In this document: piece after piece, positions 1 to 64,000 of the stretch
How the letters are laid out: every line of letters starts with the position of its first letter
How positions within the stretch are numbered: the stretch's first letter is position 1
Source of the DNA: an uncultured Alphaproteobacteria bacterium
Lineage (GTDB): Bacteria; Pseudomonadota; Alphaproteobacteria; UBA8366; JADFVY01
DNA length: 64,000 bases
Direction: 5' to 3'
NCBI GenBank assembly: GCA_947259105.1
Contig: CAMYKU010000001.1
Location: 1 to 64,000 of the forward strand
Made by a program: the position numbers and the translations under genes
The notes under the pieces: model-generated
Databases searched by the model: none
What the model saw: only the letters and a program-made list of their open reading frames with translations
What the model was told of the DNA's origin: nothing

Positions 1-34
1 GAATCTGATCGACCACGACACGCTCTAGCGCACT

Positions 35-138
35 ATCCGTTAAGTTGGCACCGGCCCGCACCCCCACCCGGCCACCCAACGGTATCGTACACTGTGGGTA
101 GCCGGGTGGGGGTGCGGGCCGGTGCGAGCTTAACGGAT
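35..138. repeat. Large palindromic intergenic repeat, copy 1
   Basis: Outer arms ATCCGTTAAG (35-44) and CTTAACGGAT (129-138) are exact reverse complements. The inner 25-nt arms at 48-72 and 101-125 are also perfect, and a 5-bp stem continues inward to a loop reading about ACGGTATCGTACACTG. A second copy lies at 22022-22112 with nearly the same loop. As RNA or cruciform DNA this would be a very stable hairpin. It has no T-run, so it is not a simple terminator. Its function is unknown. Confidence 0.9.
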
Positions 139-161
139 AAAGCGCTATCGTATGCACGCGC

Positions 162-190
162 TTGACGATCTAACCAATTGGCAGTACGCT
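162..190 (+). promoter_or_regulatory. Predicted sigma-70 type promoter for the small exported peptide
   Basis: TTGACG at 162-167 is separated by 17 bp from TACGCT at 185-190. The -35 is close to consensus and the -10 is weak (3 of 6). The implied start of transcription is about 25 nt before the ATG at 223. It lies just downstream of the palindromic repeat. Confidence 0.35.
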
Positions 191-222
191 TGAACTCTGT
201 AATCCGAGAGGGAGTAGAGCCA

Positions 223-390
223 ATGCACAAGGTTTTTGCGGTTCTCATTGCCATTGCCGGGATTGTCGGATTCGCCACCGTCGCGCAGGCGGCGTGCGGG
301 CATGATCTGGACGTCGTGGATACCGGCGGCACAACCGTCGCGACCGATACCACGACCACACCGATCGTGCCGGACCAGAGCGGCGGCTGA
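223..390 (+). CDS. Small exported peptide, 55 aa, unknown function
   Basis: The track ORF begins at a TTG at 178, but the ATG at 223 follows a purine-rich GAGAGGGAG and gives a clean signal peptide: a short basic N-terminus (MHK), a hydrophobic stretch of about 17 residues, and AQA before the predicted cleavage site. The mature part is only about 32 residues, starts near ACGHD, is rich in Thr and Asp, and contains a run of Thr (TDTTTT). The only Cys lies just after the cleavage site and lacks a convincing lipobox. I recognise no family. A strong terminator follows within 30 bp and a promoter-like sequence precedes it, so it looks like an independent transcription unit. Confidence 0.6.
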   Translation: MHKVFAVLIAIAGIVGFATVAQAACGHDLDVVDTGGTTVATDTTTTPIVPDQSGG

Positions 391-417
391 GAACTGGTAA
401 TAAAGTTCATTACACGG

Positions 418-450
418 CCGGGCCGCTCGATCGAGCGGCCCGGTTTTTTT
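418..450 (+). terminator. Rho-independent terminator
   Basis: A perfect 26-bp palindrome (CCGGGCCGCTCGA followed by its reverse complement, 418-443) is followed directly by seven T residues (444-450). It ends the small peptide transcript and insulates asd. Confidence 0.9.
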
Positions 451-470
451 GCCTGAAACGTTTGTCGCAC

Positions 471-499
471 TTGCAGTTCGGGTGATTTGGCGCTACATC
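471..499 (+). promoter_or_regulatory. Predicted asd promoter
   Basis: TTGCAG (471-476), a 17-bp spacer and TACATC (494-499) form a plausible housekeeping promoter about 30 bp upstream of the asd ATG. It sits just after the preceding terminator. The match is moderate and assigned by eye. Confidence 0.35.
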
Positions 500-530
500 G
501 GCGCCGGATTCGAAATCGGGGATTGAACAG

Positions 531-1559
531 ATGGGTTTCAAGGTTGCAGTCGTCGGCGCGACGGGGAATGTCGGACGCGAATTGCTCCAGATCCTGGCGG
601 AACGCGAGTTCCCCGCGGACGAGGTCGTGGCGCTGGCGAGTTCGCGTTCGGTGGGTGTCGACGTATCATTCGGCGAGGACAATGTGCTGAAGGTGCAGGA
701 TCTCGCCACCTACGACTTCAAGGGCGTGGATATCGTGCTGTCCTCGCCCGGCGCCAAGGTCTCGGCCGAACACAGCCCGCGTGCGGCAAAGGCCGGCGCG
801 GTCGTGATCGACAACACCTCGCATTTCCGCATGGATCCGGACGTGCCGCTGGTGGTGCCGGAGGTCAATCCCGAAGCCATCGCCGGTTTCACCAGGAAGG
901 GCATCATCGCCAATCCCAACTGCTCGACGATCCAGATGGTGGTGGCGCTCAAGCCGTTGCACGATCTCGCGACGATCCGGCGCATCGTCGTCGCCACCTA
1001 CCAGTCGGTTTCGGGCGCCGGCAAGGAGGCCATGGATGAGCTGTTCAACCAGACCCGGGGCATCTATGTCAACGAGCCGGTGGCGAAGGAGCGCTTCACC
1101 AAGCAGATCGCCTTCAACGTCATTCCCCATATCGACGTCTTCATGGACGACGGCTCGACCCGGGAGGAATGGAAGATGGTCGCCGAGACCAAGAAGATCC
1201 TCGACCCCGGGATCAAGGTGACGGCGACCTGTGTTCGCGTGCCGGTGTTCATCGGCCATGCCGAGGCGGTGAACCTGGAGTTCGCGAAGCCGATCACGGC
1301 GGGGCAGGCGCGCGCCGCACTGAAGAAGGCGCCCGGCATCACGGTGATCGACCACCGGAAAGACGAGGGTTACGTCACGCCGCAGGAATGTGCCGGCGAG
1401 GACCCGGTCTATGTCAGCCGCATCCGCGAGGATCCGACGGTCGAGAATGGCCTGAACATCTGGGTGGTCGCCGACAATCTGCGCAAGGGCGCGGCGCTGA
1501 ACACCGTGCAGATCGCCGAGGTGCTGGCCGACCGCTACCTGAAGCAGAAGGCCGCCTGA
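531..1559 (+). CDS. asd: Aspartate-semialdehyde dehydrogenase
   Basis: Reduces L-aspartyl-4-phosphate to L-aspartate-4-semialdehyde with NADPH, the branch point to lysine, meso-diaminopimelate, threonine and methionine. At 342 aa it has normal length. The nucleotide-binding motif GATGNVG is at residues 9-15. The catalytic cysteine lies in NPNCST (Cys131) and the acid-base histidine in IGHAEAV (about His243). It is a single-gene unit between a terminator and the convergent PatZ-like gene, whose 3' end lies 13 bp away. The start at 531 has a weak GGGGA upstream but gives the expected N-terminus. dapB, a later step of the same lysine branch, is at 14 kb. Confidence 0.97.
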   Translation: MGFKVAVVGATGNVGRELLQILAEREFPADEVVALASSRSVGVDVSFGEDNVLKVQDLATYDFKGVDIVLSSPGAKVSAEHSPRAAKAGAVVIDNTSHFRMDPDVPLVVPEVNPEAIAGFTRKGIIANPNCSTIQMVVALKPLHDLATIRRIVVATYQSVSGAGKEAMDELFNQTRGIYVNEPVAKERFTKQIAFNVIPHIDVFMDDGSTREEWKMVAETKKILDPGIKVTATCVRVPVFIGHAEAVNLEFAKPITAGQARAALKKAPGITVIDHRKDEGYVTPQECAGEDPVYVSRIREDPTVENGLNIWVVADNLRKGAALNTVQIAEVLADRYLKQKAA

Positions 1560-1572
1560 CGACACCCGGCGC

Positions 1573-4239
1573 CTATACCTCCCGGCGGACCTCGATGATG
1601 CTCGGGTCGTCGGGATCGGGGCGCGATGAGAAGCCGAGGTCCCGGGCCATGTTCAGCATGTTCTCGTTTTCCCGCAGCACCTCGCCGTAGATCGTCGCGA
1701 TGCCCCGCTCGGCGGCGAAGTTCAGGAGCCGGTTCATCAGCGCATAGCCCAGCCCCCGGCCCTTCCAGTCGGTGCGCACGATGATCGCGTATTCGGCCGT
1801 GTGCACGTCCGGATCCGCCATCAGCCGGGCGACGCCGGTGATCGCCTCAGGTTCCTCCGGGTCGAACGAGATGAACGCCATCTCGCGGTCGTAGTCGATC
1901 TGGGTGAGGCGCGCCGCCAGTTGCTCCGGCAGCCGGCGGATCGGCTGGAAGAAGCGCAGGCGCAGGTCCTCGGGCGAAGCCCGCGACACCATCTCCTGCA
2001 GCGCCGGCGCGTCTTCGGGGCGGATCGGGCGGACCATGATCTCGCTGCCGTCGCGCAGGTATACGCCGCCTTCCAGCTCCTTGGGGTAGGGCCGGATCGC
2101 CAGCCGGGCCTGGGCCGGGCCCTCGGCGCGGGCGACGCGGATGCGCGCGTCCAGGGCCAGCACGCCTCTGGCGTCGGCCAGCAGCGGGTTGATGTCGAGT
2201 TCGATGATCTCGGCGAAATCGGCGGCGAGCTGGGCTACTTGCATCAGCGTCAGCTCGATCGCGGCCAGATCGGCCGGCGGCTGTTCGCGATAGCCGCGCA
2301 GCAGGCGGTAGATGCGTGTGCGTTCGATCAGCGAGCGGGCCAGAAGCGTGTTCAGCGGCGGCAGCGCCATCGCCGTGTCGCCGATCTCCTCGACCGCGAT
2401 GCCGCCCTGGCCGAACAGGACGACGGGGCCGAACTGGGCATCCTCGCTGATTCCGACAATCAGTTCGTGCGAGCCGGGCCGGCGCACCATCTGCTCGACG
2501 ATCACCCCGTCGATGGCGGCCTCCGGCGCCGCCTCGCGCGCCCGGTCGAGGATCGCCTGGGCCGCCGCGCCCACCGCGTCGGGCGTGTTGAGGTCGAGCA
2601 TCACGCCGCCGACGTCGCTCTTGTGGATGATGTCGGGCGAGACGATCTTGACCACGAACGGACCGGTTATCCCGCCCGCGGCCGCGGTCGCGGCATCGGC
2701 GTCCTGCGCCGTGGCGAATTCGCCGACCGGCACGCCGTAGGCCTTCAGCACCGCCTTCGCCACCGGCTCGGTCAGCCAGTTGCGCCCGGCATCGAGCGCC
2801 GCGTCAAGCAGGGCGCGGACCGCCGCGGTGTCCGGCTCGAACTCCTGCGGCACCGACGGCGGCACCTGCATCAGCAGTTTCTGGTTCAGATCGTAGCGCA
2901 CCATGTGCATGAAGGCGCGCACCGCCTCATCGGGCGTATTGTAGCTGGGAATGCCGCGGTCGAAAAACGTCTTGCGCGCCGGCGACGACGAGCTGGTGCC
3001 GAGCCAGCAGGTCAGCACCGGCGGGTGATTGTTCGTCAGCTGCTCGGCCACCACCTGCGCCGCCGCCGTGCTGTCGGCCACCGCGGTCGGCGTGTTCAGC
3101 ACCAGCACCGCATCGGCGCCGGGATCGGCCAGCAGCAGCCGCAGCGATTCGGCATACCGCGCTGGCGGCGCGTCGCCGATGATGTCCACCGGATTGCCGC
3201 GACTCCAGGTTTTCGGCAACAGCGCGTCGAGCTGCGCGATGGTGTCGGGCGACAACTCGGCGAGCTGGCCGCCCTCGTCGATCAGCGCGTCGGTCGCCAT
3301 CACGCCCATGCCGCCGCCATTGGTCAGGATCGCCATGCGCGAGCCGCGGAACCGGGGGGCGCGGGACAGCGTCTCGACCGCATCGAACAGCTCGGACATG
3401 TCGATCACGCGCAGCATGCCGGCGCGCCGGAACGCGGCATCGTATACGGCGTCCGAGCCGGCCAGCGCGCCGGTGTGCGAACTTGCCGCCTGGGCGCCCT
3501 CGGGCCGCCGGCCGCCCTTGACCACGACCACCGGCTTCATGCGGGCGGCGGCGCGGGCTGCCGACATGAACTCGCGCGCGTCCTTGATCGCCTCGATATA
3601 GAGCAGGATCGCCCGCACCTCCGGCGCCCGCCCGAGATAATCGAGCATGTCGCCGAAATCGACGTCGAGCATGTCGCCGAGCGCGACCATGTGCGAGAAG
3701 CCGATGTCACGCGTCGAGGCCCAGTCGAGGACCGAGGCCAGCACGGCGCCGGACTGGGCGACGAAGGCGAGATCGCCGCGCAGCGGCGCCTTATGGGCAA
3801 AGCCGGCATTGAGGCCGACCCCGGGCACCATGAGGCCGAGGACGTTGGGGCCGAGAATGCGCATGTCGCCGGCGGCCCGGCGCAGCGCCTCGGCACGCTC
3901 TGCGCCGGCGCGGTCGCCGCCCTCGCCGAACCCGGCGGTGATCACAACCGCGGCCTTGCAGCCCTTGTCGCGAAGCTCGGCGATCACCCCGGGCACCACA
4001 TCGGGCGGCGTGCAGATCACGGCGAGGTCAGGTACGACCGGCAGCGCCGCGACGTTGGGCCAGGCCAGGGCGCCGCCGATCGCACGGTGCTTCGGGTTGA
4101 CCGGCATGATCGGCCCGTCGAAGCCGCCGCTCATCAGATTGCGCGCCAGCACCCAGCCGATCGAGCCGGGCGTCTTGCTGGCCCCGACGAGGGCGATGGC
4201 CGACGGGTTGAACAGCGATTCCAGACTGCGAATGGTCAT
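1573..4239 (-). CDS. PatZ-like NDP-forming acyl-CoA ligase fused to GNAT acetyltransferase
   Basis: 888 aa, close to the enterobacterial Pat/PatZ protein lysine acetyltransferases. Domains in order: CoA-binding Rossmann domain (about 1-130, with GPNVLG), two succinyl-CoA-synthetase-like domains (about 150-460), ATP-grasp (about 480-700, [17 protein letters not shown]) and a C-terminal GNAT domain (about 730-885, GRGLGYALM). Family members acetylate acetyl-CoA synthetase and other metabolic enzymes; related two-domain proteins make acyl-CoA with NDP formation. A histidine is present in [11 protein letters not shown] (His255), the position phosphorylated in active ADP-forming ligases. The ligase half may therefore be catalytic, which is inference. 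The start ATG overlaps the stop of the macro-domain gene (ATGA), so the two are probably translationally coupled. Confidence 0.9.
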
Positions 4240-4757
4240 CGGCCGGCGTCCTTGAGGGCCTGGCGAAAGGCGTCGGTGGCTTCGCTTACGTAGGTGGCGA
4301 AGACGACCCGCTCTATGCCGCCGCGGTCACGGTCCAGTTCGGCGGCGACGGTCGCAACTGCGATCCGCGCCGCGCGCTCCAGCGGAAACCGGTAGACCCC
4401 GGTCGAAATCGCGGGAAACGCGATGCTGCGCGCGCCGGCCTCGCGCGCCAGCGCCAGACTGTTCCGGTAGCAGTTTTCAAGCAGCCCGTCCTCACCGCGG
4501 TCGCCGCCGTTCCAGACGGGACCGACGGCGTGGATTACATGCTTGGCGGGCAGCTTATAGCCCTTGGTGATGCGGGCCTCGCCGGTCGGGCAGCGGCCGA
4601 TCATGCTGCATTCCTCCTTCAGACCCGGCCCTGCGGCGCGATGGATGGCCCCGTCCACCCCGCCACCGCCCTGCAGCCATGTATTGGCCGCATTGACGAT
4701 GGCGTCGACATCCAGCCCGGTGATGTCGCCCTCGACAACTTCGATATCGTCGCGCAT
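4236..4757 (-). CDS. Macro-domain protein (O-acetyl-ADP-ribose deacetylase type)
   Basis: 173 aa. The track ORF runs 78 codons further upstream; I chose the ATG at 4757 because it starts the macro fold directly ([12 protein letters not shown]) and the extension has no family features. Diagnostic motifs are [18 protein letters not shown] (about residues 21-38) and the ISTGVYRFP loop (about 117-125). Family members bind ADP-ribose, and MacroD-type ones hydrolyse O-acetyl-ADP-ribose or remove mono-ADP-ribose from proteins. The stop codon overlaps the start of the PatZ-like gene by four bases, so the two are likely co-translated. Sirtuins make O-acetyl-ADP-ribose when they reverse lysine acetylation, which makes the pairing functionally suggestive. 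Confidence 0.9.
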
Positions 4758-4875
4758 TTTCACGGTCTCCCAGACATCAGCGTGGCTGTAGACGGGTATA
4801 TAGCGGACCTTGCTGCACCGCACAATAACCAGCGGCAAAAGGCCCCATTTGCCCAATTCCAAATGCTGCGGTGGC

Positions 4876-6426
4876 TCAGTCCCGGGTGTTGCCTTGAACC
4901 GGCGCCAGACGCCCGGCGAAGAGCACGAGCAACAGTACCGGCAGGCCGAGAATCGCGGTGCCGATGAAGAAGGTTGGATAACCCACGGCATCCACCGCGA
5001 CGCCGGAATACCCGGCGATCAGCTTCGGCAGCAACAGCATCAACGAAGTGAACAGCGCGTATTGCGTGGCGGTAAAGCGGGCGCTGGTCAGGCTGGACAG
5101 GTAAGCGACGAAGGCCGCCGCCGCCATCCCGCCACTGAGATTGTCCGCGGCGATGATGAGCATCAGCATCCACAAGACCTTGCCGGTCACCGCAAGCAGC
5201 GCAAACAGCACGTTCGTTGCGGCCGCCAGCACTGCGCCGACGAACAACATGCGGATGATACCGTAACGCATGATCAGCAGTCCGCCGGCAAAGCCGCCGA
5301 AGATCGTCATCACCAACCCGAACCCGCCGGAAATTAGACCGATCTCCTGCTTTTCGAACCCGAGATCGACATAGAAAACGCCGGCCATCACTCCCATCAC
5401 CACGTCGGCGATGCGATAGGTCGCGACCAGCGCCAGAACCAGCAGCGCGGCGCGCCCGAACCGGCCGAAGAAATCGGCGAACGGCGCCACATAGGTCTCG
5501 CGCGCCATTTCGCGCGGGACGACACCCGCCCGCACCAGCACGACGCCGGTCAGAACCGCCGCGCCGATGGCCGAGAGCAGCCTCGCGGCTTCTATGAGGA
5601 AGCCGGTCATCAGCCCCACGTTCTGCTCTCCGTACAGTACCGCCTTGAGGCCGACGAAAACCGTTAGCGACCCTCCCAGGAACGAGAAGATCAGCGCGAA
5701 AACAACCGCGGCCGCCACGAACGTTCCCAGGAACCGTGCATATTCGGCGACCGACCATTCAGTGTGTTTGGCCGCCGCGCTGCTGCGTTCCGGTTCGCTG
5801 ATCACCAGGGTCGTCACCACGCCGACCAGCATCACCCCGGCCATGATCAGCCAGGTCGTGAACCAGGGCTCGTACTGATAGCTATCTTTGTCAGGGTCCA
5901 GAAATCCGGCAATTCCCAGCGCGCCGGCGCTGGCAGTGATCATTCCCAGCCGGTAGCCCGCGATATAGGTCGCCGACATCAGCCCTTGCATTTCGCGCGG
6001 CGCCGCCTCGATGCGATAGGCGTCGATAACGATGTCCTGGGTGGCCGAGGAAAAGGCCAACATCACCGCAAAGACCGCAGCCATCGTCAGATCGGTAGCA
6101 GGGTCGTTGAAGGCCTTTAGAATCAGCGCCGCGATGATGCCGGCCTGCGCCAGCAGCATCCAGGACCGACGCCGGCCGAGCCACCCCTCCAGCAACGGCA
6201 GTGGCAGCCGGTCCACCACGGGCGCCCACACCACCTTGAAGCCATAGGCCAGGGCGGCCCAGCTCAAGAATCCGATGGTCGCCCGTTCCACGCCGGCCTC
6301 GCGCAGCCAGATCGACAGTGTGCTGAATACCAGCAGGAGGGGAACGCCCGCCGAGAAGCCAAGAAACAGCATGGCAATAACGCGCGGCGAGAGGAACGCC
6401 CGGAGGGATTCGCCCCAGCTTTTCAT
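4876..6426 (-). CDS. ampG: AmpG-like MFS permease (muropeptide recycling)
   Basis: 516-aa polytopic membrane protein of the major facilitator superfamily. The N-terminal half matches AmpG closely, including [19 protein letters not shown], the [11 protein letters not shown] region and a [16 protein letters not shown] segment. AmpG imports GlcNAc-anhydroMurNAc peptides released by lytic transglycosylases so that cell wall can be recycled; mltA near 50 kb would supply substrate. About 12-14 hydrophobic helices are visible. It is transcribed toward the macro-domain gene with 118 bp between them. Other members of the family exist, so the exact substrate is inferred. Confidence 0.85.
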
Positions 6427-6567
6427 GCCGCCGCCTCCGGAAAGGGCGACCCGGGCCGTTCAGCGAAATAGGGCAGCCGCGCGCGAATCATGGTGGCGAG
6501 CATAGCAGCGCCGTTCGCGGGTTGCGGTTTTTTTGTCGAGCGCTTCGCGGGTGCCCTGGACCCGGCC

Positions 6568-8397
6568 TCAGCCCGCTTCGGCTTCCCGCCGGCGCTGGTC
6601 GCGCTTGCGCTCGTGGGGGTCGAGGAGCGCCTTGCGCAGGCGGACGTTGTTCGGCGTCACCTCGACGCGCTCGTCGTCGGCGATGTAGGCGATGGCGTCC
6701 TCCAGCCCCAACCGGGTCGCCGGCGTCAGGCGCACGGCCTCGTCCTTGCCGGAGGCGCGCATATTGGTGAGCTGCTTGCCCTTGAGCGCATTGACTTCGA
6801 GGTCTCTGCCCTTGGCGTGCTCGCCGATGATCATGCCCTCGTAGACCTCGGCGCCGGGCTCGATGAACAGCCGGCCGCGCTCCTCCAGGTTCCACAGCGC
6901 ATAGGCCACCGCCTTGCCTTGCCCGTTGGCGATCATCGAGCCTTCGCGGCGGCCCGGAATCGGCCCCTTGTAGGGCGCATAACCGTGGAACAGCCGGGTC
7001 ATCACGCCGGTACCGCGGGTATCGGTCAGGAACTCGCCGTGATAGCCGATCAGGCCGCGCGAGGGCACGTGGAAGGTCACCCGCGTCTTGCCGCCGCCCG
7101 ACGGGCGCATGTCCGTCATTTCGCCGCGCCGCATGCCGATCTTCTCGACCACGACGCCGGCGAACTCCTCGTCGACATCGACCACGGCCTCCTCGATCGG
7201 CTCCAGTCGCTGGCCGGTCTCCGGATCGGTCCGGTAGATCACGCGCGGCCGGCTGACCGACAGCTCGAAACCCTCGCGCCGCATGGTTTCGATCAGGACG
7301 CCGATCTGCAGCTCGCCGCGGCCGGCGACCTCGTAGGCGTCCTTTTCCGCCGTCTCGCTGATGCGGATGGCGACGTTCCCCTCGGCCTCGCGAGACAGCC
7401 GGTCGCCGATCATGCGGCCGGTCACCTTGTCGCCGTCGCGCCCCGACAGGGGCGAATCGTTGACCGCGAAGGTCACCGCCATGGTCGGTGGGCTGACCTC
7501 GCGCGCGGGCAGGGGCTCGGTCACGCCGGTCGCGGCCAGCGTATCGGCGACGGTGGCCTTTTCCAGCCCGGCGACCGCGACGATATCGCCGGCTAACGCT
7601 TCATCGACCGGCTCGCGCTTCAGCCCGCGGAAGGCCAGCAGCTTGGTCAGCCGGCCGCTTTCCAGCACCGTACCGTCGCGCGACAGGGCGCGTACCGGCA
7701 TGTTGAGCTTCGCGCGGCCCGAATGGATGCGGCCGGTCAGCACGCGGCCGAGATAGGGATCGGATTCCAGGGTCGTCGCCAGCATGCGGAACGGCCCGTC
7801 GGCGTCGCCTTCCGGTGCCGCCACATGCGCGACGATCAGATCGAACAGCGGCCGCATCGACTCGCGCGGATCGCCCAGCTCACGCGTTGCCCAGCCTTCC
7901 TTGGCCGAGGCGAATACGACCGGGAAGTCGAGCTGTTCCTCGCTGGCGTCGAGCGCCACGAACAGGTCGAACACCGCGTCCACCACATGGTCCGGCCGCG
8001 CGTCCGGCTTGTCCACCTTGTTGACCACGACGATGGGGCGCAACCCCAGGGCCAGCGCCTTGGTCAGCACGAACTTGGTCTGCGCCATCGGGCCCTCGGC
8101 CGCATCGACCAGCAGCAGCGCGCCGTCGACCATCGAGAGGATGCGCTCGACCTCGCCGCCGAAATCGGCATGACCCGGCGTATCGACGATGTTGAGCCGC
8201 ACGTCGCCCCAGGTCACGGCGGTGCATTTGGCGAGGATCGTGATGCCGCGCTCGCGCTCCAGGTCGCCGGAATCCATGGCGCGTTCTTCCATCGCCTGAT
8301 GCGCCTTGACGGCACCGGACTGGCGCAGCATCTGGTCGACCAGCGTGGTCTTGCCATGGTCCACATGGGCGATAATGGCGAGGTTCCTGAGTGTCAT
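6568..8397 (-). CDS. typA: Ribosome-associated translational GTPase TypA/BipA
   Basis: 609 aa, full length for the family. The GTPase domain carries P-loop AHVDHGKTT (about 10-18), switch sequence [15 protein letters not shown] and [11 protein letters not shown]-like domains II, III and V follow, then the TypA-specific C-terminus. TypA binds the 70S ribosome and assists 50S assembly and stress or cold adaptation in other bacteria. The ATG at 8397 gives the standard N-terminus [17 protein letters not shown]. The terminator of the upstream kinase gene sits only 15 bp before this start, so its promoter must overlap that region or transcription reads through from the kinase gene. Confidence 0.96.
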
Positions 8398-8411
8398 CCG
8401 TTCCGCTCACA

Positions 8412-8446
8412 GAAAAAAGCTTCCGGCCCGTCCACCGGGACGGGCC
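8412..8446 (-). terminator. Rho-independent terminator after the PfkB kinase gene
   Basis: On the minus strand GGCCCGTCC, a short loop and GGACGGGCC form a 9-bp stem (8425-8446), followed by GGAAGC and six T residues (8413-8418 as A on the plus strand). It separates the kinase gene from typA and lies almost on top of the typA start. Confidence 0.8.
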
Positions 8447-8509
8447 GCGCCGGGTATATAGGGACTGCCGGGCCCCGGGGCCAGTTGAATCTTTGCGCGC
8501 GCCCGGACG

Positions 8510-9526
8510 TCAGTCTTCGGGCTGCTTCGGCAGTTCCCCGATCTTCTCGGCCACCAGCTCCGCCAGGTTCGCCTCCGGGCGGGCGCCGTTGTGCGAGATG
8601 ATCTCGGCCGAGCAGATCGCTGCGATGCGGCCGCACAGGCCGAGATCGAAGCCCTGTGTAAAGCCGTACAGGAAGCCGGCGGCATAGAGATCTCCGGCCC
8701 CGGTGGTATCGACGACCTGGGCGACGGGCTCAGCGTCGATCACGTGCACCTCTCCGTCATGGACGATCACCGAGCCCTTTTCGCTGCGTGTAAGGCAGGC
8801 GATTTCGACATGACCGAGATTGTGCAGCGCCTGCAGCGCGTCGTCGAAACGCTCGACCTGGTACAGCGAGAGGATTTCATCCTCGTTGGCGAACAGGATG
8901 TCGACATGTTTGGCGACGAGATCGCGAAAGGCGTCGCGGTGCCGGTCGACGCAGAACGGGTCGGACAGGGTGATCGAGACCTTGTGTCCCGAATCATGGG
9001 CGAATTCGGCGGCACGAACGAAGGCGCGCTGGGCATCGGGCCGGTCGAACAGATAGCCTTCCATATAGGTCACCTTGCTGGACTGGATGACCTCGCCATT
9101 GAGATCCGAGACGCCCAGCAGGCTGGCCGCGCCGAGATCGGTGCACATGGTACGGTGCGCATCGGCCGTCACCAGCACCAGGCAGCGCCCGGTCGGCGGT
9201 CCGTCGGTGGCGGGTTCGTTCGAGAACTGCACGCCGATGGCGTCGAGATCGTGCCGGAACACGCGGCCGAAATAGTCGTCCTTGACGCGGCCGATATAGG
9301 CGCCCGCGCCGCCCAGCATGGCGAAGCCGGCCATGGTATTGCCGCAGGACCCGCCGGACACCTCGACCGCGGGCGGCAGCTTGCCGTACAGGAAATCCGC
9401 GCGCTGCGAGTCGACCAGCGTCATCGTACCCTTGGCCAGCTGCTGCTCGGTGATGAAACCGTCGTCGACATGGACCACCACGTCCACCAGCGCATTTCCG
9501 ATTCCCACCACGTCGAATGTGGTCAT
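8510..9526 (-). CDS. PfkB-family carbohydrate/nucleoside kinase (adenosine kinase-like)
   Basis: 338 aa. The track ORF extends to 10378, but everything before the ATG at 9526 is antisense to the EI24 gene. The protein begins with the family N-terminus MTTFDVVGIGNALVD and carries both PfkB signatures: GGSCGNTMAGFAMLGG near residue 60 and DTTGAGDLYAAGF near the C-terminus, which holds the catalytic Asp and anion hole. Alphaproteobacterial proteins of this type are usually annotated as adenosine kinase, which converts adenosine and ATP to AMP and ADP, but ribose or other sugars cannot be excluded. It is divergent from the EI24 gene across about 100 bp and is closed by a terminator at 8412-8446. 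Confidence 0.88.
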   Translation of the reverse strand: MTTFDVVGIGNALVDVVVHVDDGFITEQQLAKGTMTLVDSQRADFLYGKLPPAVEVSGGSCGNTMAGFAMLGGAGAYIGRVKDDYFGRVFRHDLDAIGVQFSNEPATDGPPTGRCLVLVTADAHRTMCTDLGAASLLGVSDLNGEVIQSSKVTYMEGYLFDRPDAQRAFVRAAEFAHDSGHKVSITLSDPFCVDRHRDAFRDLVAKHVDILFANEDEILSLYQVERFDDALQALHNLGHVEIACLTRSEKGSVIVHDGEVHVIDAEPVAQVVDTTGAGDLYAAGFLYGFTQGFDLGLCGRIAAICSAEIISHNGARPEANLAELVAEKIGELPKQPED

Positions 9527-9628
9527 GCTTTTCCCTCTTGCTGCGCGCGTGACTATAATTCGCCGCGACGCCCTGGCAAACGGTAAAGACTTGCTCATCC
9601 GGGCCGGCATGCGATACACCCGTCGACC

Positions 9629-10372
9629 ATGATGAGGTATTTCACGATGGCGGTGGGGCAGCTCACCGACCCGCGGATGCGCGGCGTTCTGTGGATGGGC
9701 ATCCTGGGCGCGCTGGCAGTCTTCGTCCTGCTCTGGGCCGCGGTGTGGTGGCTTATGCTGGCGATCGACCCGTCCACGGTCTGGGGCCTGTCGACGCTGA
9801 TCGAGTGGTCCGGCGACTATTTCGACTGGGTGGCGGGCGCCGCTATCGTGGGCGCCATGCTGGTCGCCACCTTCCTGATGTTCCCTGCGGTCGTCACCAT
9901 TGTCGTCGGGATCTTCCTGGACAGGGTCGCGGATGCGGTCGAGGCCCGGTACTATCCGGACCTGGGACCGCCGCGCAGCCAGCCATTGGCGGAAACCCTG
10001 CTGTCGACGGTCAGATTCGCGGTGGTCGTCGTTCTGCTCAACATCCTGATCCTGCCGCTCTACCTGGTCCTGTTGCTGCTGCCGCCGGCGAATCTGGTTC
10101 TGTACTACCTGCTGAACGGCTATCTGGTGGGCCGGGAGTTTTTCGAGCTCGCCGCTTTCCGCCGCCTGGCGCCGGCCGAGGCGACGCGCCTGCGCCGCGC
10201 CTTCCGGTCGCGGGTGCTGATGGCCGGGGTCATCCTGACCTTCCTGATGACGATCCCGGTCGTGAACTTGCTGATGCCGGTGCTGGGCGCGGCGTTCATG
10301 GTGCATGTTGCGCACGATCTGATGCGCCGGCAGGCCATCGTGCCGGCCACCATCGGGCCCATTCAGGGATAG
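9629..10372 (+). CDS. EI24 / CysZ-family membrane protein
   Basis: 247 aa with about six hydrophobic segments: around residues 23-45, 65-100, a long pair at about 130-165, and two more near 195-235. The overall pattern matches the EI24 (DUF540) family, which includes the sulfate transporter CysZ. No sulfur-assimilation gene is adjacent, so sulfate transport should not be assumed. It is divergently transcribed from the PfkB kinase. Upstream ATGs are absent; the first two codons are Met-Met, so the exact start is uncertain by one codon. Confidence 0.8.
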   Translation: MMRYFTMAVGQLTDPRMRGVLWMGILGALAVFVLLWAAVWWLMLAIDPSTVWGLSTLIEWSGDYFDWVAGAAIVGAMLVATFLMFPAVVTIVVGIFLDRVADAVEARYYPDLGPPRSQPLAETLLSTVRFAVVVVLLNILILPLYLVLLLLPPANLVLYYLLNGYLVGREFFELAAFRRLAPAEATRLRRAFRSRVLMAGVILTFLMTIPVVNLLMPVLGAAFMVHVAHDLMRRQAIVPATIGPIQG

Positions 10373-10532
10373 ATTCACAGCTCTGCCTTGATTCCGTCAT
10401 GATTTATGGCGAATATTCCTCAAATTGATGGCGTAGCGCGTATCGTTTCAGTTACAAACCGATTCGGCATGGGGCCTCCGGCAAACGTCTGCCGCGGTCG
10501 CCTGCCGCCCGGTCCCCGAAGGAGAGACTGCC

Positions 10533-11009
10533 ATGGGCACGGTCAAGGAGATCACGCAACCAAATCAGCCACGCCCTGCAGCGTCGGCCCGGCCCGGAGC
10601 GGGCCTGCCGCGCAAGACGGGACCGCTTTCGGTTCAGAGCGACTCGAAGCGACTCACGGTCGGTCGGGAGATCAGCCTGTCGGGCGAGATAGACTCATGC
10701 GAAATGCTGGTTGTCGAAGGTGCGGTGAAGGCGACTCTTGACGGCTGCAAGACGCTGGAAATAGCGCGGTCCGGCAAATTCAACGGCACGGCCCACGTGG
10801 CGGTGGCGGATATCGCCGGCACGTTCGACGGCACCCTCATGGTCACCGACCGGTTGATCCTTCGCGCCACGGGGCGCATCGTCGGGACGATTCGCTATGG
10901 CGAGATCGAGATCGAGCGTGGCGGCCGGATCGAGGGAACCTCGGAGCATATGTCCGGCCGCGATAGCAGCAATGACGGCGGCACCGAGCGACACCCCCTG
11001 CAGCGCTGA
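10533..11009 (+). CDS. Bactofilin (polymer-forming cytoskeletal protein)
   Basis: 158 aa. After a Pro/Ala-rich disordered N-terminus of about 35 residues comes the DUF583 right-handed beta-helix with short repeated turns such as GEIDSCEMLVVEGAVKA, GKFNGTAHVAVA and GRIVGTIRYGEIEIERGG. A flexible C-terminal tail follows. Bactofilins self-assemble without nucleotide and act as scaffolds for cell-wall enzymes or polar structures. A good GGAGAG Shine-Dalgarno sequence lies 6-8 nt before the ATG. Its 3' end overlaps the next gene by 41 bp, suggesting coupled expression. Confidence 0.92.
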   Translation: MGTVKEITQPNQPRPAASARPGAGLPRKTGPLSVQSDSKRLTVGREISLSGEIDSCEMLVVEGAVKATLDGCKTLEIARSGKFNGTAHVAVADIAGTFDGTLMVTDRLILRATGRIVGTIRYGEIEIERGGRIEGTSEHMSGRDSSNDGGTERHPLQR

Positions 11010-11418
11010 GCCTGCCGCGACGCGGCGACCCGGGCTTGCGGTCATGCTGGCCGCGGCCCTGAGTCTTGCCGCGTGCGCCGAGGCGGGCGGTCCGCAGAGT
11101 GACGCGGAGGAGCAGGCGGCGGTGCTGGCGCCCTATAGCGGGATGGCCGTGGTGCCGCCATCGGCCGACCCCGATCAGTTGCTCGGACTCAGCGGCGACG
11201 ATATTGCCGCGAAGCTCGGCAAGCCGACGCTGATCCGGCGCGACGGTGATGCCGAGGTGTGGCAGTACCGGCGGGTGCGCTGCGTCCTCGACCTGTTCCT
11301 GTACGGCAGCCGCAAGCAGGTCGAGCACGTCGACCTGCGCGACCGCGGCGACGCCACCGACGAGGCGGTGCAGGCATGCTTCCAGCAGATGCTGGAGACT
11401 CCCCCGGATTCGACCTGA
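10969..11418 (+). CDS. Small predicted lipoprotein, SmpA/OmlA-like
   Basis: 149 aa from the ATG at 10969, which lies inside the end of the bactofilin gene; an alternative ATG at 11041 would give 125 aa. The sequence RRPGLAVMLAAALSLAAC is a lipoprotein signal with the modified cysteine in LAAC, favouring the upstream start because it supplies the basic n-region. The mature part has DPDQLLGLSGDDIAAKLGKP followed by EVWQYR, resembling the outer-membrane assembly (SmpA/BamE-like) fold, but I would not assign that function. Neither start has a strong ribosome-binding site. The overlap with the bactofilin gene implies a two-gene envelope unit. Confidence 0.75.
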   Translation, partial: AMTAAPSDTPCSAEPAATRRPGLAVMLAAALSLAACAEAGGPQSDAEEQAAVLAPYSGMAVVPPSADPDQLLGLSGDDIAAKLGKPTLIRRDGDAEVWQYRRVRCVLDLFLYGSRKQVEHVDLRDRGDATDEAVQACFQQMLETPPDST

Positions 11419-11430
11419 ATTGTCGCGCGA

Positions 11431-12063
11431 TCACAGCGCCTTCGCCTTGTAGCCGCAGAGGTCGTTGACCACGCAGGAAGGGCAATCCGGCTTGCGCGCC
11501 TTGCACACATAGCGCCCGTGCAGGATGAGCCAGTGGTGGGCGTGCAGCTTGTACTTCTGCGGCACCGCCTTCTCCAGCTTCTGTTCGACCGCCAGCGGCG
11601 TCTTGCCGGGGGCGAGGCCGGTGCGGTTGCCGACCCGGAAGATATGGGTGTCGACGGCGATGGTCGGCTCGGCGAAGGCAATGTTGAGGACGACATTGGC
11701 GGTCTTGCGGCCAACTCCGGGCAGCGTCTCCAGCGCCGCGCGGTCCCGCGGGACGGCGCCGCCATGCGCGTCGATCAGCATCCGGCTGAGCGCGATCACG
11801 TTCTTCGCCTTGGTGTTGAACAGCCCGATGGTCCGGATGTAGTCGCGCAGCCTGGCTTCGCCCAGCGCCACCATCTTCTGCGGCGTGTCCGCCACCTTGA
11901 ACAGCGGGCCGGTCGCCTTGTTCACCCCGACGTCGGTCGCCTGCGCCGACAGCACCACGGCGACCAGCAGCGTATACGGGTTGATGTATTCCAGCTCGCC
12001 GCGCGGGTCGGGATTGCGTTCCTCGAGCCGCCGGAAGAATTCCTCGATATCCGCCTTCTTCAT
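11431..12063 (-). CDS. nth: Endonuclease III (DNA glycosylase/AP lyase)
   Basis: 210 aa from the ATG at 12063; the 25-codon track extension is unlike the family. Base-excision repair enzyme removing oxidised pyrimidines. The helix-hairpin-helix has LPGVGRKTANVV with the catalytic Lys, the essential Asp is in AVDTHIFRVGNR, and the C-terminal [4Fe-4S] ligands follow the exact C-x6-C-x2-C-x5-C spacing (CKARKPDCPSCVVNDLC). It converges on the lipoprotein gene, with 12 bp between stops, and is divergent from the DUF2244 gene. Confidence 0.97.
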   Translation of the reverse strand: MKKADIEEFFRRLEERNPDPRGELEYINPYTLLVAVVLSAQATDVGVNKATGPLFKVADTPQKMVALGEARLRDYIRTIGLFNTKAKNVIALSRMLIDAHGGAVPRDRAALETLPGVGRKTANVVLNIAFAEPTIAVDTHIFRVGNRTGLAPGKTPLAVEQKLEKAVPQKYKLHAHHWLILHGRYVCKARKPDCPSCVVNDLCGYKAKAL

Positions 12064-12125
12064 GGCCGCGAGATTAGCCGCAGGCCGGTGCATCGCCAAG
12101 GCCCGTGACCCTTGTCCGCGCGAAA

Positions 12126-12160
12126 CAACCCCATGCACCGGCGTTTTCTGCGGGTTTCAG
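12126..12160 (-). repeat. 35-bp dispersed intergenic motif, copy 1
   Basis: On the minus strand this reads CTGAAACCCGCAGAAAAC and continues to GCATGGGGTTG. A second copy at 43992-44026 on the plus strand matches 32 of 35 positions. Both copies are intergenic. The function is unknown. Confidence 0.75.
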
Positions 12161-12226
12161 GCCCCCGTCGCACGGCCATCGGAGAGGACTCTGGACAGCG
12201 GGCACTGGGCGGAATAGCCTCGATCC

Positions 12227-12757
12227 ATGGCGGGTAGAGAGGATCGGGACCGCGCGTCCCGGGAGAGCGGCGGCCGCGTGTTTTTCGACGCGGTGCTGCA
12301 TCCCCATCGCAGCCTGACACGGCGCGGATTCGCCGTGGTCATGGCGATCGCCGCGGCCGGGCTGTTCGCGGTGGGGCTGCTGTTCCTGCTGCTGGGGGCC
12401 TGGCCGGTGATCGGATTCTGCGGCTTGGAAGTGCTGCTTCTGTATATCGCGTTACGCGTCAGTTTCCGCGATGCCCGGGCCTCGGAGCGGATCCGGCTCA
12501 GCGATTCCGGGCTGGAGATCAGCCGCCTGACGCCGGACGGCGCGGTGGCGGGGACCTGGCGCTTCCCGCCGAACTGGCTGCGCGTGACCATGGAGGAACC
12601 ACCGCGGCACGACAGCAAGCTGATACTGTCGAGCCACGGGCGGAACCTCGTCATCGGCCGCTTCCTTACCCCCGACGAGCGCGCCGAACTGGCGGCTGCG
12701 TTGCGCGCGGCGCTGGACCGCTGGCGCTGCAAACCGAACCCCTGCGCCGCGGCCTGA
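12227..12757 (+). CDS. DUF2244 domain membrane protein
   Basis: 176 aa. A polar N-terminus of about 25 residues is followed by HPHRSLTRRGF and two close hydrophobic segments (about 35-78), then a soluble C-terminal domain with RLSDSGLEISRL and a WRFPPNWLRV segment. This is the layout of the DUF2244 family, common in Alphaproteobacteria and of unknown function; it is often found near cytochrome c oxidase or nth genes. Here it is divergent from nth and 52 bp upstream of the EamA transporter gene. Confidence 0.82.
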   Translation: MAGREDRDRASRESGGRVFFDAVLHPHRSLTRRGFAVVMAIAAAGLFAVGLLFLLLGAWPVIGFCGLEVLLLYIALRVSFRDARASERIRLSDSGLEISRLTPDGAVAGTWRFPPNWLRVTMEEPPRHDSKLILSSHGRNLVIGRFLTPDERAELAAALRAALDRWRCKPNPCAAA

Positions 12758-12809
12758 GAGCCCGGACCGGAGTATGTTGTTGTTTTCACGGGCCAGGCTC
12801 TGATCCGCC

Positions 12810-13718
12810 GTGCCGACCCAACCGTCCCGGCCGGGCGCCGTCGAGATCGCCCTCCTGCTCTCGCTCGCCACGATCTGGAGCTCGTCCTTCGCCTTCATCA
12901 AGGTCGCGGTCGAGACGGTGCCGCCGCTCTCGGTGGCGGCCGGGCGCCTCCTGCTGGCCGCGGTGCTGATCGTCGCCGTGACCCGGCTGCGCGGCCTGAA
13001 ATTCCCGCGCGAGAAAGGCCTGTGGCCGAAATTCTTCGCCATCGGCCTGTTCGGCAACGCGCTGCCCTTCTTCCTGATCAGCTGGGGCGAGGTGACGATC
13101 GACAGCGGGCTGGCGGCGATCCTGATGGCGGCGATGCCGCTGGCGACGCTGGTGCTGGCGCATTTCTTCACCAGCGACGAGCGCATGAACCCGGCGCGCG
13201 TGCTTGGCGTGTTCCTTGGCTTCGGCGGGGTCCTGGTGCTGATCGGCCCGGCCGCGCTGGCCGGGCTCGGCGACGAGGCGATCCGCCAGACCGCCGTGGC
13301 CGGCGGCGCCGTCTGCTACGCCATCGCCACGGTCACGGCGCGGCGGCTGCCGAGGATGCCGCTGTTCGTCAGCAGCGCCGGTGCGCTGATCGCCTCGGTC
13401 GTGCTGTCGCTGCCGCTGGCGTTGCTGATCGACCGGCCCTGGGCGCTGTCGCCCTCGCCGGAATCGCTCGGCGCGGTGGTGGTGCTCGGGCTGTTCCCGA
13501 CGGCGCTCGCCATGCTGATGTATTTCGCCCTCTTGCAGCGCACCGGCGCCACCTTCATCGCGCTCAACAACTACCTGATCCCCAGCCTCGGCGTGATCTG
13601 GGGCATCCTGTTCCTCGGCGAAGCGCTGTCGCCGCGCGCCATCCTCGCCCTCGCCATCATCCTCGCCGGCATCGCGGTGACCCGCATCGGCATGCGGCAG
13701 GGCGCGCCGAAGGCGTAG
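12810..13718 (+). CDS. EamA/DMT-superfamily transporter
   Basis: 302 aa starting at GTG. Two tandem EamA repeats of five helices each: the first runs about 10-135 and the second about 150-290, with the characteristic WSSSFAFIKVAVETVPPL near the N-terminus and NNYLIPSLGVIWGILFLGE in the second half. Drug/metabolite transporters of this type export amino acids or other small metabolites; the substrate is not evident. The gene ends two bases before a long inverted repeat shared with the convergent dapB. Confidence 0.88.
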   Translation: MPTQPSRPGAVEIALLLSLATIWSSSFAFIKVAVETVPPLSVAAGRLLLAAVLIVAVTRLRGLKFPREKGLWPKFFAIGLFGNALPFFLISWGEVTIDSGLAAILMAAMPLATLVLAHFFTSDERMNPARVLGVFLGFGGVLVLIGPAALAGLGDEAIRQTAVAGGAVCYAIATVTARRLPRMPLFVSSAGALIASVVLSLPLALLIDRPWALSPSPESLGAVVVLGLFPTALAMLMYFALLQRTGATFIALNNYLIPSLGVIWGILFLGEALSPRAILALAIILAGIAVTRIGMRQGAPKA

Positions 13719-13724
13719 TTTGAT

Positions 13725-13800
13725 TAACCACAGAGACACAGAGACACAGAGAGGGCGGTGAATCCGAAATCCCCTCTGTGTCTCTGTGTCTCTGTGGTTA
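13725..13800. repeat. CACAGAGA inverted repeat, copy 1
   Basis: Left arm 13725-13755 begins TAACCACAGAGACACAGAG; right arm 13772-13800 is its near-perfect reverse complement, with a 16-nt loop between. The arms themselves are built from a tandem CAGAGACA unit. It lies exactly between two convergent genes (eamA and dapB), where it could block read-through. Another copy is at 37634-37809. Confidence 0.9.
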
Positions 13801-13829
13801 TCTAATCAATTCAAACAGGTCGGCGGATT

Positions 13830-14645
13830 TCAGGTCTCGAGTCCCAGCACATCGCGCATCGAGTACAGCCCCGGCTTGCGCCCCTTCGTCCACAGCGCGG
13901 CGCGCACCGCGCCGGCGGCGAAGAGCTGGCGGCTGGAGGCCCTGTGGGTGAGCTCGATGCGCTCGCCGGCGCCGGCGAAGACCACCGTGTGGTCGCCGAC
14001 CACGTCGCCGCCGCGCAGCGTCGCGAAGCCGATCTCGCCGCGCGGCCGGGCCCCGGTGTGGCCCTCCCGCGCCAGCCGCGCCGCGGTGTCGAGGTCGACA
14101 TTGCGGCCGGACGCCGCCGCCCGGCCGAGCCCCAGCGCCGTGCCGGACGGCGCATCGACCTTGTGGCGGTGATGCATCTCGAGGATCTCGATGTCATAGG
14201 ATTCGTCCAGCGTGCGGGCGACCTGCTCGACCAGCGCCATCAGCAGGGTCACGCCGGCGCTCATGTTCGGGGCGACGACGACCGGCACGTGGCGCGCGGC
14301 GCCGCGCAGCGCCTCCCTGTGGCTGTCGGTGAGGCCCGTGGTGCCGATCACCATGGCGGCGCCGGCCTGGGCCGCGAGCTCCGCATGCATCACCGTCGCA
14401 TCGGGCGCGGTGAAGTCGATCACCGCGTCGACGTGGGCAATCATCGCCGCCGCATCGTCGCCGACCGTAACGCCAACCTCGCCGATCCCGGCCAGCATCC
14501 CGGCATCCTGGCCGATCGCCTCGCTGCCCGGCCGTTCGGTCGCGCCGGCCAGCGCGCAGTCCACGCTCTCACCGGCCTGGCGCACCAGCATCCGGCCCAT
14601 GCGCCCGGCGGCGCCGACGACGCCGATTTTCATCTTTCTGGCCAT
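13830..14645 (-). CDS. dapB: 4-hydroxy-tetrahydrodipicolinate reductase
   Basis: 271 aa. Catalyses the NAD(P)H-dependent reduction step of lysine and diaminopimelate synthesis. The Rossmann motif GVVGAAGRMGRM is near residue 8, ATVMHAELAAQAGAAMVIGTTG gives the nucleotide region, and the catalytic HHRHKVDAPSGTA motif is near residue 160. A GGGGAG ribosome-binding sequence lies 9 nt before the ATG at 14645, favouring it over the internal ATG four codons later. Lying near dnaJ/dnaK is typical for Rhodospirillales. Confidence 0.96.
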   Translation of the reverse strand: MARKMKIGVVGAAGRMGRMLVRQAGESVDCALAGATERPGSEAIGQDAGMLAGIGEVGVTVGDDAAAMIAHVDAVIDFTAPDATVMHAELAAQAGAAMVIGTTGLTDSHREALRGAARHVPVVVAPNMSAGVTLLMALVEQVARTLDESYDIEILEMHHRHKVDAPSGTALGLGRAAASGRNVDLDTAARLAREGHTGARPRGEIGFATLRGGDVVGDHTVVFAGAGERIELTHRASSRQLFAAGAVRAALWTKGRKPGLYSMRDVLGLET

Positions 14646-14951
14646 GGCAGCATGCTCCCCGCCCGGTGATCTCCGGCGCTGTTAAAGCATATTCGCGGCG
14701 GCGAGGCGAGGGGGCGCGGATGGGCGGGCGCTGCTGTTCCGGCCGCGATCGGTGATGCAGGTGGTCGTGCAGTGCGGCGACGCGGTCGGCGCCTGCACCC
14801 AGGCGATCGAGCGCGCCGTGCGAAACATCCGGTTCCGGCGCAAGGCGCAGGACGACATCGTCGTGGGCACGGGCGCATCGCCGCCCGAAGACAGGCGGGA
14901 CGACACATAGGGCGTTTCAAGATTGTCTGGATCCGAACTTGCGGCAGTTGT
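14646..14951. other. Intergenic stretch before the dapB start, no supported gene
   Basis: About 300 bp between dapB and the palindromic repeat. A short plus-strand frame (ATG about 14755, ending at the TAG near 14910) could encode about 50 aa, including QAIERAVRNIRFRRKAQDD. It has no clear ribosome-binding site and I recognise no family, so I do not call it. The dapB promoter must lie here. Confidence 0.4.
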
Positions 14952-15060
14952 GCGACCTCATACTTCGAGACGCCCCTGCGGGGCTCCTCAGCATGAGGCT
15001 CAAACGTTTATGCCCTCATGCTGAGGAGGGCCGAAGGCCCGTCTCGAAGTATGAGGTCGC
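14952..15060. repeat. 109-bp nested palindromic repeat
   Basis: Outer arms GCGACCTCATACTTCGAGAC and its reverse complement (14952-14972 and 15040-15060) are perfect over 21 bp. Inside them a second perfect pair, CTCCTCAGCATGAGG and CCTCATGCTGAGGAG (14984-14998 and 15014-15028), forms a second stem. It sits 50 bp downstream of dnaJ. Very similar CCTCATxCTGAGGAG elements are common between genes of many Alphaproteobacteria, from general knowledge. Confidence 0.9.
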
Positions 15061-15110
15061 GAGGCGCCGGTGCCGATCAAACTTGAAAAGCTCCAGTCGT
15101 GCGGGCCGGC

Positions 15111-16247
15111 CTACTCGGTCAGGTCGTCCCAGAATTCCTTCACCTTGGCGAAGAAGCCATGATGTTCGGGCTGGTGCTTGGAATGGCCGCCGCCGGCCTT
15201 GTCGAACTCCTCGAGCAGCTCCCTCTGGCGCTTCGTCAGCTTGACCGGGGTTTCCACCTGCGCCTCGATATACATGTCGCCGCGGCTCTTCGAGCGCAGC
15301 ACCGCCATGCCCTTGTTGCGCAGGCGCAGGCGGTGGCCGGTCTGCGCACCGGCGGGGATGTTGACCTTGGCCCGGCCGCCTTCGATGGTCGGCACCTCGA
15401 TGGCGCCGCCGAGCGTGGCCACCGTCATCGGCAGCGGCACCCGGCAATACAGGTCGGCCCCCTCGCGCCGGAACAGCGGATGCGGCGCCACCGACAGGAA
15501 GATATAGAGGTCGCCCGGCGGGCCGCCGCGCAGCCCGGCCTCGCCCTCGCCGGGGACGCGGATCCGGTTGCCGTCCTCGACGCCCGGCGGGATCTTCACG
15601 GCCAGGGTCTTTTCCTTGCGCTCGCGCCCGGTGCCGCGGCAGGTCGCGCAGGGATGGTCGATCACCCGGCCCTGGCCCTGGCAGCTCGGGCAGGTACGCT
15701 CGATGGTGAAGAAGCCCTGCTGCGCACGCACCCGGCCGGCGCCCTGGCAGGTCGGGCAGGACACCGGCTGCGCCCCGCCTTCCGCGCCGGAGCCGCTGCA
15801 GGCGGTGCAGGCGACCGAGGTCGGCAGGTGGACTTCCGGCTCCCGCCCGCGGAACGCATCCTCCAGCGAGATTTCCATGTTGTAGCGCAGGTCGGCGCCG
15901 CGCGTCGCCGTATTGCCGCGCCGCGCACCGGTAAAGTCGCCGAACATCTCGTCGAAGATGTCGGCGAAGCCGGAGGCGAAATCGAAACCGCCGCGGCCGG
16001 CGCCGGGCCCGGCGCCGCCATTCTCGAACGCGGCGTGCCCATAACGGTCGTAGGCCGCGCGTTTCTGATCGTCCTTGAGGATTTCGTAGGCTTCGTTGAC
16101 TTCCTTGAAGCGCGCTTCGGCGGCCTTGTCGTCGGGATTGCGGTCCGGGTGGCACTCCATCGCAATCTTGCGGTAGGCCGATTTCAGGCTCGCCGCGTCG
16201 GCGTCCCGCGATACGCCCAGGAGATCGTAATAGTCCGCCTTCTCCAT
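15111..16247 (-). CDS. dnaJ: Molecular chaperone DnaJ
   Basis: 378 aa from the ATG at 16247 ([12 protein letters not shown]); the 23 upstream codons of the track ORF are not conserved sequence. J-domain with HPD in CHPDRNP, Gly/Phe-rich linker (about 75-125), four zinc-binding CxxCxGxG modules ([32 protein letters not shown]) and a C-terminal substrate-binding domain. Works with DnaK and GrpE, both encoded nearby. It follows dnaK by 232 bp on the same strand, a wide gap for this pair, and that gap carries a dispersed repeat and GC-rich palindromes. Confidence 0.97.
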
Positions 16248-16260
16248 CCCAAACCCCTGG

Positions 16261-16359
16261 AGCGGGTCGCGACTGATCGCGCTCACGATCAATCGCGTGA
16301 ATCCGCTCGACATCAATAAACTAGAGCCGATTCACCGGCTTGGCGGATCGCCGAAGGCG
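16261..16359 (+). repeat. 99-bp dispersed repeat, copy 1 (dnaK-dnaJ gap)
   Basis: Begins AGCGGGTCGCGACTGATCG and ends GATCGCCGAAGGCG. A copy of identical length lies at 32841-32939 and matches about 74 of 99 positions without gaps, with the outer 50 and last 20 bases best conserved. A small GATCG/CGATC inverted repeat occurs in the left half. It starts 13 bp upstream of dnaJ. Confidence 0.7.
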
Positions 16360-16479
16360 ATTCCACGCAACCCGGATCGGGTCTAGTACCCGCCAAAACC
16401 GGCACGGCCCCGGCGGCCTGGGGCCACCGGGGATCTGCCGGAACTCGATCGTGCGCCGTGCCGCGGCACGGCGGGGCCG

Positions 16480-18402
<1,923 letters not shown>

Positions 18403-18524
18403 CTTCTCGTTTCCTTTTCAGCGGGCGCCGGAGACCCGATCCGTCGGCGCCGTCCGGTACCCCCGTGGGGTTTGAAAAAACAGAACTTTCTAATGCGCGC
18501 CCCGTACCGGAGCGCCTCAGAGGG

Positions 18525-18556
18525 CTATATAGGAAAGGGTTCGAGGGCGTACAACC
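18525..18556 (-). promoter_or_regulatory. Predicted sigma-32 (RpoH) heat-shock promoter of dnaK
   Basis: On the minus strand GTTG is followed after 18 bp by CCTATATAG (18525-18533). This closely resembles the alphaproteobacterial RpoH consensus (CTTG, 17-18 bp, CYTATNT). No CIRCE operator was found here, so dnaK is probably under RpoH rather than HrcA control. Confidence 0.6.
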
Positions 18557-18630
18557 TTCGGCATGGCAATTTCGCTTATGCGTGCCGCGCGGGCTGCGCG
18601 GCGGGGCAAACCGGGCTATTTTGCGGGCAC

Positions 18631-19512
18631 ATGATCGTTTCGGCAAGCTACCGCACCGACATCCCCGCGTTCTACGGCGACTGGTTCATGAACCGGATCG
18701 CCGCCGGCGATGCGCGGGTCGCCAGCCCGTATGGCGGGCGGCCCTACCGCGTGTCGTTGCGGCAAGGCGCGGTCGACGGGTTCGTGTTGTGGACCCGCAA
18801 TATCGGGCCGCTGGCCGGCCGCCTGCCGGAGGTCGCGGCGATCGCGCCCTTCGCGGTGCAGTTCACGGTGACCGGTTATCCGCGCGCGCTCGAGCCCGGC
18901 GTCATCGATACGGAGGCCGCGATCGCCCAGATCCGCGATCTGGCCCGGGTCTGGGGCAGGCGCGCGGTGGTCTGGCGGTACGATCCCGTCGTCGATACCG
19001 GCCTCACCGGCCCGGCATGGCATCGCGGCAATTTCGCCGCCCTGGCCGCGGCGCTGGACGGCGCGGTCGACGAGGTCGTGGTGTCGTTCGCGCAGATCTA
19101 CGCCAAGACACGGCGCAACCTCGACGCCGCCGCGCGGCGGCACGGATTTTCCTGGCGCGATCCCGAAGCCGGGGAAAAGCGGGCCCTGATCGGCGGCCTG
19201 GCCGCGATCGCGGCGGCGCACGGCATGCGGCTGACGGTCTGCACCCAGCCGGAGTATGTCGTCGAGGGCGCGGAACCGGCACGCTGCATCGACGCGGCCC
19301 GGCTGTCGGATATCGCCGGCCGGACGATAACGGCGCGGGTCAGGGGCAACCGCCCGGGCTGCCTGTGCCACGAGTCGCGCGACATCGGGGCCTACGATTC
19401 GTGCCCGCAGGGCTGCGCCTACTGCTATGCGGTATCGAGCCGCGCCGCGGCGAAGCGGTTCCTGGCGGCGCATGACGCCGGGGCGGACAGTCTTGACAGG
19501 ATATCGGGCTAG
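18631..19512 (+). CDS. DUF1848 family protein with radical-SAM-like cysteine cluster
   Basis: 293 aa from the ATG at 18631 (MIVSASYRTDIPAFYGDWF). The N-terminal sequence, the GFVLWTRN segment and QFTVTGYPR are typical of DUF1848. The C-terminus has PGCLCHESRDIGAYDSCPQG followed by CAYCYAV, a cysteine set resembling an Fe-S or radical-SAM type cluster, although the Cx3Cx2C order is not canonical. The biochemical role of the family is unknown. It is divergent from dnaK and converges on the DUF2007 pair, overlapping it by four bases at the stops. Confidence 0.88.
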   Translation: MIVSASYRTDIPAFYGDWFMNRIAAGDARVASPYGGRPYRVSLRQGAVDGFVLWTRNIGPLAGRLPEVAAIAPFAVQFTVTGYPRALEPGVIDTEAAIAQIRDLARVWGRRAVVWRYDPVVDTGLTGPAWHRGNFAALAAALDGAVDEVVVSFAQIYAKTRRNLDAAARRHGFSWRDPEAGEKRALIGGLAAIAAAHGMRLTVCTQPEYVVEGAEPARCIDAARLSDIAGRTITARVRGNRPGCLCHESRDIGAYDSCPQGCAYCYAVSSRAAAKRFLAAHDAGADSLDRISG

Positions 19513-19907
19513 ACGAGGAACCCTTCGCTGCCGCGCCAGTTATGGTGACAGCTGCGGCAGTGGCGCCGCCGGCTCTGGACCAATAGCGGCACGAACAAGG
19601 GCCACACTGTGAGCAGCAATAAAACCCAGGACGCCGGCCGGAAAATATTGTCCGAGCCGCAGGCCGGGCAATGCTCGTCCTCGGGAACATCGATCTTTTC
19701 AGACAGATCGGAAAGCAAGCGACTTGCGGCGTCGAAATCATTCTCCGGCACCATCAGCCGGATGCCGCCGAGCGCCAACAAAGAGAACCAGTTCATGTGG
19801 CAGAGGCGATCATCGAACAGAAACGCGGGAATGCCGTGATGCGTGAGGAAGGCCCGGGCACCGACGGCACCCGCTTCATCGTAATGCGTCGAAACGGTCA
19901 CGAGCAT
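19509..19907 (-). CDS. DUF2007 protein with zinc ribbon and membrane segment
   Basis: 132 aa from the ATG at 19907; the upstream part of the track ORF overlaps the neighbouring gene. The N-terminal 70 residues are the DUF2007 fold (AFLTHHGIPAFLFDDRL and GIRLMVPENDFDAA). After it comes CPACGSDNIFRP, a hydrophobic segment of about 20 residues (ASWVLLLLTVWPLFVPLLV) and CRSCHHNW, so the two Cys pairs of a zinc ribbon are split by a transmembrane helix. It overlaps the end of the paralogous upstream gene by 10 bp. Function unknown. Confidence 0.75.
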   Translation of the reverse strand: MLVTVSTHYDEAGAVGARAFLTHHGIPAFLFDDRLCHMNWFSLLALGGIRLMVPENDFDAASRLLSDLSEKIDVPEDEHCPACGSDNIFRPASWVLLLLTVWPLFVPLLVQSRRRHCRSCHHNWRGSEGFLV

Positions 19908-20176
19908 GGGTGCGTCGCCCAGACTATACGCCGGTTGCCGACATAGTTTGGCCAATCCAGCGGCTCGGGTGCCGGTTCGAGCACTCGCACGGCCACTTCG
20001 AGGCAATCCTCCGGAACCATCAGCCTGAAACCCGCGAACGCGGCGCCCGGGACCCAGTTTCCGCCCAGATTCTCATCGAACAGAAAAACGGGAATATCAT
20101 GCGCCTCTAACGCCGACTTCGCGATCTGCGCTTCGGCGAAATCGTTGAATGTCTTGAGCTGAACTAGCCCCGCCAT
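19898..20176 (-). CDS. DUF2007 domain protein (short paralogue)
   Basis: 92 aa. The track starts at a TTG one codon earlier; ATG at 20176 is preferred. Essentially only the DUF2007 domain: LVQLKTFNDFAEAQIAKSAL, HDIPVFLFDENLG and GFRLMVPEDCLEVA. These blocks align directly with the downstream gene, so the two are tandem duplicates, one of which carries an added zinc-ribbon/membrane module. DUF2007 is described as a putative signal-transducing, PII-like fold, without a known ligand. The start is 9 bp after the grpE stop, so it may belong to the hrcA-grpE transcript. Confidence 0.75.
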   Translation of the reverse strand: MAGLVQLKTFNDFAEAQIAKSALEAHDIPVFLFDENLGGNWVPGAAFAGFRLMVPEDCLEVAVRVLEPAPEPLDWPNYVGNRRIVWATHPCS

Positions 20177-20185
20177 CAAAGCCGC

Positions 20186-20875
20186 CTATTCAGGTTTTTC
20201 CGCGCCGGCCGCAGCGCTGTCATCGGCCGGTTTCTCGGCCTTCGGTCCGCCCTTGGAGACGCCGACCATGGCGGGGCGCAGCAGGCGGTCGCGCAGGCGG
20301 TAGCCGGGCTGCATGAGCTGGACGACGGTCCCGGCGGGCTTTTCCGGATCCTCGAGCTCGAACATGGCCTGGTGGAAGTTGTGGTCGAAGGGCTCGCCGA
20401 CCGGCTCCAGCTTCTCGATGGCCTGGCGGGCGAACGCGTCGAGGAAATCCTTTTCGATCAGCTCGACCCCGGTGATCAGGTCCTTCGCCCAGTCGGCGCC
20501 GTCACGGCGCGCGTCCTCCGGCAGCGCCTCGAGCGCGCGGCGCAGATTGTCGGCCACGCTGAGCAGTTCGCGGGCGAGGCCCACGGCGCCGTATTTCGCC
20601 GCTTCCTGGCGGTCGCGGTCGGCCCGGCGGCGGGTGTTCTCGGCCTCGGCCAACGCGCGCAGGAGTTGATCCTTGAGCGCCGCGGTTTCCGCCCCGAGCT
20701 CGGCGATGCGGTCCTCCGGCGCCGGGCCGGCGCCGTCACCGGTGGCGAACTCGGTGGTCTGGTTGGCGTCGGCCAGGGCCTCTTCCGCGGCCTCGGCCTC
20801 GGCTTGCGCGCGCGCCACCGCTTCGGCTTCACGCTCGGCCTCCGTCTTGTCGGCAGCCTTCTTCTTCTCGGTCAT
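20186..20875 (-). CDS. grpE: Nucleotide exchange factor GrpE
   Basis: 229 aa. Acts as ADP release factor for DnaK. A charged Ala/Glu-rich coiled-coil N-terminus (about 1-60) precedes the conserved core with RALAEAENTRRRADRDRQEA, NLRRALEALPED, and the C-terminal beta domain around EPFDHNFHQAMFELEDP and GYRLRDRLLRPAMVGVSKG. It lies 27 bp downstream of hrcA on the same strand, the usual hrcA-grpE pair, and upstream of the two DUF2007 genes. Confidence 0.96.
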   Translation of the reverse strand: MTEKKKAADKTEAEREAEAVARAQAEAEAAEEALADANQTTEFATGDGAGPAPEDRIAELGAETAALKDQLLRALAEAENTRRRADRDRQEAAKYGAVGLARELLSVADNLRRALEALPEDARRDGADWAKDLITGVELIEKDFLDAFARQAIEKLEPVGEPFDHNFHQAMFELEDPEKPAGTVVQLMQPGYRLRDRLLRPAMVGVSKGGPKAEKPADDSAAAGAEKPE

Positions 20876-20902
20876 GGGGGTCCTTCTCGTTTCAGCGGAT
20901 TG

Positions 20903-21937
20903 CTAACCGATCACAGAGCTGATCAGCTTGGCGGTGTAGTCGACCATCGGGATGATCCGGCCGTAGTTCATGCGGGTCGGCCCGATCACGCCGATCGCGC
21001 CGACCAGCTTTTCCTCCCGGTTGGTATAGGGGGCGATGATCATCGATGCGCCGGCCAGCGTAAACAGCTCGTTCTCGGCGCCGATGAAGATCTGCACGCC
21101 CTCGGCGATGTCGGCCGCGTCGAGCAGCCTGATCAGCGCCTCCTTGGTTTCCAGCGCCTCGAACAGGGCCCGGATCTGCTCCAGGTCGGCGAGGCCGCCG
21201 ACGTCGTCCAGCAGGTTCGCCTGGCCGCGCACGATGAGGACGCCGGACCCGGAATCCTCGGACCAGGTCGCAAGGCCCGCCTCGACGACCTTGCGGGTCA
21301 ACTCGTCGATCCGGCTGCGCTGGCTCGTGATCTCCGCAAGGATCTCCGCGCGCGCTTCGTGCAGCGTCCGGCCGACCAGCTTGGCGGCCATGAAGTTGCT
21401 GGCCTCGACCAGGCTGGACGCGGGCATGCCGAGCGGCAGGTCGATCACCCGGTTCTCGACGCCGCCGTTCTCGTCGACCATCACCACGAGGGCCCGGCCC
21501 GGACCCAGATTGACGAACTCGATATGCTTGAGCCGCAGGTTGTGCTTCGGCGCCATCACCAGACCGGCGCAGTGCGACAGGCCGGAGAGCAGGGCGGTCG
21601 CCTCCTCCAGCACCTGCGGCACGCTGCGGCCGGCGACCTTGCACTGGCTGTCGATGTTGCCGCGTTCGTCCTTGGTCAGCGCCCCGACCTGCAGGATGCC
21701 GTCGACGAACAGGCGCAGGCCCTGCTCGGTCGGCAGGCGGCCGGCCGAGGTGTGCGGCGCGAACAGCAGTCCGAACTCTTCCAGGTCCGCCATGACGTTG
21801 CGGATCGTCGCCGGCGACAGCGCCATGCCGAGGCGGCGCGACAGCGTGCGCGAGCCGACCGGCTCGCCGGTCTCGACATAGGCTTCGACGACGTGCCGCA
21901 GGATCTCGCGGGACCGCTCGTTGAGTTCGGTTATCAT
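20903..21937 (-). CDS. hrcA: Heat-inducible transcription repressor HrcA
   Basis: 344 aa from the ATG at 21937 (MITELNERSREILRHVVEAY); the 371-codon upstream track extension is antisense to rph. An N-terminal winged helix (GSRTLSRRLGMALSPATIRN) is followed by the GAF-like dimerisation domain, including PHTSAGRLPTEQGLRLFVDG and GVIGPTRMNYGRIIPMVDY. HrcA represses by binding CIRCE, usually ahead of groESL. No CIRCE (TTAGCACTC-N9-GAGTGCTAA) was seen in this window, so its operators are presumably elsewhere. Convergent or coupled control of grpE is likely from the short spacing. Confidence 0.95.
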   Translation of the reverse strand: MITELNERSREILRHVVEAYVETGEPVGSRTLSRRLGMALSPATIRNVMADLEEFGLLFAPHTSAGRLPTEQGLRLFVDGILQVGALTKDERGNIDSQCKVAGRSVPQVLEEATALLSGLSHCAGLVMAPKHNLRLKHIEFVNLGPGRALVVMVDENGGVENRVIDLPLGMPASSLVEASNFMAAKLVGRTLHEARAEILAEITSQRSRIDELTRKVVEAGLATWSEDSGSGVLIVRGQANLLDDVGGLADLEQIRALFEALETKEALIRLLDAADIAEGVQIFIGAENELFTLAGASMIIAPYTNREEKLVGAIGVIGPTRMNYGRIIPMVDYTAKLISSVIG

Positions 21938-21946
21938 GATGCCGCG

Positions 21947-21975
21947 AATGTAGTGAGCGCCCCGGCGAGCGTCAA
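21947..21975 (-). promoter_or_regulatory. Predicted hrcA promoter with very short leader
   Basis: On the minus strand TTGACG (21970-21975), a 17-bp spacer and TACATT (21947-21952) form a good housekeeping promoter. The -10 ends only 9 nt before the hrcA ATG, so the mRNA would be almost leaderless unless translation starts further in. Confidence 0.4.
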
Positions 21976-22021
21976 TGCGTGACGGAAGCTGGACGCGGCC
22001 CGCCGCAGCGGCTAGAACGTT

Positions 22022-22112
22022 ATCCGTCAAGTTCGCGCCGGCCCGCTCCCCCACCCGGCCACCCAACGGCATCGTACACTGTGGGTGGCCGGGTGGGGGA
22101 GCGGGCCGGAGC
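22022..22112. repeat. Large palindromic intergenic repeat, copy 2
   Basis: Same family as 35-138: ATCCGTCAAG, then arms GCCGGCCCGCTCCCCCACCC and their reverse complement around the shared loop region AACGGCATCGTACACTG. Relative to copy 1, the arm reads CGCTCCC/GGGAGCG instead of CGCACCC/GGGTGCG, a paired substitution that preserves the stem. The outer right arm of copy 1 is not preserved here. It lies between the divergent hrcA and rph. Confidence 0.9.
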
Positions 22113-22174
22113 CGATTCCAAGTAAGTGGATATCCGCAGCCCGTTACGCCGATGCAACCCCTGGAGACCGCCCG

Positions 22175-22891
22175 ATGCGCCCCTCGAACCGCGCCCCCGA
22201 CCAACTGCGTGCCGTCAGCCTCGAGCCCGGCGTCGCGAAACACGCGGAAGGCTCGTGCCTTGCCCGTTTCGGCGACACGCACGTGCTGTGCACCGCGAGC
22301 GTCATCGAGCGCGTGCCGCCGTTCCTGCGCAATTCGGGAAAGGGCTGGGTGACGGCCGAATACGGCATGCTGCCGCGCGCGACGGGATCGCGCACCGACC
22401 GCGAGGCGGCGCGCGGCAAGCAGACCGGACGCACCCAGGAGATCCAGCGGCTGATCGGACGGTCGTTGCGGGCGGTCACCCGGCTCGACGCGTTCGGCGA
22501 GCGGCAGATCACCGTCGACTGCGACGTGATCCAGGCCGACGGCGGCACCCGCACGGCGGCGATCACCGGCGCCTGGGTCGCACTGCATCAGGCTTTCGCG
22601 CACATGCAGCGGATCGGGGCGGTCAAGGCGATCCCGCTCAGCGACCAAGTGGCGGCGGTATCCTGCGGCCTGTGGCGGTCGACGCCGGTGCTGGATCTCG
22701 ACTACGCCGAGGATTCGACGGCGGAGGCGGACGCGAATTTCGTGTTCACCGGGTCCGGCGGCATCGTCGAGGTGCAGGGCACCGCCGAAGCCGAACCGTT
22801 CACGCGCGAGCAGTTCGACGCGATGATCGAACTCGCGCGCAAGGGCATCGCGGAACTGACCGCGATCCAGCGCAGCGCCTTGGAGCTGTAG
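22175..22891 (+). CDS. rph: Ribonuclease PH
   Basis: 238 aa from the ATG at 22175, the usual RNase PH length; the track ORF starts earlier inside the palindromic repeat. A phosphorolytic 3'-5' exoribonuclease that trims tRNA 3' ends and forms a hexameric ring. Seen are [43 protein letters not shown], the [17 protein letters not shown] motif and [15 protein letters not shown]. It is divergent from hrcA, as in many Alphaproteobacteria. rdgB, which commonly follows rph directly, is about 6.5 kb away here. Confidence 0.97.
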
Positions 22892-22970
22892 AGCCCGTTT
22901 CGTCGTTGCGCCGGCGTCCGGATCACGGCCGGCGCGAACCCCGGTCGCATATCGCAATAGGCCGGTGTCT

Positions 22971-23939
22971 TCACGCCGGCAGGCGGTGCACGACGGCCTC
23001 GGACAGGCGGCGCTCGATGGCGTCCCAGATTTGCGCCGCCACCGAGACATTGTCGAACCGGTCGATCTCCTGGATGCCGGTCGGCGACGTCACGTTGATT
23101 TCGGTCAGCCAGTCGCCGATCACGTCGATGCCGACGAACAGCAGGCCCCTATCCACCAGGGTCGGCCCGATCGCTTCGCAGATCTCCTTTTCGCGGCTGG
23201 TCAGGGTCGCCCGCACCGGCTTGCCGCCCGCATGCATGTTCGAGCGCGCCTCGCCCGGCGCCGGAATGCGGTTGATCGCGCCGGCGGGCACGCCGTCGAC
23301 CAGGATGATCCGCTTGTCGCCCTTGCGGACCTCCGGCAGGTAGCGCTGTATGATCGCGGGTTCGCGATAGAGCTCGGTAAACAGTTCCAGCAGCGCGTTG
23401 AGGTTCTCGTCCTCCGGCGCAATGTGAAACACCCCCGCGCCGCCGTTGCCGAACAGCGGCTTGACGATGATGTCCCGGTATTCGCGCCGGAAGGCCAGAA
23501 CTTCGTCCCTGTTGCTGGTGATCAGGGTCGGCGGCATCAGCTCGCCGAACTGGGTGCCGAAGAGTTTCTCGGGCGCGTTGCGCACCGACACCGGATCGTT
23601 GACCACCAGCGTTTCCGGATGGATGTGCTCAAGCAGATGTGTCGCCGTGATATACGCCATGTCGAACGGCGGGTCCTGGCGCATGAGCACCACGTCCATG
23701 GTCGCAAGATCGACCCGTTCCGGCCCGTTCAGCGTGAAGTGATTGCCCTTTTCGCGGCGCACCTCGAGCGCGCTGGAATGCGCGTAGACCCGCCCGTCGT
23801 CGAAGGTCAGCGCGTGCGGCAGGTAATAGAATATGGCGTGACCGCGCCGTTGCGCCTCAAGCGCAAGGGCGAAGGTGCTGTCGGCATCGATGTCGATCGA
23901 CTCGATGGCGTCCATCTGGATGGCAACGGCCAGGCTCAT
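22971..23939 (-). CDS. gshB: Glutathione synthetase
   Basis: 322 aa from the ATG at 23939 ([18 protein letters not shown]); the track ORF extension is out of family. Ligates gamma-glutamylcysteine and glycine with ATP. The prokaryotic GSH-synthase N-domain has [17 protein letters not shown], and the ATP-grasp domain has [27 protein letters not shown] and the metal-binding [19 protein letters not shown]. It is the last gene of an apparent operon rsmI-yraN-dolP-sirB1-gshB, 49 bp after sirB1. Confidence 0.97.
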
Positions 23940-23988
23940 TTCGGTGTCTCCGCAAATTCGGTTGTCGGGGCCGGTCTTGCCCGGGAAA

Positions 23989-24819
23989 TCAGCCGGACTG
24001 CCCACGCAGTTTCTGCAACAGAAGGGCTGCATCGTGCCGCGGCCCGTCCAGCGTCTCGCGAGAGATATATTCCTCAAGCGCGGCGACGGCATTGTCAATG
24101 CGTCCGAGCTGTGCATCGAGCAGCGCCTTTTCGCGCCACAGCGTCTTGTCGTCGGGCGCGATCCACAGCATCCGCTCCAGCGTGTGCGCCGCGGCCTGCT
24201 TGTCGCCGCTGCGCGACTGGCGCAGCCGTATATTGTTCTGGAGCCGGACGAGGACCTCCCGGTCCGGGACGGCAATATAGTGCTCGGGCCGCAGCTCGGC
24301 CTCTTCGTCCCCCTGCGCTTTCAGGAGCGCCCGCAAGCCGCTTGCCGTCTGCGGCGCACACCTCTCGTACGGATCGAGGATGGCGCGCTGGCCGAGATGG
24401 TCCATCCGCAACAGGAAGTGGCCCGGAAAATTGAGCCCCGCGATTTCCCATCCCTGCGCGCGTGCGGCATGGATGCACAGAATTCCAAGCGCCACGGGCA
24501 GACCGCGGCGGCGGTCGATCACCCGCATCAGATTGGCGTTCTGCAGGTCGTCGTAAGTCCGCCGGTCGCCCTGGTATCCGTATGCGGTGAATACGACCTC
24601 CCGTACCGCCGCGATCCGTGTATCAAGCGAATCGGCGGCGGCGGCGGACTTGCGCAGGTCGTCGGCCAGCAGGGCGAGGTGGTCCCGGTAGCGGGCCAAC
24701 GGCACGCCCGGCCGGTCAAGCCCGGCGAGCACCAGCGCCACACCGGCTATATCGATATGGTCGGCAGGGTTCCTGCCGACCCTGCGCAATACGGTTTCGG
24801 CCTCGTCGCCTGAACCCAA
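23989..24819 (-). CDS. SirB1 / transglutaminase-like TPR protein
   Basis: 276 aa. Starts at TTG (24819): GGGAGG lies about 9 nt upstream and overlaps the stop of the BON gene, which supports this unusual start. The transglutaminase-like region has [21 protein letters not shown] and the Cys-His pair in [20 protein letters not shown] followed by [11 protein letters not shown]-terminal helical part (about 200-275) has TPR-like pattern. This is the SirB1 family (DUF1266/transglut_core2), of uncertain function, often beside peptide-release or cell-envelope genes. Confidence 0.85.
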
Positions 24820-24822
24820 CAG

Positions 24823-25437
24823 TCACCCTCCCTCGCCAGGGGAACTGACCCGCACATAGGGCACGACCCGCCGGACATAGTCAATCCGCCGTGCGTAACC
24901 GACGACCCGGTCGAGCTCCTTCTGGTTTTGCGCAATGCCCATCAGGTACACCGTCTTGTTCACGGTATCGATGGTGTAGTTGATGCTCTGTATCTCGCCG
25001 TCGAACAGGATGGCGGTGCGCAGCTTCGTGGTGATCCACGAATCCCGCGCGGCGTCCGACAGGGTGCTGGTGTTGTTCACCTCGATCTCGTTGATCACTT
25101 CGGCGACACCGTCGACCTGCCACGCGATCCGCGCCGCGTCGATCCGGTTCTGGGGATTCGGCACGATCCCGGTCAGCAGCACTTTCCCTTCGACGACCTC
25201 GATATCGACCCGCTGGTAAACCTTCAGGTCGAAATCGACCAGCTTCGCGTTGATGTTGGCCTGGATGCCGCTGTCGGAAATTGCGGTCTTCACCGGCCGG
25301 TCCTGCGCGGCCACCGTCATGCCCACGGCGGCCCCGCCGACGACCAGCGCGCCACACCCGCCCAGCGGCAGCGCCGCCGCCAGCAACAGCATGGCGGCGC
25401 TTCGAGCGGGGGCTCGGTCACGGCGTTTCAACGGCAT
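24823..25437 (-). CDS. Dual BON-domain lipoprotein, DolP-like
   Basis: 204 aa. A basic N-terminus, hydrophobic stretch and lipobox LGGC (PLGGCGALVVGG) mark an outer-membrane lipoprotein. Two BON domains follow (about 55-125 and 130-200), with YQRVDIEVVEGKVLLTGIVP, the linker AARDSWITTKLRTAILFD and VYLMGIAQ. The sequence pattern and the yraN/rsmI neighbourhood match DolP (YraP) of E. coli, a lipoprotein supporting outer-membrane integrity and BAM activity. It is probably co-transcribed with yraN, whose stop is 19 bp upstream. Confidence 0.85.
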   Translation of the reverse strand: MPLKRRDRAPARSAAMLLLAAALPLGGCGALVVGGAAVGMTVAAQDRPVKTAISDSGIQANINAKLVDFDLKVYQRVDIEVVEGKVLLTGIVPNPQNRIDAARIAWQVDGVAEVINEIEVNNTSTLSDAARDSWITTKLRTAILFDGEIQSINYTIDTVNKTVYLMGIAQNQKELDRVVGYARRIDYVRRVVPYVRVSSPGEGG

Positions 25438-25456
25438 CGAATACCTCTCATATTGC

Positions 25457-25858
25457 CTACCAGGAAACCTTGCCTGGGGAATTTAGCCATTGCGGGTCGG
25501 CGCGCCAAGCATCAACCACATGTTGCGGCCAGCGCCAGGGTGTCACCAGCATGACATCGAAGCGGACCTGCATCGCGGCGAGGTCCGGCCGGCCCGCCAC
25601 GACCCAGCCCGCGGCGCGTATGAGCCGCTCCCGCTGCCGCGGCGTCACCGCCTCCGCCGCCGCGGCGGAGTCCGGCCGCGCCTTGACCTCGATGATCGCC
25701 AGCACCGCACCGCGCCGGGCGACGATGTCGATTTCACCGACCGGGCTGCGCACCCGCCGCCCTAGAATCCGGTAGCCGCGCAGGACCAGGGCGGCGGCGC
25801 AGGCCGCCTCGGCCCAGCGGCCGCGGCGCCACGCGCGATGGCGCGCAGCGCGGCTCAT
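25457..25858 (-). CDS. yraN: YraN family (UPF0102) endonuclease-like protein
   Basis: 133 aa. A Holliday-junction-resolvase-like fold with the nuclease-type signature GEIDIVARRGAVLAIIEVKA, preceded by RGRWAEAACAAALVLRGYRI. Function is not firmly established; it is usually encoded next to rsmI, as here. Its ATG at 25858 overlaps the rsmI stop by four bases (ATGA), so the pair is translationally coupled. Confidence 0.9.
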   Translation of the reverse strand: MSRAARHRAWRRGRWAEAACAAALVLRGYRILGRRVRSPVGEIDIVARRGAVLAIIEVKARPDSAAAAEAVTPRQRERLIRAAGWVVAGRPDLAAMQVRFDVMLVTPWRWPQHVVDAWRADPQWLNSPGKVSW

Positions 25859-26721
25859 GCGGGGTCGTCCGGATCACGCGCGCCGGCCAGCGCCAGGGCC
25901 CGGGCATAGACTTCGCGCCGCGGCGTTCCTGTCGCTTCGCTGACGGCGGCCGCCGCGTCACGCAGGCTCATCCGGGCCAGCGCGTCGCGCAGCAGCGAAT
26001 CGATGTCGGCGGGGATGACGTCGGAGAGGGGAGGCGCGACCACGACAACGACCTCGCCCCTCGGCGGCCCGGCTTCGCCGTAGTGCCGCGCCAGACCCTC
26101 GAGCGTATCGCGCCGGACCTCCTCGTGGAGCTTGGTGAGCTCCCGCGCGACGGCCGCCTGCCGCGGCCCGAACACGCTGGCCATATCGGCCAGCGACGCG
26201 GCGAGCCGGCGCGCAGATTCGAAAAACACCAGGCTGGCGGGAACGCGCGACAGGTCCTTGAAGACGCCGATGCGGGCGGCCTGGCGCGGCGGCGGGAATC
26301 CCGCGAACAGGAACCGGTCGGTCGGCAGGCCGGCCGAGACCAGCGCCGCGATGCCCGCGGAAGGTCCCGGAATGGCGTACACGGCGATGCCGGCGGCCAC
26401 CGCCTCACGCACCAGCTTGTATCCCGGATCCGAGACCAGCGGCGTACCGGCATCGCTGACCAGCGCGACCGAAGCGCCCGCGCGCAGGCGCGCCAGCAGT
26501 TTCGGCCGTATCTTTTCCGCATTATGTTCATGATATGGAAAGGTTTGTGCCGCAGTAATGCCATACAAGCGAAGTAGCTTTGCCGTAACCCTTGTATCTT
26601 CGCAGGCGAGAATATCCACAGACGCGAGGACATCGAGGGCACGCAGAGTTACATCGCGAATATTGCCTATCGGTGTGGCGACCAAGTATAGCCCCGGCGA
26701 GAGTTTACTTTGGTCCGACAT
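25855..26721 (-). CDS. rsmI: 16S rRNA (cytidine1402-2'-O)-methyltransferase
   Basis: 288 aa from the ATG at 26721; the 32-codon track extension crosses the divergent promoter region. SAM-dependent tetrapyrrole-methylase fold: LYLVATPIGNIRDVTLRAL, EDTRVTAKLLRLYG, SDAGTPLVSDPG and PGPSAGIAALVSAGL. Modifies C1402 of 16S rRNA in the decoding centre. Divergent from the LpoA-like gene across 59 bp and head of the rsmI-yraN-dolP-sirB1-gshB series. Confidence 0.96.
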   Translation of the reverse strand: MSDQSKLSPGLYLVATPIGNIRDVTLRALDVLASVDILACEDTRVTAKLLRLYGITAAQTFPYHEHNAEKIRPKLLARLRAGASVALVSDAGTPLVSDPGYKLVREAVAAGIAVYAIPGPSAGIAALVSAGLPTDRFLFAGFPPPRQAARIGVFKDLSRVPASLVFFESARRLAASLADMASVFGPRQAAVARELTKLHEEVRRDTLEGLARHYGEAGPPRGEVVVVVAPPLSDVIPADIDSLLRDALARMSLRDAAAAVSEATGTPRREVYARALALAGARDPDDPA

Positions 26722-26780
26722 ACGGTTAGGCTGCCACCGCGATCGATCACTGGCAATTATCCGGCCGGAGCCGTCCGTAG

Positions 26781-28181
26781 ATGCTGTCCTGTTTCCGCCG
26801 TTTTTCTTCGATACCATTGTTTCTTGCCGCCGTCACCGGCCTTGCGTTGGCGTTGTCGGGCTGCGCCGACCCGTCGGGAGGAACTGTAGGGTCCCCGAGG
26901 GACCTGAGGCAAGGCTCCGCTGGGCAACAGGCGAGCCCGCCCTGGCCGGCCGCCCCGTCGCTGCCGCCGCTCGCGGGTCTGGAGCGCGAGATCACGCCGC
27001 GCGGCAGGGCGCAGTTCCCGCCGGATCAGCTGGCCGCGACGGCGGGCGTGCCGGTCGCGATCCTGCTGCCACTCAGCGGTCCGCGCGGCGAGCTCGGCAA
27101 GGCGATGCTGGACGCGGCGCAGCTGGCGGTGTTCGAGGTCGCCGGCCAGAACTTCGTGCTGCTGCCGTACGATACCAAGGGCACGCCGGAAGGCGCCGAG
27201 GAAGCCGCCGCCCGGGCCATGGGCCGCGGCGCGAAACTCGTGCTCGGCCCGTTGCTTGCCGATTCGGTCGAGGCGGTGGCGGCGCAGACCCGGATTTCCG
27301 ATATCAGCGTGGTCGCGTTCTCGAACTCCAGGCGGGTCGCCGGGAACGGCGTCTACATCCTGGGCTTCGCGCCCGACCAGCAGGCCGACGCGATCGTCGA
27401 CTACGCCACCGCACAGGGGTTCACCAGCTTCGGCGTGCTGGCCCCGTCCAACGACTACGGCGAAGTCGTGGTCGATGCGCTCTACAAGGCGACCGAGCGC
27501 CGCGGCGCGGTGGTGACCAAGACCGGGTATTACGATCCGTCCGCCGCCGATTTCTCGGAGTCGGCCCGGGCGCTGACCGACTACGATCTGCGGCGCGAGG
27601 AGCTGCTGCAGCAGATGGCGGCGCTCGAAGGCAAGACCGACGAGATCTCGAAGCGGGCGCTGGCCAAGCTGGAGGTGCTCGATACCGTCGGCGACCCGCC
27701 GTTCGACGCGGTGCTGTTGCCGGACGCCGGGCAGAATCTCCGGACCCTGGCCGCATTGATGAATTTCTACGACGTCGAGCAGCCGACCGTGCGGTTCCTC
27801 GGGCTGCGCGCCTGGGACGGCACGCCGGAGGTGGCCGCCGAGCGGGCACTGCAGGGCGCCTGGTTCGCCGCGCCGCCGGTCGAGGAGCGCAAGAAGTTCG
27901 AGGTTCGTTTCCGCGCTGCATTCGACTACACGCCGCCGCGCCTGGCCTCGCTGGCCTATGACGCGACGGCCCTCGCCGCGCTGCTTGCGCAGTCGCCGCG
28001 GGCCACCGACTTCTCGACCAACGCGCTGATCGACCCGAACGGATTCCGCGGCGTCGACGGAATTTTCCGGCTGGCCGCCGACGGCTCGGTCGAACGCGCC
28101 TACGCGATCCACGAAGTCACCATCGACGGGTTCCGCACCATCCAGCCGGCCGCGGACAGCTTCCAGACGCCGATCAACTGA
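26781..28181 (+). CDS. LpoA-like penicillin-binding protein activator (lipoprotein)
   Basis: 466 aa. Lipoprotein signal LALALSGC near residue 28, then a proline-rich linker and a periplasmic-binding-protein type I domain (about 90-460) starting GVPVAILLPLSGPRGELG. LpoA of E. coli has a related domain and stimulates PBP1A from the outer membrane; its gene (yraM) lies between rsmI and yraN there. Here it is divergent from rsmI, which supports the assignment. The N-terminal TPR domain of enterobacterial LpoA is absent, so this is the shorter form. An unrelated amino-acid-binding lipoprotein is the main alternative. Confidence 0.82.
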   Translation: MLSCFRRFSSIPLFLAAVTGLALALSGCADPSGGTVGSPRDLRQGSAGQQASPPWPAAPSLPPLAGLEREITPRGRAQFPPDQLAATAGVPVAILLPLSGPRGELGKAMLDAAQLAVFEVAGQNFVLLPYDTKGTPEGAEEAAARAMGRGAKLVLGPLLADSVEAVAAQTRISDISVVAFSNSRRVAGNGVYILGFAPDQQADAIVDYATAQGFTSFGVLAPSNDYGEVVVDALYKATERRGAVVTKTGYYDPSAADFSESARALTDYDLRREELLQQMAALEGKTDEISKRALAKLEVLDTVGDPPFDAVLLPDAGQNLRTLAALMNFYDVEQPTVRFLGLRAWDGTPEVAAERALQGAWFAAPPVEERKKFEVRFRAAFDYTPPRLASLAYDATALAALLAQSPRATDFSTNALIDPNGFRGVDGIFRLAADGSVERAYAIHEVTIDGFRTIQPAADSFQTPIN

Positions 28182-28195
28182 TCTAAGCGAGTGAT

Positions 28196-29365
28196 CTAAG
28201 CGAGCAGATGGGCGAGCAGCGCGTTCAGGCGTTGCCGGCCGCTTGCCGTCGCCCTGAGGCCGGCCCGGTCGCATTCGAGCAATCCTTCCCCGGTCAGGTC
28301 ACTCAGCCGCGTCGGGTCCAGCGCATCTTCGAGGCGGCGCCCGGCCAGCGCCCGGAACCTGTCTCTCGACACCCCATCGACAAGGCGCAGCCCCATCATC
28401 AGGATTTCCGCGACCCGCTGGTCGCTGTCGACCGGCGCCGCCTCCGCGGTCCCGGCGCCGCGATCCTCGACACGCTCGAGCCAGCGCTCCGGGGCGCGAT
28501 GCCGGCGGTACGCCACGGTGCCCGCGTTCCCGGTGATCCGGCCATGGGCGCCGGGCCCGACGCCGGCGTAATTGCCGTAACGCCAGTAGGTCAAATTGTG
28601 CCGCGACGCGGCGCCGGGCGCTGCATGGTTGGAAATCTCGTAGGCCGGAAGCCCGGCTTCATCCATTATTGTTTGTGTTATTTCATAAAGCGTTGCAGCA
28701 TTTTCCTCATCTGGAACGGCAAGTTCGCCGCGATTGAACAGGGTGTGGAACGCCGTGCCCGGCTCGATCGTCAGCTGATAGAGCGACAGGTGGTCGCCCG
28801 CCTCGGCCAGGGCGCGCCGCAGCTCCGCCGTCCAGCCCGGCGCAGTCTGGCCGGGGCGCGCATAGATCAGGTCGAACGAGGTGCGGTCGAACAGCCGCGC
28901 CGCGATCCGTACCGCGTCGAGCGCCTCGTCTGCGCCGTGGGTGCGGCCGAGCGCCTTCAGGGAGTCGTCGTCCAGCGCCTGCACGCCGAGCGACACCCGG
29001 TTCACCCCCGCGGCCCGGAAATCCGCCAGCCGCCCCGCCTCGACCGAGGTCGGGTTGGCCTCCAGCGTGATCTCTGCATCCGGTGCGAGGCCCCAGTGTT
29101 CCGCGGCCCGCGCGATCACCGCGGACGCGGTCCCGGGCGCCATCAGCGACGGCGTGCCGCCGCCGAAGAAGATGCTGGTCAGCGGGCCCAAACCCGGCGC
29201 CTCGTGCGCCGCGGCATGGTCGATCTCGCGCAGCAGGGCGGCCCGCCAGCGCCCCTGGTCGATGCTGTCCCGGACATGGCTGTTGAAATCGCAGTAGGGG
29301 CATTTCGACAGGCAGAACGGCCAGTGGACGTAAAGCGCGAATCCGCCCGCCGCCGGGGCGCTCAC
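28196..29365 (-). CDS. hemW: Radical SAM protein HemW (coproporphyrinogen dehydrogenase-like)
   Basis: 389 aa from GTG at 29365, which overlaps the rdgB stop (GTGA). Radical SAM core with [14 protein letters not shown] (CxxxCxxC plus Cys), GGGTPSLM, and the C-terminal HemW domain (about 290-385). HemW proteins bind heme and act as heme chaperones rather than as coproporphyrinogen oxidases, though older annotations say otherwise. The track ORF prepends rdgB-antisense or out-of-frame sequence. rdgB-hemW is a conserved alphaproteobacterial pair. It converges on the LpoA-like gene. Confidence 0.93.
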
Positions 29366-29976
29366 CGCGGGCCGTCCCCGAAACAGGCGGCGACCAGCCT
29401 GGCGAAGGCGACGGCCCGGTGGGTGATCTCGAGCTTGGCCGCCGGCGCCATTTCGCCAAAGGTGATGTCGTACCCGTCCGGCCGGAAGACCGGATCGTAG
29501 CCGAAGCCGTGCCCGCCGCGCGGCGGCCAGACCAGCGTGCCGTCGACCCGGCCCTCGAAAGTTTCGATGTGCCCGTCGGGCCAGGCCAGCGCCAGGACGC
29601 AGACGAAATGGGCGCTGCGGTCGGTCTTGCCCCGCAGTGCCGTCTCCACCTTTTCCATGGCGACACGGAAATCGCGGCCATTCCCGGTTTCGGCCCAGCG
29701 CGCCGAATGGATGCCGGGCTCGCCGCCCAGCGCATGCACCGCCAGGCCGGAATCGTCGGCCAGCGCCGGCAGGCCGGATCCGTCCGCCGCTTCGCGCGCC
29801 TTCAGCGCGGCATTCTCGGCGAAGGTGGCGCCGGTTTCCTCCGGCTCCGGCAGGCCGCACTCCGCCGCCGGGACCACCGCGACTCCGAACGGCGCCATCA
29901 GATCGGCGATCTCGCGAACCTTGCCCGCGTTGTGGCTGGCGATGACCAGCTTCGCTTCGGTGAATTTCCGTGCCAT
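29362..29976 (-). CDS. rdgB: XTP/dITP diphosphatase (RdgB/HAM1)
   Basis: 204 aa from the ATG at 29976 ([20 protein letters not shown]). Cleans the nucleotide pool of dITP and XTP. Motifs: [10 protein letters not shown], the metal site LADDSGL and GIHSARWA, and a C-terminal [19 protein letters not shown]. Coupled to hemW by GTGA overlap. The upstream gap contains two DnaA-box-like sequences. Confidence 0.96.
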
Positions 29977-30314
29977 GGCCGCATATATGGCGCGGCGCGG
30001 CCGGGGTGGGAAGCCGATTCTGCACATCGCACCCGCGGCAGGGCATAAATTTGCCCCACATGTTGTGGATAAGTTGGTGGATAATACCGCATGTGGCGTT
30101 AAAGCCGCTCCAATGTCCGCTGGTGCGTCCTGCCGGAATCCGGCCTTGGGGTGCAGCGGGATCGCCGGAGGGGAATCAGCGAGTCCCGCACGGACTCGAA
30201 TTTCCCGGCGTCGGCACACGCAAAAAGAGTCATTGCGCGCGATTCGTGCTGGCGTTCTGCTTTCGTTCCGGTTTATGCTGGCGCGACGCAGGAACAGGGA
30301 AGGGGCCGAACCCC
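29977..30314. other. Intergenic region with two DnaA-box-like sequences
   Basis: No gene is supported in this 338-bp divergent gap between rdgB and yifB. It contains TGTGGATAA (30064-30072), an exact DnaA box on the minus strand, and GGTGGATAA (30076-30084), one mismatch, 12 bp apart in the same orientation. They are enclosed by CCACAT and ATGTGG. This could be a DnaA-regulated promoter for rdgB or a titration site. Confidence 0.5.
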
Positions 30315-31835
30315 ATGGTCGCGCGCGTCGGCACGGTGGCGTTTCAGGGCATCGATACGCTGGGCATCGACGTCCAGGTGCAGATGGCCGGCGGGCTGCC
30401 CGCCTTCACCGTGGTCGGCCTGCCCGACAAGGCGGTGGGCGAAAGCCGCGAGCGGGTGCGCTCCGCCCTCGGCGCGATGGGCCTCGCCCTGCCGCCCAAG
30501 CGGATCACCGTCAACCTCTCGCCCGCCGACGTGCTCAAGGAGGGCAGCCATTTCGACCTGCCGATCGCGCTCGGCCTGCTGGTCGCGATGGGGGTGCTGC
30601 CGGCCGACGAGCTGGCGCGCTATACGGTGCTGGGGGAGCTTGCGCTCGACGGCGCGATCGCCCCGGTGGCCGGCGTGCTGCCCGCGGCGATCGCGGCCGC
30701 CGCCGAATCCCGCGGCATCATCTGCCCGGCGGCGACCGGCGGCGAGGCGGCCTGGGCCGACGGCATCGAGGTGCTGGCGCCGGCGACGCTGCTGGCGCTG
30801 ATCAACCACTTCAAGGGCAGCCAGGTGCTCACGCCGCCGGAGCCGCAGCTCGCCGAGGACGGCATGGCGACGCCCGATCTCGCCGACATCAAGGGGCAGG
30901 AGACCGCCAAGCGGGCGCTCGAGCTCTGCGCCGCCGGCGCCCACAACCTCCTGATGCTGGGCCCGCCGGGGGCCGGCAAGTCGATGCTGGCGCAGCGCCT
31001 GCCCGGCATCCTCCCCTCCCTCGACCCGCGCGAGGCGCTGGAGGTCAGCATGATCCATTCGGTCGCCGGCATGCTGGACGGCGGCCGGCTGTCGCGCCGG
31101 CGGCCGTTCCGCGACCCGCACCATTCGGCGTCGCTCGCCGCCATGGTCGGCGGCGGCACGCGCGCACGGCCCGGCGAGGTCAGCCTCGCGCATAATGGCG
31201 TGCTGTTCCTCGACGAGTTGCCCGAGTTCCAGCGCCCGACGCTGGAGGCGCTGCGCCAGCCGGTGGAGACCGGCCGGGCCGTGGTCGCCCGCGCCAACGC
31301 CCATGTCACCTATCCGGCCAGGTTCCAGCTCGTCGCGGCGATGAACCCGTGCCGCTGCGGCCATCTCGACGACCCGGCGATCGCCTGCGCGCGGGCGCCG
31401 CGCTGCGCCCAGGACTACCAGGCGAAGATCTCCGGCCCGCTGTTCGACCGCATCGACCTGCATGTCGAGGTGCCGGCGGTCAGCCCCGCCGACCTCTCGC
31501 TGCCGCCGCCGGCCGAGGGTTCGGACCAGGTGCGCGCGCGGGTGGCCGCCGCCCGCGATGTGCAGGCGGCGCGCTACGCCGGCCTGCCGGAGGGCAGCCG
31601 CATCCGCACCAACGCCGAGGCCGACGGCAGGCTGCTGGAAGAGGTCGCGGCCCCCGACGCGCCGGGCCGCAAGCTGCTGGCCGAGGCGACCGACGCCCTG
31701 CGCCTGACCGCCCGCGGCTACCACCGGGTGCTGCGCGTGGCGCGGACGCTGGCGGATCTCGACGGGGCGGCGGACGTGCGCCGCATCCACATCGCCGAGG
31801 CGCTGAGCTACCGCCGCGTGGCGCCGGGACGGTGA
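30315..31835 (+). CDS. YifB/ComM family Mg-chelatase-like AAA ATPase
   Basis: 506 aa from the ATG at 30315 ([20 protein letters not shown]). An N-terminal Lon-like fold (ChlI-type, about 20-150, [20 protein letters not shown]), an AAA module with Walker [16 protein letters not shown] and Walker [11 protein letters not shown], a zinc-type cysteine set around CRCGHLDD and a C-terminal helical domain. ComM of Vibrio is a branch-migration helicase used in natural transformation; most bacteria carry a homologue regardless of competence. The 115-codon track extension upstream overlaps the intergenic DnaA boxes and is rejected. Confidence 0.93.
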
Positions 31836-32300
31836 GGGGACTTGCTTCTTTTGCCGGCCCTCCGTTTAAGAAAAATTTTGCCTCCGCTCTTTCCGGGGCG
31901 CTGCGACCGTCGGAACCGCATGCGCGTGGCTGTGTGTGATGAAATATGGTTTCCAGCAGCGCCGGCGAACCGGCAGGCGGCTTCACGCGCAAGGACGCGG
32001 GTGAATAGCCTTCTGGATCGGGCCTGGACCCCGCGCATCCCGATACAAATTGCCGGAAATTCAGCCCCATCGCGGCTCCGGCGCACGTTGCCGAATGGGC
32101 GCTCCCTGCCGATTTTATTTGCAATTCGCCCCCGCATGCGGCATTTACGAACCACCGGTACCATGACGTCCTGGCGTATCCTTCTAGACGCCCACCGCGC
32201 TTAGCCGCGTTACCCCTCGACATTGTGAGACCATGAAGACCGATGACGCGGGGCGATTTCGCATGGCGTCGACATGTTTAGCTGATAAGAGGAAATTACG
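31836..32300. other. Long leader/intergenic region before cspA
   Basis: 465 bp without a credible gene; the 118-120-aa track ORFs on both strands have no ribosome-binding site or recognisable family. The cspA promoter and a long 5' untranslated leader probably lie here, as for many cold-shock genes. The only clear signal is AAGAGGAA, a strong Shine-Dalgarno sequence just before the cspA ATG. Confidence 0.4.
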
Positions 32301-32507
32301 ATGGCTACAGGAACCGTGAAGTGGTTCAACGCAGTAAAAGGCTTTGGCTTTATCGAGCCGAGCGATGGCTCGAAGGACGTGTTCGTCCACATTTCGGCCG
32401 TTGAGCGCGCCGGCTTGCCGGGGCTCAATGAAGGCCAGAAGATCACCTATGAAGTGGTCCCAGGCCGCGACGGCAAAAGCTCGGCCGAGAATCTGGTCGC
32501 CGAGTAA
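32301..32507 (+). CDS. cspA: Cold-shock domain protein
   Basis: 68 aa, a single cold-shock domain (OB fold). RNA-binding motifs RNP1 KGFGFIEP and RNP2 VFVHISAVER are intact, and MATGTVKWFN is the standard start. Family members melt mRNA structure and act in cold adaptation or growth control. AAGAGGAA lies 7 nt before the ATG. A small terminator follows at 32561, and a short charged protein gene comes next. Confidence 0.96.
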   Translation: MATGTVKWFNAVKGFGFIEPSDGSKDVFVHISAVERAGLPGLNEGQKITYEVVPGRDGKSSAENLVAE

Positions 32508-32560
32508 CGAAATCGGCCGGATACGCCCGCGCCTGGCCGGAGTCCGCATGTGTAGCCGGA

Positions 32561-32587
32561 CCCGACCGGGGCGGGCTTTTTATTTTT
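32561..32587 (+). terminator. Terminator after cspA
   Basis: CCCG...CGGG in CCCGACCGGGGCGGG (32561-32575) is followed by CTTTTTATTTTT. The stem is short but GC-rich and the T-rich tail is clear. Confidence 0.65.
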
Positions 32588-32632
32588 CGGGAGCGGCACG
32601 ACGCCGCCACACACGCATACGAAAGGAGCCCC

Positions 32633-32803
32633 ATGCCCCGCAAGCCAAACTACCAGTTCGAGCGCCGGGAGCGGGAGCGCGCCAAGGCCGCCAAGAAGGC
32701 GGCGAAGGCGGAGCTGAAGAAGCGCAAGACGGAAGAAGCGGCCGTCGAGGCCGGCGAACCCGGGGCGGTCCTGGACGACGGACCGGAGCCGGAAAGCGAC
32801 TGA
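32633..32803 (+). CDS. Small highly charged protein, 56 aa
   Basis: Below the length cut of the ORF track. ATG at 32633 is preceded by GAAAGGAG at ideal spacing. The product is MPRKPNYQFERRERERAKAA... with an Arg/Lys/Ala helix (about 10-37) and an acidic C-terminal tail ending PEPESD. Short proteins starting MPRKPxYxFERRERER are widespread in Alphaproteobacteria as hypothetical proteins, which supports it being real. The bipolar charge suggests a nucleic-acid- or ribosome-associated factor, but that is inference. It lies about 45 bp after the cspA terminator. Confidence 0.75.
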   Translation: MPRKPNYQFERRERERAKAAKKAAKAELKKRKTEEAAVEAGEPGAVLDDGPEPESD

Positions 32804-32840
32804 CCGCCGGCGGCGGGCGCCGATCCGCCGGGCCGGCAAA

Positions 32841-32939
32841 AGCGGATCGCGATTGATCGTCGTCACGATCGTTCGCGTGACTCCGCTCCAAATCACACGG
32901 ACAGATCTGATTGGCCGGAGCGGCGGGTCGCCGAAGGCG
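32841..32939 (+). repeat. 99-bp dispersed repeat, copy 2
   Basis: Matches the element at 16261-16359 at about 74 of 99 positions with no gaps, in the same orientation. Core shared blocks are TCGCGTGA-like TTCGCGTGACTCCGCTC and the final TCGCCGAAGGCG. GATCGTCGTCACGATC in its left half is a small hairpin. It ends 15 bp beyond the 3' end of the amidohydrolase gene. Confidence 0.7.
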
Positions 32940-32954
32940 GGGCCGGCCGCACCG

Positions 32955-33902
32955 CTATTGCGCCGGCGGAAGGTTCCACAATCGCTCCGCATTTCCGTGC
33001 GCAACGGCGTGGGCGACGTCGTCGGGCAGGTCCGCCAGCGCATCTCGCCACACCGCGACCTGGGGCAGGTAGAACTTCTCCCAGTGATTGGCCCAGACAT
33101 TGTCGAAACCGAGCACGAAACGCTCCGGATAACGCACGATCAGCGCCCGCCACGGCGGCGACAGTTTGCGGCCCGCGAACATCTCGGGCCATGGCTCGCG
33201 CGATCGCGCGGTCATGACCGGGTTGGTATGGGCCGGGATGAAATAAAGGTTGGGATGCGCCGCGATCAGGCGCGCCGCCTCGTCCGGGCCGAGCTGGGCC
33301 ATGTGGATCAACACGAAGGGCTGGCCGGGACTGGCGCGGAGCATGGCCTCCAGTTGCCGCATGTACAGGCCGCGATCGGCGCCGATGCCGGCGAACTCGA
33401 TATGGGCGATGAACGGCCAGCCGCGCTTCCGCGCCGCATCGAGCGCGACAGCCACCTTCTCGTGGCCGGGCGGGAACGCCACTTCCGGCGCGATGCTCTT
33501 GCCCTTCCTGTTGTGTTTTTCCGCGTGGTAGATCAGCACTTCGGCCATGGCCGCGAACTCGGGGAATTTCAGCTGTTTGTCGAGAAACGCCTGGAACGCC
33601 CGGGTCGATTTGTCCTGGTAGGCGCCGCCCTTTGTGCGCACCGCCGCGGTGATGCGGTCGGGATGGCGCCGCGCGAACGCCACCATGTCCCTGACCGTGG
33701 TCTTGCGGCGGGCGGCGAGGATCGTGCGCGACACGCCGGCGGCGTCCATGAGTTCGACGATGCGCTCCAGCGCGATGCCGTCCTCGGCCTGGCTGTGCGC
33801 ATCGATGATCGGCAGCCGCTCGGCCGCACCGGCCGCGGCGCTTGCGGCAAGCAGGGCCGCCGCACAGGCCCCGATCGCAAGGCGGATGAACCGCGTATTC
33901 AT
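32955..33902 (-). CDS. Exported amidohydrolase-2 family (TIM-barrel) protein
   Basis: 315 aa from the ATG at 33902. A signal peptide (MNTRFIRLAIGACAAALLAA, cleavage near AGAAE) implies periplasmic location. The amidohydrolase-like barrel shows IIDAHSQ (a degenerate HxH motif, Asp-Ala-His), PFIAHIEFAG, FVLIHMAQLGP and GFDNVW near the C-terminus. The first metal-binding His is not obvious in IIDAHSQ, so metal binding may be altered. Substrate unknown. A tandem 20-bp duplication and the hinT fragment repeat lie directly upstream. Confidence 0.78.
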   Translation of the reverse strand: MNTRFIRLAIGACAAALLAASAAAGAAERLPIIDAHSQAEDGIALERIVELMDAAGVSRTILAARRKTTVRDMVAFARRHPDRITAAVRTKGGAYQDKSTRAFQAFLDKQLKFPEFAAMAEVLIYHAEKHNRKGKSIAPEVAFPPGHEKVAVALDAARKRGWPFIAHIEFAGIGADRGLYMRQLEAMLRASPGQPFVLIHMAQLGPDEAARLIAAHPNLYFIPAHTNPVMTARSREPWPEMFAGRKLSPPWRALIVRYPERFVLGFDNVWANHWEKFYLPQVAVWRDALADLPDDVAHAVAHGNAERLWNLPPAQ

Positions 33903-33910
33903 TGCATGGG

Positions 33911-33950
33911 CTCGCGCGCCGGAATGGGGGCTCGCGCGCCGGAATGGGGG
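33911..33950 (+). repeat. Perfect 20-bp tandem duplication
   Basis: CTCGCGCGCCGGAATGGGGG occurs twice back to back (33911-33930 and 33931-33950), just upstream of the amidohydrolase start. It looks like a recent slippage or duplication in the promoter/leader region. Confidence 0.95.
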
Positions 33951-33973
33951 GGGCGCCAACGGGTGGCCCGGAG

Positions 33974-34018
33974 CTATTTGTCGACCGGCTTGATCATGCG
34001 GCCGAGGTCCTTGCCGGC
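33974..34018 (-). repeat. 45-bp direct repeat of the hinT 3' end (distal copy)
   Basis: Identical over 45 bp to 36737-36781, the last 14 codons plus stop of hinT. With that copy it brackets the 833-aa membrane protein gene. The repeat begins exactly at the hinT stop codon and matches nothing else nearby. Confidence 0.95.
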
Positions 34019-34027
34019 AAATTGGCC

Positions 34028-36529
34028 TCATTCCCCGGGCGCCGGATCGCGTAAAGTACGAGGCGGAGACGCCGGCTGCGTGACGCCGGCGCGGACTTTC
34101 GCCGACCGCGGCCTCGACAGCAGCAAAGCGGCCGGCAGCAGCAAAGCATAACACAACGCGCCGAGCATCATTGTCTTGTCGAGGCCGAGGCTTATGCTCG
34201 TCGCAATCGCGACAGCGCTACCCAGCACGCCCGCCGCGCCGTTAACGCCCCAGAGCCATGGGGTTATGCGGTTGTTCCGCCGCTCGCAAAGGCTCATCCC
34301 GGTTGGGAATCCGAAGCCCAGCAGAATGCCGCCCGGTATCGTGAGCGCCAGACAGGCGAGCGCGCGCAGGGCCAGCGTCAACTCCGTCAACTCAAGGAAG
34401 ATCCTGTGGATCACAAGGCCCGCTATCAGGAAGTAGCCCGCCGTCAGCGCCACCCAGACGATGATCCGGCTTCGGCTGTTCAACGGCAGCCGGCCGGAAG
34501 CCAGACTACCGATGCCCGTCGACAGGATCAGGCTGAACAACACGACCGCCAGGCCCAGGCTTGGATGGCCGAGAAAGAGCCCCATCGTCTGCAGCAGGCT
34601 GATCTCCAGGAACATGAACCCAAGGCCGATCAGAAAGAAATATGCGGTGCCGCCGATAAACGTCGCCCCGTCGATCGCCTCGACGGAGCGGCGGAGCGGG
34701 TAAAGTATGACCAGCGCGACCATGAGCGCCGAAAACAGGATGACGAAGAACAGGTTCAGCGACGCCCGGACATGCCCCGGAACGAACGGAGCGGTCCCGT
34801 CCCGGGCCAATCTGAAGAGTTCCAACGGTCGGCCCAGCGGCGCCTGGTTGAAGAAGAAGGGCTGGGCGTCGGTTGGCGGAAAGAGCTTCAGGAAGCCGTG
34901 CGCCGTCGCCGACTCGAGTTCATCCTCGTTGCCGGCCTCGACGATTGCCTTAAGCATGGGAGCGGCTGTGCTCCGGCGTGGCGAAACGATCACCTCGAAC
35001 GCCATCTCCCCGGCGGCCTCGTCCAGCACGTCCAGTTGCGTCTGCGTAAGCGGGTCACGCGCCAGGATCAGTGTCGAAAGGTTCTTTGTCGGCAGCGTTG
35101 TGCCCGCAAGATAGATATGCGCCCGCGGGTTCCGGGCGCCGCGATCCAACAGCGCTGCGACGGCCAGGCTGAGAATGCGCCCTGTTTCGGGCATGTCGGG
35201 CCTGTTCAGCCAGCGGCTGACCGTGAACACGCCGCCTTCGGCGAGATCGTCCATGAAAACGCGCCAGGCTTCGACCGTGTAGAGGCCGTTTTCCGATAGC
35301 GCGAACGCGCCGGCGCTGGTCGAGGCCCAGGTGTCGACCATGCTCATTTGAATTATGTCGAAGGATTCCCTGTTGCGACTGAACCAGCTGCGGGCCTCGC
35401 TGCGAACCAGCTCAACATTCTCAAGCTTGTCGAAACCCGTATAGCTCCGGTAATGGGGATCGTTCCGCAACAGATTGATCTGGGTCGAATTGACATCCAG
35501 CGCGACCACCGAATCCACGCCGAAATACTTCGCCGTCAGAACATCCCTGCCGCCGCCGACACCGATGACGGCCGCGCTTTCCAGGCCGGAAAGGCGATAG
35601 GCCAGTGACGTGATATCGTAGGCAAGGAAGTCCAGGTCCCCGAAACTTGTTCCATCGAAGCGCGTCAGCGGCGTTCCCGCTTCGCCGTCGATAATCAGAT
35701 TGCGATAGGTCGCGCGAGCCGAGTCCGGCAGTCTGGTCGAGGGACCCCAGAGGAACGGCCTTTTGCCTTCCCATTCCGTATGCACCGTAACACGAGAGAT
35801 GCTATTCCAGCGATCGAGGTCGATCGTCGATTGCGGTACCGCAACGCCCTTGGCGAACAGCGGGTAAACCAAGGGCTTGTCCAATGTCGCGTTGACCGTC
35901 CCGAAGATCAGCAACAGCGCGACACCGGTGACGAGAGGTTTCTCGTCGAATAACGGCTGGTCTGCCGCGCTACCCATCGCAGCGCGGCGGAAACACAGGC
36001 CCGACGCCATGGGAATCGCCGCCGCCATAAGCAGGGCCGACGGGGTATCCAGAACCTCCATGAGCAAAAGCGCCGCAAGGCAGCCGGCGGCGGCGCCGAG
36101 CAGGTCATATCCGTATACCGCGCTAACTTTGAAGGGCGAGCGCGTCAGACAGAGCGAGATGACCATGCCCGCGAAATAGAACGGCAGGCCGGTCAGGAGC
36201 GCAACCGTCGGCAGAAAAATTGCCGTTAACGCGAAACGGCTGTCGATGATCGGCACCGTCATCGACAACAATACGGCTACGGGCAGCGATACACCGAAAT
36301 AAAGCGAGCCTTTCGCCGCCACATAAAGAAGGGTCTTCCGCTGCGTTTCCGCATCGCCCCGGTAGACCCGGACCGCACCCAGCGTCATTCCGAACATGGC
36401 GATGCTGATAACGAGAAAAGATACGTGATACCAGGTGGTTACGGAGAAAATCCGGGACAGCATGAGCTGCACCATCAATACGCTTGCACTGACCAGAAAA
36501 ACCCCAAACAGGAACCAGCCGCGATGCAT
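34028..36529 (-). CDS. Membrane protein with aminopropyltransferase-like core, 833 aa
   Basis: Three-part architecture: about six transmembrane segments (about 1-215, starting FLFGVFLVSASVLMVQLMLS), a soluble SAM-type Rossmann region (about 300-600, VIGVGGGRDVLTAKYF and VVALDVNSTQINLLRND), then about eight more helices (about 610-820, FFLIGLGFMFLEISLLQTMG, GGILLGFGFPTGMSL). This resembles the spermidine-synthase-like proteins embedded in membranes, whose donor and acceptor are unknown. AGGGG lies near the ATG at 36529. Two sampled 60-bp lines had 32/60 G+C, against 41/60 in a hisB line, and a 45-bp repeat flanks the gene. Both features suggest acquisition. Confidence 0.85.
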   Translation of the reverse strand: MHRGWFLFGVFLVSASVLMVQLMLSRIFSVTTWYHVSFLVISIAMFGMTLGAVRVYRGDAETQRKTLLYVAAKGSLYFGVSLPVAVLLSMTVPIIDSRFALTAIFLPTVALLTGLPFYFAGMVISLCLTRSPFKVSAVYGYDLLGAAAGCLAALLLMEVLDTPSALLMAAAIPMASGLCFRRAAMGSAADQPLFDEKPLVTGVALLLIFGTVNATLDKPLVYPLFAKGVAVPQSTIDLDRWNSISRVTVHTEWEGKRPFLWGPSTRLPDSARATYRNLIIDGEAGTPLTRFDGTSFGDLDFLAYDITSLAYRLSGLESAAVIGVGGGRDVLTAKYFGVDSVVALDVNSTQINLLRNDPHYRSYTGFDKLENVELVRSEARSWFSRNRESFDIIQMSMVDTWASTSAGAFALSENGLYTVEAWRVFMDDLAEGGVFTVSRWLNRPDMPETGRILSLAVAALLDRGARNPRAHIYLAGTTLPTKNLSTLILARDPLTQTQLDVLDEAAGEMAFEVIVSPRRSTAAPMLKAIVEAGNEDELESATAHGFLKLFPPTDAQPFFFNQAPLGRPLELFRLARDGTAPFVPGHVRASLNLFFVILFSALMVALVILYPLRRSVEAIDGATFIGGTAYFFLIGLGFMFLEISLLQTMGLFLGHPSLGLAVVLFSLILSTGIGSLASGRLPLNSRSRIIVWVALTAGYFLIAGLVIHRIFLELTELTLALRALACLALTIPGGILLGFGFPTGMSLCERRNNRITPWLWGVNGAAGVLGSAVAIATSISLGLDKTMMLGALCYALLLPAALLLSRPRSAKVRAGVTQPASPPRTLRDPAPGE

Positions 36530-36736
36530 CGTTGCGCCCCTGTACCTTATGATGCCGATATCGGCCGTGCTCGATGGTGGACGGGAGCTCGAACGGCGGC
36601 CTGACCGCTATTTCCGCCCGAAAGCAGCACACACTTTCCCGCAACGCCGGGACTCTATTACCCTTCCGGTGATTAAGAATTTGTGAACCTCGCATGGGGT
36701 CCGGTTGCCAGCACGCTGCCCTGGCGGCAGGCAGGC

Positions 36737-36781
36737 CTATTTGTCGACCGGCTTGATCATGCGGCCGAGGTCCTTGCCGGC
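36737..36781 (-). repeat. 45-bp direct repeat (hinT-resident copy)
   Basis: Covers the last 14 codons and stop of hinT and is identical to 33974-34018. It is the possible attachment-like side of the insertion, because the gene stays intact at this side. Confidence 0.95.
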
Positions 36782-37105
36782 GAAGATGTGCACGTGGAAA
36801 TGCATGACCTCCTGATGCGCATCGGGCCCGCAATTGGAAAGAATGCGATAGCCGGACCCGACGACGCCCAGGTCGCGCGCCACCCTGCCGACGGCGCGGA
36901 AGAAGCCGATGATCTCCTCGCCCGTGGCGCGGGCCGCGAAATCGTCGGACGACGCATATGGCCCCTTGGGGATCACCAGCACATGGACCGGCGCCTGCGG
37001 CTCGATATCGCGGAAGGCCAGCGCCCAGTCGTCCTCGTACACCCTGTCGCAGGGAATTTCGCCGCGCAGGATCTTCGCAAAGATGTTGCTCTTGTCGTAA
37101 CTCAT
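36737..37105 (-). CDS. hinT: HIT family purine nucleotide hydrolase
   Basis: 122 aa from the second ATG (37105): GGGAG lies 7 nt before it but only 1 nt before the first ATG at 37111. HinT hydrolyses AMP-lysine-type phosphoramidates. The histidine triad is HFHVHIFAG near residue 100, with NIFAKILRGEIPC at the N-terminus and VLVIPKGPY in the middle. hisE lies 160 bp upstream on the same strand, the usual alphaproteobacterial hisE-hinT order. Its final 45 bp are duplicated 2.8 kb downstream. Confidence 0.95.
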   Translation of the reverse strand: MSYDKSNIFAKILRGEIPCDRVYEDDWALAFRDIEPQAPVHVLVIPKGPYASSDDFAARATGEEIIGFFRAVGRVARDLGVVGSGYRILSNCGPDAHQEVMHFHVHIFAGKDLGRMIKPVDK

Positions 37106-37264
37106 TTTCATGCTCCCTCAGTTGCCGGGCGGCCGCATCCGCGATTCCTTCCGATTGCGCCGGCCGCCCTGGGCCAACCCCTGCGCGGGGCTTTCGCCGC
37201 ACCGGCGGCGGCCCGCGGTCGCGGGCTCACCCAGCCCGTAATCCGGGCCGGGTCCCGTATTTCG

Positions 37265-37594
37265 TCATGTCTTCCGTGAAGCCTTTTCCGCGATGCCGGA
37301 CGTTCCTTCGCGGGCCTGCAGCGCCCGCCAGACGTCTTCCGGTGCGACTCCCTTCGCCGCCCACAGCACCAGCAGGTGATAGAGCAGATCGGCGCTTTCG
37401 GCGGCCAGCGCGGCCTTGTCCTGCGTCAGCGCGGCAATAATCGTCTCGGCCGATTCCTCGCCCACCTTCTTCGCCACCGCCTCGGGCCCGCCGGCCAGCA
37501 GCTTCGCCGTCCAGGAGGTAGCAGGGTCGGCCCGCTTGCGCGATTCGACGACCGCGAACAGCCGGTCGAGGATGGTTGCGTCGATCTCGTTCAT
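37265..37594 (-). CDS. hisE: Phosphoribosyl-ATP pyrophosphatase
   Basis: 109 aa, standard length. Second step of histidine synthesis, converting PR-ATP to PR-AMP. The all-alpha MazG-like motif is EAVAKKVGEESAETIIAALT and AAESADLLYHLLVLWAAKGV, containing the metal-binding Glu/Asp set. HisI activity is not fused; a separate hisI must exist elsewhere. It follows hisF on the same strand, but the CACAGAGA inverted repeat of about 180 bp separates them, so it may have its own promoter. Confidence 0.97.
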   Translation of the reverse strand: MNEIDATILDRLFAVVESRKRADPATSWTAKLLAGGPEAVAKKVGEESAETIIAALTQDKAALAAESADLLYHLLVLWAAKGVAPEDVWRALQAREGTSGIAEKASRKT

Positions 37595-37633
37595 GCCGCC
37601 TGCCTAGCAGAAAACCTGCGCCCTGTGAAAGAT

Positions 37634-37809
37634 TAACCACAGAGACACAGAGACACAGAGAGGATGGAGAAAATCAGATCTTCCGCGGTTTCTGTCCAGC
37701 AACCTGCGCGATTTGGGGTCAATTGATACCCGGCCAAAGCGGCCCCCGAGGAGCGCGGTGACTCCCCGATGATTCCCGAAATCTCTGTGTCTCTGTGGCT
37801 CTGTGGTAA
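37634..37809. repeat. CACAGAGA inverted repeat, copy 2 (extended)
   Basis: Left arm 37634-37663 repeats the first 30 bases of the copy at 13725. The right arm at 37782-37809 (TCTCTGTGTCTCTGTGG then CTCTGTGGTAA) is its reverse complement with one mismatch. About 118 bp of unrelated sequence lies between the arms, with no ORF of interest. It separates hisF from hisE. Confidence 0.85.
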
Positions 37810-37814
37810 ACCCT

Positions 37815-38579
37815 TTAAGCCTCAAGCCGCACGGGGACACCGGCCTTGGCCATGTGTTCCTTGGCCTCGCGGATCGAGTAGGTGCCGAAATGGAAGATCG
37901 ACGCCGCCAGCACCGCCGCGGCGTGGCCTTCGCGCACCCCTTCGACCAGGTGATCGAGGGTGCCGACGCCGCCCGAGGCGATCACCGGCACCGGCACCGG
38001 ATCGGCGATTGCGCGGGTCAGCGCGCAGTCGAAACCTTCCTTGGTGCCGTCCCGGTCCATCGAGGTCAGCAGGATCTCGCCGGCGCCCGAAGCGGCCATG
38101 CGCTGTGCCCATTCGACCGCATCGATGCCCGTCGGCTCGCGCCCGCCATGGGTGAAGACCTCCCACGTGCCGGGGCCCGAGCGCCGCGCGTCTATGGCAA
38201 CGACGATGCATTGCGCGCCGAAGCGTTCCGCCGCCTCGGCCACGAATTCCGGGCGTTCGACGGCGGCGGTGTTGATCGAAACCTTGTCGGCGCCGGCCAG
38301 CAGCAGGCGCCGGATGTCGCCGGTGTTGCGCACGCCGCCGCCGATGGTCAGCGGCATGAAGCACTGCTCGGCGGTGCTGGCCGCGATGTCGAGGATGATG
38401 TCGCGGTTGTCGGACGAGGCGGTGATGTCGAGGAACGTCAACTCGTCGGCGCCGGCCTCGTCATAGACGCGCGCCTGTTCGACCGGGTCGCCGGCATCGA
38501 CGAGATTGACGAAATTCACGCCCTTGACGACGCGCCCGTCCTTCACGTCGAGACACGGTATGATACGGATCTTCAGCAC
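37815..38579 (-). CDS. hisF: Imidazole glycerol phosphate synthase, cyclase subunit
   Basis: 254 aa from GTG at 38579, overlapping the hisA end by 7 bp; the much longer track ORF is a run-on through hisA in another frame. (beta-alpha)8 barrel with the two catalytic aspartates in [15 protein letters not shown] (N-terminus) and [15 protein letters not shown] (about residue 130). Pairs with HisH to convert PRFAR and ammonia to IGP and AICAR. Confidence 0.96.
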
Positions 38580-39286
38580 AGCTTCAGCGCATCCTCGAGC
38601 TTGATGCGGCCGTCGTAGAGTGCCCGGCCGACGATCGCGCCGGCGATGCTCTTTTCCACGGCGAGCGCACGGATATCGCTGAGCGACGAGACCCCGCCCG
38701 AGGCGATCACCGGCACCGGAACGGCCCGCGCGAGCGCCGCCGTCGCCTGGACGTTCGCGCCTTCCAGCACGCCGTCGCGGTCGATGTCGGTGTGGATGAT
38801 CGCGGCGACGCCGGCATCTGCGAACTTCCGGGCCAGCGCGATCGCCTCGATGTCGGTGTCCTCGGCCCAGCCCTCGACGGCGACCCGGCCGCCGCGCGCA
38901 TCGATGCCGACGGCGACGCATCCGGGCCATTTGCGGCTGGCCGCGACGACCAGATCCGGGTCCTTGACCGCGGCGGTGCCGAGGATCAGCCGCGCGACTC
39001 CGCAATCGAGCCAGCTTTCGATGGTCGCAAGGGTGCGGATGCCGCCGCCGAGCTGCACCGGGATGTCGACGGCGTTGACGATCGCCTCCACCGCCCCGGC
39101 GTTCACCGGCTTGCCGGCGAAGGCGCCGTCCAGGTCGACGATATGCAGCCACGACGCGCCGGCCTCGCGGAACGACGCGGCCTGCCCGGCCGGATCGTCG
39201 CTGAACACCGTCGCCCGGTCCATATCGCCGCGGACCAGCCGCACGCAACGCCCGTCCTTGAGGTCGATCGCCGGATACAGGATCAT
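38573..39286 (-). CDS. hisA: Phosphoribosylformimino-AICAR-phosphate isomerase
   Basis: 237 aa. Homologous to HisF: catalytic aspartates in [14 protein letters not shown] and [14 protein letters not shown] (about residue 130). [17 protein letters not shown] supplies the phosphate site. Its ATG overlaps the stop of the upstream GNAT gene by four bases, and its 3' end overlaps hisF by seven, so the four genes hisH-GNAT-hisA-hisF are tightly coupled. Confidence 0.97.
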
Positions 39287-39852
39287 GCGCCGGGCCCTCC
39301 CGTTGCTCCCTCGGGGGCTACACCGACCAGGATCTTGTAGTAGTAGCGGCCCGGAACCCAGCTCCCATCGGCAAGCCGGGCATAGAGCGGGTGGGTGCCC
39401 CAGAGCAGGTAGCCGAGCGATTCGTACATCGCGATCGCCGCCTCCTGGGTCTCGCGAACATCCAGGTTGATCATGCCGAAACCCTCGGCCAGGGCCGTCG
39501 CCTCCACCGCCTCGGTGAGCATCCGGGCAATACCGTGGCTCCGCGCCCAGGGCGCGACGAAGGCGCTTTTCAGGGTGCAGGCCGCCGCCTGCGCCTCATT
39601 GTTGCGGGTCGGCCGGAAGATCTGCGCCGACCCCGCGATGACGCCGTCGAGCCGGCCGACGAACAGCGTCCGGCCGGGCACCAGCACCACGCCCCTCCAG
39701 TAGGATTCCTGGATTTGCCGGGGCGGCGGGGTCAGCCAGCCGAAGCCGCCGCCCGCGGTGATCGCCGCCTCGGCGGCATCGCACAGCTCTTCGAGATCGC
39801 GGCCGGACAGCTCGCCGACGATCGCAACGCTGGTTTCCACCAGGCCGGTCAC
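39283..39852 (-). CDS. GNAT-family N-acetyltransferase embedded in the his operon
   Basis: 189 aa from GTG at 39852, which overlaps the hisH stop (GTGA); its own stop overlaps the hisA ATG (ATGA). The acetyl-CoA-binding core is around [20 protein letters not shown] (Q/RxxGxG/A-like loop), then [20 protein letters not shown]. The N-terminal part has [17 protein letters not shown]. Substrate unknown. With no non-overlapping room on either side, it is translated as part of the his operon, so it may modify a His pathway protein or metabolite; that is inference. Confidence 0.85.
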
Positions 39853-40475
39853 GGCCGCCACTCCAGGAACGCTTCGATGAAGGCGAGGCCGGCCTTCTGG
39901 CTTTTCTCCGGGTGGAACTGGCTGCCGACCATGTTGTCGCGTCCGACCACCGCGGCCAGCGCGCCGCCGTATTCGGCGGTCGCCAGCACATGGTCCGGAT
40001 CGGCGCATTGGAACTGGAAGCTGTGCACGAAGTACATGTGGGTCGCGGCCGGCTGGCTGTCCAGAACCGGATGCGGTTTCAGGTTTTCCAGCTCGTTCCA
40101 GCCCATATGCGGCACCTTCAGCGCCGGGTCGGACGGCTTCATCCCTGCGACCTCGCCGGCGATCCAGCCGAGGCCGGGATGGCTGCCGTGTTCCAGCCCG
40201 CGCGTCGCCATCAGCTGCATGCCGACGCAGATGCCAAGGAACGGCCGGCCGCCGCGCAGCACCGCCTCTTCGAGCGCCTCGACCATGCCGGCGAGCGCGT
40301 TGAGCCCGCTCCAGCAATCCCCGAACGCGCCGACCCCGGGCAGAACGATGCGGTCGGCGGCGGCCACCGTTTCCGGGTCAGAGGTGACGGCGACCGGCGC
40401 GCCGGCCATGCGCTCGAACGCCTTGGCGGCCGAATGCAGGTTGCCGGAGCCGTAATCGACGATGGCGACATTCAT
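39849..40475 (-). CDS. hisH: Imidazole glycerol phosphate synthase, glutamine amidotransferase subunit
   Basis: 208 aa from the ATG at 40475. Class I amidotransferase: nucleophilic Cys in [11 protein letters not shown] (about residue 82) and the His-Glu pair in [10 protein letters not shown]. Supplies ammonia to HisF. Overlaps hisB by four bases (ATGA) and the GNAT gene by four (GTGA). Confidence 0.97.
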
Positions 40476-41074
40476 GCCGAGCCGCCGCCGAGCACGCCCT
40501 TGGTCGACGGCACCGCGTCCGCCTCGCGCGGGTCGACCGCCACCGCCTGGCGCAGCGCGCGGGCCAGCCCCTTGAAGCACGATTCCGCGATATGGTGGTT
40601 GTTCTCGCCGTAGAGGTTCTCGACATGCAGGGTCAGCCCGGCGTTCTGGGCGAAGGCGCCGAACCACTCGCGGAACAGCTCGGTGTCGAAATCGCCCAGC
40701 TTGGGCCGGGTGAATGCGACCTTCCAGACCAGCCAGGGCCGGTTCGAGCAGTCCAGCGCCACCCTTGTGAGCGTCTCGTCCATTGGGATGAGCGCGCTGC
40801 CGTAGCGGGTGATCCCCTTGCGGTCGCCCAGCGCCTTGGCCACCGCCTGGCCGATCGCAATCCCGGTATCCTCGGTGGTGTGGTGGAAATCGATATGCAA
40901 ATCGCCCTTGGCCCGCACCGTCAGGTCGATCAGGCCGTGGCGCGCCAGCTGCTCCAGCATGTGGTCGAGGAACCCGATCCCCGTGGCCACGTCGCAGCGT
41001 CCGGTGCCGTCGAGATCGACGGTGACCGAGATCTGCGTCTCGCGGGTGTTGCGCTCTATGCTTGCCTGCCGCAT
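40472..41074 (-). CDS. hisB: Imidazoleglycerol-phosphate dehydratase
   Basis: 200 aa from the ATG at 41074 ([20 protein letters not shown]), with a CTGGAG ribosome-binding sequence 8 nt upstream; the 55-codon extension crosses the divergent hslV promoter. Metal-binding motifs [13 protein letters not shown] and [13 protein letters not shown] are intact. Monofunctional, without the phosphatase domain of enterobacteria. It heads the hisB-H-GNAT-A-F-E-hinT series, divergent from hslV. Confidence 0.96.
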
Positions 41075-41148
41075 CGATTTCTCCAGTTCCGGAAAACGGC
41101 GCCGTTTTAGCAGCACAGCGCGGCAAAGGCCAGCACCGCGGGGCGGCC

Positions 41149-41176
41149 CTTGACTGCTGGCGCGAAATCGCCACAT
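41149..41176 (+). promoter_or_regulatory. Predicted sigma-32 heat-shock promoter of hslVU
   Basis: CTTGAC (41149-41154), 16 bp, CCACAT (41171-41176) fits the RpoH consensus CTTGAA / CCCCAT well. The -10 is 62 bp before the hslV ATG. It agrees with hslVU being a heat-shock operon in other proteobacteria. Confidence 0.55.
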
Positions 41177-41237
41177 GGGGTAGGTTCGCGCCGCCCGCAA
41201 TGGCCGGCGGATTGCACGAATCAAACGGATTTCGCCC

Positions 41238-41780
41238 ATGTCCGATCAGACAGTTTGGCACGGCACCACAATTCTCTCGGTCCGCAGGGGCGACTCGGTG
41301 GTGGTCGCCGGCGACGGGCAGGTCAGCCTCGGCGACACCGTCATCAAGTCGAACGCCCGCAAGGTGCGGCGGCTGGGCGATGGCGGCGTGATCGTCGGCT
41401 TCGCCGGCGCGACGGCCGACGCCTTCACCCTGTTCGAGCGGCTGGAAGCCAAGCTGGAGCAGCATCCGGGGCAGCTCACGCGGGCCTGCGTCGAGCTGGC
41501 CAAGGATTGGCGCACGGACCGCTATCTGCGCCGCCTGGAGGCGATGATGGCGGTGGCCGACAAGGACGTCTCGCTGATCGTTTCCGGCACCGGCGACGTA
41601 CTGGAGCCCGAGGAGGGGCTGATCGGCATCGGCTCCGGCGGCTCCTATGCGCTGGCCGCGGCGCGGGCGCTCGCCGCCGTCGACGGCCTCGACGCCGAGG
41701 AGATCGCACGCCGCGCAATGGCGATCGCCGCCGGCATCTGCGTCTATACCAACGATTCCATAACCGTCGAGACACTATGA
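41238..41780 (+). CDS. hslV: ATP-dependent protease subunit HslV (ClpQ)
   Basis: 180 aa. Threonine protease forming a double hexameric ring; the catalytic Thr is in [13 protein letters not shown], exposed by removing a nine-residue propeptide. [20 protein letters not shown] follows as expected, and [15 protein letters not shown] is in the C-terminal half. The stop overlaps hslU by four bases (ATGA). No strong Shine-Dalgarno before the ATG. Confidence 0.97.
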
Positions 41781-43087
41781 CATCCTTCAGCCCCCGCGAA
41801 ATCGTCTCTGAACTCGACCGCTATATCGTCGGCCAGAACGACGCCAAGCGCGCCGTCGCCATTGCACTGCGCAACCGCTGGCGGCGCCTGCAGCTGCCCG
41901 ACGAGATGCGCGAGGAGGTGCTGCCCAAGAACATCCTGATGATCGGTCCGACCGGCGTCGGCAAGACCGAGATCGCCCGGCGCCTCGCGCGGCTGGCACA
42001 GGCCCCGTTCATCAAGGTCGAGGCGACCAAGTTCACCGAGGTCGGCTATGTCGGCCGCGACGTCGAGCAGATCGTCCGCGACCTCGCCGAGGTATCGATT
42101 CACATCACCCGCGAGCAGCAGCGCAAGCAGGTGCTGGCCAAGGCCGAACTGGCGGCCGAGGAGCGGGTGCTGGACGCGCTGGTCGGCGACAGCGCCAGCG
42201 AGGGCACGCGGCAGTCGTTCCGCGTCAAGCTGCGCCAGGGCGAGATCGACGACAAGGAAGTCGAGATCCAGGTCCAGGACATGGGCACGGCCGGCATGCC
42301 GACCTTCGAGATCCCGGGCATGCCCGGCGCCCAGATGGGCATGATCAACCTCAACGAGATCATGGGCAAGATGATGGGCGGCCGCACCAAGCCGCGGCGC
42401 ATGAGCGTCGCCGAGTCCTACGCGGTGCTGATCGACGAGGAGAGCGACAAGCTGCTGGACGACGAGGCGGTGGTGAAGACGGCGCTGGAGACGGTCGAGG
42501 AGAACGGCATCGTGTTCCTCGACGAGATCGACAAGATCACCGCGCGTTCCGAGCGCACCGGCGCGGACGTCAGCCGCGAGGGCGTGCAGCGCGACCTGCT
42601 GCCGCTGATCGAGGGCACCACGGTGGCGACCAAGCACGGGCCGGTCAAGACCGACCATATCCTGTTCATCGCGTCGGGCGCGTTCCATCTCGCCAAGCCG
42701 GCGGACCTGCTGCCGGAGCTGCAGGGCCGCTTGCCGATTCGCGTTGAATTACGGGCACTTACCCGGGATGACTTCGTGCGGATTCTCAAGGAGCCCGAGA
42801 ACAGCCTGATCCGCCAGTACGTGGCGCTGCTGGGTGCTGAAGAGGTGACGCTGGAGTTCACCGAAGATGCCATCGAGGAGATCGCCAGCCTCTCCGCCGA
42901 AGTCAATTCGCGGGTCGAGAACATCGGCGCCCGCCGCCTGCACACGGTGCTGGAGCGGCTGCTCGAGGAAATCTCCTTCACCGCCACAGACCGCGGCGGC
43001 GAGACGATCACCATCGACGCCGAGTACGTCCGCGACCAGGTCGCGGACCTCGCCAACGAATCGGATTTGAGCAAGTTTATCCTGTAG
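41777..43087 (+). CDS. hslU: HslU (ClpY) AAA+ ATPase of the HslVU protease
   Basis: 436 aa from the ATG at 41777; the long track ORF continues through hslV out of frame. Walker [16 protein letters not shown], the pore/GYVG loop [14 protein letters not shown], Walker [12 protein letters not shown] and the C-terminal domain ending in SKFIL, which docks into HslV. The I-domain is inserted between about 110 and 230. Unfolds and feeds substrates to HslV. Coupled to hslV by ATGA. Confidence 0.97.
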
Positions 43088-43312
43088 GGCGGGCCCGCGA
43101 CTGCGGGGGCACCTTTGCCAACACATCAGTTGAACGGTCGGCCGCCGGCGCCCGGGTGGTTTGGAGATGCGTCCCATCACGACGCGATTGCGACGCCATT
43201 CGGGCAGGAGTACCCTGCTGATGCAGGAAACGGACTCAAATTTCACTGTCGTTTTGCGAGCACACTGATAAAAGATAACCCCCCAACGGGGATCCTTGTA
43301 ATGGAGGCGATA

Positions 43313-43855
43313 ATGAGGATCCGGTCAATTGCCGTGATTTGCGCGTTCTTGGTGGCGGGTTCTGCATGGTCAGTCGGGGCAGGCGAGCACCCGTTGACGC
43401 CCCGCTTGGTGCTGGACGACAAGGTCGTGATCCTGGTGCCGCGGGATTTCGAGCTGATGAGCGAGGAGATGGCGCGGCTCAAATATCCCTCGGAGCGGCG
43501 CCCGCCGATCGTGTTCACGAATTACGACGGCACTGTCAACGTCACGGTCAAACCGACCGAGCACCGAATGACGGAGGCGGGCGTAGAAGCCGCGCGGATT
43601 TCGATCGCTCGCAGTTTAAAGAGTATTTACCCGTCTGGAACAGTGCGCAGCGGCAACGTCGTGGTGGATGGCAGGGCTGCGTTCCTGATCGATATGCGGA
43701 CCCCGGCCCTCGATACGGAAATCCACAACCTGATTGCCGGCGCCCCGGTCGCGAACCGCCTCGTCATGTTTTCGTTCAACGTGCCACGTGAGCTTGAGTC
43801 CGAATGGCTCGACACCGGCAAGCACATCCTGACGTCGATCGAGTTCAGGGACTGA
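43313..43855 (+). CDS. Periplasmic hypothetical protein, 180 aa
   Basis: ATG at 43313 with GGAGG 6 nt upstream; earlier track codons are rejected. A signal peptide MRIRSIAVICAFLVAGSAWS precedes a soluble domain with DDKVVILVPRDFELMSEEMA, VFTNYDGTVNVTVK and FLIDMRTPALDTEIHNLI. The repeated valine-rich strands suggest a beta-sandwich or a secreted-stress-protein type fold, but I do not recognise the family. It stands alone between hslU and a gap carrying the 35-bp repeat. Confidence 0.7.
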   Translation: MRIRSIAVICAFLVAGSAWSVGAGEHPLTPRLVLDDKVVILVPRDFELMSEEMARLKYPSERRPPIVFTNYDGTVNVTVKPTEHRMTEAGVEAARISIARSLKSIYPSGTVRSGNVVVDGRAAFLIDMRTPALDTEIHNLIAGAPVANRLVMFSFNVPRELESEWLDTGKHILTSIEFRD

Positions 43856-44188
43856 TTCCTGGCCGGTCTGTCGCTTGGAGTCTGATGCACCGTCCCTATC
43901 CTTGGGCGCGGCGGGTTTCGAATTTGCGTCGCCGGTTCGTTCGCGCAGTCGTATTACGGACATCTTCTTCTATTTGCCCTTTGCAATGCTTCTGAAACCC
44001 GCAGAAAACACTGGCGCATGGGGTTGAATGCCTCGCCGGTCGCGAACCGGTGCGGCGGCGGGCGATTTCGGTCGAAGGCAGACCCTGCAATCGGTATCAT
44101 CGCCCGCACGACGGAGACACAGGGTGGACAATCCGGACATGCCGGGATTCGGAAAAAGAAACACGTCGGCGGTAAAGGGCAGGGCGGG
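43856..44188. other. Intergenic gap carrying the 35-bp dispersed motif (copy 2)
   Basis: No supported gene in 333 bp. At 43992-44026 the plus strand reads CTGAAACCCGCAGAAAAC and on to GCATGGGGTTG, 32 of 35 bases identical to the minus strand at 12126-12160. The promoter of the MFS gene presumably lies in the last 100 bp. Confidence 0.6.
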
Positions 44189-45352
44189 ATGAGCGCGACG
44201 GCCGCCGGCCATCGCGGGCTTCTGGTCTGGTTCTCGCTGGGCCATATGGCGAACGACTGGGCGCCGAGCACGCTGTGGATCGTCGCCCCGGCGGTCGCCG
44301 TCGCGATGGACCTGTCGCCGGCCGAGGTCGGCCTGCTGATCACCATCGCCCATGTCGGCGCGGCGCTGGGCTACCTGCCCGCCGGCGTGCTGGCGGACCG
44401 GGTGGCGAATCGCGGGCGGTTGCTGTTTGGCACCTTCTGGTGGGTGGCCATCGGTTACCTCGCCGCCTCTTTCGCGCCGGGGTTCTGGACCCTGGCCCTG
44501 ATGCTGGCGATTGCCGGAATCGGCGACGCCGCCTGGCATCCGATCGCCACCGGCGTGCTGGCGCAGAGCATGCCGGGGCGGCGCGCCCATGCGCTGGGCA
44601 TCCATGCCATGACCGGCACCTTCGCCGAGGTGCTGGCGCCGCTCGGCATCGGCTTTCTGCTGGCCTGGTTCGACTGGCGGGTGGCCCTGCAGATCTCCAC
44701 CATTCCCGCGATCGTCATGGGCATCGCCTTCTTCCGCATCGCCGGCGCCGTCCCGCCATCCCCGCAACACGCGATTTCGCTGGCGGATTTGCGGGCGCTC
44801 TGGGGTATCTGGCGGGCGCCGCGCGGGCTGGGCGTGATCGGCCTGGTCAGCGTCTACAACATGTCGCTGCTGGCGGTCCTCGCCATGGCGCCGCTGTTCC
44901 TGCGGCAGGTGCACGGCCTGTCGCTGGCCGAGACCGGGGTCGTGTTTTCCGCGATGGTGCTGGCCGGCGCGATTTTCCAGCCGCTGGTCGGCCGCCTGTC
45001 CGACGCCATCGGCCGCAAACCGGTGTTTATCGCCGGCGCCGCGGCGGGGGCGCTGGCCTGTCTCGCGGCCGCCTGGAGCGCGACGCTGGCCGTGGCCGTG
45101 CTGGCCCTGATCGCCGCGGTGGCGGCGTTTTACGGCATCCGCTCCTCGGTGCTGGCCTCGGTGGTCGAGTTCGGCGAGCAACGCGAGGCGACGACGCTCG
45201 GCCTTGCCTTCATGCTGCTGGACGGGGTCGGCGCGCTGGGCGCCGCGCTGGCCGGCGCGGCGGGGAGCCTCGACCTGCACTACGCCTTCCTGCTGGCCGC
45301 CGGCCTCGCCGCCGTCGCGGCGATTGCCGCGGTGCCGATCATGCGGACATGA
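44189..45352 (+). CDS. MFS transporter
   Basis: 387 aa from the ATG at 44189 (GGGCGGG just upstream); the 57-codon track extension lacks membrane character. Twelve transmembrane segments of the major facilitator superfamily. The conserved GxLADRxxxR loop between helices 2 and 3 appears as AGVLADRVANRGRLLFG, and the equivalent in the second half is GRLSDAIGRKPVFIAG. Substrate unknown; a fosmidomycin-resistance-like or sugar-phosphate exporter are possibilities, not assignable from sequence alone. Confidence 0.88.
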   Translation: MSATAAGHRGLLVWFSLGHMANDWAPSTLWIVAPAVAVAMDLSPAEVGLLITIAHVGAALGYLPAGVLADRVANRGRLLFGTFWWVAIGYLAASFAPGFWTLALMLAIAGIGDAAWHPIATGVLAQSMPGRRAHALGIHAMTGTFAEVLAPLGIGFLLAWFDWRVALQISTIPAIVMGIAFFRIAGAVPPSPQHAISLADLRALWGIWRAPRGLGVIGLVSVYNMSLLAVLAMAPLFLRQVHGLSLAETGVVFSAMVLAGAIFQPLVGRLSDAIGRKPVFIAGAAAGALACLAAAWSATLAVAVLALIAAVAAFYGIRSSVLASVVEFGEQREATTLGLAFMLLDGVGALGAALAGAAGSLDLHYAFLLAAGLAAVAAIAAVPIMRT

Positions 45353-45395
45353 CGGTCCGGGTCACCCCTCCTTCATCGTCTGCGGCAGGGCGGTT

Positions 45396-45528
45396 AGCCC
45401 CTCTCCCTTGCTCGGCCAACCGGAGTAGCGCGTGACCGTCCATGGGGGGAGGGGTTGGGGAGGGGGCCGCTGAATTTTTTGTTATCCCACCCCCTCCCAA
45501 CCCTCCCCCGCCCAGGCGGGAGAGGGCT
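45396..45528. repeat. G-quadruplex-prone nested inverted repeat
   Basis: Outer arms AGCCCCTCTCCC (45396-45407) and GGGAGAGGGCT (45518-45528); inner arms GGGGGAGGGGTTGGGGAG and a near-complement CCCCCTCCCAACCCTCCCC at 45490-45509. The G-rich inner arm has four G-runs of at least four (about 45444-45466) and the other strand has four runs of three or more. It lies between the convergent MFS and xre genes. Confidence 0.8.
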
Positions 45529-45547
45529 CAATAGGTGCAGGCTCTGC

Positions 45548-45901
45548 TCAATTGTCCTTCAGTTCCTCCAGCAGCGCCTTCACCTTGTCGCGCGACAGCT
45601 TGCGGATCCGCTGGGCGAGTTCGTTGGCGAATTCGGTGGCCTCGGGGCTGAGGCCCGAGGTGTCGACGGTGACGCGCGGATGCGACATCCGCGCGAGGCG
45701 CTGGAGTTCGTCGGCCTCGTCCCAGACGACGTTGAAGAACTGGCAGACCTGGTGCACCCGGGTGCGGCTGGGGCGGCCGCGGCGGCCGTGTTCGAGGGCC
45801 GAGAGATAGGCCGGCGAGACGTCGAGCGCCGCGGCCATCTGCTGCAGCGTCACGCCCCTCGCCGCGCGCAGCTCGCGCATCCGGCGGCCGAACGGGGTCA
45901 T
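45548..45901 (-). CDS. XRE-family helix-turn-helix regulator
   Basis: 117 aa. HTH in residues about 10-60 (GVTLQQMAAALDVSPAYLSA, LEHGRRGRPSRTRV), then a C-terminal helical domain with LSPEATEFANELAQRIRKLS. The start overlaps the smr stop by four bases (ATGA). It is the last gene of lutABC-smr-xre, so it could autoregulate that operon. Confidence 0.85.
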   Translation of the reverse strand: MTPFGRRMRELRAARGVTLQQMAAALDVSPAYLSALEHGRRGRPSRTRVHQVCQFFNVVWDEADELQRLARMSHPRVTVDTSGLSPEATEFANELAQRIRKLSRDKVKALLEELKDN

Positions 45902-46491
45902 CCCGCCGGCCCGGGTTTCGGCCGCCTGCGGCGCAGCAGCACGTAGAGCGCGCCTTCGCCGCCATCGTCGCGGCGGGCATGGCTGAAGGCCAGCACCTGT
46001 TCGCGCAGGGGCGATTCGTTGAGCCAGCGCGGCACCGCGGACTTCAGGACCCCGCCGCCCTCGCGGAACGAACCCTTGCCGGTGACCACGCGCACGCAGC
46101 GCCGCCCGGCGCCGGCCTGCCCGGAAACGAAGGCCTGCAGCGCACGGTGGGCCTCTTCCTGGGTGTGGCCGTGCAGGTCGATCTCGGCCTCGATGGCGAT
46201 CTGGCCGCGGCGCAGCCGGTCGACCGTGCGCTTGTCGACACCGGCGGCGCGGCCATGGGTCAGTTCGGGCGAGGGAGGAGGGGTTGGCGCCATGGCGCCA
46301 GCCGCGCGTATCGTTCCGGCCCCCGTTTTACGTGGGGTGGCCCTGGTTTTCCCTGGTTTCTTGCCGCTTTCTGCCGCCGAGTCGGGCTCGCCGCCCGGCG
46401 ATGGCGGTTTCCGCTTGGCGCGCTTCACGTCCTTGGTGACGGTCTTCCACAGCTCCGCCTCGTCGCGGCTCGGCCGGCGGCGTTCAGCCAT
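45898..46491 (-). CDS. Smr (MutS2-related) domain protein
   Basis: 197 aa from the ATG at 46491. A disordered Lys/Pro-rich N-terminus (about 1-90) precedes the Smr domain: IDLHGHTQEEAHRALQAFV, CVRVVTGKGSFREGGG and RDDGGEGALYVLLR. Smr domains are endonucleases acting on DNA or stalled-ribosome mRNA (SmrB). Family members often flank mltA/hslUV in Alphaproteobacteria. Overlaps lutC by 8 bp and xre by 4 bp. Confidence 0.9.
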   Translation of the reverse strand: MAERRRPSRDEAELWKTVTKDVKRAKRKPPSPGGEPDSAAESGKKPGKTRATPRKTGAGTIRAAGAMAPTPPPSPELTHGRAAGVDKRTVDRLRRGQIAIEAEIDLHGHTQEEAHRALQAFVSGQAGAGRRCVRVVTGKGSFREGGGVLKSAVPRWLNESPLREQVLAFSHARRDDGGEGALYVLLRRRRPKPGPAG

Positions 46492-47185
46492 CGCTACCCT
46501 CCACCTCGCCGGGACCGTCCCCGACCAGCACGATATGCAGCCAGCGCGGCCCGTGCGCGCCGAGCTGCAGCGTCTGCTCGATATCGGCGCTGCGCGACGG
46601 GCCGGTGATGAAATTGACCGTCCGCGGCATGCGCCCGGTCGCCCGCAGGCGGTCCCAGCCGTCCTCATAGCACGCGACCATGTCCGCGGCGCGCACCACC
46701 ACGATATGGGCGTCGGGCAGGAAATTCAGGGTGGTCGGGGTTTCCGGGCCCGACACCAGCATCAGCGTGCCGGTCTCGGCGATCGCCGCAAAGGCGCCGG
46801 TCACCGCCACCGTGTCGCTGGCCTCGCCCTTGCCGTGCTCGATGTCCAGCAGCGGCGCTTCGTCCCAGGGATACGCGTCCAGCTTCGGGTCCGGCGCCAT
46901 GCGCAGCCGGGTTGGCAGGTTCTCGCCGCGCAGATAGTCGGCGACGGCGCCCGGCACGTCGGCCGCGCCGGACACAAGCGCGACGGTCGCATCGACGGCC
47001 TCGGCCTGTTCCACGAACAGGTCGAGCCGTCCGCGGCGGTCGCGCTGGCCGCGGGCGGGAATGGTGTTCCGGGCATGGCGGGCCAGCCGGTCCCCGACGG
47101 AAGCGGCCGCCGCGGCGGCGTTCGAGTCGCGTCCTGTCGCACGGCGCAGCGCGCCGAGCACCGCGTCGCGGGACTCCCTGGTCAT
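46484..47185 (-). CDS. lutC: Lactate utilisation protein LutC (LUD domain)
   Basis: 233 aa from the ATG at 47185, coupled to lutB by ATGA. The LUD domain shows AAIAETGTLMLVSGPETPTT and HIVVVRAADMVACYEDG. Third subunit of the LutABC iron-sulfur complex for L-lactate oxidation. The track ORF at this locus begins much further upstream inside lutB in another frame. Confidence 0.92.
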   Translation of the reverse strand: MTRESRDAVLGALRRATGRDSNAAAAAASVGDRLARHARNTIPARGQRDRRGRLDLFVEQAEAVDATVALVSGAADVPGAVADYLRGENLPTRLRMAPDPKLDAYPWDEAPLLDIEHGKGEASDTVAVTGAFAAIAETGTLMLVSGPETPTTLNFLPDAHIVVVRAADMVACYEDGWDRLRATGRMPRTVNFITGPSRSADIEQTLQLGAHGPRWLHIVLVGDGPGEVEGSDG

Positions 47186-48624
47186 ACCGGCTTCTCCCGG
47201 CGGCCGCCGGCGCGGTCCCAGAGGGACTGGAAGCTCGGCCCCTGGGGCGCCGGCAGGTCGCGCTGCGAGGTCCAGCCGCCGGCCATCGGCAGGCTGCGGA
47301 AGCGGCCGGAGCGGCGCCCGAGCCGGCCGAGCAGGCGCAACGGAACGGCGGTGGCGAGCCGGTAGAGGCGGGGCCTTTTGGCGAGGAACGCCCAGATGCG
47401 CAAGCCCCAGCGCTGCGTTGCCGGCGGAATCTTCTTCTCGAACTCCCGTTCGCGCAGATGCCGCATCAGCGCCGGCAGCGGGATCCGCATCGGGCAGACC
47501 GATTCGCAACGGCCGCAGAAGGTCGACGCGCTCGGCAGGTGATGCGCCTCCTCGACGCCGATCAGCGAGGGGCTGAGCACCGCGCCGATCGGCCCGGGAT
47601 AGACCCAGCCATAGGCATGTCCGCCGATCACCCCGAACACCGGGCAATGGTTCATGCAGGCGCCGCAGCGGATGCAGCGCAGGACGTCCTGCAACTCGGT
47701 GCCGACGAGATCGCTGCGCCCGTTGTCGAGCAGCACGACATGGAATTCGTGCGGCCCGTCGAGGTCCTCGCCGCGGCGCGGGCCGGTGGAAAAGGTCGTG
47801 TACGAGGTGAATTCCTGGCCCGTGGCCGAGCGCGCCAGCACCCGCAGGATGGTCGACGCGTCCTCCAGCGTCGGCACCACCTTCTCGAGACTCGCGACCA
47901 CGATATGGACCCGCGGCAGGGTCTGCGTGAGGTCGCCGTTTCCCTCATTGGTGACGATGACGGTGGCGCCGGTCTCGGCAATCAGGAAGTTGGCTCCGGT
48001 GATGCCGACATCGGCGGCGAGGAACCTGTCGCGCAACACCCCGCGCGCCTCTTCGAGAAGCTGGCGCGGCTGTTCCAGCAGACGGGCGGGATCGAGCGCG
48101 GTGTGATGTTTCCGGAAGGTCGCTGCGACCTCCGCCTTCGGCACGTGGAACGCCGGGGCGATGATGTGGCTCGGCGCCTCGTGGCGCAGCTGGATAATGT
48201 ATTCGCCAAGGTCGGTCTCGACCGGCTCGATGCCGTTCTCCTCGAGGAAGGCGTTGAGGCCGATTTCCTCGGAGATCATCGACTTGCCCTTGGTGACGGT
48301 CCGGGCCCCGGCGGCGCGGCAGATGGCAAGCACGGCCCCGCGCGCCTCGGCTGCGTCGCGCGCCCAGTGGACATGGCCGCCGCGTTCGGTCACGCGGGTC
48401 TCGAAGGCCTCGAGATAGAGGTCGAGATGGGCCAGCACGTGGTTCTTGATGTCGCGGGCCTCGTCGCGCAGGATCTCGAACTCCGGCAGCCTCGCGGCGG
48501 CCTCGCTGCGGCGGACGCGGAATCCGACTTTGGCCGAGGCGAGGCTGCGTTGCAGCGTCTCGTCGGCCAGCGCCGCCCGGGCATTTTCCGGGAAGCGGTG
48601 GCTGGTGGGGGCATCGGCGCTCAC
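47182..48624 (-). CDS. lutB: Lactate utilisation iron-sulfur protein LutB
   Basis: 480 aa from GTG at 48624, overlapping the lutA stop (GTGA). N-terminal LUD domain (about 60-300, ETGATVIVTNEGNGDL) and two ferredoxin-type clusters, CIRCGACMNHCPVFG and TFCGRCESVCPMRIP, then a DUF3390-type C-terminus. Electron transfer subunit of LutABC. Confidence 0.94.
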   Translation of the reverse strand: MSADAPTSHRFPENARAALADETLQRSLASAKVGFRVRRSEAAARLPEFEILRDEARDIKNHVLAHLDLYLEAFETRVTERGGHVHWARDAAEARGAVLAICRAAGARTVTKGKSMISEEIGLNAFLEENGIEPVETDLGEYIIQLRHEAPSHIIAPAFHVPKAEVAATFRKHHTALDPARLLEQPRQLLEEARGVLRDRFLAADVGITGANFLIAETGATVIVTNEGNGDLTQTLPRVHIVVASLEKVVPTLEDASTILRVLARSATGQEFTSYTTFSTGPRRGEDLDGPHEFHVVLLDNGRSDLVGTELQDVLRCIRCGACMNHCPVFGVIGGHAYGWVYPGPIGAVLSPSLIGVEEAHHLPSASTFCGRCESVCPMRIPLPALMRHLREREFEKKIPPATQRWGLRIWAFLAKRPRLYRLATAVPLRLLGRLGRRSGRFRSLPMAGGWTSQRDLPAPQGPSFQSLWDRAGGRREKPV

Positions 48625-49391
48625 GATTCGCCCTCGCCGATCGGTGGCGCGGCGCCGGTTGCGCCGGCCAGGACTTCCGCGACATGCCGGACCCGGATCG
48701 CCGAGCCGCGGCGCTTCAGCCTGCCGGCCATGTTCATCAGGCAGCCGAGGTCGCCGGCCAGCAGCGTGTCGGCGCCCGAGGCCTCGATGTCGTCGGCCTT
48801 GTCGGACACCATGCGGCCCGAGATGTCCGGATACTTCACCGCGAACAGGCCGCCGAACCCGCAGCATTCCTCGGGCGCGCCGAGATCCTTCACCGTCAGC
48901 CCGGCGATGCCCCGCAGCAGCCTGCGCGGCTGCTCGCGCACGCCGAGCTCACGCAGGCCGGAGCAGGAATCGTGGTAAGCGGCAACGCCGTCATAGGCCG
49001 CGTCTACCGAATCAAGACCGCAAACGTCGGTGAGGAACGCGGTCAGCTCCCAGGTCCTGGCGGCGACCGCGGCGGCACGGTCCGCGTAATCAGGCTCATC
49101 GGCGACCAGCGCCGGCCAGTGCAGCCGGAGCATCGCGGCGCAGGAGCCGGAGGGGGCGACCACGTGGTCGAACGGCTCCAGCGCCGGCAGGGTGCGCCGC
49201 ACGATTGCCGCGGCATCCGCGCGATCGCCCGAATTGTAGGCCGGCTGGCCGCAACAGGTCTGGGACCGCGGTACGGTCACCGTGCAGCCGGCATCTTCGA
49301 GGAGCTTGGCCGCGGCGAACCCGACCGCCGGCCGGAACAGGTCCACGAGGCAGGTTACGAAAAGCGCCACGTTCGGGCGGGCATCGGTCAT
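48621..49391 (-). CDS. lutA: Lactate utilisation protein LutA (CCG domains)
   Basis: 256 aa. Two cysteine-rich CCG domains: SQTCCGQPAYN (about residue 46) and PEECCGFGGLF (about 190). First gene of lutABC, starting 69 bp after mltA on the same strand. In several Alphaproteobacteria mltA is directly followed by smr, so the lut genes look inserted between them. Confidence 0.93.
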   Translation of the reverse strand: MTDARPNVALFVTCLVDLFRPAVGFAAAKLLEDAGCTVTVPRSQTCCGQPAYNSGDRADAAAIVRRTLPALEPFDHVVAPSGSCAAMLRLHWPALVADEPDYADRAAAVAARTWELTAFLTDVCGLDSVDAAYDGVAAYHDSCSGLRELGVREQPRRLLRGIAGLTVKDLGAPEECCGFGGLFAVKYPDISGRMVSDKADDIEASGADTLLAGDLGCLMNMAGRLKRRGSAIRVRHVAEVLAGATGAAPPIGEGES

Positions 49392-49459
49392 GCGGGTTCA
49401 TCCCAGACGGTTCCGCGCCCAAGATGGCGGCTGCCGGGGCGAAAGGCAACAGGGCGATG

Positions 49460-50713
49460 TCAGCTGGCAGCCAGGCGGTTGGCGAGTCGCCGCGGCAGCA
49501 GCAGATAGTATCGGCCGCGGTGCTTCATGCGCCCGGCGTATTCGAGGGCCGTATCCCCGGTGCCCCAGAAGAAATCGCCCCGCACCGGGCCCTTGATCGC
49601 GGCCCCGGTGTCCTGCGCGACAACGAGCCGCTGCAGCGGCGACTTGCCGGGACCGGGCTGCAGCGTGTCCAGCCACATCGGCAGGCCGAGCGGGACGTAC
49701 CGCGTATCGACGGCGAGGCTGCGCCCGGCGGTCAGGGCCACGCCCTGGGCCCCGACCGGCCCGTCGCCGGTTATCTCGTCGAAGAATATATAGCGCCGGT
49801 TCACCGCGAGCAGGTCGGCGGCCTCTGCGGGATTGCTCTCGATCCATCGCCGGATCCCCTGCCAGGAGGCCTCATGCGCTTCCAGTGCGCCGCGCCGGAT
49901 GAGTTCCCGGCCGATCGACCGGTACGCGTGGCCGTTGTTTCCGGCATACCCGATGCGCGTTGTCCGCCCGTCGCGCAGGCGCACGCGCCCGGAACCCTGG
50001 ACGTGCAGCATGAAGGCGTCGAGCGGGTCGTCGAGCCAGACCAGTTCCAGCCCGCGCCCGTCCAGCGCGCCCTGCTGTATCGCGCGCCGCGCATGATAGG
50101 GCTTCAGCCGACCCCCCTCGACGCGCCCGACCAGCGAGCGCCCCGCTAACTCGGGATCGAAATCACCGAGGTCCACCGCGATCTGGTCACGTGGCGTCCG
50201 GTAGACCGGCACGTTGTAATTGGCGTCGGCCTCGAGCGCGCCGCGCAGTTCGATTTCGTAGTAGCCGGTGAACAGCCCTTCGGACCTGTCGTTGTTGGCC
50301 ACCAGATAGGGACGGAACCAGCTTTCGAAGAATTGACGCGCCGCGCCGTTGTCGCCGGCGGGAAGCGCCAGCGCAACGGAACAGGCGGGCAGGACATCCG
50401 CTATGGTGCCACCCGGCATGTCCGGGCCGAGCGGGCGGTCTACCGGGACCGTCCGGAATCGTCCGCAGGAGCGCAGGAATGCAGGCAACGCCTCGGCATG
50501 CCGGTCGCCCGGCCATCCGGGAAGATTATCGAACGACGCCGGCGTCAGGACCGCCTGGTCGGGCGGGGGTGCGGTTGGGGGTTCTTCCGGTTCCGGCTCG
50601 CAAGCCACCGCCGCGAGGACACTGGCAAGGGCGAGAATTCGGCCTGCCCGACGGTGAAACGACCGCCCGGTCGCGGGCTTTACGGGTCCAGCTATCGCAG
50701 CGCGGCGGACCAT
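49460..50713 (-). CDS. mltA: Membrane-bound lytic murein transglycosylase A
   Basis: 417 aa. Lipoprotein-type signal with Cys in LAAVAC; MltA domain with SEGLFTGYYEIELRGAL and NGHAYRSIGRELIRRGAL, and a C-terminal 3D domain with the three Asp of DTRYVPLGLP and VAQDTGAAIKGPVRGDFFWG. Cleaves glycan to 1,6-anhydro products, which AmpG could recycle. It follows the Tim44-like gene by 7 bp. Confidence 0.95.
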   Translation of the reverse strand: MVRRAAIAGPVKPATGRSFHRRAGRILALASVLAAVACEPEPEEPPTAPPPDQAVLTPASFDNLPGWPGDRHAEALPAFLRSCGRFRTVPVDRPLGPDMPGGTIADVLPACSVALALPAGDNGAARQFFESWFRPYLVANNDRSEGLFTGYYEIELRGALEADANYNVPVYRTPRDQIAVDLGDFDPELAGRSLVGRVEGGRLKPYHARRAIQQGALDGRGLELVWLDDPLDAFMLHVQGSGRVRLRDGRTTRIGYAGNNGHAYRSIGRELIRRGALEAHEASWQGIRRWIESNPAEAADLLAVNRRYIFFDEITGDGPVGAQGVALTAGRSLAVDTRYVPLGLPMWLDTLQPGPGKSPLQRLVVAQDTGAAIKGPVRGDFFWGTGDTALEYAGRMKHRGRYYLLLPRRLANRLAAS

Positions 50714-50720
50714 GCCGCCG

Positions 50721-51392
50721 TCAGTTGGAGCTGCCGGTGGCGATCAGCACCCAGTTGGGGTCTGACGAGCGCGTGTCGCGGCCGAATGTCCAGATATCGG
50801 TGACCTGCACGACATTGTTGGGGTCCCCGTCCACGATCTCGCCGTTCGCGTCCCGCGTGGCGTTGACCTGACCGGTCACGAACTTCACGGTGACGATGGC
50901 GTTGCGGTCCTGCAGTTCGGCGCTGATGATTTCTGCCTCGTCGATACCGACCAGGGTGGTTTCGAGCGTATGCCCCGCCTTTTCCCGCTCGCGGATCGCC
51001 GCCGCGAAATTCTCGTAGACCGGTCCGTCCAGCAGGGATTTCAGCACCTTGCCGTCACCCTTCGCGAAGGCCTCGACGACCATCTCGAAGGCACTGCGCG
51101 CGCCCTTGACGAACTCGCGCTCCCGGAACGACGGCTCCACCGACTTGATTTGCGCCAGGCCGGCCTCGAGCGGATCCATCGACTCGACGGTCTCGCCGGG
51201 CGAATCGGCGCGGTCGGGCATGGCGACGACATTGTCGCCCTTCGGCTCCTGTTTCTCCGAAATGCCGAACGGGTCCGTGCGGTGTTTCTGGTCGTCCTGC
51301 CGGCGGCCGAGCGCCGACCCAAGCCGATAGATCAGAAACAGCGCCAGAATGGCGAACAATATGATGTCAAAGAACTGAAAGCCGCCGCCCAT
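50721..51392 (-). CDS. Tim44-like domain protein (TimA-type)
   Basis: 223 aa from the ATG at 51392; the track's TTG six codons earlier is possible. One N-terminal membrane helix (QFFDIILFAILALFLIYRLG), a charged linker and a C-terminal Tim44/NTF2-like domain (SFREREFVKGARSAFEMVVE to DIWTFGRD). Alphaproteobacterial relatives of mitochondrial Tim44 sit beside mltA and secB. Divergent from fxsA across 211 bp, coupled to mltA by a 7-bp gap. Confidence 0.92.
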   Translation of the reverse strand: MGGGFQFFDIILFAILALFLIYRLGSALGRRQDDQKHRTDPFGISEKQEPKGDNVVAMPDRADSPGETVESMDPLEAGLAQIKSVEPSFREREFVKGARSAFEMVVEAFAKGDGKVLKSLLDGPVYENFAAAIREREKAGHTLETTLVGIDEAEIISAELQDRNAIVTVKFVTGQVNATRDANGEIVDGDPNNVVQVTDIWTFGRDTRSSDPNWVLIATGSSN

Positions 51393-51603
51393 AAACGAAT
51401 ACTCTCTCAAGAATTTTCGGTCGATGCCCTCGCATGCATGCGGTGCCGGACCGGTGCGGGTTGATCGAGGGCAATTTCGATCCTACATGCTGAACCTAAC
51501 ACATCTTGCGACCGACAGGTCCAGATCCGTGCGTCGGGGCAGGCCGAAGCCGGGCCGTGCCCGCTGATATCCTAGATAGGCTCTGGTTAAGAAAAGAACA
51601 AGC

Positions 51604-52110
51604 ATGCCTCTGTTGCTCATTCTTATTTTCGTCGGCGTGCCGATCCTGGAGATCGCCGTGTTTATCCAGGCCGGGGATATCTTCGGCCTGTGGCCGACGC
51701 TGGCCGCCGTTGTCGTGACGGCGGTGGTCGGCGCGGCGCTGTTGCGCGCCCAGGGCCTCGCGGCGCTCGGCCGCGCCCGCCGGCAACTGGACCGGGGCCA
51801 GATCCCGATCGCGGAGGTGATCACCGGTGTCTGCCTGCTCGTCGGGGGCGCATTGCTGCTGACGCCGGGATTTGTCACCGATACGGTGGGTTTTCTGCTG
51901 CTGATACCGCCGGTGCGCCAGTTCATTGGCCGGTGGGCCATGGGCGCGCTGGTCCGCAGTCCGAACAGCCGGGTCTGGGTCGATGGCGAGGAAATCGTGA
52001 CTCCACGCCACGATCCGGCGACGGCGCCAGACAACGTGATCGACGTCGAGTATACCGAGATTTCCGATCCGGACGACCCGGCAACACCCGGCGGACGGCC
52101 GCCCGAGTGA
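51604..52110 (+). CDS. fxsA: FxsA family membrane protein
   Basis: 168 aa. Three to four hydrophobic segments (LLLILIFVGVPILEIAVFIQ, TLAAVVVTAVVGAALL, AEVITGVCLLVGGALLLTPG) followed by a polar tail rich in Asp and Pro. FxsA was named for suppressing F-exclusion of T7; its normal role is unclear. It lies upstream of secB with 74 bp between them, a common alphaproteobacterial pairing. Confidence 0.93.
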   Translation: MPLLLILIFVGVPILEIAVFIQAGDIFGLWPTLAAVVVTAVVGAALLRAQGLAALGRARRQLDRGQIPIAEVITGVCLLVGGALLLTPGFVTDTVGFLLLIPPVRQFIGRWAMGALVRSPNSRVWVDGEEIVTPRHDPATAPDNVIDVEYTEISDPDDPATPGGRPPE

Positions 52111-52184
52111 TCCCGCCGTGAAGGTTGTTTCGGGCGGCCAACCGTGCTAGCCACGCCCGGACCAAGCACTTCACGGAGCTTTCC

Positions 52185-52670
52185 ATGACCGACGAGACTG
52201 CGGCCGGCGCCGGCGCCGAGGCGCCACGCTTCAACATTGTCCACCAGTATATCAAGGACCTGTCATTCGAGGTGCCGGGCGCGCCGGAGGTCTTTGAGGG
52301 AAGTTCGGTCCCCGATGTCGCGGTCAATGTCGACGTGGCGGTAAATCCGGCCGGCGAGTCGAGATACGAGGTCGCGTTGCGGGTCGACGCGCGCGGTACC
52401 GTGGCCGACACGCCGCTGTTCATCGTCGAGCTGGTCTATGCCGGGTTGATCGAGATTTCGGGGCTGCCCCAGGACCAGCTGCAGCCGGCGCTTCTGATCG
52501 AAGGGCCGCGGCTGCTGTTCCCCTTCGCACGGAATATCGTCGCCGGCGTGACCCGCGACGGCGGGCTGCCGCCATTGATGGTCAGCCCGATCGATTTCGT
52601 CGCCCTGTTCCGCAGCCGGGTCGCCAAGCAAAAGGAAAAGGCCGGGGACGGGGGCGGGGACGCCGCATAG
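52185..52670 (+). CDS. secB: Protein-export chaperone SecB
   Basis: 161 aa from the ATG at 52185; the 20-codon track extension is unconserved. FNIVHQYIKDLSFEVPGAPE is the standard opening and FPFARNIVAGVTRDGGLPPLMVSPIDFVALF marks the C-terminal half. Tetrameric holder of preproteins for SecA. It converges on dnaQ, 42 bp away. Confidence 0.96.
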   Translation: MTDETAAGAGAEAPRFNIVHQYIKDLSFEVPGAPEVFEGSSVPDVAVNVDVAVNPAGESRYEVALRVDARGTVADTPLFIVELVYAGLIEISGLPQDQLQPALLIEGPRLLFPFARNIVAGVTRDGGLPPLMVSPIDFVALFRSRVAKQKEKAGDGGGDAA

Positions 52671-52711
52671 AGCCCGTCCGGGTTGAGCGGTCTCGGTTTC
52701 GGCGATCCGCC

Positions 52712-53386
52712 CTAAACTTTCCAGATCGGGTCGGTCAGCCCCTCGATGAAGGCGGCGTGTGCGGTGCGCTCGGCTTCGCTGGCCGCGTGCGGGCGGGCGG
52801 TACGAACCGGTCGCTCCGCCGTGACGGACTCCCGCTGAACGCTCGCGGCCCCGGAAACGAGCCCGAAATCGTGTTGTCGGCCGCCGATCAGCTCGAGATA
52901 GACTTCCGCCAGCAATTCCGCGTCGAGCAGCGCACCGTGTTTCGTGCGCGCCGAATTGTCGATGCCGAAGCGCCGGCACAACGCGTCGAGGCTGGCCTGG
53001 GCGCCCGGAAACCTGGCCCGCGCCATCTGCACCGTATCGACCGTCCGGTCCATCGGGATCGGCGCCAGACCCAGTGTCTCGAGCTCCGAATTGATGAATC
53101 CCATGTCGAACGCGGCGTTGTGAATGACCAGCTTGGCATCGCCAAGGAACTCCTGGAAGTCGCCGGCGATCTCCGCGAAAACCGGGTGGTCCGCGAGAAA
53201 CGCCTCGCTCAGCCCGTGCACCTGGAAGGCGCCGTCCGGCATGTCGCGTTCGGGGTTGACATAACTGCGCCAGACCGTCCCGGTGGGAACGTGATTGTGG
53301 AGTTCGACACAGCCGATTTCGACGATGCGGTGCCCGTCGGCCGGATTGAAGCCCGTCGTCTCCGTATCGAGAGCAATTTCACGCAT
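52712..53386 (-). CDS. dnaQ: DNA polymerase III epsilon subunit (3'-5' exonuclease)
   Basis: 224 aa from the ATG at 53386. Proofreading exonuclease: ExoI DTETTGF with Asp7 and Glu9, HGLSEAFLADHPVF, ExoII HNAAFDMGFI and the ExoIII region KHGALLDAELLAEVYLEL. The C-terminal tail supplies the alpha-subunit linker. Its start overlaps the coaE end by 8 bp. Confidence 0.96.
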   Translation of the reverse strand: MREIALDTETTGFNPADGHRIVEIGCVELHNHVPTGTVWRSYVNPERDMPDGAFQVHGLSEAFLADHPVFAEIAGDFQEFLGDAKLVIHNAAFDMGFINSELETLGLAPIPMDRTVDTVQMARARFPGAQASLDALCRRFGIDNSARTKHGALLDAELLAEVYLELIGGRQHDFGLVSGAASVQRESVTAERPVRTARPHAASEAERTAHAAFIEGLTDPIWKV

Positions 53387-54023
53387 AAGGGTTCCGTCTT
53401 TTTGCGAGTGCGGCGCCACGCCGCCGCCGGGGCGATTCGCTTCGCAGCAGTTTGACGATGCCGGCGAGCTGACGCAAGGTCTCGCGGCGCGACAGACCGG
53501 TCCACACGACGAAATCGGCGCGCCGGCGTTTTTCCCGGTCCGGCATTTGCCGCGCGCGGATCTCGGCAAGCCGCTGTTCGGTCATGCCGGGCCGCCTCAG
53601 GACGCGTTGCGCCTGCAGGAAGGCGGGCGCGCTAACCAGTATCGTGGCATCGCAGTCGCGCTCGCGTCCGGTCTCGAACAACAGCGGGATGTCCAGCACC
53701 GCCATCGGCGCCCGGCGCCGGGCACAGCGTCGGAGAAATTCATCCGAGTCCGCCCGGACCATGGGATGGACGATGACTTCAAGCCGCCGCAGGGCCTCCG
53801 GATCCCGGAACACCTGTCGGCCGAGCGCATCCCTGTCGACAGTGCCGTCTCGGACCGTGCCGGGGAAGGCCCGCCCGACCGCTGCGACGGCAGCCCCACC
53901 GTTGCCGAACAGCCGGTGCACCGCCGCATCGGCGTCATGCACGGGCAGTCCCATGCGGCTCAGGATACCCGCCGCCGTGGTCTTGCCCATCGCGATGGAG
54001 CCGGTCAGCCCGATGACGATCAT
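53379..54023 (-). CDS. coaE: Dephospho-CoA kinase
   Basis: 214 aa. Last step of CoA synthesis. P-loop GLTGSIAMGKTT (about 6-17), GLPVHDADAAVHRLF and LDIPLLFETG; the C-terminal lid has DREKRRRADFVVWTG. Nine bp after aroE and overlapping dnaQ, part of maf-aroE-coaE-dnaQ. Confidence 0.96.
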   Translation of the reverse strand: MIVIGLTGSIAMGKTTAAGILSRMGLPVHDADAAVHRLFGNGGAAVAAVGRAFPGTVRDGTVDRDALGRQVFRDPEALRRLEVIVHPMVRADSDEFLRRCARRRAPMAVLDIPLLFETGRERDCDATILVSAPAFLQAQRVLRRPGMTEQRLAEIRARQMPDREKRRRADFVVWTGLSRRETLRQLAGIVKLLRSESPRRRRGAALAKRRNPYA

Positions 54024-54032
54024 CGCGGCCGC

Positions 54033-54878
54033 TCAGCCCTGCAGGTCGCTGACGATGAACCGGCGGAGGTCCTCGTCGACATCCGGCCTGACGCCGAACC
54101 ATGCCTCGAAACCGGGCTGTGCCTGGTGGAGCAGCATGCCGAGCCCGTCGACCACCGGATTTCCGCGGGCACGCGCCGCGGCCAGCAATGGCGTTTCCAG
54201 CGGCGCATAAACGATATCGCAGACGACCGCCGCTTTCGGAAGCACCGACAGGTCGATTTCGAGAGGCGGCTGCCCGGCCATGCCGAGAGTCGTCGTGTTG
54301 ACCAGCAGGGCGGCACCGTCCAGCGCATCACCGCGGTTTTCCCAGTCGACCGCCTCGACACCTGCGCCCAGCTCTTCGGCCAGGATCTCCGCGCGTAGCA
54401 GGGTTCGGTTGGCGATCCGGAGCGATCCTGCACCCGCATCGAGCAGCGCGACACAGGTGGCACGCGCCGCGCCCCCGGCCCCGAGCACCACGATCGGATC
54501 GTTGCCCGATCGCCAGGGGCTGTTGCGGCGCAGGTTTTCGACCAGCCCGTAGGCGTCCGTATTGCTGCCGATCAGCCGCCCGTCCTCGCCGACGACGATC
54601 GTATTGACCGCGCCGATGCGGCGCGCCAGCGGATCCAGCTGATCGCAGATTGCCAGCGCGCTCTCCTTGTGCGGCACCGTAAGGTTGACGCCGCGAAACC
54701 CGATGACGGGCAGGGCCCGCAGGGCCGTCTCGATACGGCCGGGCGGAACCGGCAGCGGCACGTATACGCCGTCGATGGCGTGGCGTTCGATCCAGAACCC
54801 GTGCAGCCGCGGCGATCGCGAGTGCGACACCGGCCAGCCCATCACCCCTGCAACCCTGGCCTTTCCCGACAGGATCAT
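54033..54878 (-). CDS. aroE: Shikimate dehydrogenase (NADP+)
   Basis: 281 aa. Substrate motif GWPVSHSRSPRLHGFW, catalytic Lys in NLTVPHKESA, NADP site VLGAGGAARATCVALLDAG, and NATTLGM-like NTTTLGMAGQPP. Reduces 3-dehydroshikimate in aromatic amino-acid synthesis. Overlaps maf by four bases (ATGA). Confidence 0.97.
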   Translation of the reverse strand: MILSGKARVAGVMGWPVSHSRSPRLHGFWIERHAIDGVYVPLPVPPGRIETALRALPVIGFRGVNLTVPHKESALAICDQLDPLARRIGAVNTIVVGEDGRLIGSNTDAYGLVENLRRNSPWRSGNDPIVVLGAGGAARATCVALLDAGAGSLRIANRTLLRAEILAEELGAGVEAVDWENRGDALDGAALLVNTTTLGMAGQPPLEIDLSVLPKAAVVCDIVYAPLETPLLAAARARGNPVVDGLGMLLHQAQPGFEAWFGVRPDVDEDLRRFIVSDLQG

Positions 54879-55489
54879 TCTTCGATCACCCCGTGTCCGC
54901 GAAGAAAGTCGAGCAACGGCAACAGCGGCAGCCCGACGATGGTGAAATGGTCCCCCTCGATATGGCTGAACAGTTGTGCGCCAGGACCTTCCAGCTGGTA
55001 GGCGCCCACCGAATCGCAGGCGGCGGCGCCGATCCTGTTCAAATAGGAGTCAAGAAACGTGTCGCTAAACGCCCGCATGTTTAAGCGTGCGCGTGCGATG
55101 TGGTGCCACAGGATCAGGCCGTCGCGTACGACACAGACCGCGGTGACGAGGTCGTGGGTTCGACCGCGCAACGCCAACAACGTTTGGCGCGCCTGCACCA
55201 GATCCGCCGGCTTGTCGAACCACGCCGCACCGCATTCAAGCATCTGGTCGGCACCGATGACCAGCGCACCCGGATGGCGGCCGCCGGCCTGCTGCGCCTT
55301 CATGGCGGCAAGCGCTTCCGCCGTCTCGGCGGCGCCGGCGCCTTGTGCACGCATCGCAGTCTTTACCGCGTCCTCGTCGACCGCCGGCGGGTCCACGGTG
55401 ACCGGTACGCCGGCGGCTTCAAGCATCGCGGCGCGGAACCGGCTGCCGGAGGCGAGCACGACGGCCGGCGGTGGCGTGTCAGTGTTCAC
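54875..55489 (-). CDS. maf: Maf family nucleotide pyrophosphatase
   Basis: 204 aa. Family opening VVLASGSRFRAAMLEAAGVP, GADQMLECGAAWFDKP and DSVGAYQLEGPGAQLFSHIE. Maf proteins hydrolyse modified or canonical dTTP/UTP-type nucleotides and can inhibit septation when overproduced. The start overlaps the ppsR end by 11 bp; the stop overlaps aroE. Confidence 0.94.
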   Translation of the reverse strand: MNTDTPPPAVVLASGSRFRAAMLEAAGVPVTVDPPAVDEDAVKTAMRAQGAGAAETAEALAAMKAQQAGGRHPGALVIGADQMLECGAAWFDKPADLVQARQTLLALRGRTHDLVTAVCVVRDGLILWHHIARARLNMRAFSDTFLDSYLNRIGAAACDSVGAYQLEGPGAQLFSHIEGDHFTIVGLPLLPLLDFLRGHGVIEE

Positions 55490-56312
55490 TGGCCTCCGCT
55501 CCCCGGCGTTCGTAGAGCTGCAGAATCGCCGCCGCGGATTCCTCGATGGACCGTCGCGTGACGTCGATCACCGGCCAGTTGTGCCTGCTGAACAGCTTGC
55601 GTGCCGCCGCGACCTCTTCGCGTACCGCCTCGGGGTCAACATAGTCGGTATCCGGGTCCTGGGCGAGCATCTGCAACCGGTTCCGGCGCACCTGCACGAG
55701 CCGGGCCGGATCCTTGGTCAGGCCGATCACGAACGGCTCTCCCGGGCGGTTCTGGAACAGCTTGAGTTCCGCCGGCACGGGGACGCCTGGTACGATCGGG
55801 ATATTGGCGGCCTTGATGCCTCGGTTCGCAAGATAGATGCAGGTCGGGGTTTTCGACGTTCGCGACACGCCGACCAGGATGATCTCGGCCTCCTTGAGTG
55901 ACTGCACCAGCTGGCCGTCATCGTGGTGCAGGGCGAAGGTCATGGCATCGATGCGGCCGAAATATTCCGCGTCCATGATGTGCTGACGGCCCGGCAGCCC
56001 GCGTGCCTTGACGCCAAGGAAATTTCCGAGGGATGCGATCACCGGGTCCAGTACGGCTATGCAGGGGACCTGCAGGCGCCGGCATCCCTCCAGGAGGGCC
56101 GTTCTGAGATCGGCGTTTACGATCGTGAACATGACCACGCCGGGATCCTTCTCGAGTCGGGCCAGCAGTTTTTCGATCTGGCCGTGCGTGCGGACCAGCG
56201 ACCAGTTGTGTTCGATCGGTTCCACCCCCTCGAACTGCACGAGGCAGGCGCGCGCAACACTATGGATGGTTTCTCCTGTTGCATCAGATACGAGATGTAA
56301 GTGGAATTTCAT
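55479..56312 (-). CDS. ppsR: Pyruvate,phosphate dikinase regulatory protein (DUF299 kinase/phosphotransferase)
   Basis: 277 aa. P-loop-like GVSRTSKTPTCIYLANRGIK near residue 150, opening FHLHLVSDATGETIHSVARA, and an ADP-dependent domain. Bifunctional enzyme that phosphorylates and dephosphorylates PPDK or PEP synthase. This family (RP001 in Rickettsia) is the left-hand neighbour of the chromosomal origin in Caulobacter and Rickettsia. First gene of ppsR-maf-aroE-coaE-dnaQ. Confidence 0.94.
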   Translation of the reverse strand: MKFHLHLVSDATGETIHSVARACLVQFEGVEPIEHNWSLVRTHGQIEKLLARLEKDPGVVMFTIVNADLRTALLEGCRRLQVPCIAVLDPVIASLGNFLGVKARGLPGRQHIMDAEYFGRIDAMTFALHHDDGQLVQSLKEAEIILVGVSRTSKTPTCIYLANRGIKAANIPIVPGVPVPAELKLFQNRPGEPFVIGLTKDPARLVQVRRNRLQMLAQDPDTDYVDPEAVREEVAAARKLFSRHNWPVIDVTRRSIEESAAAILQLYERRGAEASEH

Positions 56313-56735
56313 AACGATAGCCTGTCCTGTAACTCAATTTTGTAAGGTACTGGATTAAATGTGGATAAGCAGGGGCATCGCCGGCGGGACGTGATTCGGT
56401 TCAGCCTCGCGCAGCATTCGTACTTCGGTTCTCCACCTGTCGACGGTTTTATTCACATTGCGCGAATCCCACGGTCAAGTACATCATGACCTTCGTTATC
56501 CCCGGTATCCCATCATGGGGTATGGCAACGCCCATAGGCAAAAAGGGCAGTTATCCATAGCCCGGTCCACAAGCGCCTGGTTGCCTTGCAGGTCTCTGGA
56601 TATCTCGCTGGATTTTATTAATCCCCGTTACCCCCGCCACCACTACCACCACAACCCTTTTCTTTTTATATTAAAGAATAGTATTGAAGGCACATACGCA
56701 CTGAAGTCCTCCAAAAAAACGAGTAAGCCGAAACC
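56313..56735. other. Candidate chromosomal replication origin (oriC)
   Basis: 423 bp between the divergent ppsR and hemE, the place where oriC lies in Caulobacter and Rickettsia. DnaA-box matches: TGTGGATAA (56360-56368, exact TTATCCACA on the minus strand), TTATTCACA (56449-56457, fits TTATNCACA), TTATCCATA (56551-56559, 8/9), TTATCCCCG (56496-56504) and TTCTCCACC (56429-56437), both 7/9. An AT-rich stretch with TTTTCTTTTTATATTAAAGA (about 56658-56690) is a candidate unwinding element; line 56641-56700 has 21/60 G+C. Two GANTC sites occur (56393, 56464). No ORF here is credible. Genes point away on both sides. Confidence 0.75.
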
Positions 56736-57782
56736 GTGCCAAAATCCGGTCAGAAATCCCTGCTTCGCGCTCTGAGAGGCGAAGCGATCACGCCGCCGCC
56801 GGTCTGGCTGATGCGACAGGCCGGACGTTACCTGCCCGAGTACCGCGATGTGCGGCGCAAGGCGGGCGGATTCCTCGAGCTCTGCTATACCCCCGAAATG
56901 GCCGTCGAAGTGACCTTACAGCCGATCCGGCGATACGGGTTCGATGCGGCGATCCTGTTCTCGGATATTCTGGTCATCCCGGATGGGCTTGGCCAGCCGG
57001 TGCGCTTCGAAGAGGGGGAGGGTCCCAAACTCGATCCAATTCGCGATACCGCGGGTTTGGCGCAACTGAGCGACGAGCGGATGCACGATCGCCTTGCACC
57101 GGTGTACGAAACCGTGCGGCGCCTTTCGCAGGCCTTGCCGCAGGAGGTGACGCTGATCGGCTTTGCCGGGGCGCCGTGGACCGTCGCGACCTACATGGTG
57201 GAAGGCGGCAGCAGCCGGGATTTCGCCGTGACCCGCGCTTGGAGCCTCAGCGATCCGGAGGGGTTCGGAAGGCTGATCGATATTGTGACGGCTGCGACGG
57301 CAGACTACCTGTGCCGGCAGATCGAGGCGGGTGCGGAAGCCATACAGCTGTTCGACAGCTGGGCCGGCGTGTTGCCGGACGATGCGTTTCAGCGCTGGGT
57401 TATCGAGCCGAATGCACGTATCGTGTCGGCACTGAAAGAACGCTTCCCGGATATTCCGGTGATCGGCTTTCCCCGTGGTGCCGGGGTGCTTTACGAGCGC
57501 TATATCGAACAGACGGCGGTCGACGCGGTCAGTCTCGATACGACGGTGCCGTTGTCCTGGGCGGCGGAGCGGCTGCAGCCGAAGGTGACGGTGCAGGGCA
57601 ACCTCGACCCGCAGGTATTGCTTGCCGGCGGCGCGGCGCTGGAACACCGCGCACGGGAGATCGTGGCGACGCTTGGGCATGGGCCGTTCATATTCAATCT
57701 CGGGCACGGGATCATCAAGGAAACGCCGCCGGAGAACGTTGCACAACTCCTTGATATCATTCGTGGTAGCGAAAAGAATTGA
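56736..57782 (+). CDS. hemE: Uroporphyrinogen decarboxylase
   Basis: 348 aa from GTG at 56736. [19 protein letters not shown] and [19 protein letters not shown] are family signatures; [13 protein letters not shown] carries the essential Asp. Decarboxylates uroporphyrinogen III to coproporphyrinogen III in heme synthesis. Right-hand neighbour of the candidate origin and 9 bp ahead of hemH. Confidence 0.97.
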
Positions 57783-57791
57783 CATTGCGAA

Positions 57792-58865
57792 ATGGCTGAT
57801 GAAAAGCGCAGAATAGCGGTTGTACTGTTCAACCTGGGTGGCCCGGACAGTCCACAGGCCGTGCGGCCGTTCCTGTTCAACCTTTTCAACGACAAGGCGA
57901 TTATCGATGCGCCGGGCCCGGTGCGGTGGATGCTGGCGCAATACATCTCGCGCCGCCGGGAAACCCTTGCACGCGGCAACTATGCCAATCTTGGGGGCGC
58001 GTCGCCCCTCCTGCCGAACACGAAACGACAGGCGAAGGCGCTTGAGGCGGCTCTGGGCGGCATCGGCGACGTCCGTTGTTTTATCGCGATGCGCTACTGG
58101 CACCCGTTCGCTGACGAGACGGCACGGGATGTCATGGCCTTCGGGCCCGACCAGGTCGTTCTGCTTCCGCTCTATCCGCAATATTCGGCGACGACGAGCG
58201 GATCGTCCATCACCGACTGGGCGCGGGCGGCGCGCGAGGCCGGCCTCGACGCGCCGACCCGGACCATCTGCTGCTATCCGGATCTGCCCGGGTTCGTCGA
58301 GACCATGGCCGACCTGACCGCCGAGGCATGGACCCGGGCGGCGCAGGCGGGCACACCGCGAATCCTGTTTTCGGCCCACGGGCTTCCGGAACGAAACATT
58401 GCCGCGGGAGACCCCTACCAGTGGCAGGTCGAGCGCTCGGCCGTCGCTATCGCGGCCGGGGTCGAGGAGCGCCTCGGGCACGAACCGGACTGGCGGATCA
58501 CCTACCAGAGCCGGGTCGGCCGCCTGGTCTGGATCAGCCCCTACACGGAAACCGAAGTGGAGCGGGCGGCCGAAAAAGCGCGACCACTGGTCGTGGTGCC
58601 TCTGGTGTTCGTATCGGAACATGTCGAAACGCTGGTCGAACTCGATATCGAGTATCGGGATCTGGCGATCCGGCACGGCGCGCCGGCCTACGAGCGGGTG
58701 CGCACGGTGAACGAGGATGTGCCGTTCATCGACGGGCTGGCCGGTCTGGTGCGCGGTGCGGCGGGCCCGGGCCCGCAGGTCGAATGCAGCACCGGCGGGC
58801 GTCTGTGCCCGGTCGAGTGGAGGCGCTGCCCCTGTCCGGTCGAGAGCGTGACGGGAGATCGGTGA
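57792..58865 (+). CDS. hemH: Ferrochelatase
   Basis: 357 aa. Inserts Fe2+ into protoporphyrin IX. LFNLGGPDSPQAVRPFL, LLPLYPQYSATTSGS, active-site His in FSAHGLPERN and a C-terminal extension with several cysteines (VECSTGGRLCPVEWRRCPC), which could bind a [2Fe-2S] cluster as in some ferrochelatases. Nine bp after hemE. hemJ, which often follows in this group, was not found before rho. Confidence 0.96.
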   Translation: MADEKRRIAVVLFNLGGPDSPQAVRPFLFNLFNDKAIIDAPGPVRWMLAQYISRRRETLARGNYANLGGASPLLPNTKRQAKALEAALGGIGDVRCFIAMRYWHPFADETARDVMAFGPDQVVLLPLYPQYSATTSGSSITDWARAAREAGLDAPTRTICCYPDLPGFVETMADLTAEAWTRAAQAGTPRILFSAHGLPERNIAAGDPYQWQVERSAVAIAAGVEERLGHEPDWRITYQSRVGRLVWISPYTETEVERAAEKARPLVVVPLVFVSEHVETLVELDIEYRDLAIRHGAPAYERVRTVNEDVPFIDGLAGLVRGAAGPGPQVECSTGGRLCPVEWRRCPCPVESVTGDR

Positions 58866-59325
58866 TCCGGACGTTCATCGCCATATGTTTTTGCGGCGTT
58901 GCCGGGGGGATGCCGTCGACTTGCAGATCGACGCTGGAATTATAGTGCGCATGGGCCTTGTTGCGAACGGAACCGGCTCCCATATCATGATGGCGTCATG
59001 GCGCCACAAATCGACGGACAGCCGGATCGTGCGACTGTTGAATTCGGGGCGTCGGGAAACGATTTTCCTCCATCAGGAAACCGCTATGGCGACCTAAGGA
59101 ATTGTTAAGGCTTTTTGACGTAGGGTAACGCCAACCGACCGGTTGGTCATTGACACCAATTCCGCTTTTGTGTAGGGCATGGGCGCTGTCGGCACAGAGC
59201 CGCATGCTCCAGCCGTCCCCTCCCTGCCTCCCGGACTTATCGATCGCCGACACGCACTTCGACGTGGCCGAATCAGGCCGGAGCATACGGCGTACGCTGC
59301 CGGCGATCCCCACCCAGAGCAAGAC
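58866..59325. other. Rho leader and hemH-rho gap, no supported gene
   Basis: 460 bp. None of the short track ORFs (58885 +, 58996 -) has family features. A possible promoter is TTGACA (59150-59155), 17 bp, TAGGGC (59173-59178); the -10 is weak. It would give a rho leader of about 145 nt. Rho commonly controls its own leader, so attenuation here is plausible. Confidence 0.4.
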
Positions 59326-60582
59326 ATGAACCTCCAGGAACTCAAGCAGAAATCACCCGCAGAACTCCTCGCCTATGCCGAGGAACTCGAAATCGAGAAC
59401 GCCAGCACCCTGCGCAAGCAGGACATGATGTTCGCGATCCTAAAACAGCTTGCGACGAACGACGTGGCAATCTACGGCGACGGCGTGCTCGAGGTGCTGC
59501 AGGACGGCTTCGGGTTCCTCAGGGCGCCGGAGGCGAATTATCTGCCGGGCCCCGACGATATCTACGTCAGCCCCAGTCAGGTCCGCCGCTTCGGCCTGCG
59601 CACCGGCGATACCGTCGAGGGCCAGATCCGGGCGCCCAAGGACGGCGAGCGCTATTTCGCGTTGCTGAAGATCAACAAGATCAATTTCGACGAGCCGGAT
59701 GCGGTGCGTCACCGCATCAATTTCGACAATTTGACGCCGCTGTACCCGGACGAGAAGCTGACCCTGGAAGTTCAGGAGGAAAAGACCAAGGATTATTCGG
59801 CCCGGGTGATCGATCTCGTGGCGCCCCAGGGCAAGGGTCAGCGCGCGCTGATCGTATCGCCGCCGCGGACCGGAAAGACCATGATGATGCAGTCGATCGC
59901 CCATTCGATCACCGCGAATCATCCGGAGGTCTACCTGATCGTCCTGCTGATCGACGAGAGGCCGGAGGAGGTGACCGATATGGACCGTTCCGTGGATGGC
60001 GAGGTCGTGAGTTCGACGTTCGACGAGCCCGCGGCGCGGCATGTGCAGGTCGCCGAGATGGTGATCGAGAAGGCGAAACGCCTGGTCGAGCACAAGCGCG
60101 ACGTGGTGATCCTGCTGGATTCGATCACCCGGCTTGCGCGCGCCTACAACACCGTGGTGCCGAGCTCCGGCAAGGTGCTGACCGGCGGCGTCGACGCCAA
60201 CGCGCTGCAGCGCCCGAAGCGCTTTTTCGGTGCCGCGCGCAATATCGAGGAGGGCGGTTCGCTGACCATCGTGGCGACGGCGCTGATCGACACCGGCAGC
60301 CGCATGGACGAGGTCATCTTCGAGGAATTCAAGGGTACCGGCAACTCCGAGATCATCCTCGACCGCAAGCTGTCCGACAAGCGGACCTTCCCGGCGATCG
60401 ACATCACCAAGTCGGGCACCCGCAAGGAGGAGCTTCTGGTCGACAAGGGCACGCTCAGCAAGATGTGGGTGCTGCGGCGCATCCTGATGCCGATGGGCGT
60501 GACCGATGCGATGGAGTTCCTGCTGGGAAAACTGAAGGATGCGAAGAGCAACCAGGACTTCTTCGACAGCATGAACCAGTAG
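59326..60582 (+). CDS. rho: Transcription termination factor Rho
   Basis: 418 aa from the ATG at 59326 ([20 protein letters not shown]); the 49-codon track extension is the leader. N-terminal helix bundle and RNA-binding cold-shock-like domain ([20 protein letters not shown]), Walker [13 protein letters not shown], Walker [17 protein letters not shown], and the R-finger domain. Hexameric RNA-dependent ATPase. Length and motifs are complete. Confidence 0.98.
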
Positions 60583-60607
60583 GCGTCACGCCTGTTTCAG
60601 AAATAAA

Positions 60608-60640
60608 AACCGCCCGGATGTGTTTTCCGGGCGGTTTCCT
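60608..60640. terminator. Bidirectional terminator between rho and the quinone oxidoreductase
   Basis: A perfect 11-bp stem AACCGCCCGGA / TCCGGGCGGTT (60608-60618 and 60626-60636) with flanking AAATAAAA on the left and TTTCCTGTTT on the right. It serves convergent rho (plus) and the oxidoreductase gene (minus). Confidence 0.85.
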
Positions 60641-60665
60641 GTTTGTGCCGGCGTGGCCGTGCCGG

Positions 60666-61640
60666 TCAGGGCAGCAGGACCGTGGATCCCGTCGTCTTGC
60701 GCGCCTCGAGCGCACGATGGGCCTCGGCCGTGTCCTTGAGCGGGAAGGTCTGGTTGATTTCCACCTTCAACCCCTTGCCGACCTCGGCGAACAGGGCGTT
60801 CGCGCTTTCCAGGAGGTCGGCGCGGCTGGCAATGTAGTGCAGCAGCGTCGGCCGTGTGGCGTAGAGCGAGCCCTTGAACTGCAGCAGATTGATGGAGAAA
60901 TCCGCAGGGGTGCCCGACGACGCGCCGAAGCTGACCAGCACGCCGCGCGGCTGCAGGCAGTCCAGCGAGCCCTCCCAGGTATCCCTGCCCACGGAATCGT
61001 AGACCACCGGGACACCGGCACCATCGGTGATCTCCTTGACGCGCTCGGCGAAATTCTCGCGGCTGTAGACGATCACGTGATCGCAACCATGGGCGCGGGC
61101 GAGCTCCGCCTTGGCATCGGTCCCGGCGGTGCCGATGACGGTGGCGCCGATCTGTTTCAGCCACTGGCAGGCGATCAACCCGACACCGCCGGCGATGGCG
61201 TGGAACAACACGGTCTGGCCGGGCTGCACTGCGAATGTGCGGCGGACCAGATACTCCGCCGTCATGCCCTGCAGCATCATGGCCGCGGCATGCTGGTCGT
61301 CGATCGAGTCCGGAAGCGGCACCAGCCGCTCGGCCGGCATGATGCGTTCCTCGGCGTAGGCGCCGGGCTTGTACCCGGCGTAAGCCACCCGGGTCCCGGG
61401 TTTTAGGTCGTCGACGCCGTCGCCGACCGCCTCGACGACCCCGGCGGCTTCCATGCCGAGCGCCGTCGGCAGTTCGGGCAGTTTGTAGGCGCCATTGCGG
61501 TGGTAGACGTCCAGGAAATTGAGCCCGACCGCGGTCTGGCGAAGACGGACCTCGCCGGGGCCCGGCGCGCCGACCGCGACGTCCTCCCAGCGGAGCACCT
61601 CGGGGCCGCCCTGTTCGTGGATGCGGATTGCGTGCGTCAT
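60666..61640 (-). CDS. NADPH:quinone oxidoreductase family protein
   Basis: 324 aa medium-chain dehydrogenase without structural zinc. GPGEVRLRQTAVGLNFLDVYHRNGAYKLP and the nucleotide-binding AIAGGVGLIACQWLKQIGATV motif identify the Zn-independent quinone-oxidoreductase (QOR) group. Probably one- or two-electron reduction of quinones or related electrophiles. It follows the dienelactone hydrolase gene by 10 bp, on the same strand. Confidence 0.92.
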   Translation of the reverse strand: MTHAIRIHEQGGPEVLRWEDVAVGAPGPGEVRLRQTAVGLNFLDVYHRNGAYKLPELPTALGMEAAGVVEAVGDGVDDLKPGTRVAYAGYKPGAYAEERIMPAERLVPLPDSIDDQHAAAMMLQGMTAEYLVRRTFAVQPGQTVLFHAIAGGVGLIACQWLKQIGATVIGTAGTDAKAELARAHGCDHVIVYSRENFAERVKEITDGAGVPVVYDSVGRDTWEGSLDCLQPRGVLVSFGASSGTPADFSINLLQFKGSLYATRPTLLHYIASRADLLESANALFAEVGKGLKVEINQTFPLKDTAEAHRALEARKTTGSTVLLP

Positions 61641-61650
61641 TTGGAACTCC

Positions 61651-62343
61651 CTAGCCGAGATTCTGTTTCAGGAAATCGTAGGTGCGGCTGTTGGCGACAC
61701 GGGCCTCTTCAGCATGGTAGTGGATGCCGTCGACGCGGGCGAAGGCGTGCGGCATGCCGGGATAGCTGTGGACCGTCACCAGCGCGCTGTCTGCGAAGGC
61801 TGCGCCGATCTTCTGTTGGGTCTCTTTCGGGCAATACTCGTCCTCCTCCGCGACGTGCAGCATCGTCGGATGGGCGATGCTGCCGGCCTCTCCGAGCAGC
61901 TCGTCGAGACCGACGCCGTAATAGCCCACATTGCATTCGGCATCGGACCGCGTGGCCATCAGGAAGGCAAGCTTGCCGCCGAGGCAATATCCGACGCTGC
62001 CGGCCTTGCCACTGCAGGCGTCCAGCCCGCGCAGCGTCTCGAGTGCGTCCTTCAGGTCCTCGACGCCCTGGTCGACGTCGAAGCCCTGGAACAGCTGGAA
62101 GGCCTTCTGCCACTCCTCGTCTGTCTTGTCGGTGATCTGGATCCCGGGTTCCTGGCGCCAGAAGATGTCGGGGCATAGCGCGACCATGCCCTGCGCCGCG
62201 AAATCGTCGCACATTTGCCGCATCGACCGGTTGACGCCGAAAATCTCCTGGATTACCAGAAGGCCGGGGCCGGACCCGCCGGCCGGCAGTGAAAGATAGG
62301 CGGAGAAATCGCCGTCGCGGCCATGGATCGTGATATCGGGCAT
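61651..62343 (-). CDS. Dienelactone hydrolase family protein
   Basis: 230 aa from the ATG at 62343 (GGGGAG just upstream). Alpha/beta hydrolase with the Cys-Asp-His triad of this family: GYCLGGKLAFLM, an acidic EEDEYCP and GMPHAFARVDG. Members open lactone rings of chloroaromatic catabolism or act on unrelated esters; no catabolic cluster is adjacent. Shares a short strand with the quinone oxidoreductase gene. Confidence 0.9.
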   Translation of the reverse strand: MPDITIHGRDGDFSAYLSLPAGGSGPGLLVIQEIFGVNRSMRQMCDDFAAQGMVALCPDIFWRQEPGIQITDKTDEEWQKAFQLFQGFDVDQGVEDLKDALETLRGLDACSGKAGSVGYCLGGKLAFLMATRSDAECNVGYYGVGLDELLGEAGSIAHPTMLHVAEEDEYCPKETQQKIGAAFADSALVTVHSYPGMPHAFARVDGIHYHAEEARVANSRTYDFLKQNLG

Positions 62344-62432
62344 GGTCCGTACTCCCCTGTCGTGTGGTGCTGCCGTCATGAAGTGCGCGGCATGTGAGGC
62401 GGGGGCGAGATTATCGCCCGCCGCGCCGGTTG

Positions 62433-62906
62433 TCATCCGGCAATGGCATTGCCCTCGAGCGCCAGCAGCTGGCGTTTGGTGGCAAGCCCCTTGCCCCCGG
62501 AATAGCCCCCGAGCCCGCCCGACGCCACCACCCGGTGGCACGGTACGACGAGGGGCAGCGAGTTGGCGCCGCACGCCTGGCCGATGGCGCGCGGCGCGCC
62601 ACCGGCACTGTGCGCAAGCTCGCCATAACTGCGGGTCTGGCCGTAGGGGATGTCCTGCATGGCGCTGCGCACGCGCACCTGGAATGCGGTCGGGGCCGGC
62701 GCAAGCGGCAGGTCGAATTGCCGCCGGCGGCCAGCGAAATATTGCGCGATCTGCGTTCCCGCCCGGCGCAGGAGGGGCGTATCGTCGCTGTCCGTCTCGG
62801 CGCCGGACGCAAACCGGATTTCCGCGATCCGGCCGCCGGACTCGACGATGAGGATCGGCCCCACAGGCGTGTCGATCAGCCGGGCGGGCACCGGGTCATG
62901 CTCCAC
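62433..62906 (-). CDS. ogt: Methylated-DNA-[protein]-cysteine S-methyltransferase (Ogt)
   Basis: 157 aa from GTG at 62906; TTG at 62909 is an alternative and the track's 62972 start is inside the next gene. Active-site motif LVVPCHRVVASGGLGGYSGG with the acceptor Cys; ANSLP and IPYGQTRSYGELA also fit. Repairs O6-methylguanine irreversibly. Overlaps the 3' end of the YyaL-type gene by 11 bp, with the same strand. Confidence 0.93.
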   Translation of the reverse strand: MEHDPVPARLIDTPVGPILIVESGGRIAEIRFASGAETDSDDTPLLRRAGTQIAQYFAGRRRQFDLPLAPAPTAFQVRVRSAMQDIPYGQTRSYGELAHSAGGAPRAIGQACGANSLPLVVPCHRVVASGGLGGYSGGKGLATKRQLLALEGNAIAG

Positions 62907-64000
62907 CAAGCGCCGCTGTGAGGGCGCCCGGTTCGGTGATCGGCAGGGAGCAGGTCTGGCCGTGGCAGACATAGACCGTCGCGGTGCCGTCCTTCTGGGA
63001 CTTGCCGCGGGCGGGATGCCCGTCCGGCAGGGCGTCGCCCGGCGCCACCGTCTGGATTACCCGGTTGGGGACGGAAATGCGTGTCAGCGCCTGTAGCATC
63101 GCCGCGGCCCGCGGTTCGCTGCGATCGCCGACGAGCACGATCTGGACCGGCGCAAACAGGAACTCGCTGGCGTTGAGCAATGTCGACAGCGGGAAGAAAT
63201 TGCGGGCGAGTTCACCCGAAAACGCCGTTACGACAGTGTCGGCGGCCTGGCGGTAGGCATCGTTTCCGGTCAGCAGCCACAGCCGGGCCAGGACCTCGAC
63301 CATGACGCCGTTGCCGGACGGCGTCGGATTGTCGCTGGCCGTCTTGTTCCGTACGATCAGGCCCGGTGTGTCACTGGCGGCAAAGAAGTAGCCGGGTTTT
63401 CCGGGCTCGCTGTAATACTGCTCGACGAGGCCGGCCCAGCGTTCCGCCTGCGCGAGATAGGCGGCGTCCCCGGTGGCCTCAAGCAGCAGCAGCGCCGCGC
63501 GGGACATGTTGGCGTAATCGTCCAGCGTCGCCGGATGCTGCAGCCGCCCGGCACGCCAGGAATGCCGCAACCGCCCGTCCTCGGTCATGCGGTCCCGCAC
63601 GAACGCGAAGGCGCGCGCCGCGGCATCGATCCATTCGGGGCGCCCCAGAGCCTGTCCTGCGGCCGCCAGGGCGCCACTCATCAGGCCGTTCCAGTCGGCC
63701 AGCACCTTGTCGTCCTTGGCGGGCGGGATGCGCGCAGAGCGGGCTTCCAGCAGGATGGCCCGGGACCGGGCCAGCGCCGATTCCGTTTCGGCGTCGGCAA
63801 GCCCCCGTTCCGCGAGGCGGTTCAGGATGGTCCTGCCTTCCCAGTTACCGGCGTCCGTGACCTCGTAATGTTGTGCGAACAGCGGCGCCGCGGCGCCAAG
63901 CAGGGACTCCACCTCGTCCCGGGTCCAGACATAGAATTTTCCTTCCTCTCCCTCGCTGTCGGCATCCAGCGAGCTGGAAATGCCGCCCTCCGGCTGGACC
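62896..64000 (-). CDS. YyaL/DUF255-type thioredoxin-domain protein (5' end outside window)
   Basis: The track starts at an internal GTG at 63912, but the frame continues to 64000 with GGISSSLDADSEGEEGKFYV before it, the classic YyaL segment. Only the C-terminal ~368 residues are visible: the six-hairpin glycosidase-like region (DDYANMSRAALLLLEATGD, NPTPSGNGVMVEVLARLW) and a C-terminal CHGQTCSLPI. The N-terminal thioredoxin fold lies outside the window. Function uncertain; human SPATA20 is a homologue. Confidence 0.9.
   Translation of the reverse strand, partial: VQPEGGISSSLDADSEGEEGKFYVWTRDEVESLLGAAAPLFAQHYEVTDAGNWEGRTILNRLAERGLADAETESALARSRAILLEARSARIPPAKDDKVLADWNGLMSGALAAAGQALGRPEWIDAAARAFAFVRDRMTEDGRLRHSWRAGRLQHPATLDDYANMSRAALLLLEATGDAAYLAQAERWAGLVEQYYSEPGKPGYFFAASDTPGLIVRNKTASDNPTPSGNGVMVEVLARLWLLTGNDAYRQAADTVVTAFSGELARNFFPLSTLLNASEFLFAPVQIVLVGDRSEPRAAAMLQALTRISVPNRVIQTVAPGDALPDGHPARGKSQKDGTATVYVCHGQTCSLPITEPGALTAALGGA

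Follow-up and report, generated by a model that had tools for sequence, protein, structure and literature searches.

Layout of the hinT locus

The locus lies on the minus strand of the window (the whole 64,000-nucleotide stretch that was analysed), where hisE, hinT, a 207-bp spacer, an 833-aa open reading frame (ORF), a 45-bp copy of the hinT end and an amidohydrolase gene follow one another in that order. The hinT-like HIT-family gene (36737-37111, minus strand; a PF01230 match) is intact and 84% identical to its ortholog in G001, the sole congener compared. The spacer (36530-36736) lies upstream of the gene for an 833-aa SpeE-like membrane protein (34028-36529, minus strand), which was characterized from its ORF, its hydropathy, an AlphaFold model and a fold match. 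The distal copy of the hinT end (33974-34018, minus strand) starts 9 bp past the stop codon of this gene and 71 bp before the start of the amidohydrolase gene (32955-33902, minus strand), the latter being recognized from a PF04909 match and from synteny with G001. On the plus strand, the interval between hinT and comM also holds a cold-shock-protein gene (32301-32507) and a small basic ORF with no family match (32633-32802), both of which are conserved in G001 and in G006, which belongs to a different genus of the family. Scans of the region for promoters and terminators found no signal that exceeded chance.

A sequence-only reading of the window had described an exact 45-bp duplication of the 3′ end of hinT around a single membrane gene, and repeat comparison confirmed it. 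The distal copy is identical to the proximal copy (36737-36781, minus strand) across 45 bp, and one mismatch followed by two further matches extends the repeat to 48 bp at 98% identity. Read on the minus strand, the repeat unit comprises the final 14 codons of hinT and its TAG stop codon, and one edge of the match coincides exactly with the end of that stop codon. The 4.2-Mb assembly has no copies beyond these two, and because the number of exact 45-mer pairs expected by chance in 64 kb is ~1e-16, a chance origin is excluded. The segment between the two 45-bp copies measures 2.72 kb and contains one intact gene, that for the 833-aa protein.

Three other features were seen nearby. At 33908-33950, in the stretch that separates the amidohydrolase gene from the distal hinT remnant, a 20-bp unit (GGGCTCGCGCGCCGGAATGG) is perfectly repeated in tandem (2.2 copies). 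Between hisE and hisF, the sequences at 37628-37661 and 37782-37815 form a 34-nt inverted repeat that is rich in CACAGAGA. ARAGORN called a tRNA-Arg antisense within hisF (38294-38384), which is probably a false positive. A survey that covered 1.71 Mb of the genome also looked for pairs of exact direct repeats, at least 24 bp long and within 15 kb of each other. When classed by eye from their positions and sequences, and not one by one, the longest pairs mostly resembled tandem arrays, dispersed palindromic repeats or paralogous stretches. Elsewhere in the genome, on contig C11, repeat pairs of 49, 42 and 31 bp lie 8.6 kb apart (~63167-63401 and 71833-71992), one carrying the reverse complement of the other's end (TGATAATGACCCATTTGA), and these resemble the ends of an insertion-sequence-like element.

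An empty site in a congener and the age of the event

The same reading had predicted that a related genome would show an empty site with one copy of the repeat, and such a site was found in G001, whose genome is one contig of 3.86 Mb. In that genome, hinT leads through a 54-bp spacer to the amidohydrolase gene (73% identical to that of the window), with no SpeE-like gene between them and one copy of the hinT end. This finding supports the claim that something was inserted at the end of hinT, and it implies that the distal copy marks the original position of the hinT end relative to the amidohydrolase gene. By this comparison, hinT stood directly before the amidohydrolase gene in the ancestor, as it still does in G001, and in the lineage of the window a segment of ~2.7 kb with the SpeE-like gene was placed between the two. 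The last 45 bp of hinT were copied in the process, leaving the whole gene on one side and a 45-bp remnant on the other. The empty site thus marks the duplication and its insert as derived, except in the case that G001 lost the segment by a precise deletion between the copies.

That exception amounts to a rival account, in which both copies are ancestral and G001 lost the intervening segment. Recombination between the repeats would yield exactly the G001 arrangement, but a copy standing free would be expected to have accumulated differences since G001 split off, barring gene conversion. Divergence at fourfold sites between the window genome and G001 is 0.33 (33%), i.e., ~0.2 per lineage; a noncoding copy as old as that split would be expected to show ~10 changes in 45 positions, and none was seen (P ~5e-5). 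We consider an ancestral pair very unlikely. Because the copies are identical despite the 33% fourfold divergence from G001, the event is recent on this reckoning, or else the copies have been kept alike by gene conversion.

An assembly artefact, with a mis-join at the 45-bp repeat, must also be weighed, as the draft assembly consists of 121 contigs and is 88.8% complete. Against it, both flanks are syntenic with G001 and G006, and G006 has the inserted gene in this interval as well; we place scarcely any weight on a mis-join.

The inserted gene, its product and its origin

The AlphaFold model of the 833-aa protein (mean pLDDT 82, pTM 0.85) shows a spermidine-synthase-fold domain flanked on either side by long helices, and hydropathy marks these helices as membrane segments. 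The best fold match in the PDB was 1uir (E = 4.4e-7; TM-score by target length, 0.49), in agreement with a spermidine-synthase fold, and no Pfam or NCBIfam family scored above threshold. Residues 323-329 read GVGGGRD where spermidine synthases have GxG(D/E)G, which puts an arginine at the acidic position when the glycines are aligned by eye. GVGGGRD recurs in most relatives of ~40% identity or more in which the motif was read, and two more distant relatives have GGGAD. In spermidine synthases, the acidic residue of the GxG(D/E)G motif binds decarboxylated S-adenosylmethionine (PMC10349129), and by this residue criterion the sequence argues against a polyamine synthase. The seven-transmembrane methyltransferase NHMT (PMC10349129) likewise combines membrane segments with a spermidine-synthase-fold domain that lacks the acidic residue of this motif. 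The protein studied here differs from NHMT in being bacterial and in having membrane segments on both sides of the domain, and the two are likened by their features and not by homology. Plasmid-borne relatives, in Microvirga and others, are annotated as SAM-dependent methyltransferase or spermine synthase.

We sought relatives of the gene among 60 related genomes and in wider sets (44 genomes from the order, with samples of 385 from the class and 399 from the phylum). The closest, at 74% identity, is in G006, and the next best is at ~44%; across the order, class and phylum sets, close relatives were confined to this family. A scan of genome contigs matched only the G006 record (CAMYNJ010000101.1, an alphaproteobacterial metagenome-assembled genome) and one distant relative. 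In G001 to G005 the gene is absent, and only distant homologs are found. The G006 copy lies in the same hinT-comM interval and in the same orientation, 1.85 kb after hinT, from which it is separated by the cold-shock block and a GST-like ORF; it thus sits on the opposite side of the cold-shock block from the window copy. Homology between the two spans the ORF and does not extend into the sequence on either side. At fourfold sites they differ by 0.54, which lies at the upper end of the values for 34 other syntenic genes, yet inside their range (z = 1.7).

The hinT-comM interval is a variable spot beside the his operon. Its content varies by family member (L047, positions 7668-13690, in G006; L048, positions 7312-10500, in G005), with ORFs in these two genomes that resemble, as judged from their sequences, a GST, an alpha/beta hydrolase, a MarR regulator and an ion channel.

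The sequence-only reading had held the gene to be foreign DNA that is visibly less GC-rich than its neighbours. Its GC content is indeed lower than that of its surroundings (0.617 versus 0.666 for 124 kb of the same contig), but the 32/60 and 41/60 G+C of the sampled lines on which the reading drew exaggerate the contrast. Compared with 62 membrane-like ORFs, a subset that we used for the codon statistics after dropping the set of all long ORFs owing to contamination by antisense ORFs, the gene falls at about the 6th percentile for GC3 (0.77) and about the 11th for GC, which is low but not an outlier, and the G006 copy is also low in GC (0.593 versus 0.646 for its contig). Of the two checks that the reading had proposed, the empty site was borne out and codon usage did not prove clearly alien. 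With a relative in the same family and interval, a divergence within the range of neighbouring genes and a composition that is only mildly low, foreign origin was not supported. From these comparisons, the gene looks like one that the family already had in its pool, patchily distributed among its members, and not like a recent import from afar.

Mobile elements, rearrangement routes and known parallels

A duplicated gene end around an insert is the anatomy of an integrative element, and integration by an integrase had been put forward for this locus. The features in its favour are a direct repeat that stops exactly at the stop codon and leaves hinT restored, together with the empty site in a relative. 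On the other side, the insert holds one gene only, the SpeE-like gene from the family's own pool, and no recombinase is encoded within it or in the window. All genes recognized in the assembly as members of the Phage_integrase family matched XerC or XerD best, and a search for resolvase-family genes came back empty (at 88.8% completeness, this absence is not absolute); integrase action is unlikely for this reason. No exact match to a 26-bp core of the repeat was found in viral contigs, no relative of the gene was found in phages, and none of its plasmid relatives is close (best, 46% identity). The same site was not occupied in five other family members, none of which carries a second copy of its own hinT end near hinT. 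The anatomy alone suits an attachment site; no other tested feature does. We therefore find integrase-type integration unsupported, and a small element that used the hinT 3′ end as its attachment site, with its recombinase lost or supplied in trans, has a very slim chance of being the explanation. The narrower idea of a recombinase-less minimal cassette with the same attachment site, moved in trans by an element absent from the assembly, is less likely still. A recombinational origin, which the sequence-only reading had allowed as an alternative, is what remains.

In our judgment, a recent rearrangement without a site-specific recombinase probably left the hinT fragment as a scar. Within this class we slightly favour relocation, to which about half of our confidence in the class belongs. 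The gene would have come from the family's own pool and, judging from G006, probably from the same hinT-comM interval. A tandem duplication would have begun 45 bp inside hinT and ended shortly beyond the SpeE-like gene; the redundant copies would then have been lost, leaving hinT, the SpeE-like gene, the hinT remnant and the amidohydrolase gene in their present order. This route accounts for the hinT remnant, for the position of the remnant after the SpeE-like gene and for the co-location in G006. The observations that bear on it are the single 45-bp hinT remnant and the G006 gene in the same interval beyond the cold-shock block; a search of the window for leftovers of a second SpeE-like copy, or of any other duplicated gene, found none. 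The absence of the gene from G001 to G005 counts against relocation, because its vertical presence in the interval would need several losses. The fourfold divergence from G006 at the upper end of the local values and the lack of homology between the flanks of the two genes speak against it as well.

The other route within this class, in which homology-facilitated illegitimate recombination or staggered-break repair brought in a fragment from elsewhere, is a real possibility, if less than an even one. The fragment could have come from incoming DNA of a family member or, as a displaced piece, from another chromosomal site, and illegitimate insertion with a 45-bp target duplication leaves an anatomy identical to that left by relocation. 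The patchy presence of the SpeE-like gene and the differences in interval gene content among the family members compared both speak for this route, and illegitimate recombination is thought to lie behind many small variable segments in bacteria (PMC2884548). It demands, however, that the location in G006 be a coincidence or the mark of a hotspot, the co-location then reflecting a variable interval that gains genes repeatedly. Nor was a donor sequence with the 207-bp spacer found, the spacer being single copy in its own genome and giving no match in six family members, in a search run without a positive control.

If a rearrangement without a site-specific recombinase is the correct reading, the locus would be a recent, clean example of a gene gaining a new position without a mobile element. 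It also carries a caution, in that a duplicated gene 3′ end alone is no proof of an integrase. Small rearrangement scars are common in bacterial genomes and a single case is of little weight; this one is ordinary in kind and useful mainly as a recent, testable rearrangement scar.

Three known systems invite comparison. Integrative elements at gene 3′ ends share with the locus a duplicated gene end that flanks an insert and a restored target gene; the locus differs from them in that its one cargo gene belongs to the family's own pool, it lacks both recombinase and mobility genes, and five relatives show no other occupied hinT end. The small repeat-flanked variable segments described as microdiversity (PMC2884548) likewise place a short segment between core genes, with a direct repeat and no site-specific recombinase, but they span 20 to 500 bp with repeats mostly under 30 bp, whereas the segment here is 2.7 kb long and its repeat 45 bp. 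The third comparison is with gene-order change by duplication and loss, as proposed in the SNAP hypothesis (PMC7055797) and for mitochondrial duplication-random-loss (PMC5745709). The locus departs from SNAP in showing one 45-bp fragment only, with no known intermediate, and in a duplicated span that would measure a few kilobases, less than the reported duplications of 8 to 355 kb (PMC7055797). As of the 2020 SNAP paper, direct empirical evidence for such gene-order change was still lacking (PMC7055797), and because the intermediates predicted by the duplication-loss route are specific, the locus could test that route once closer genomes are at hand. The likeness lies in the outcome: a gene shifts within its neighbourhood, and a truncated fragment stays behind.
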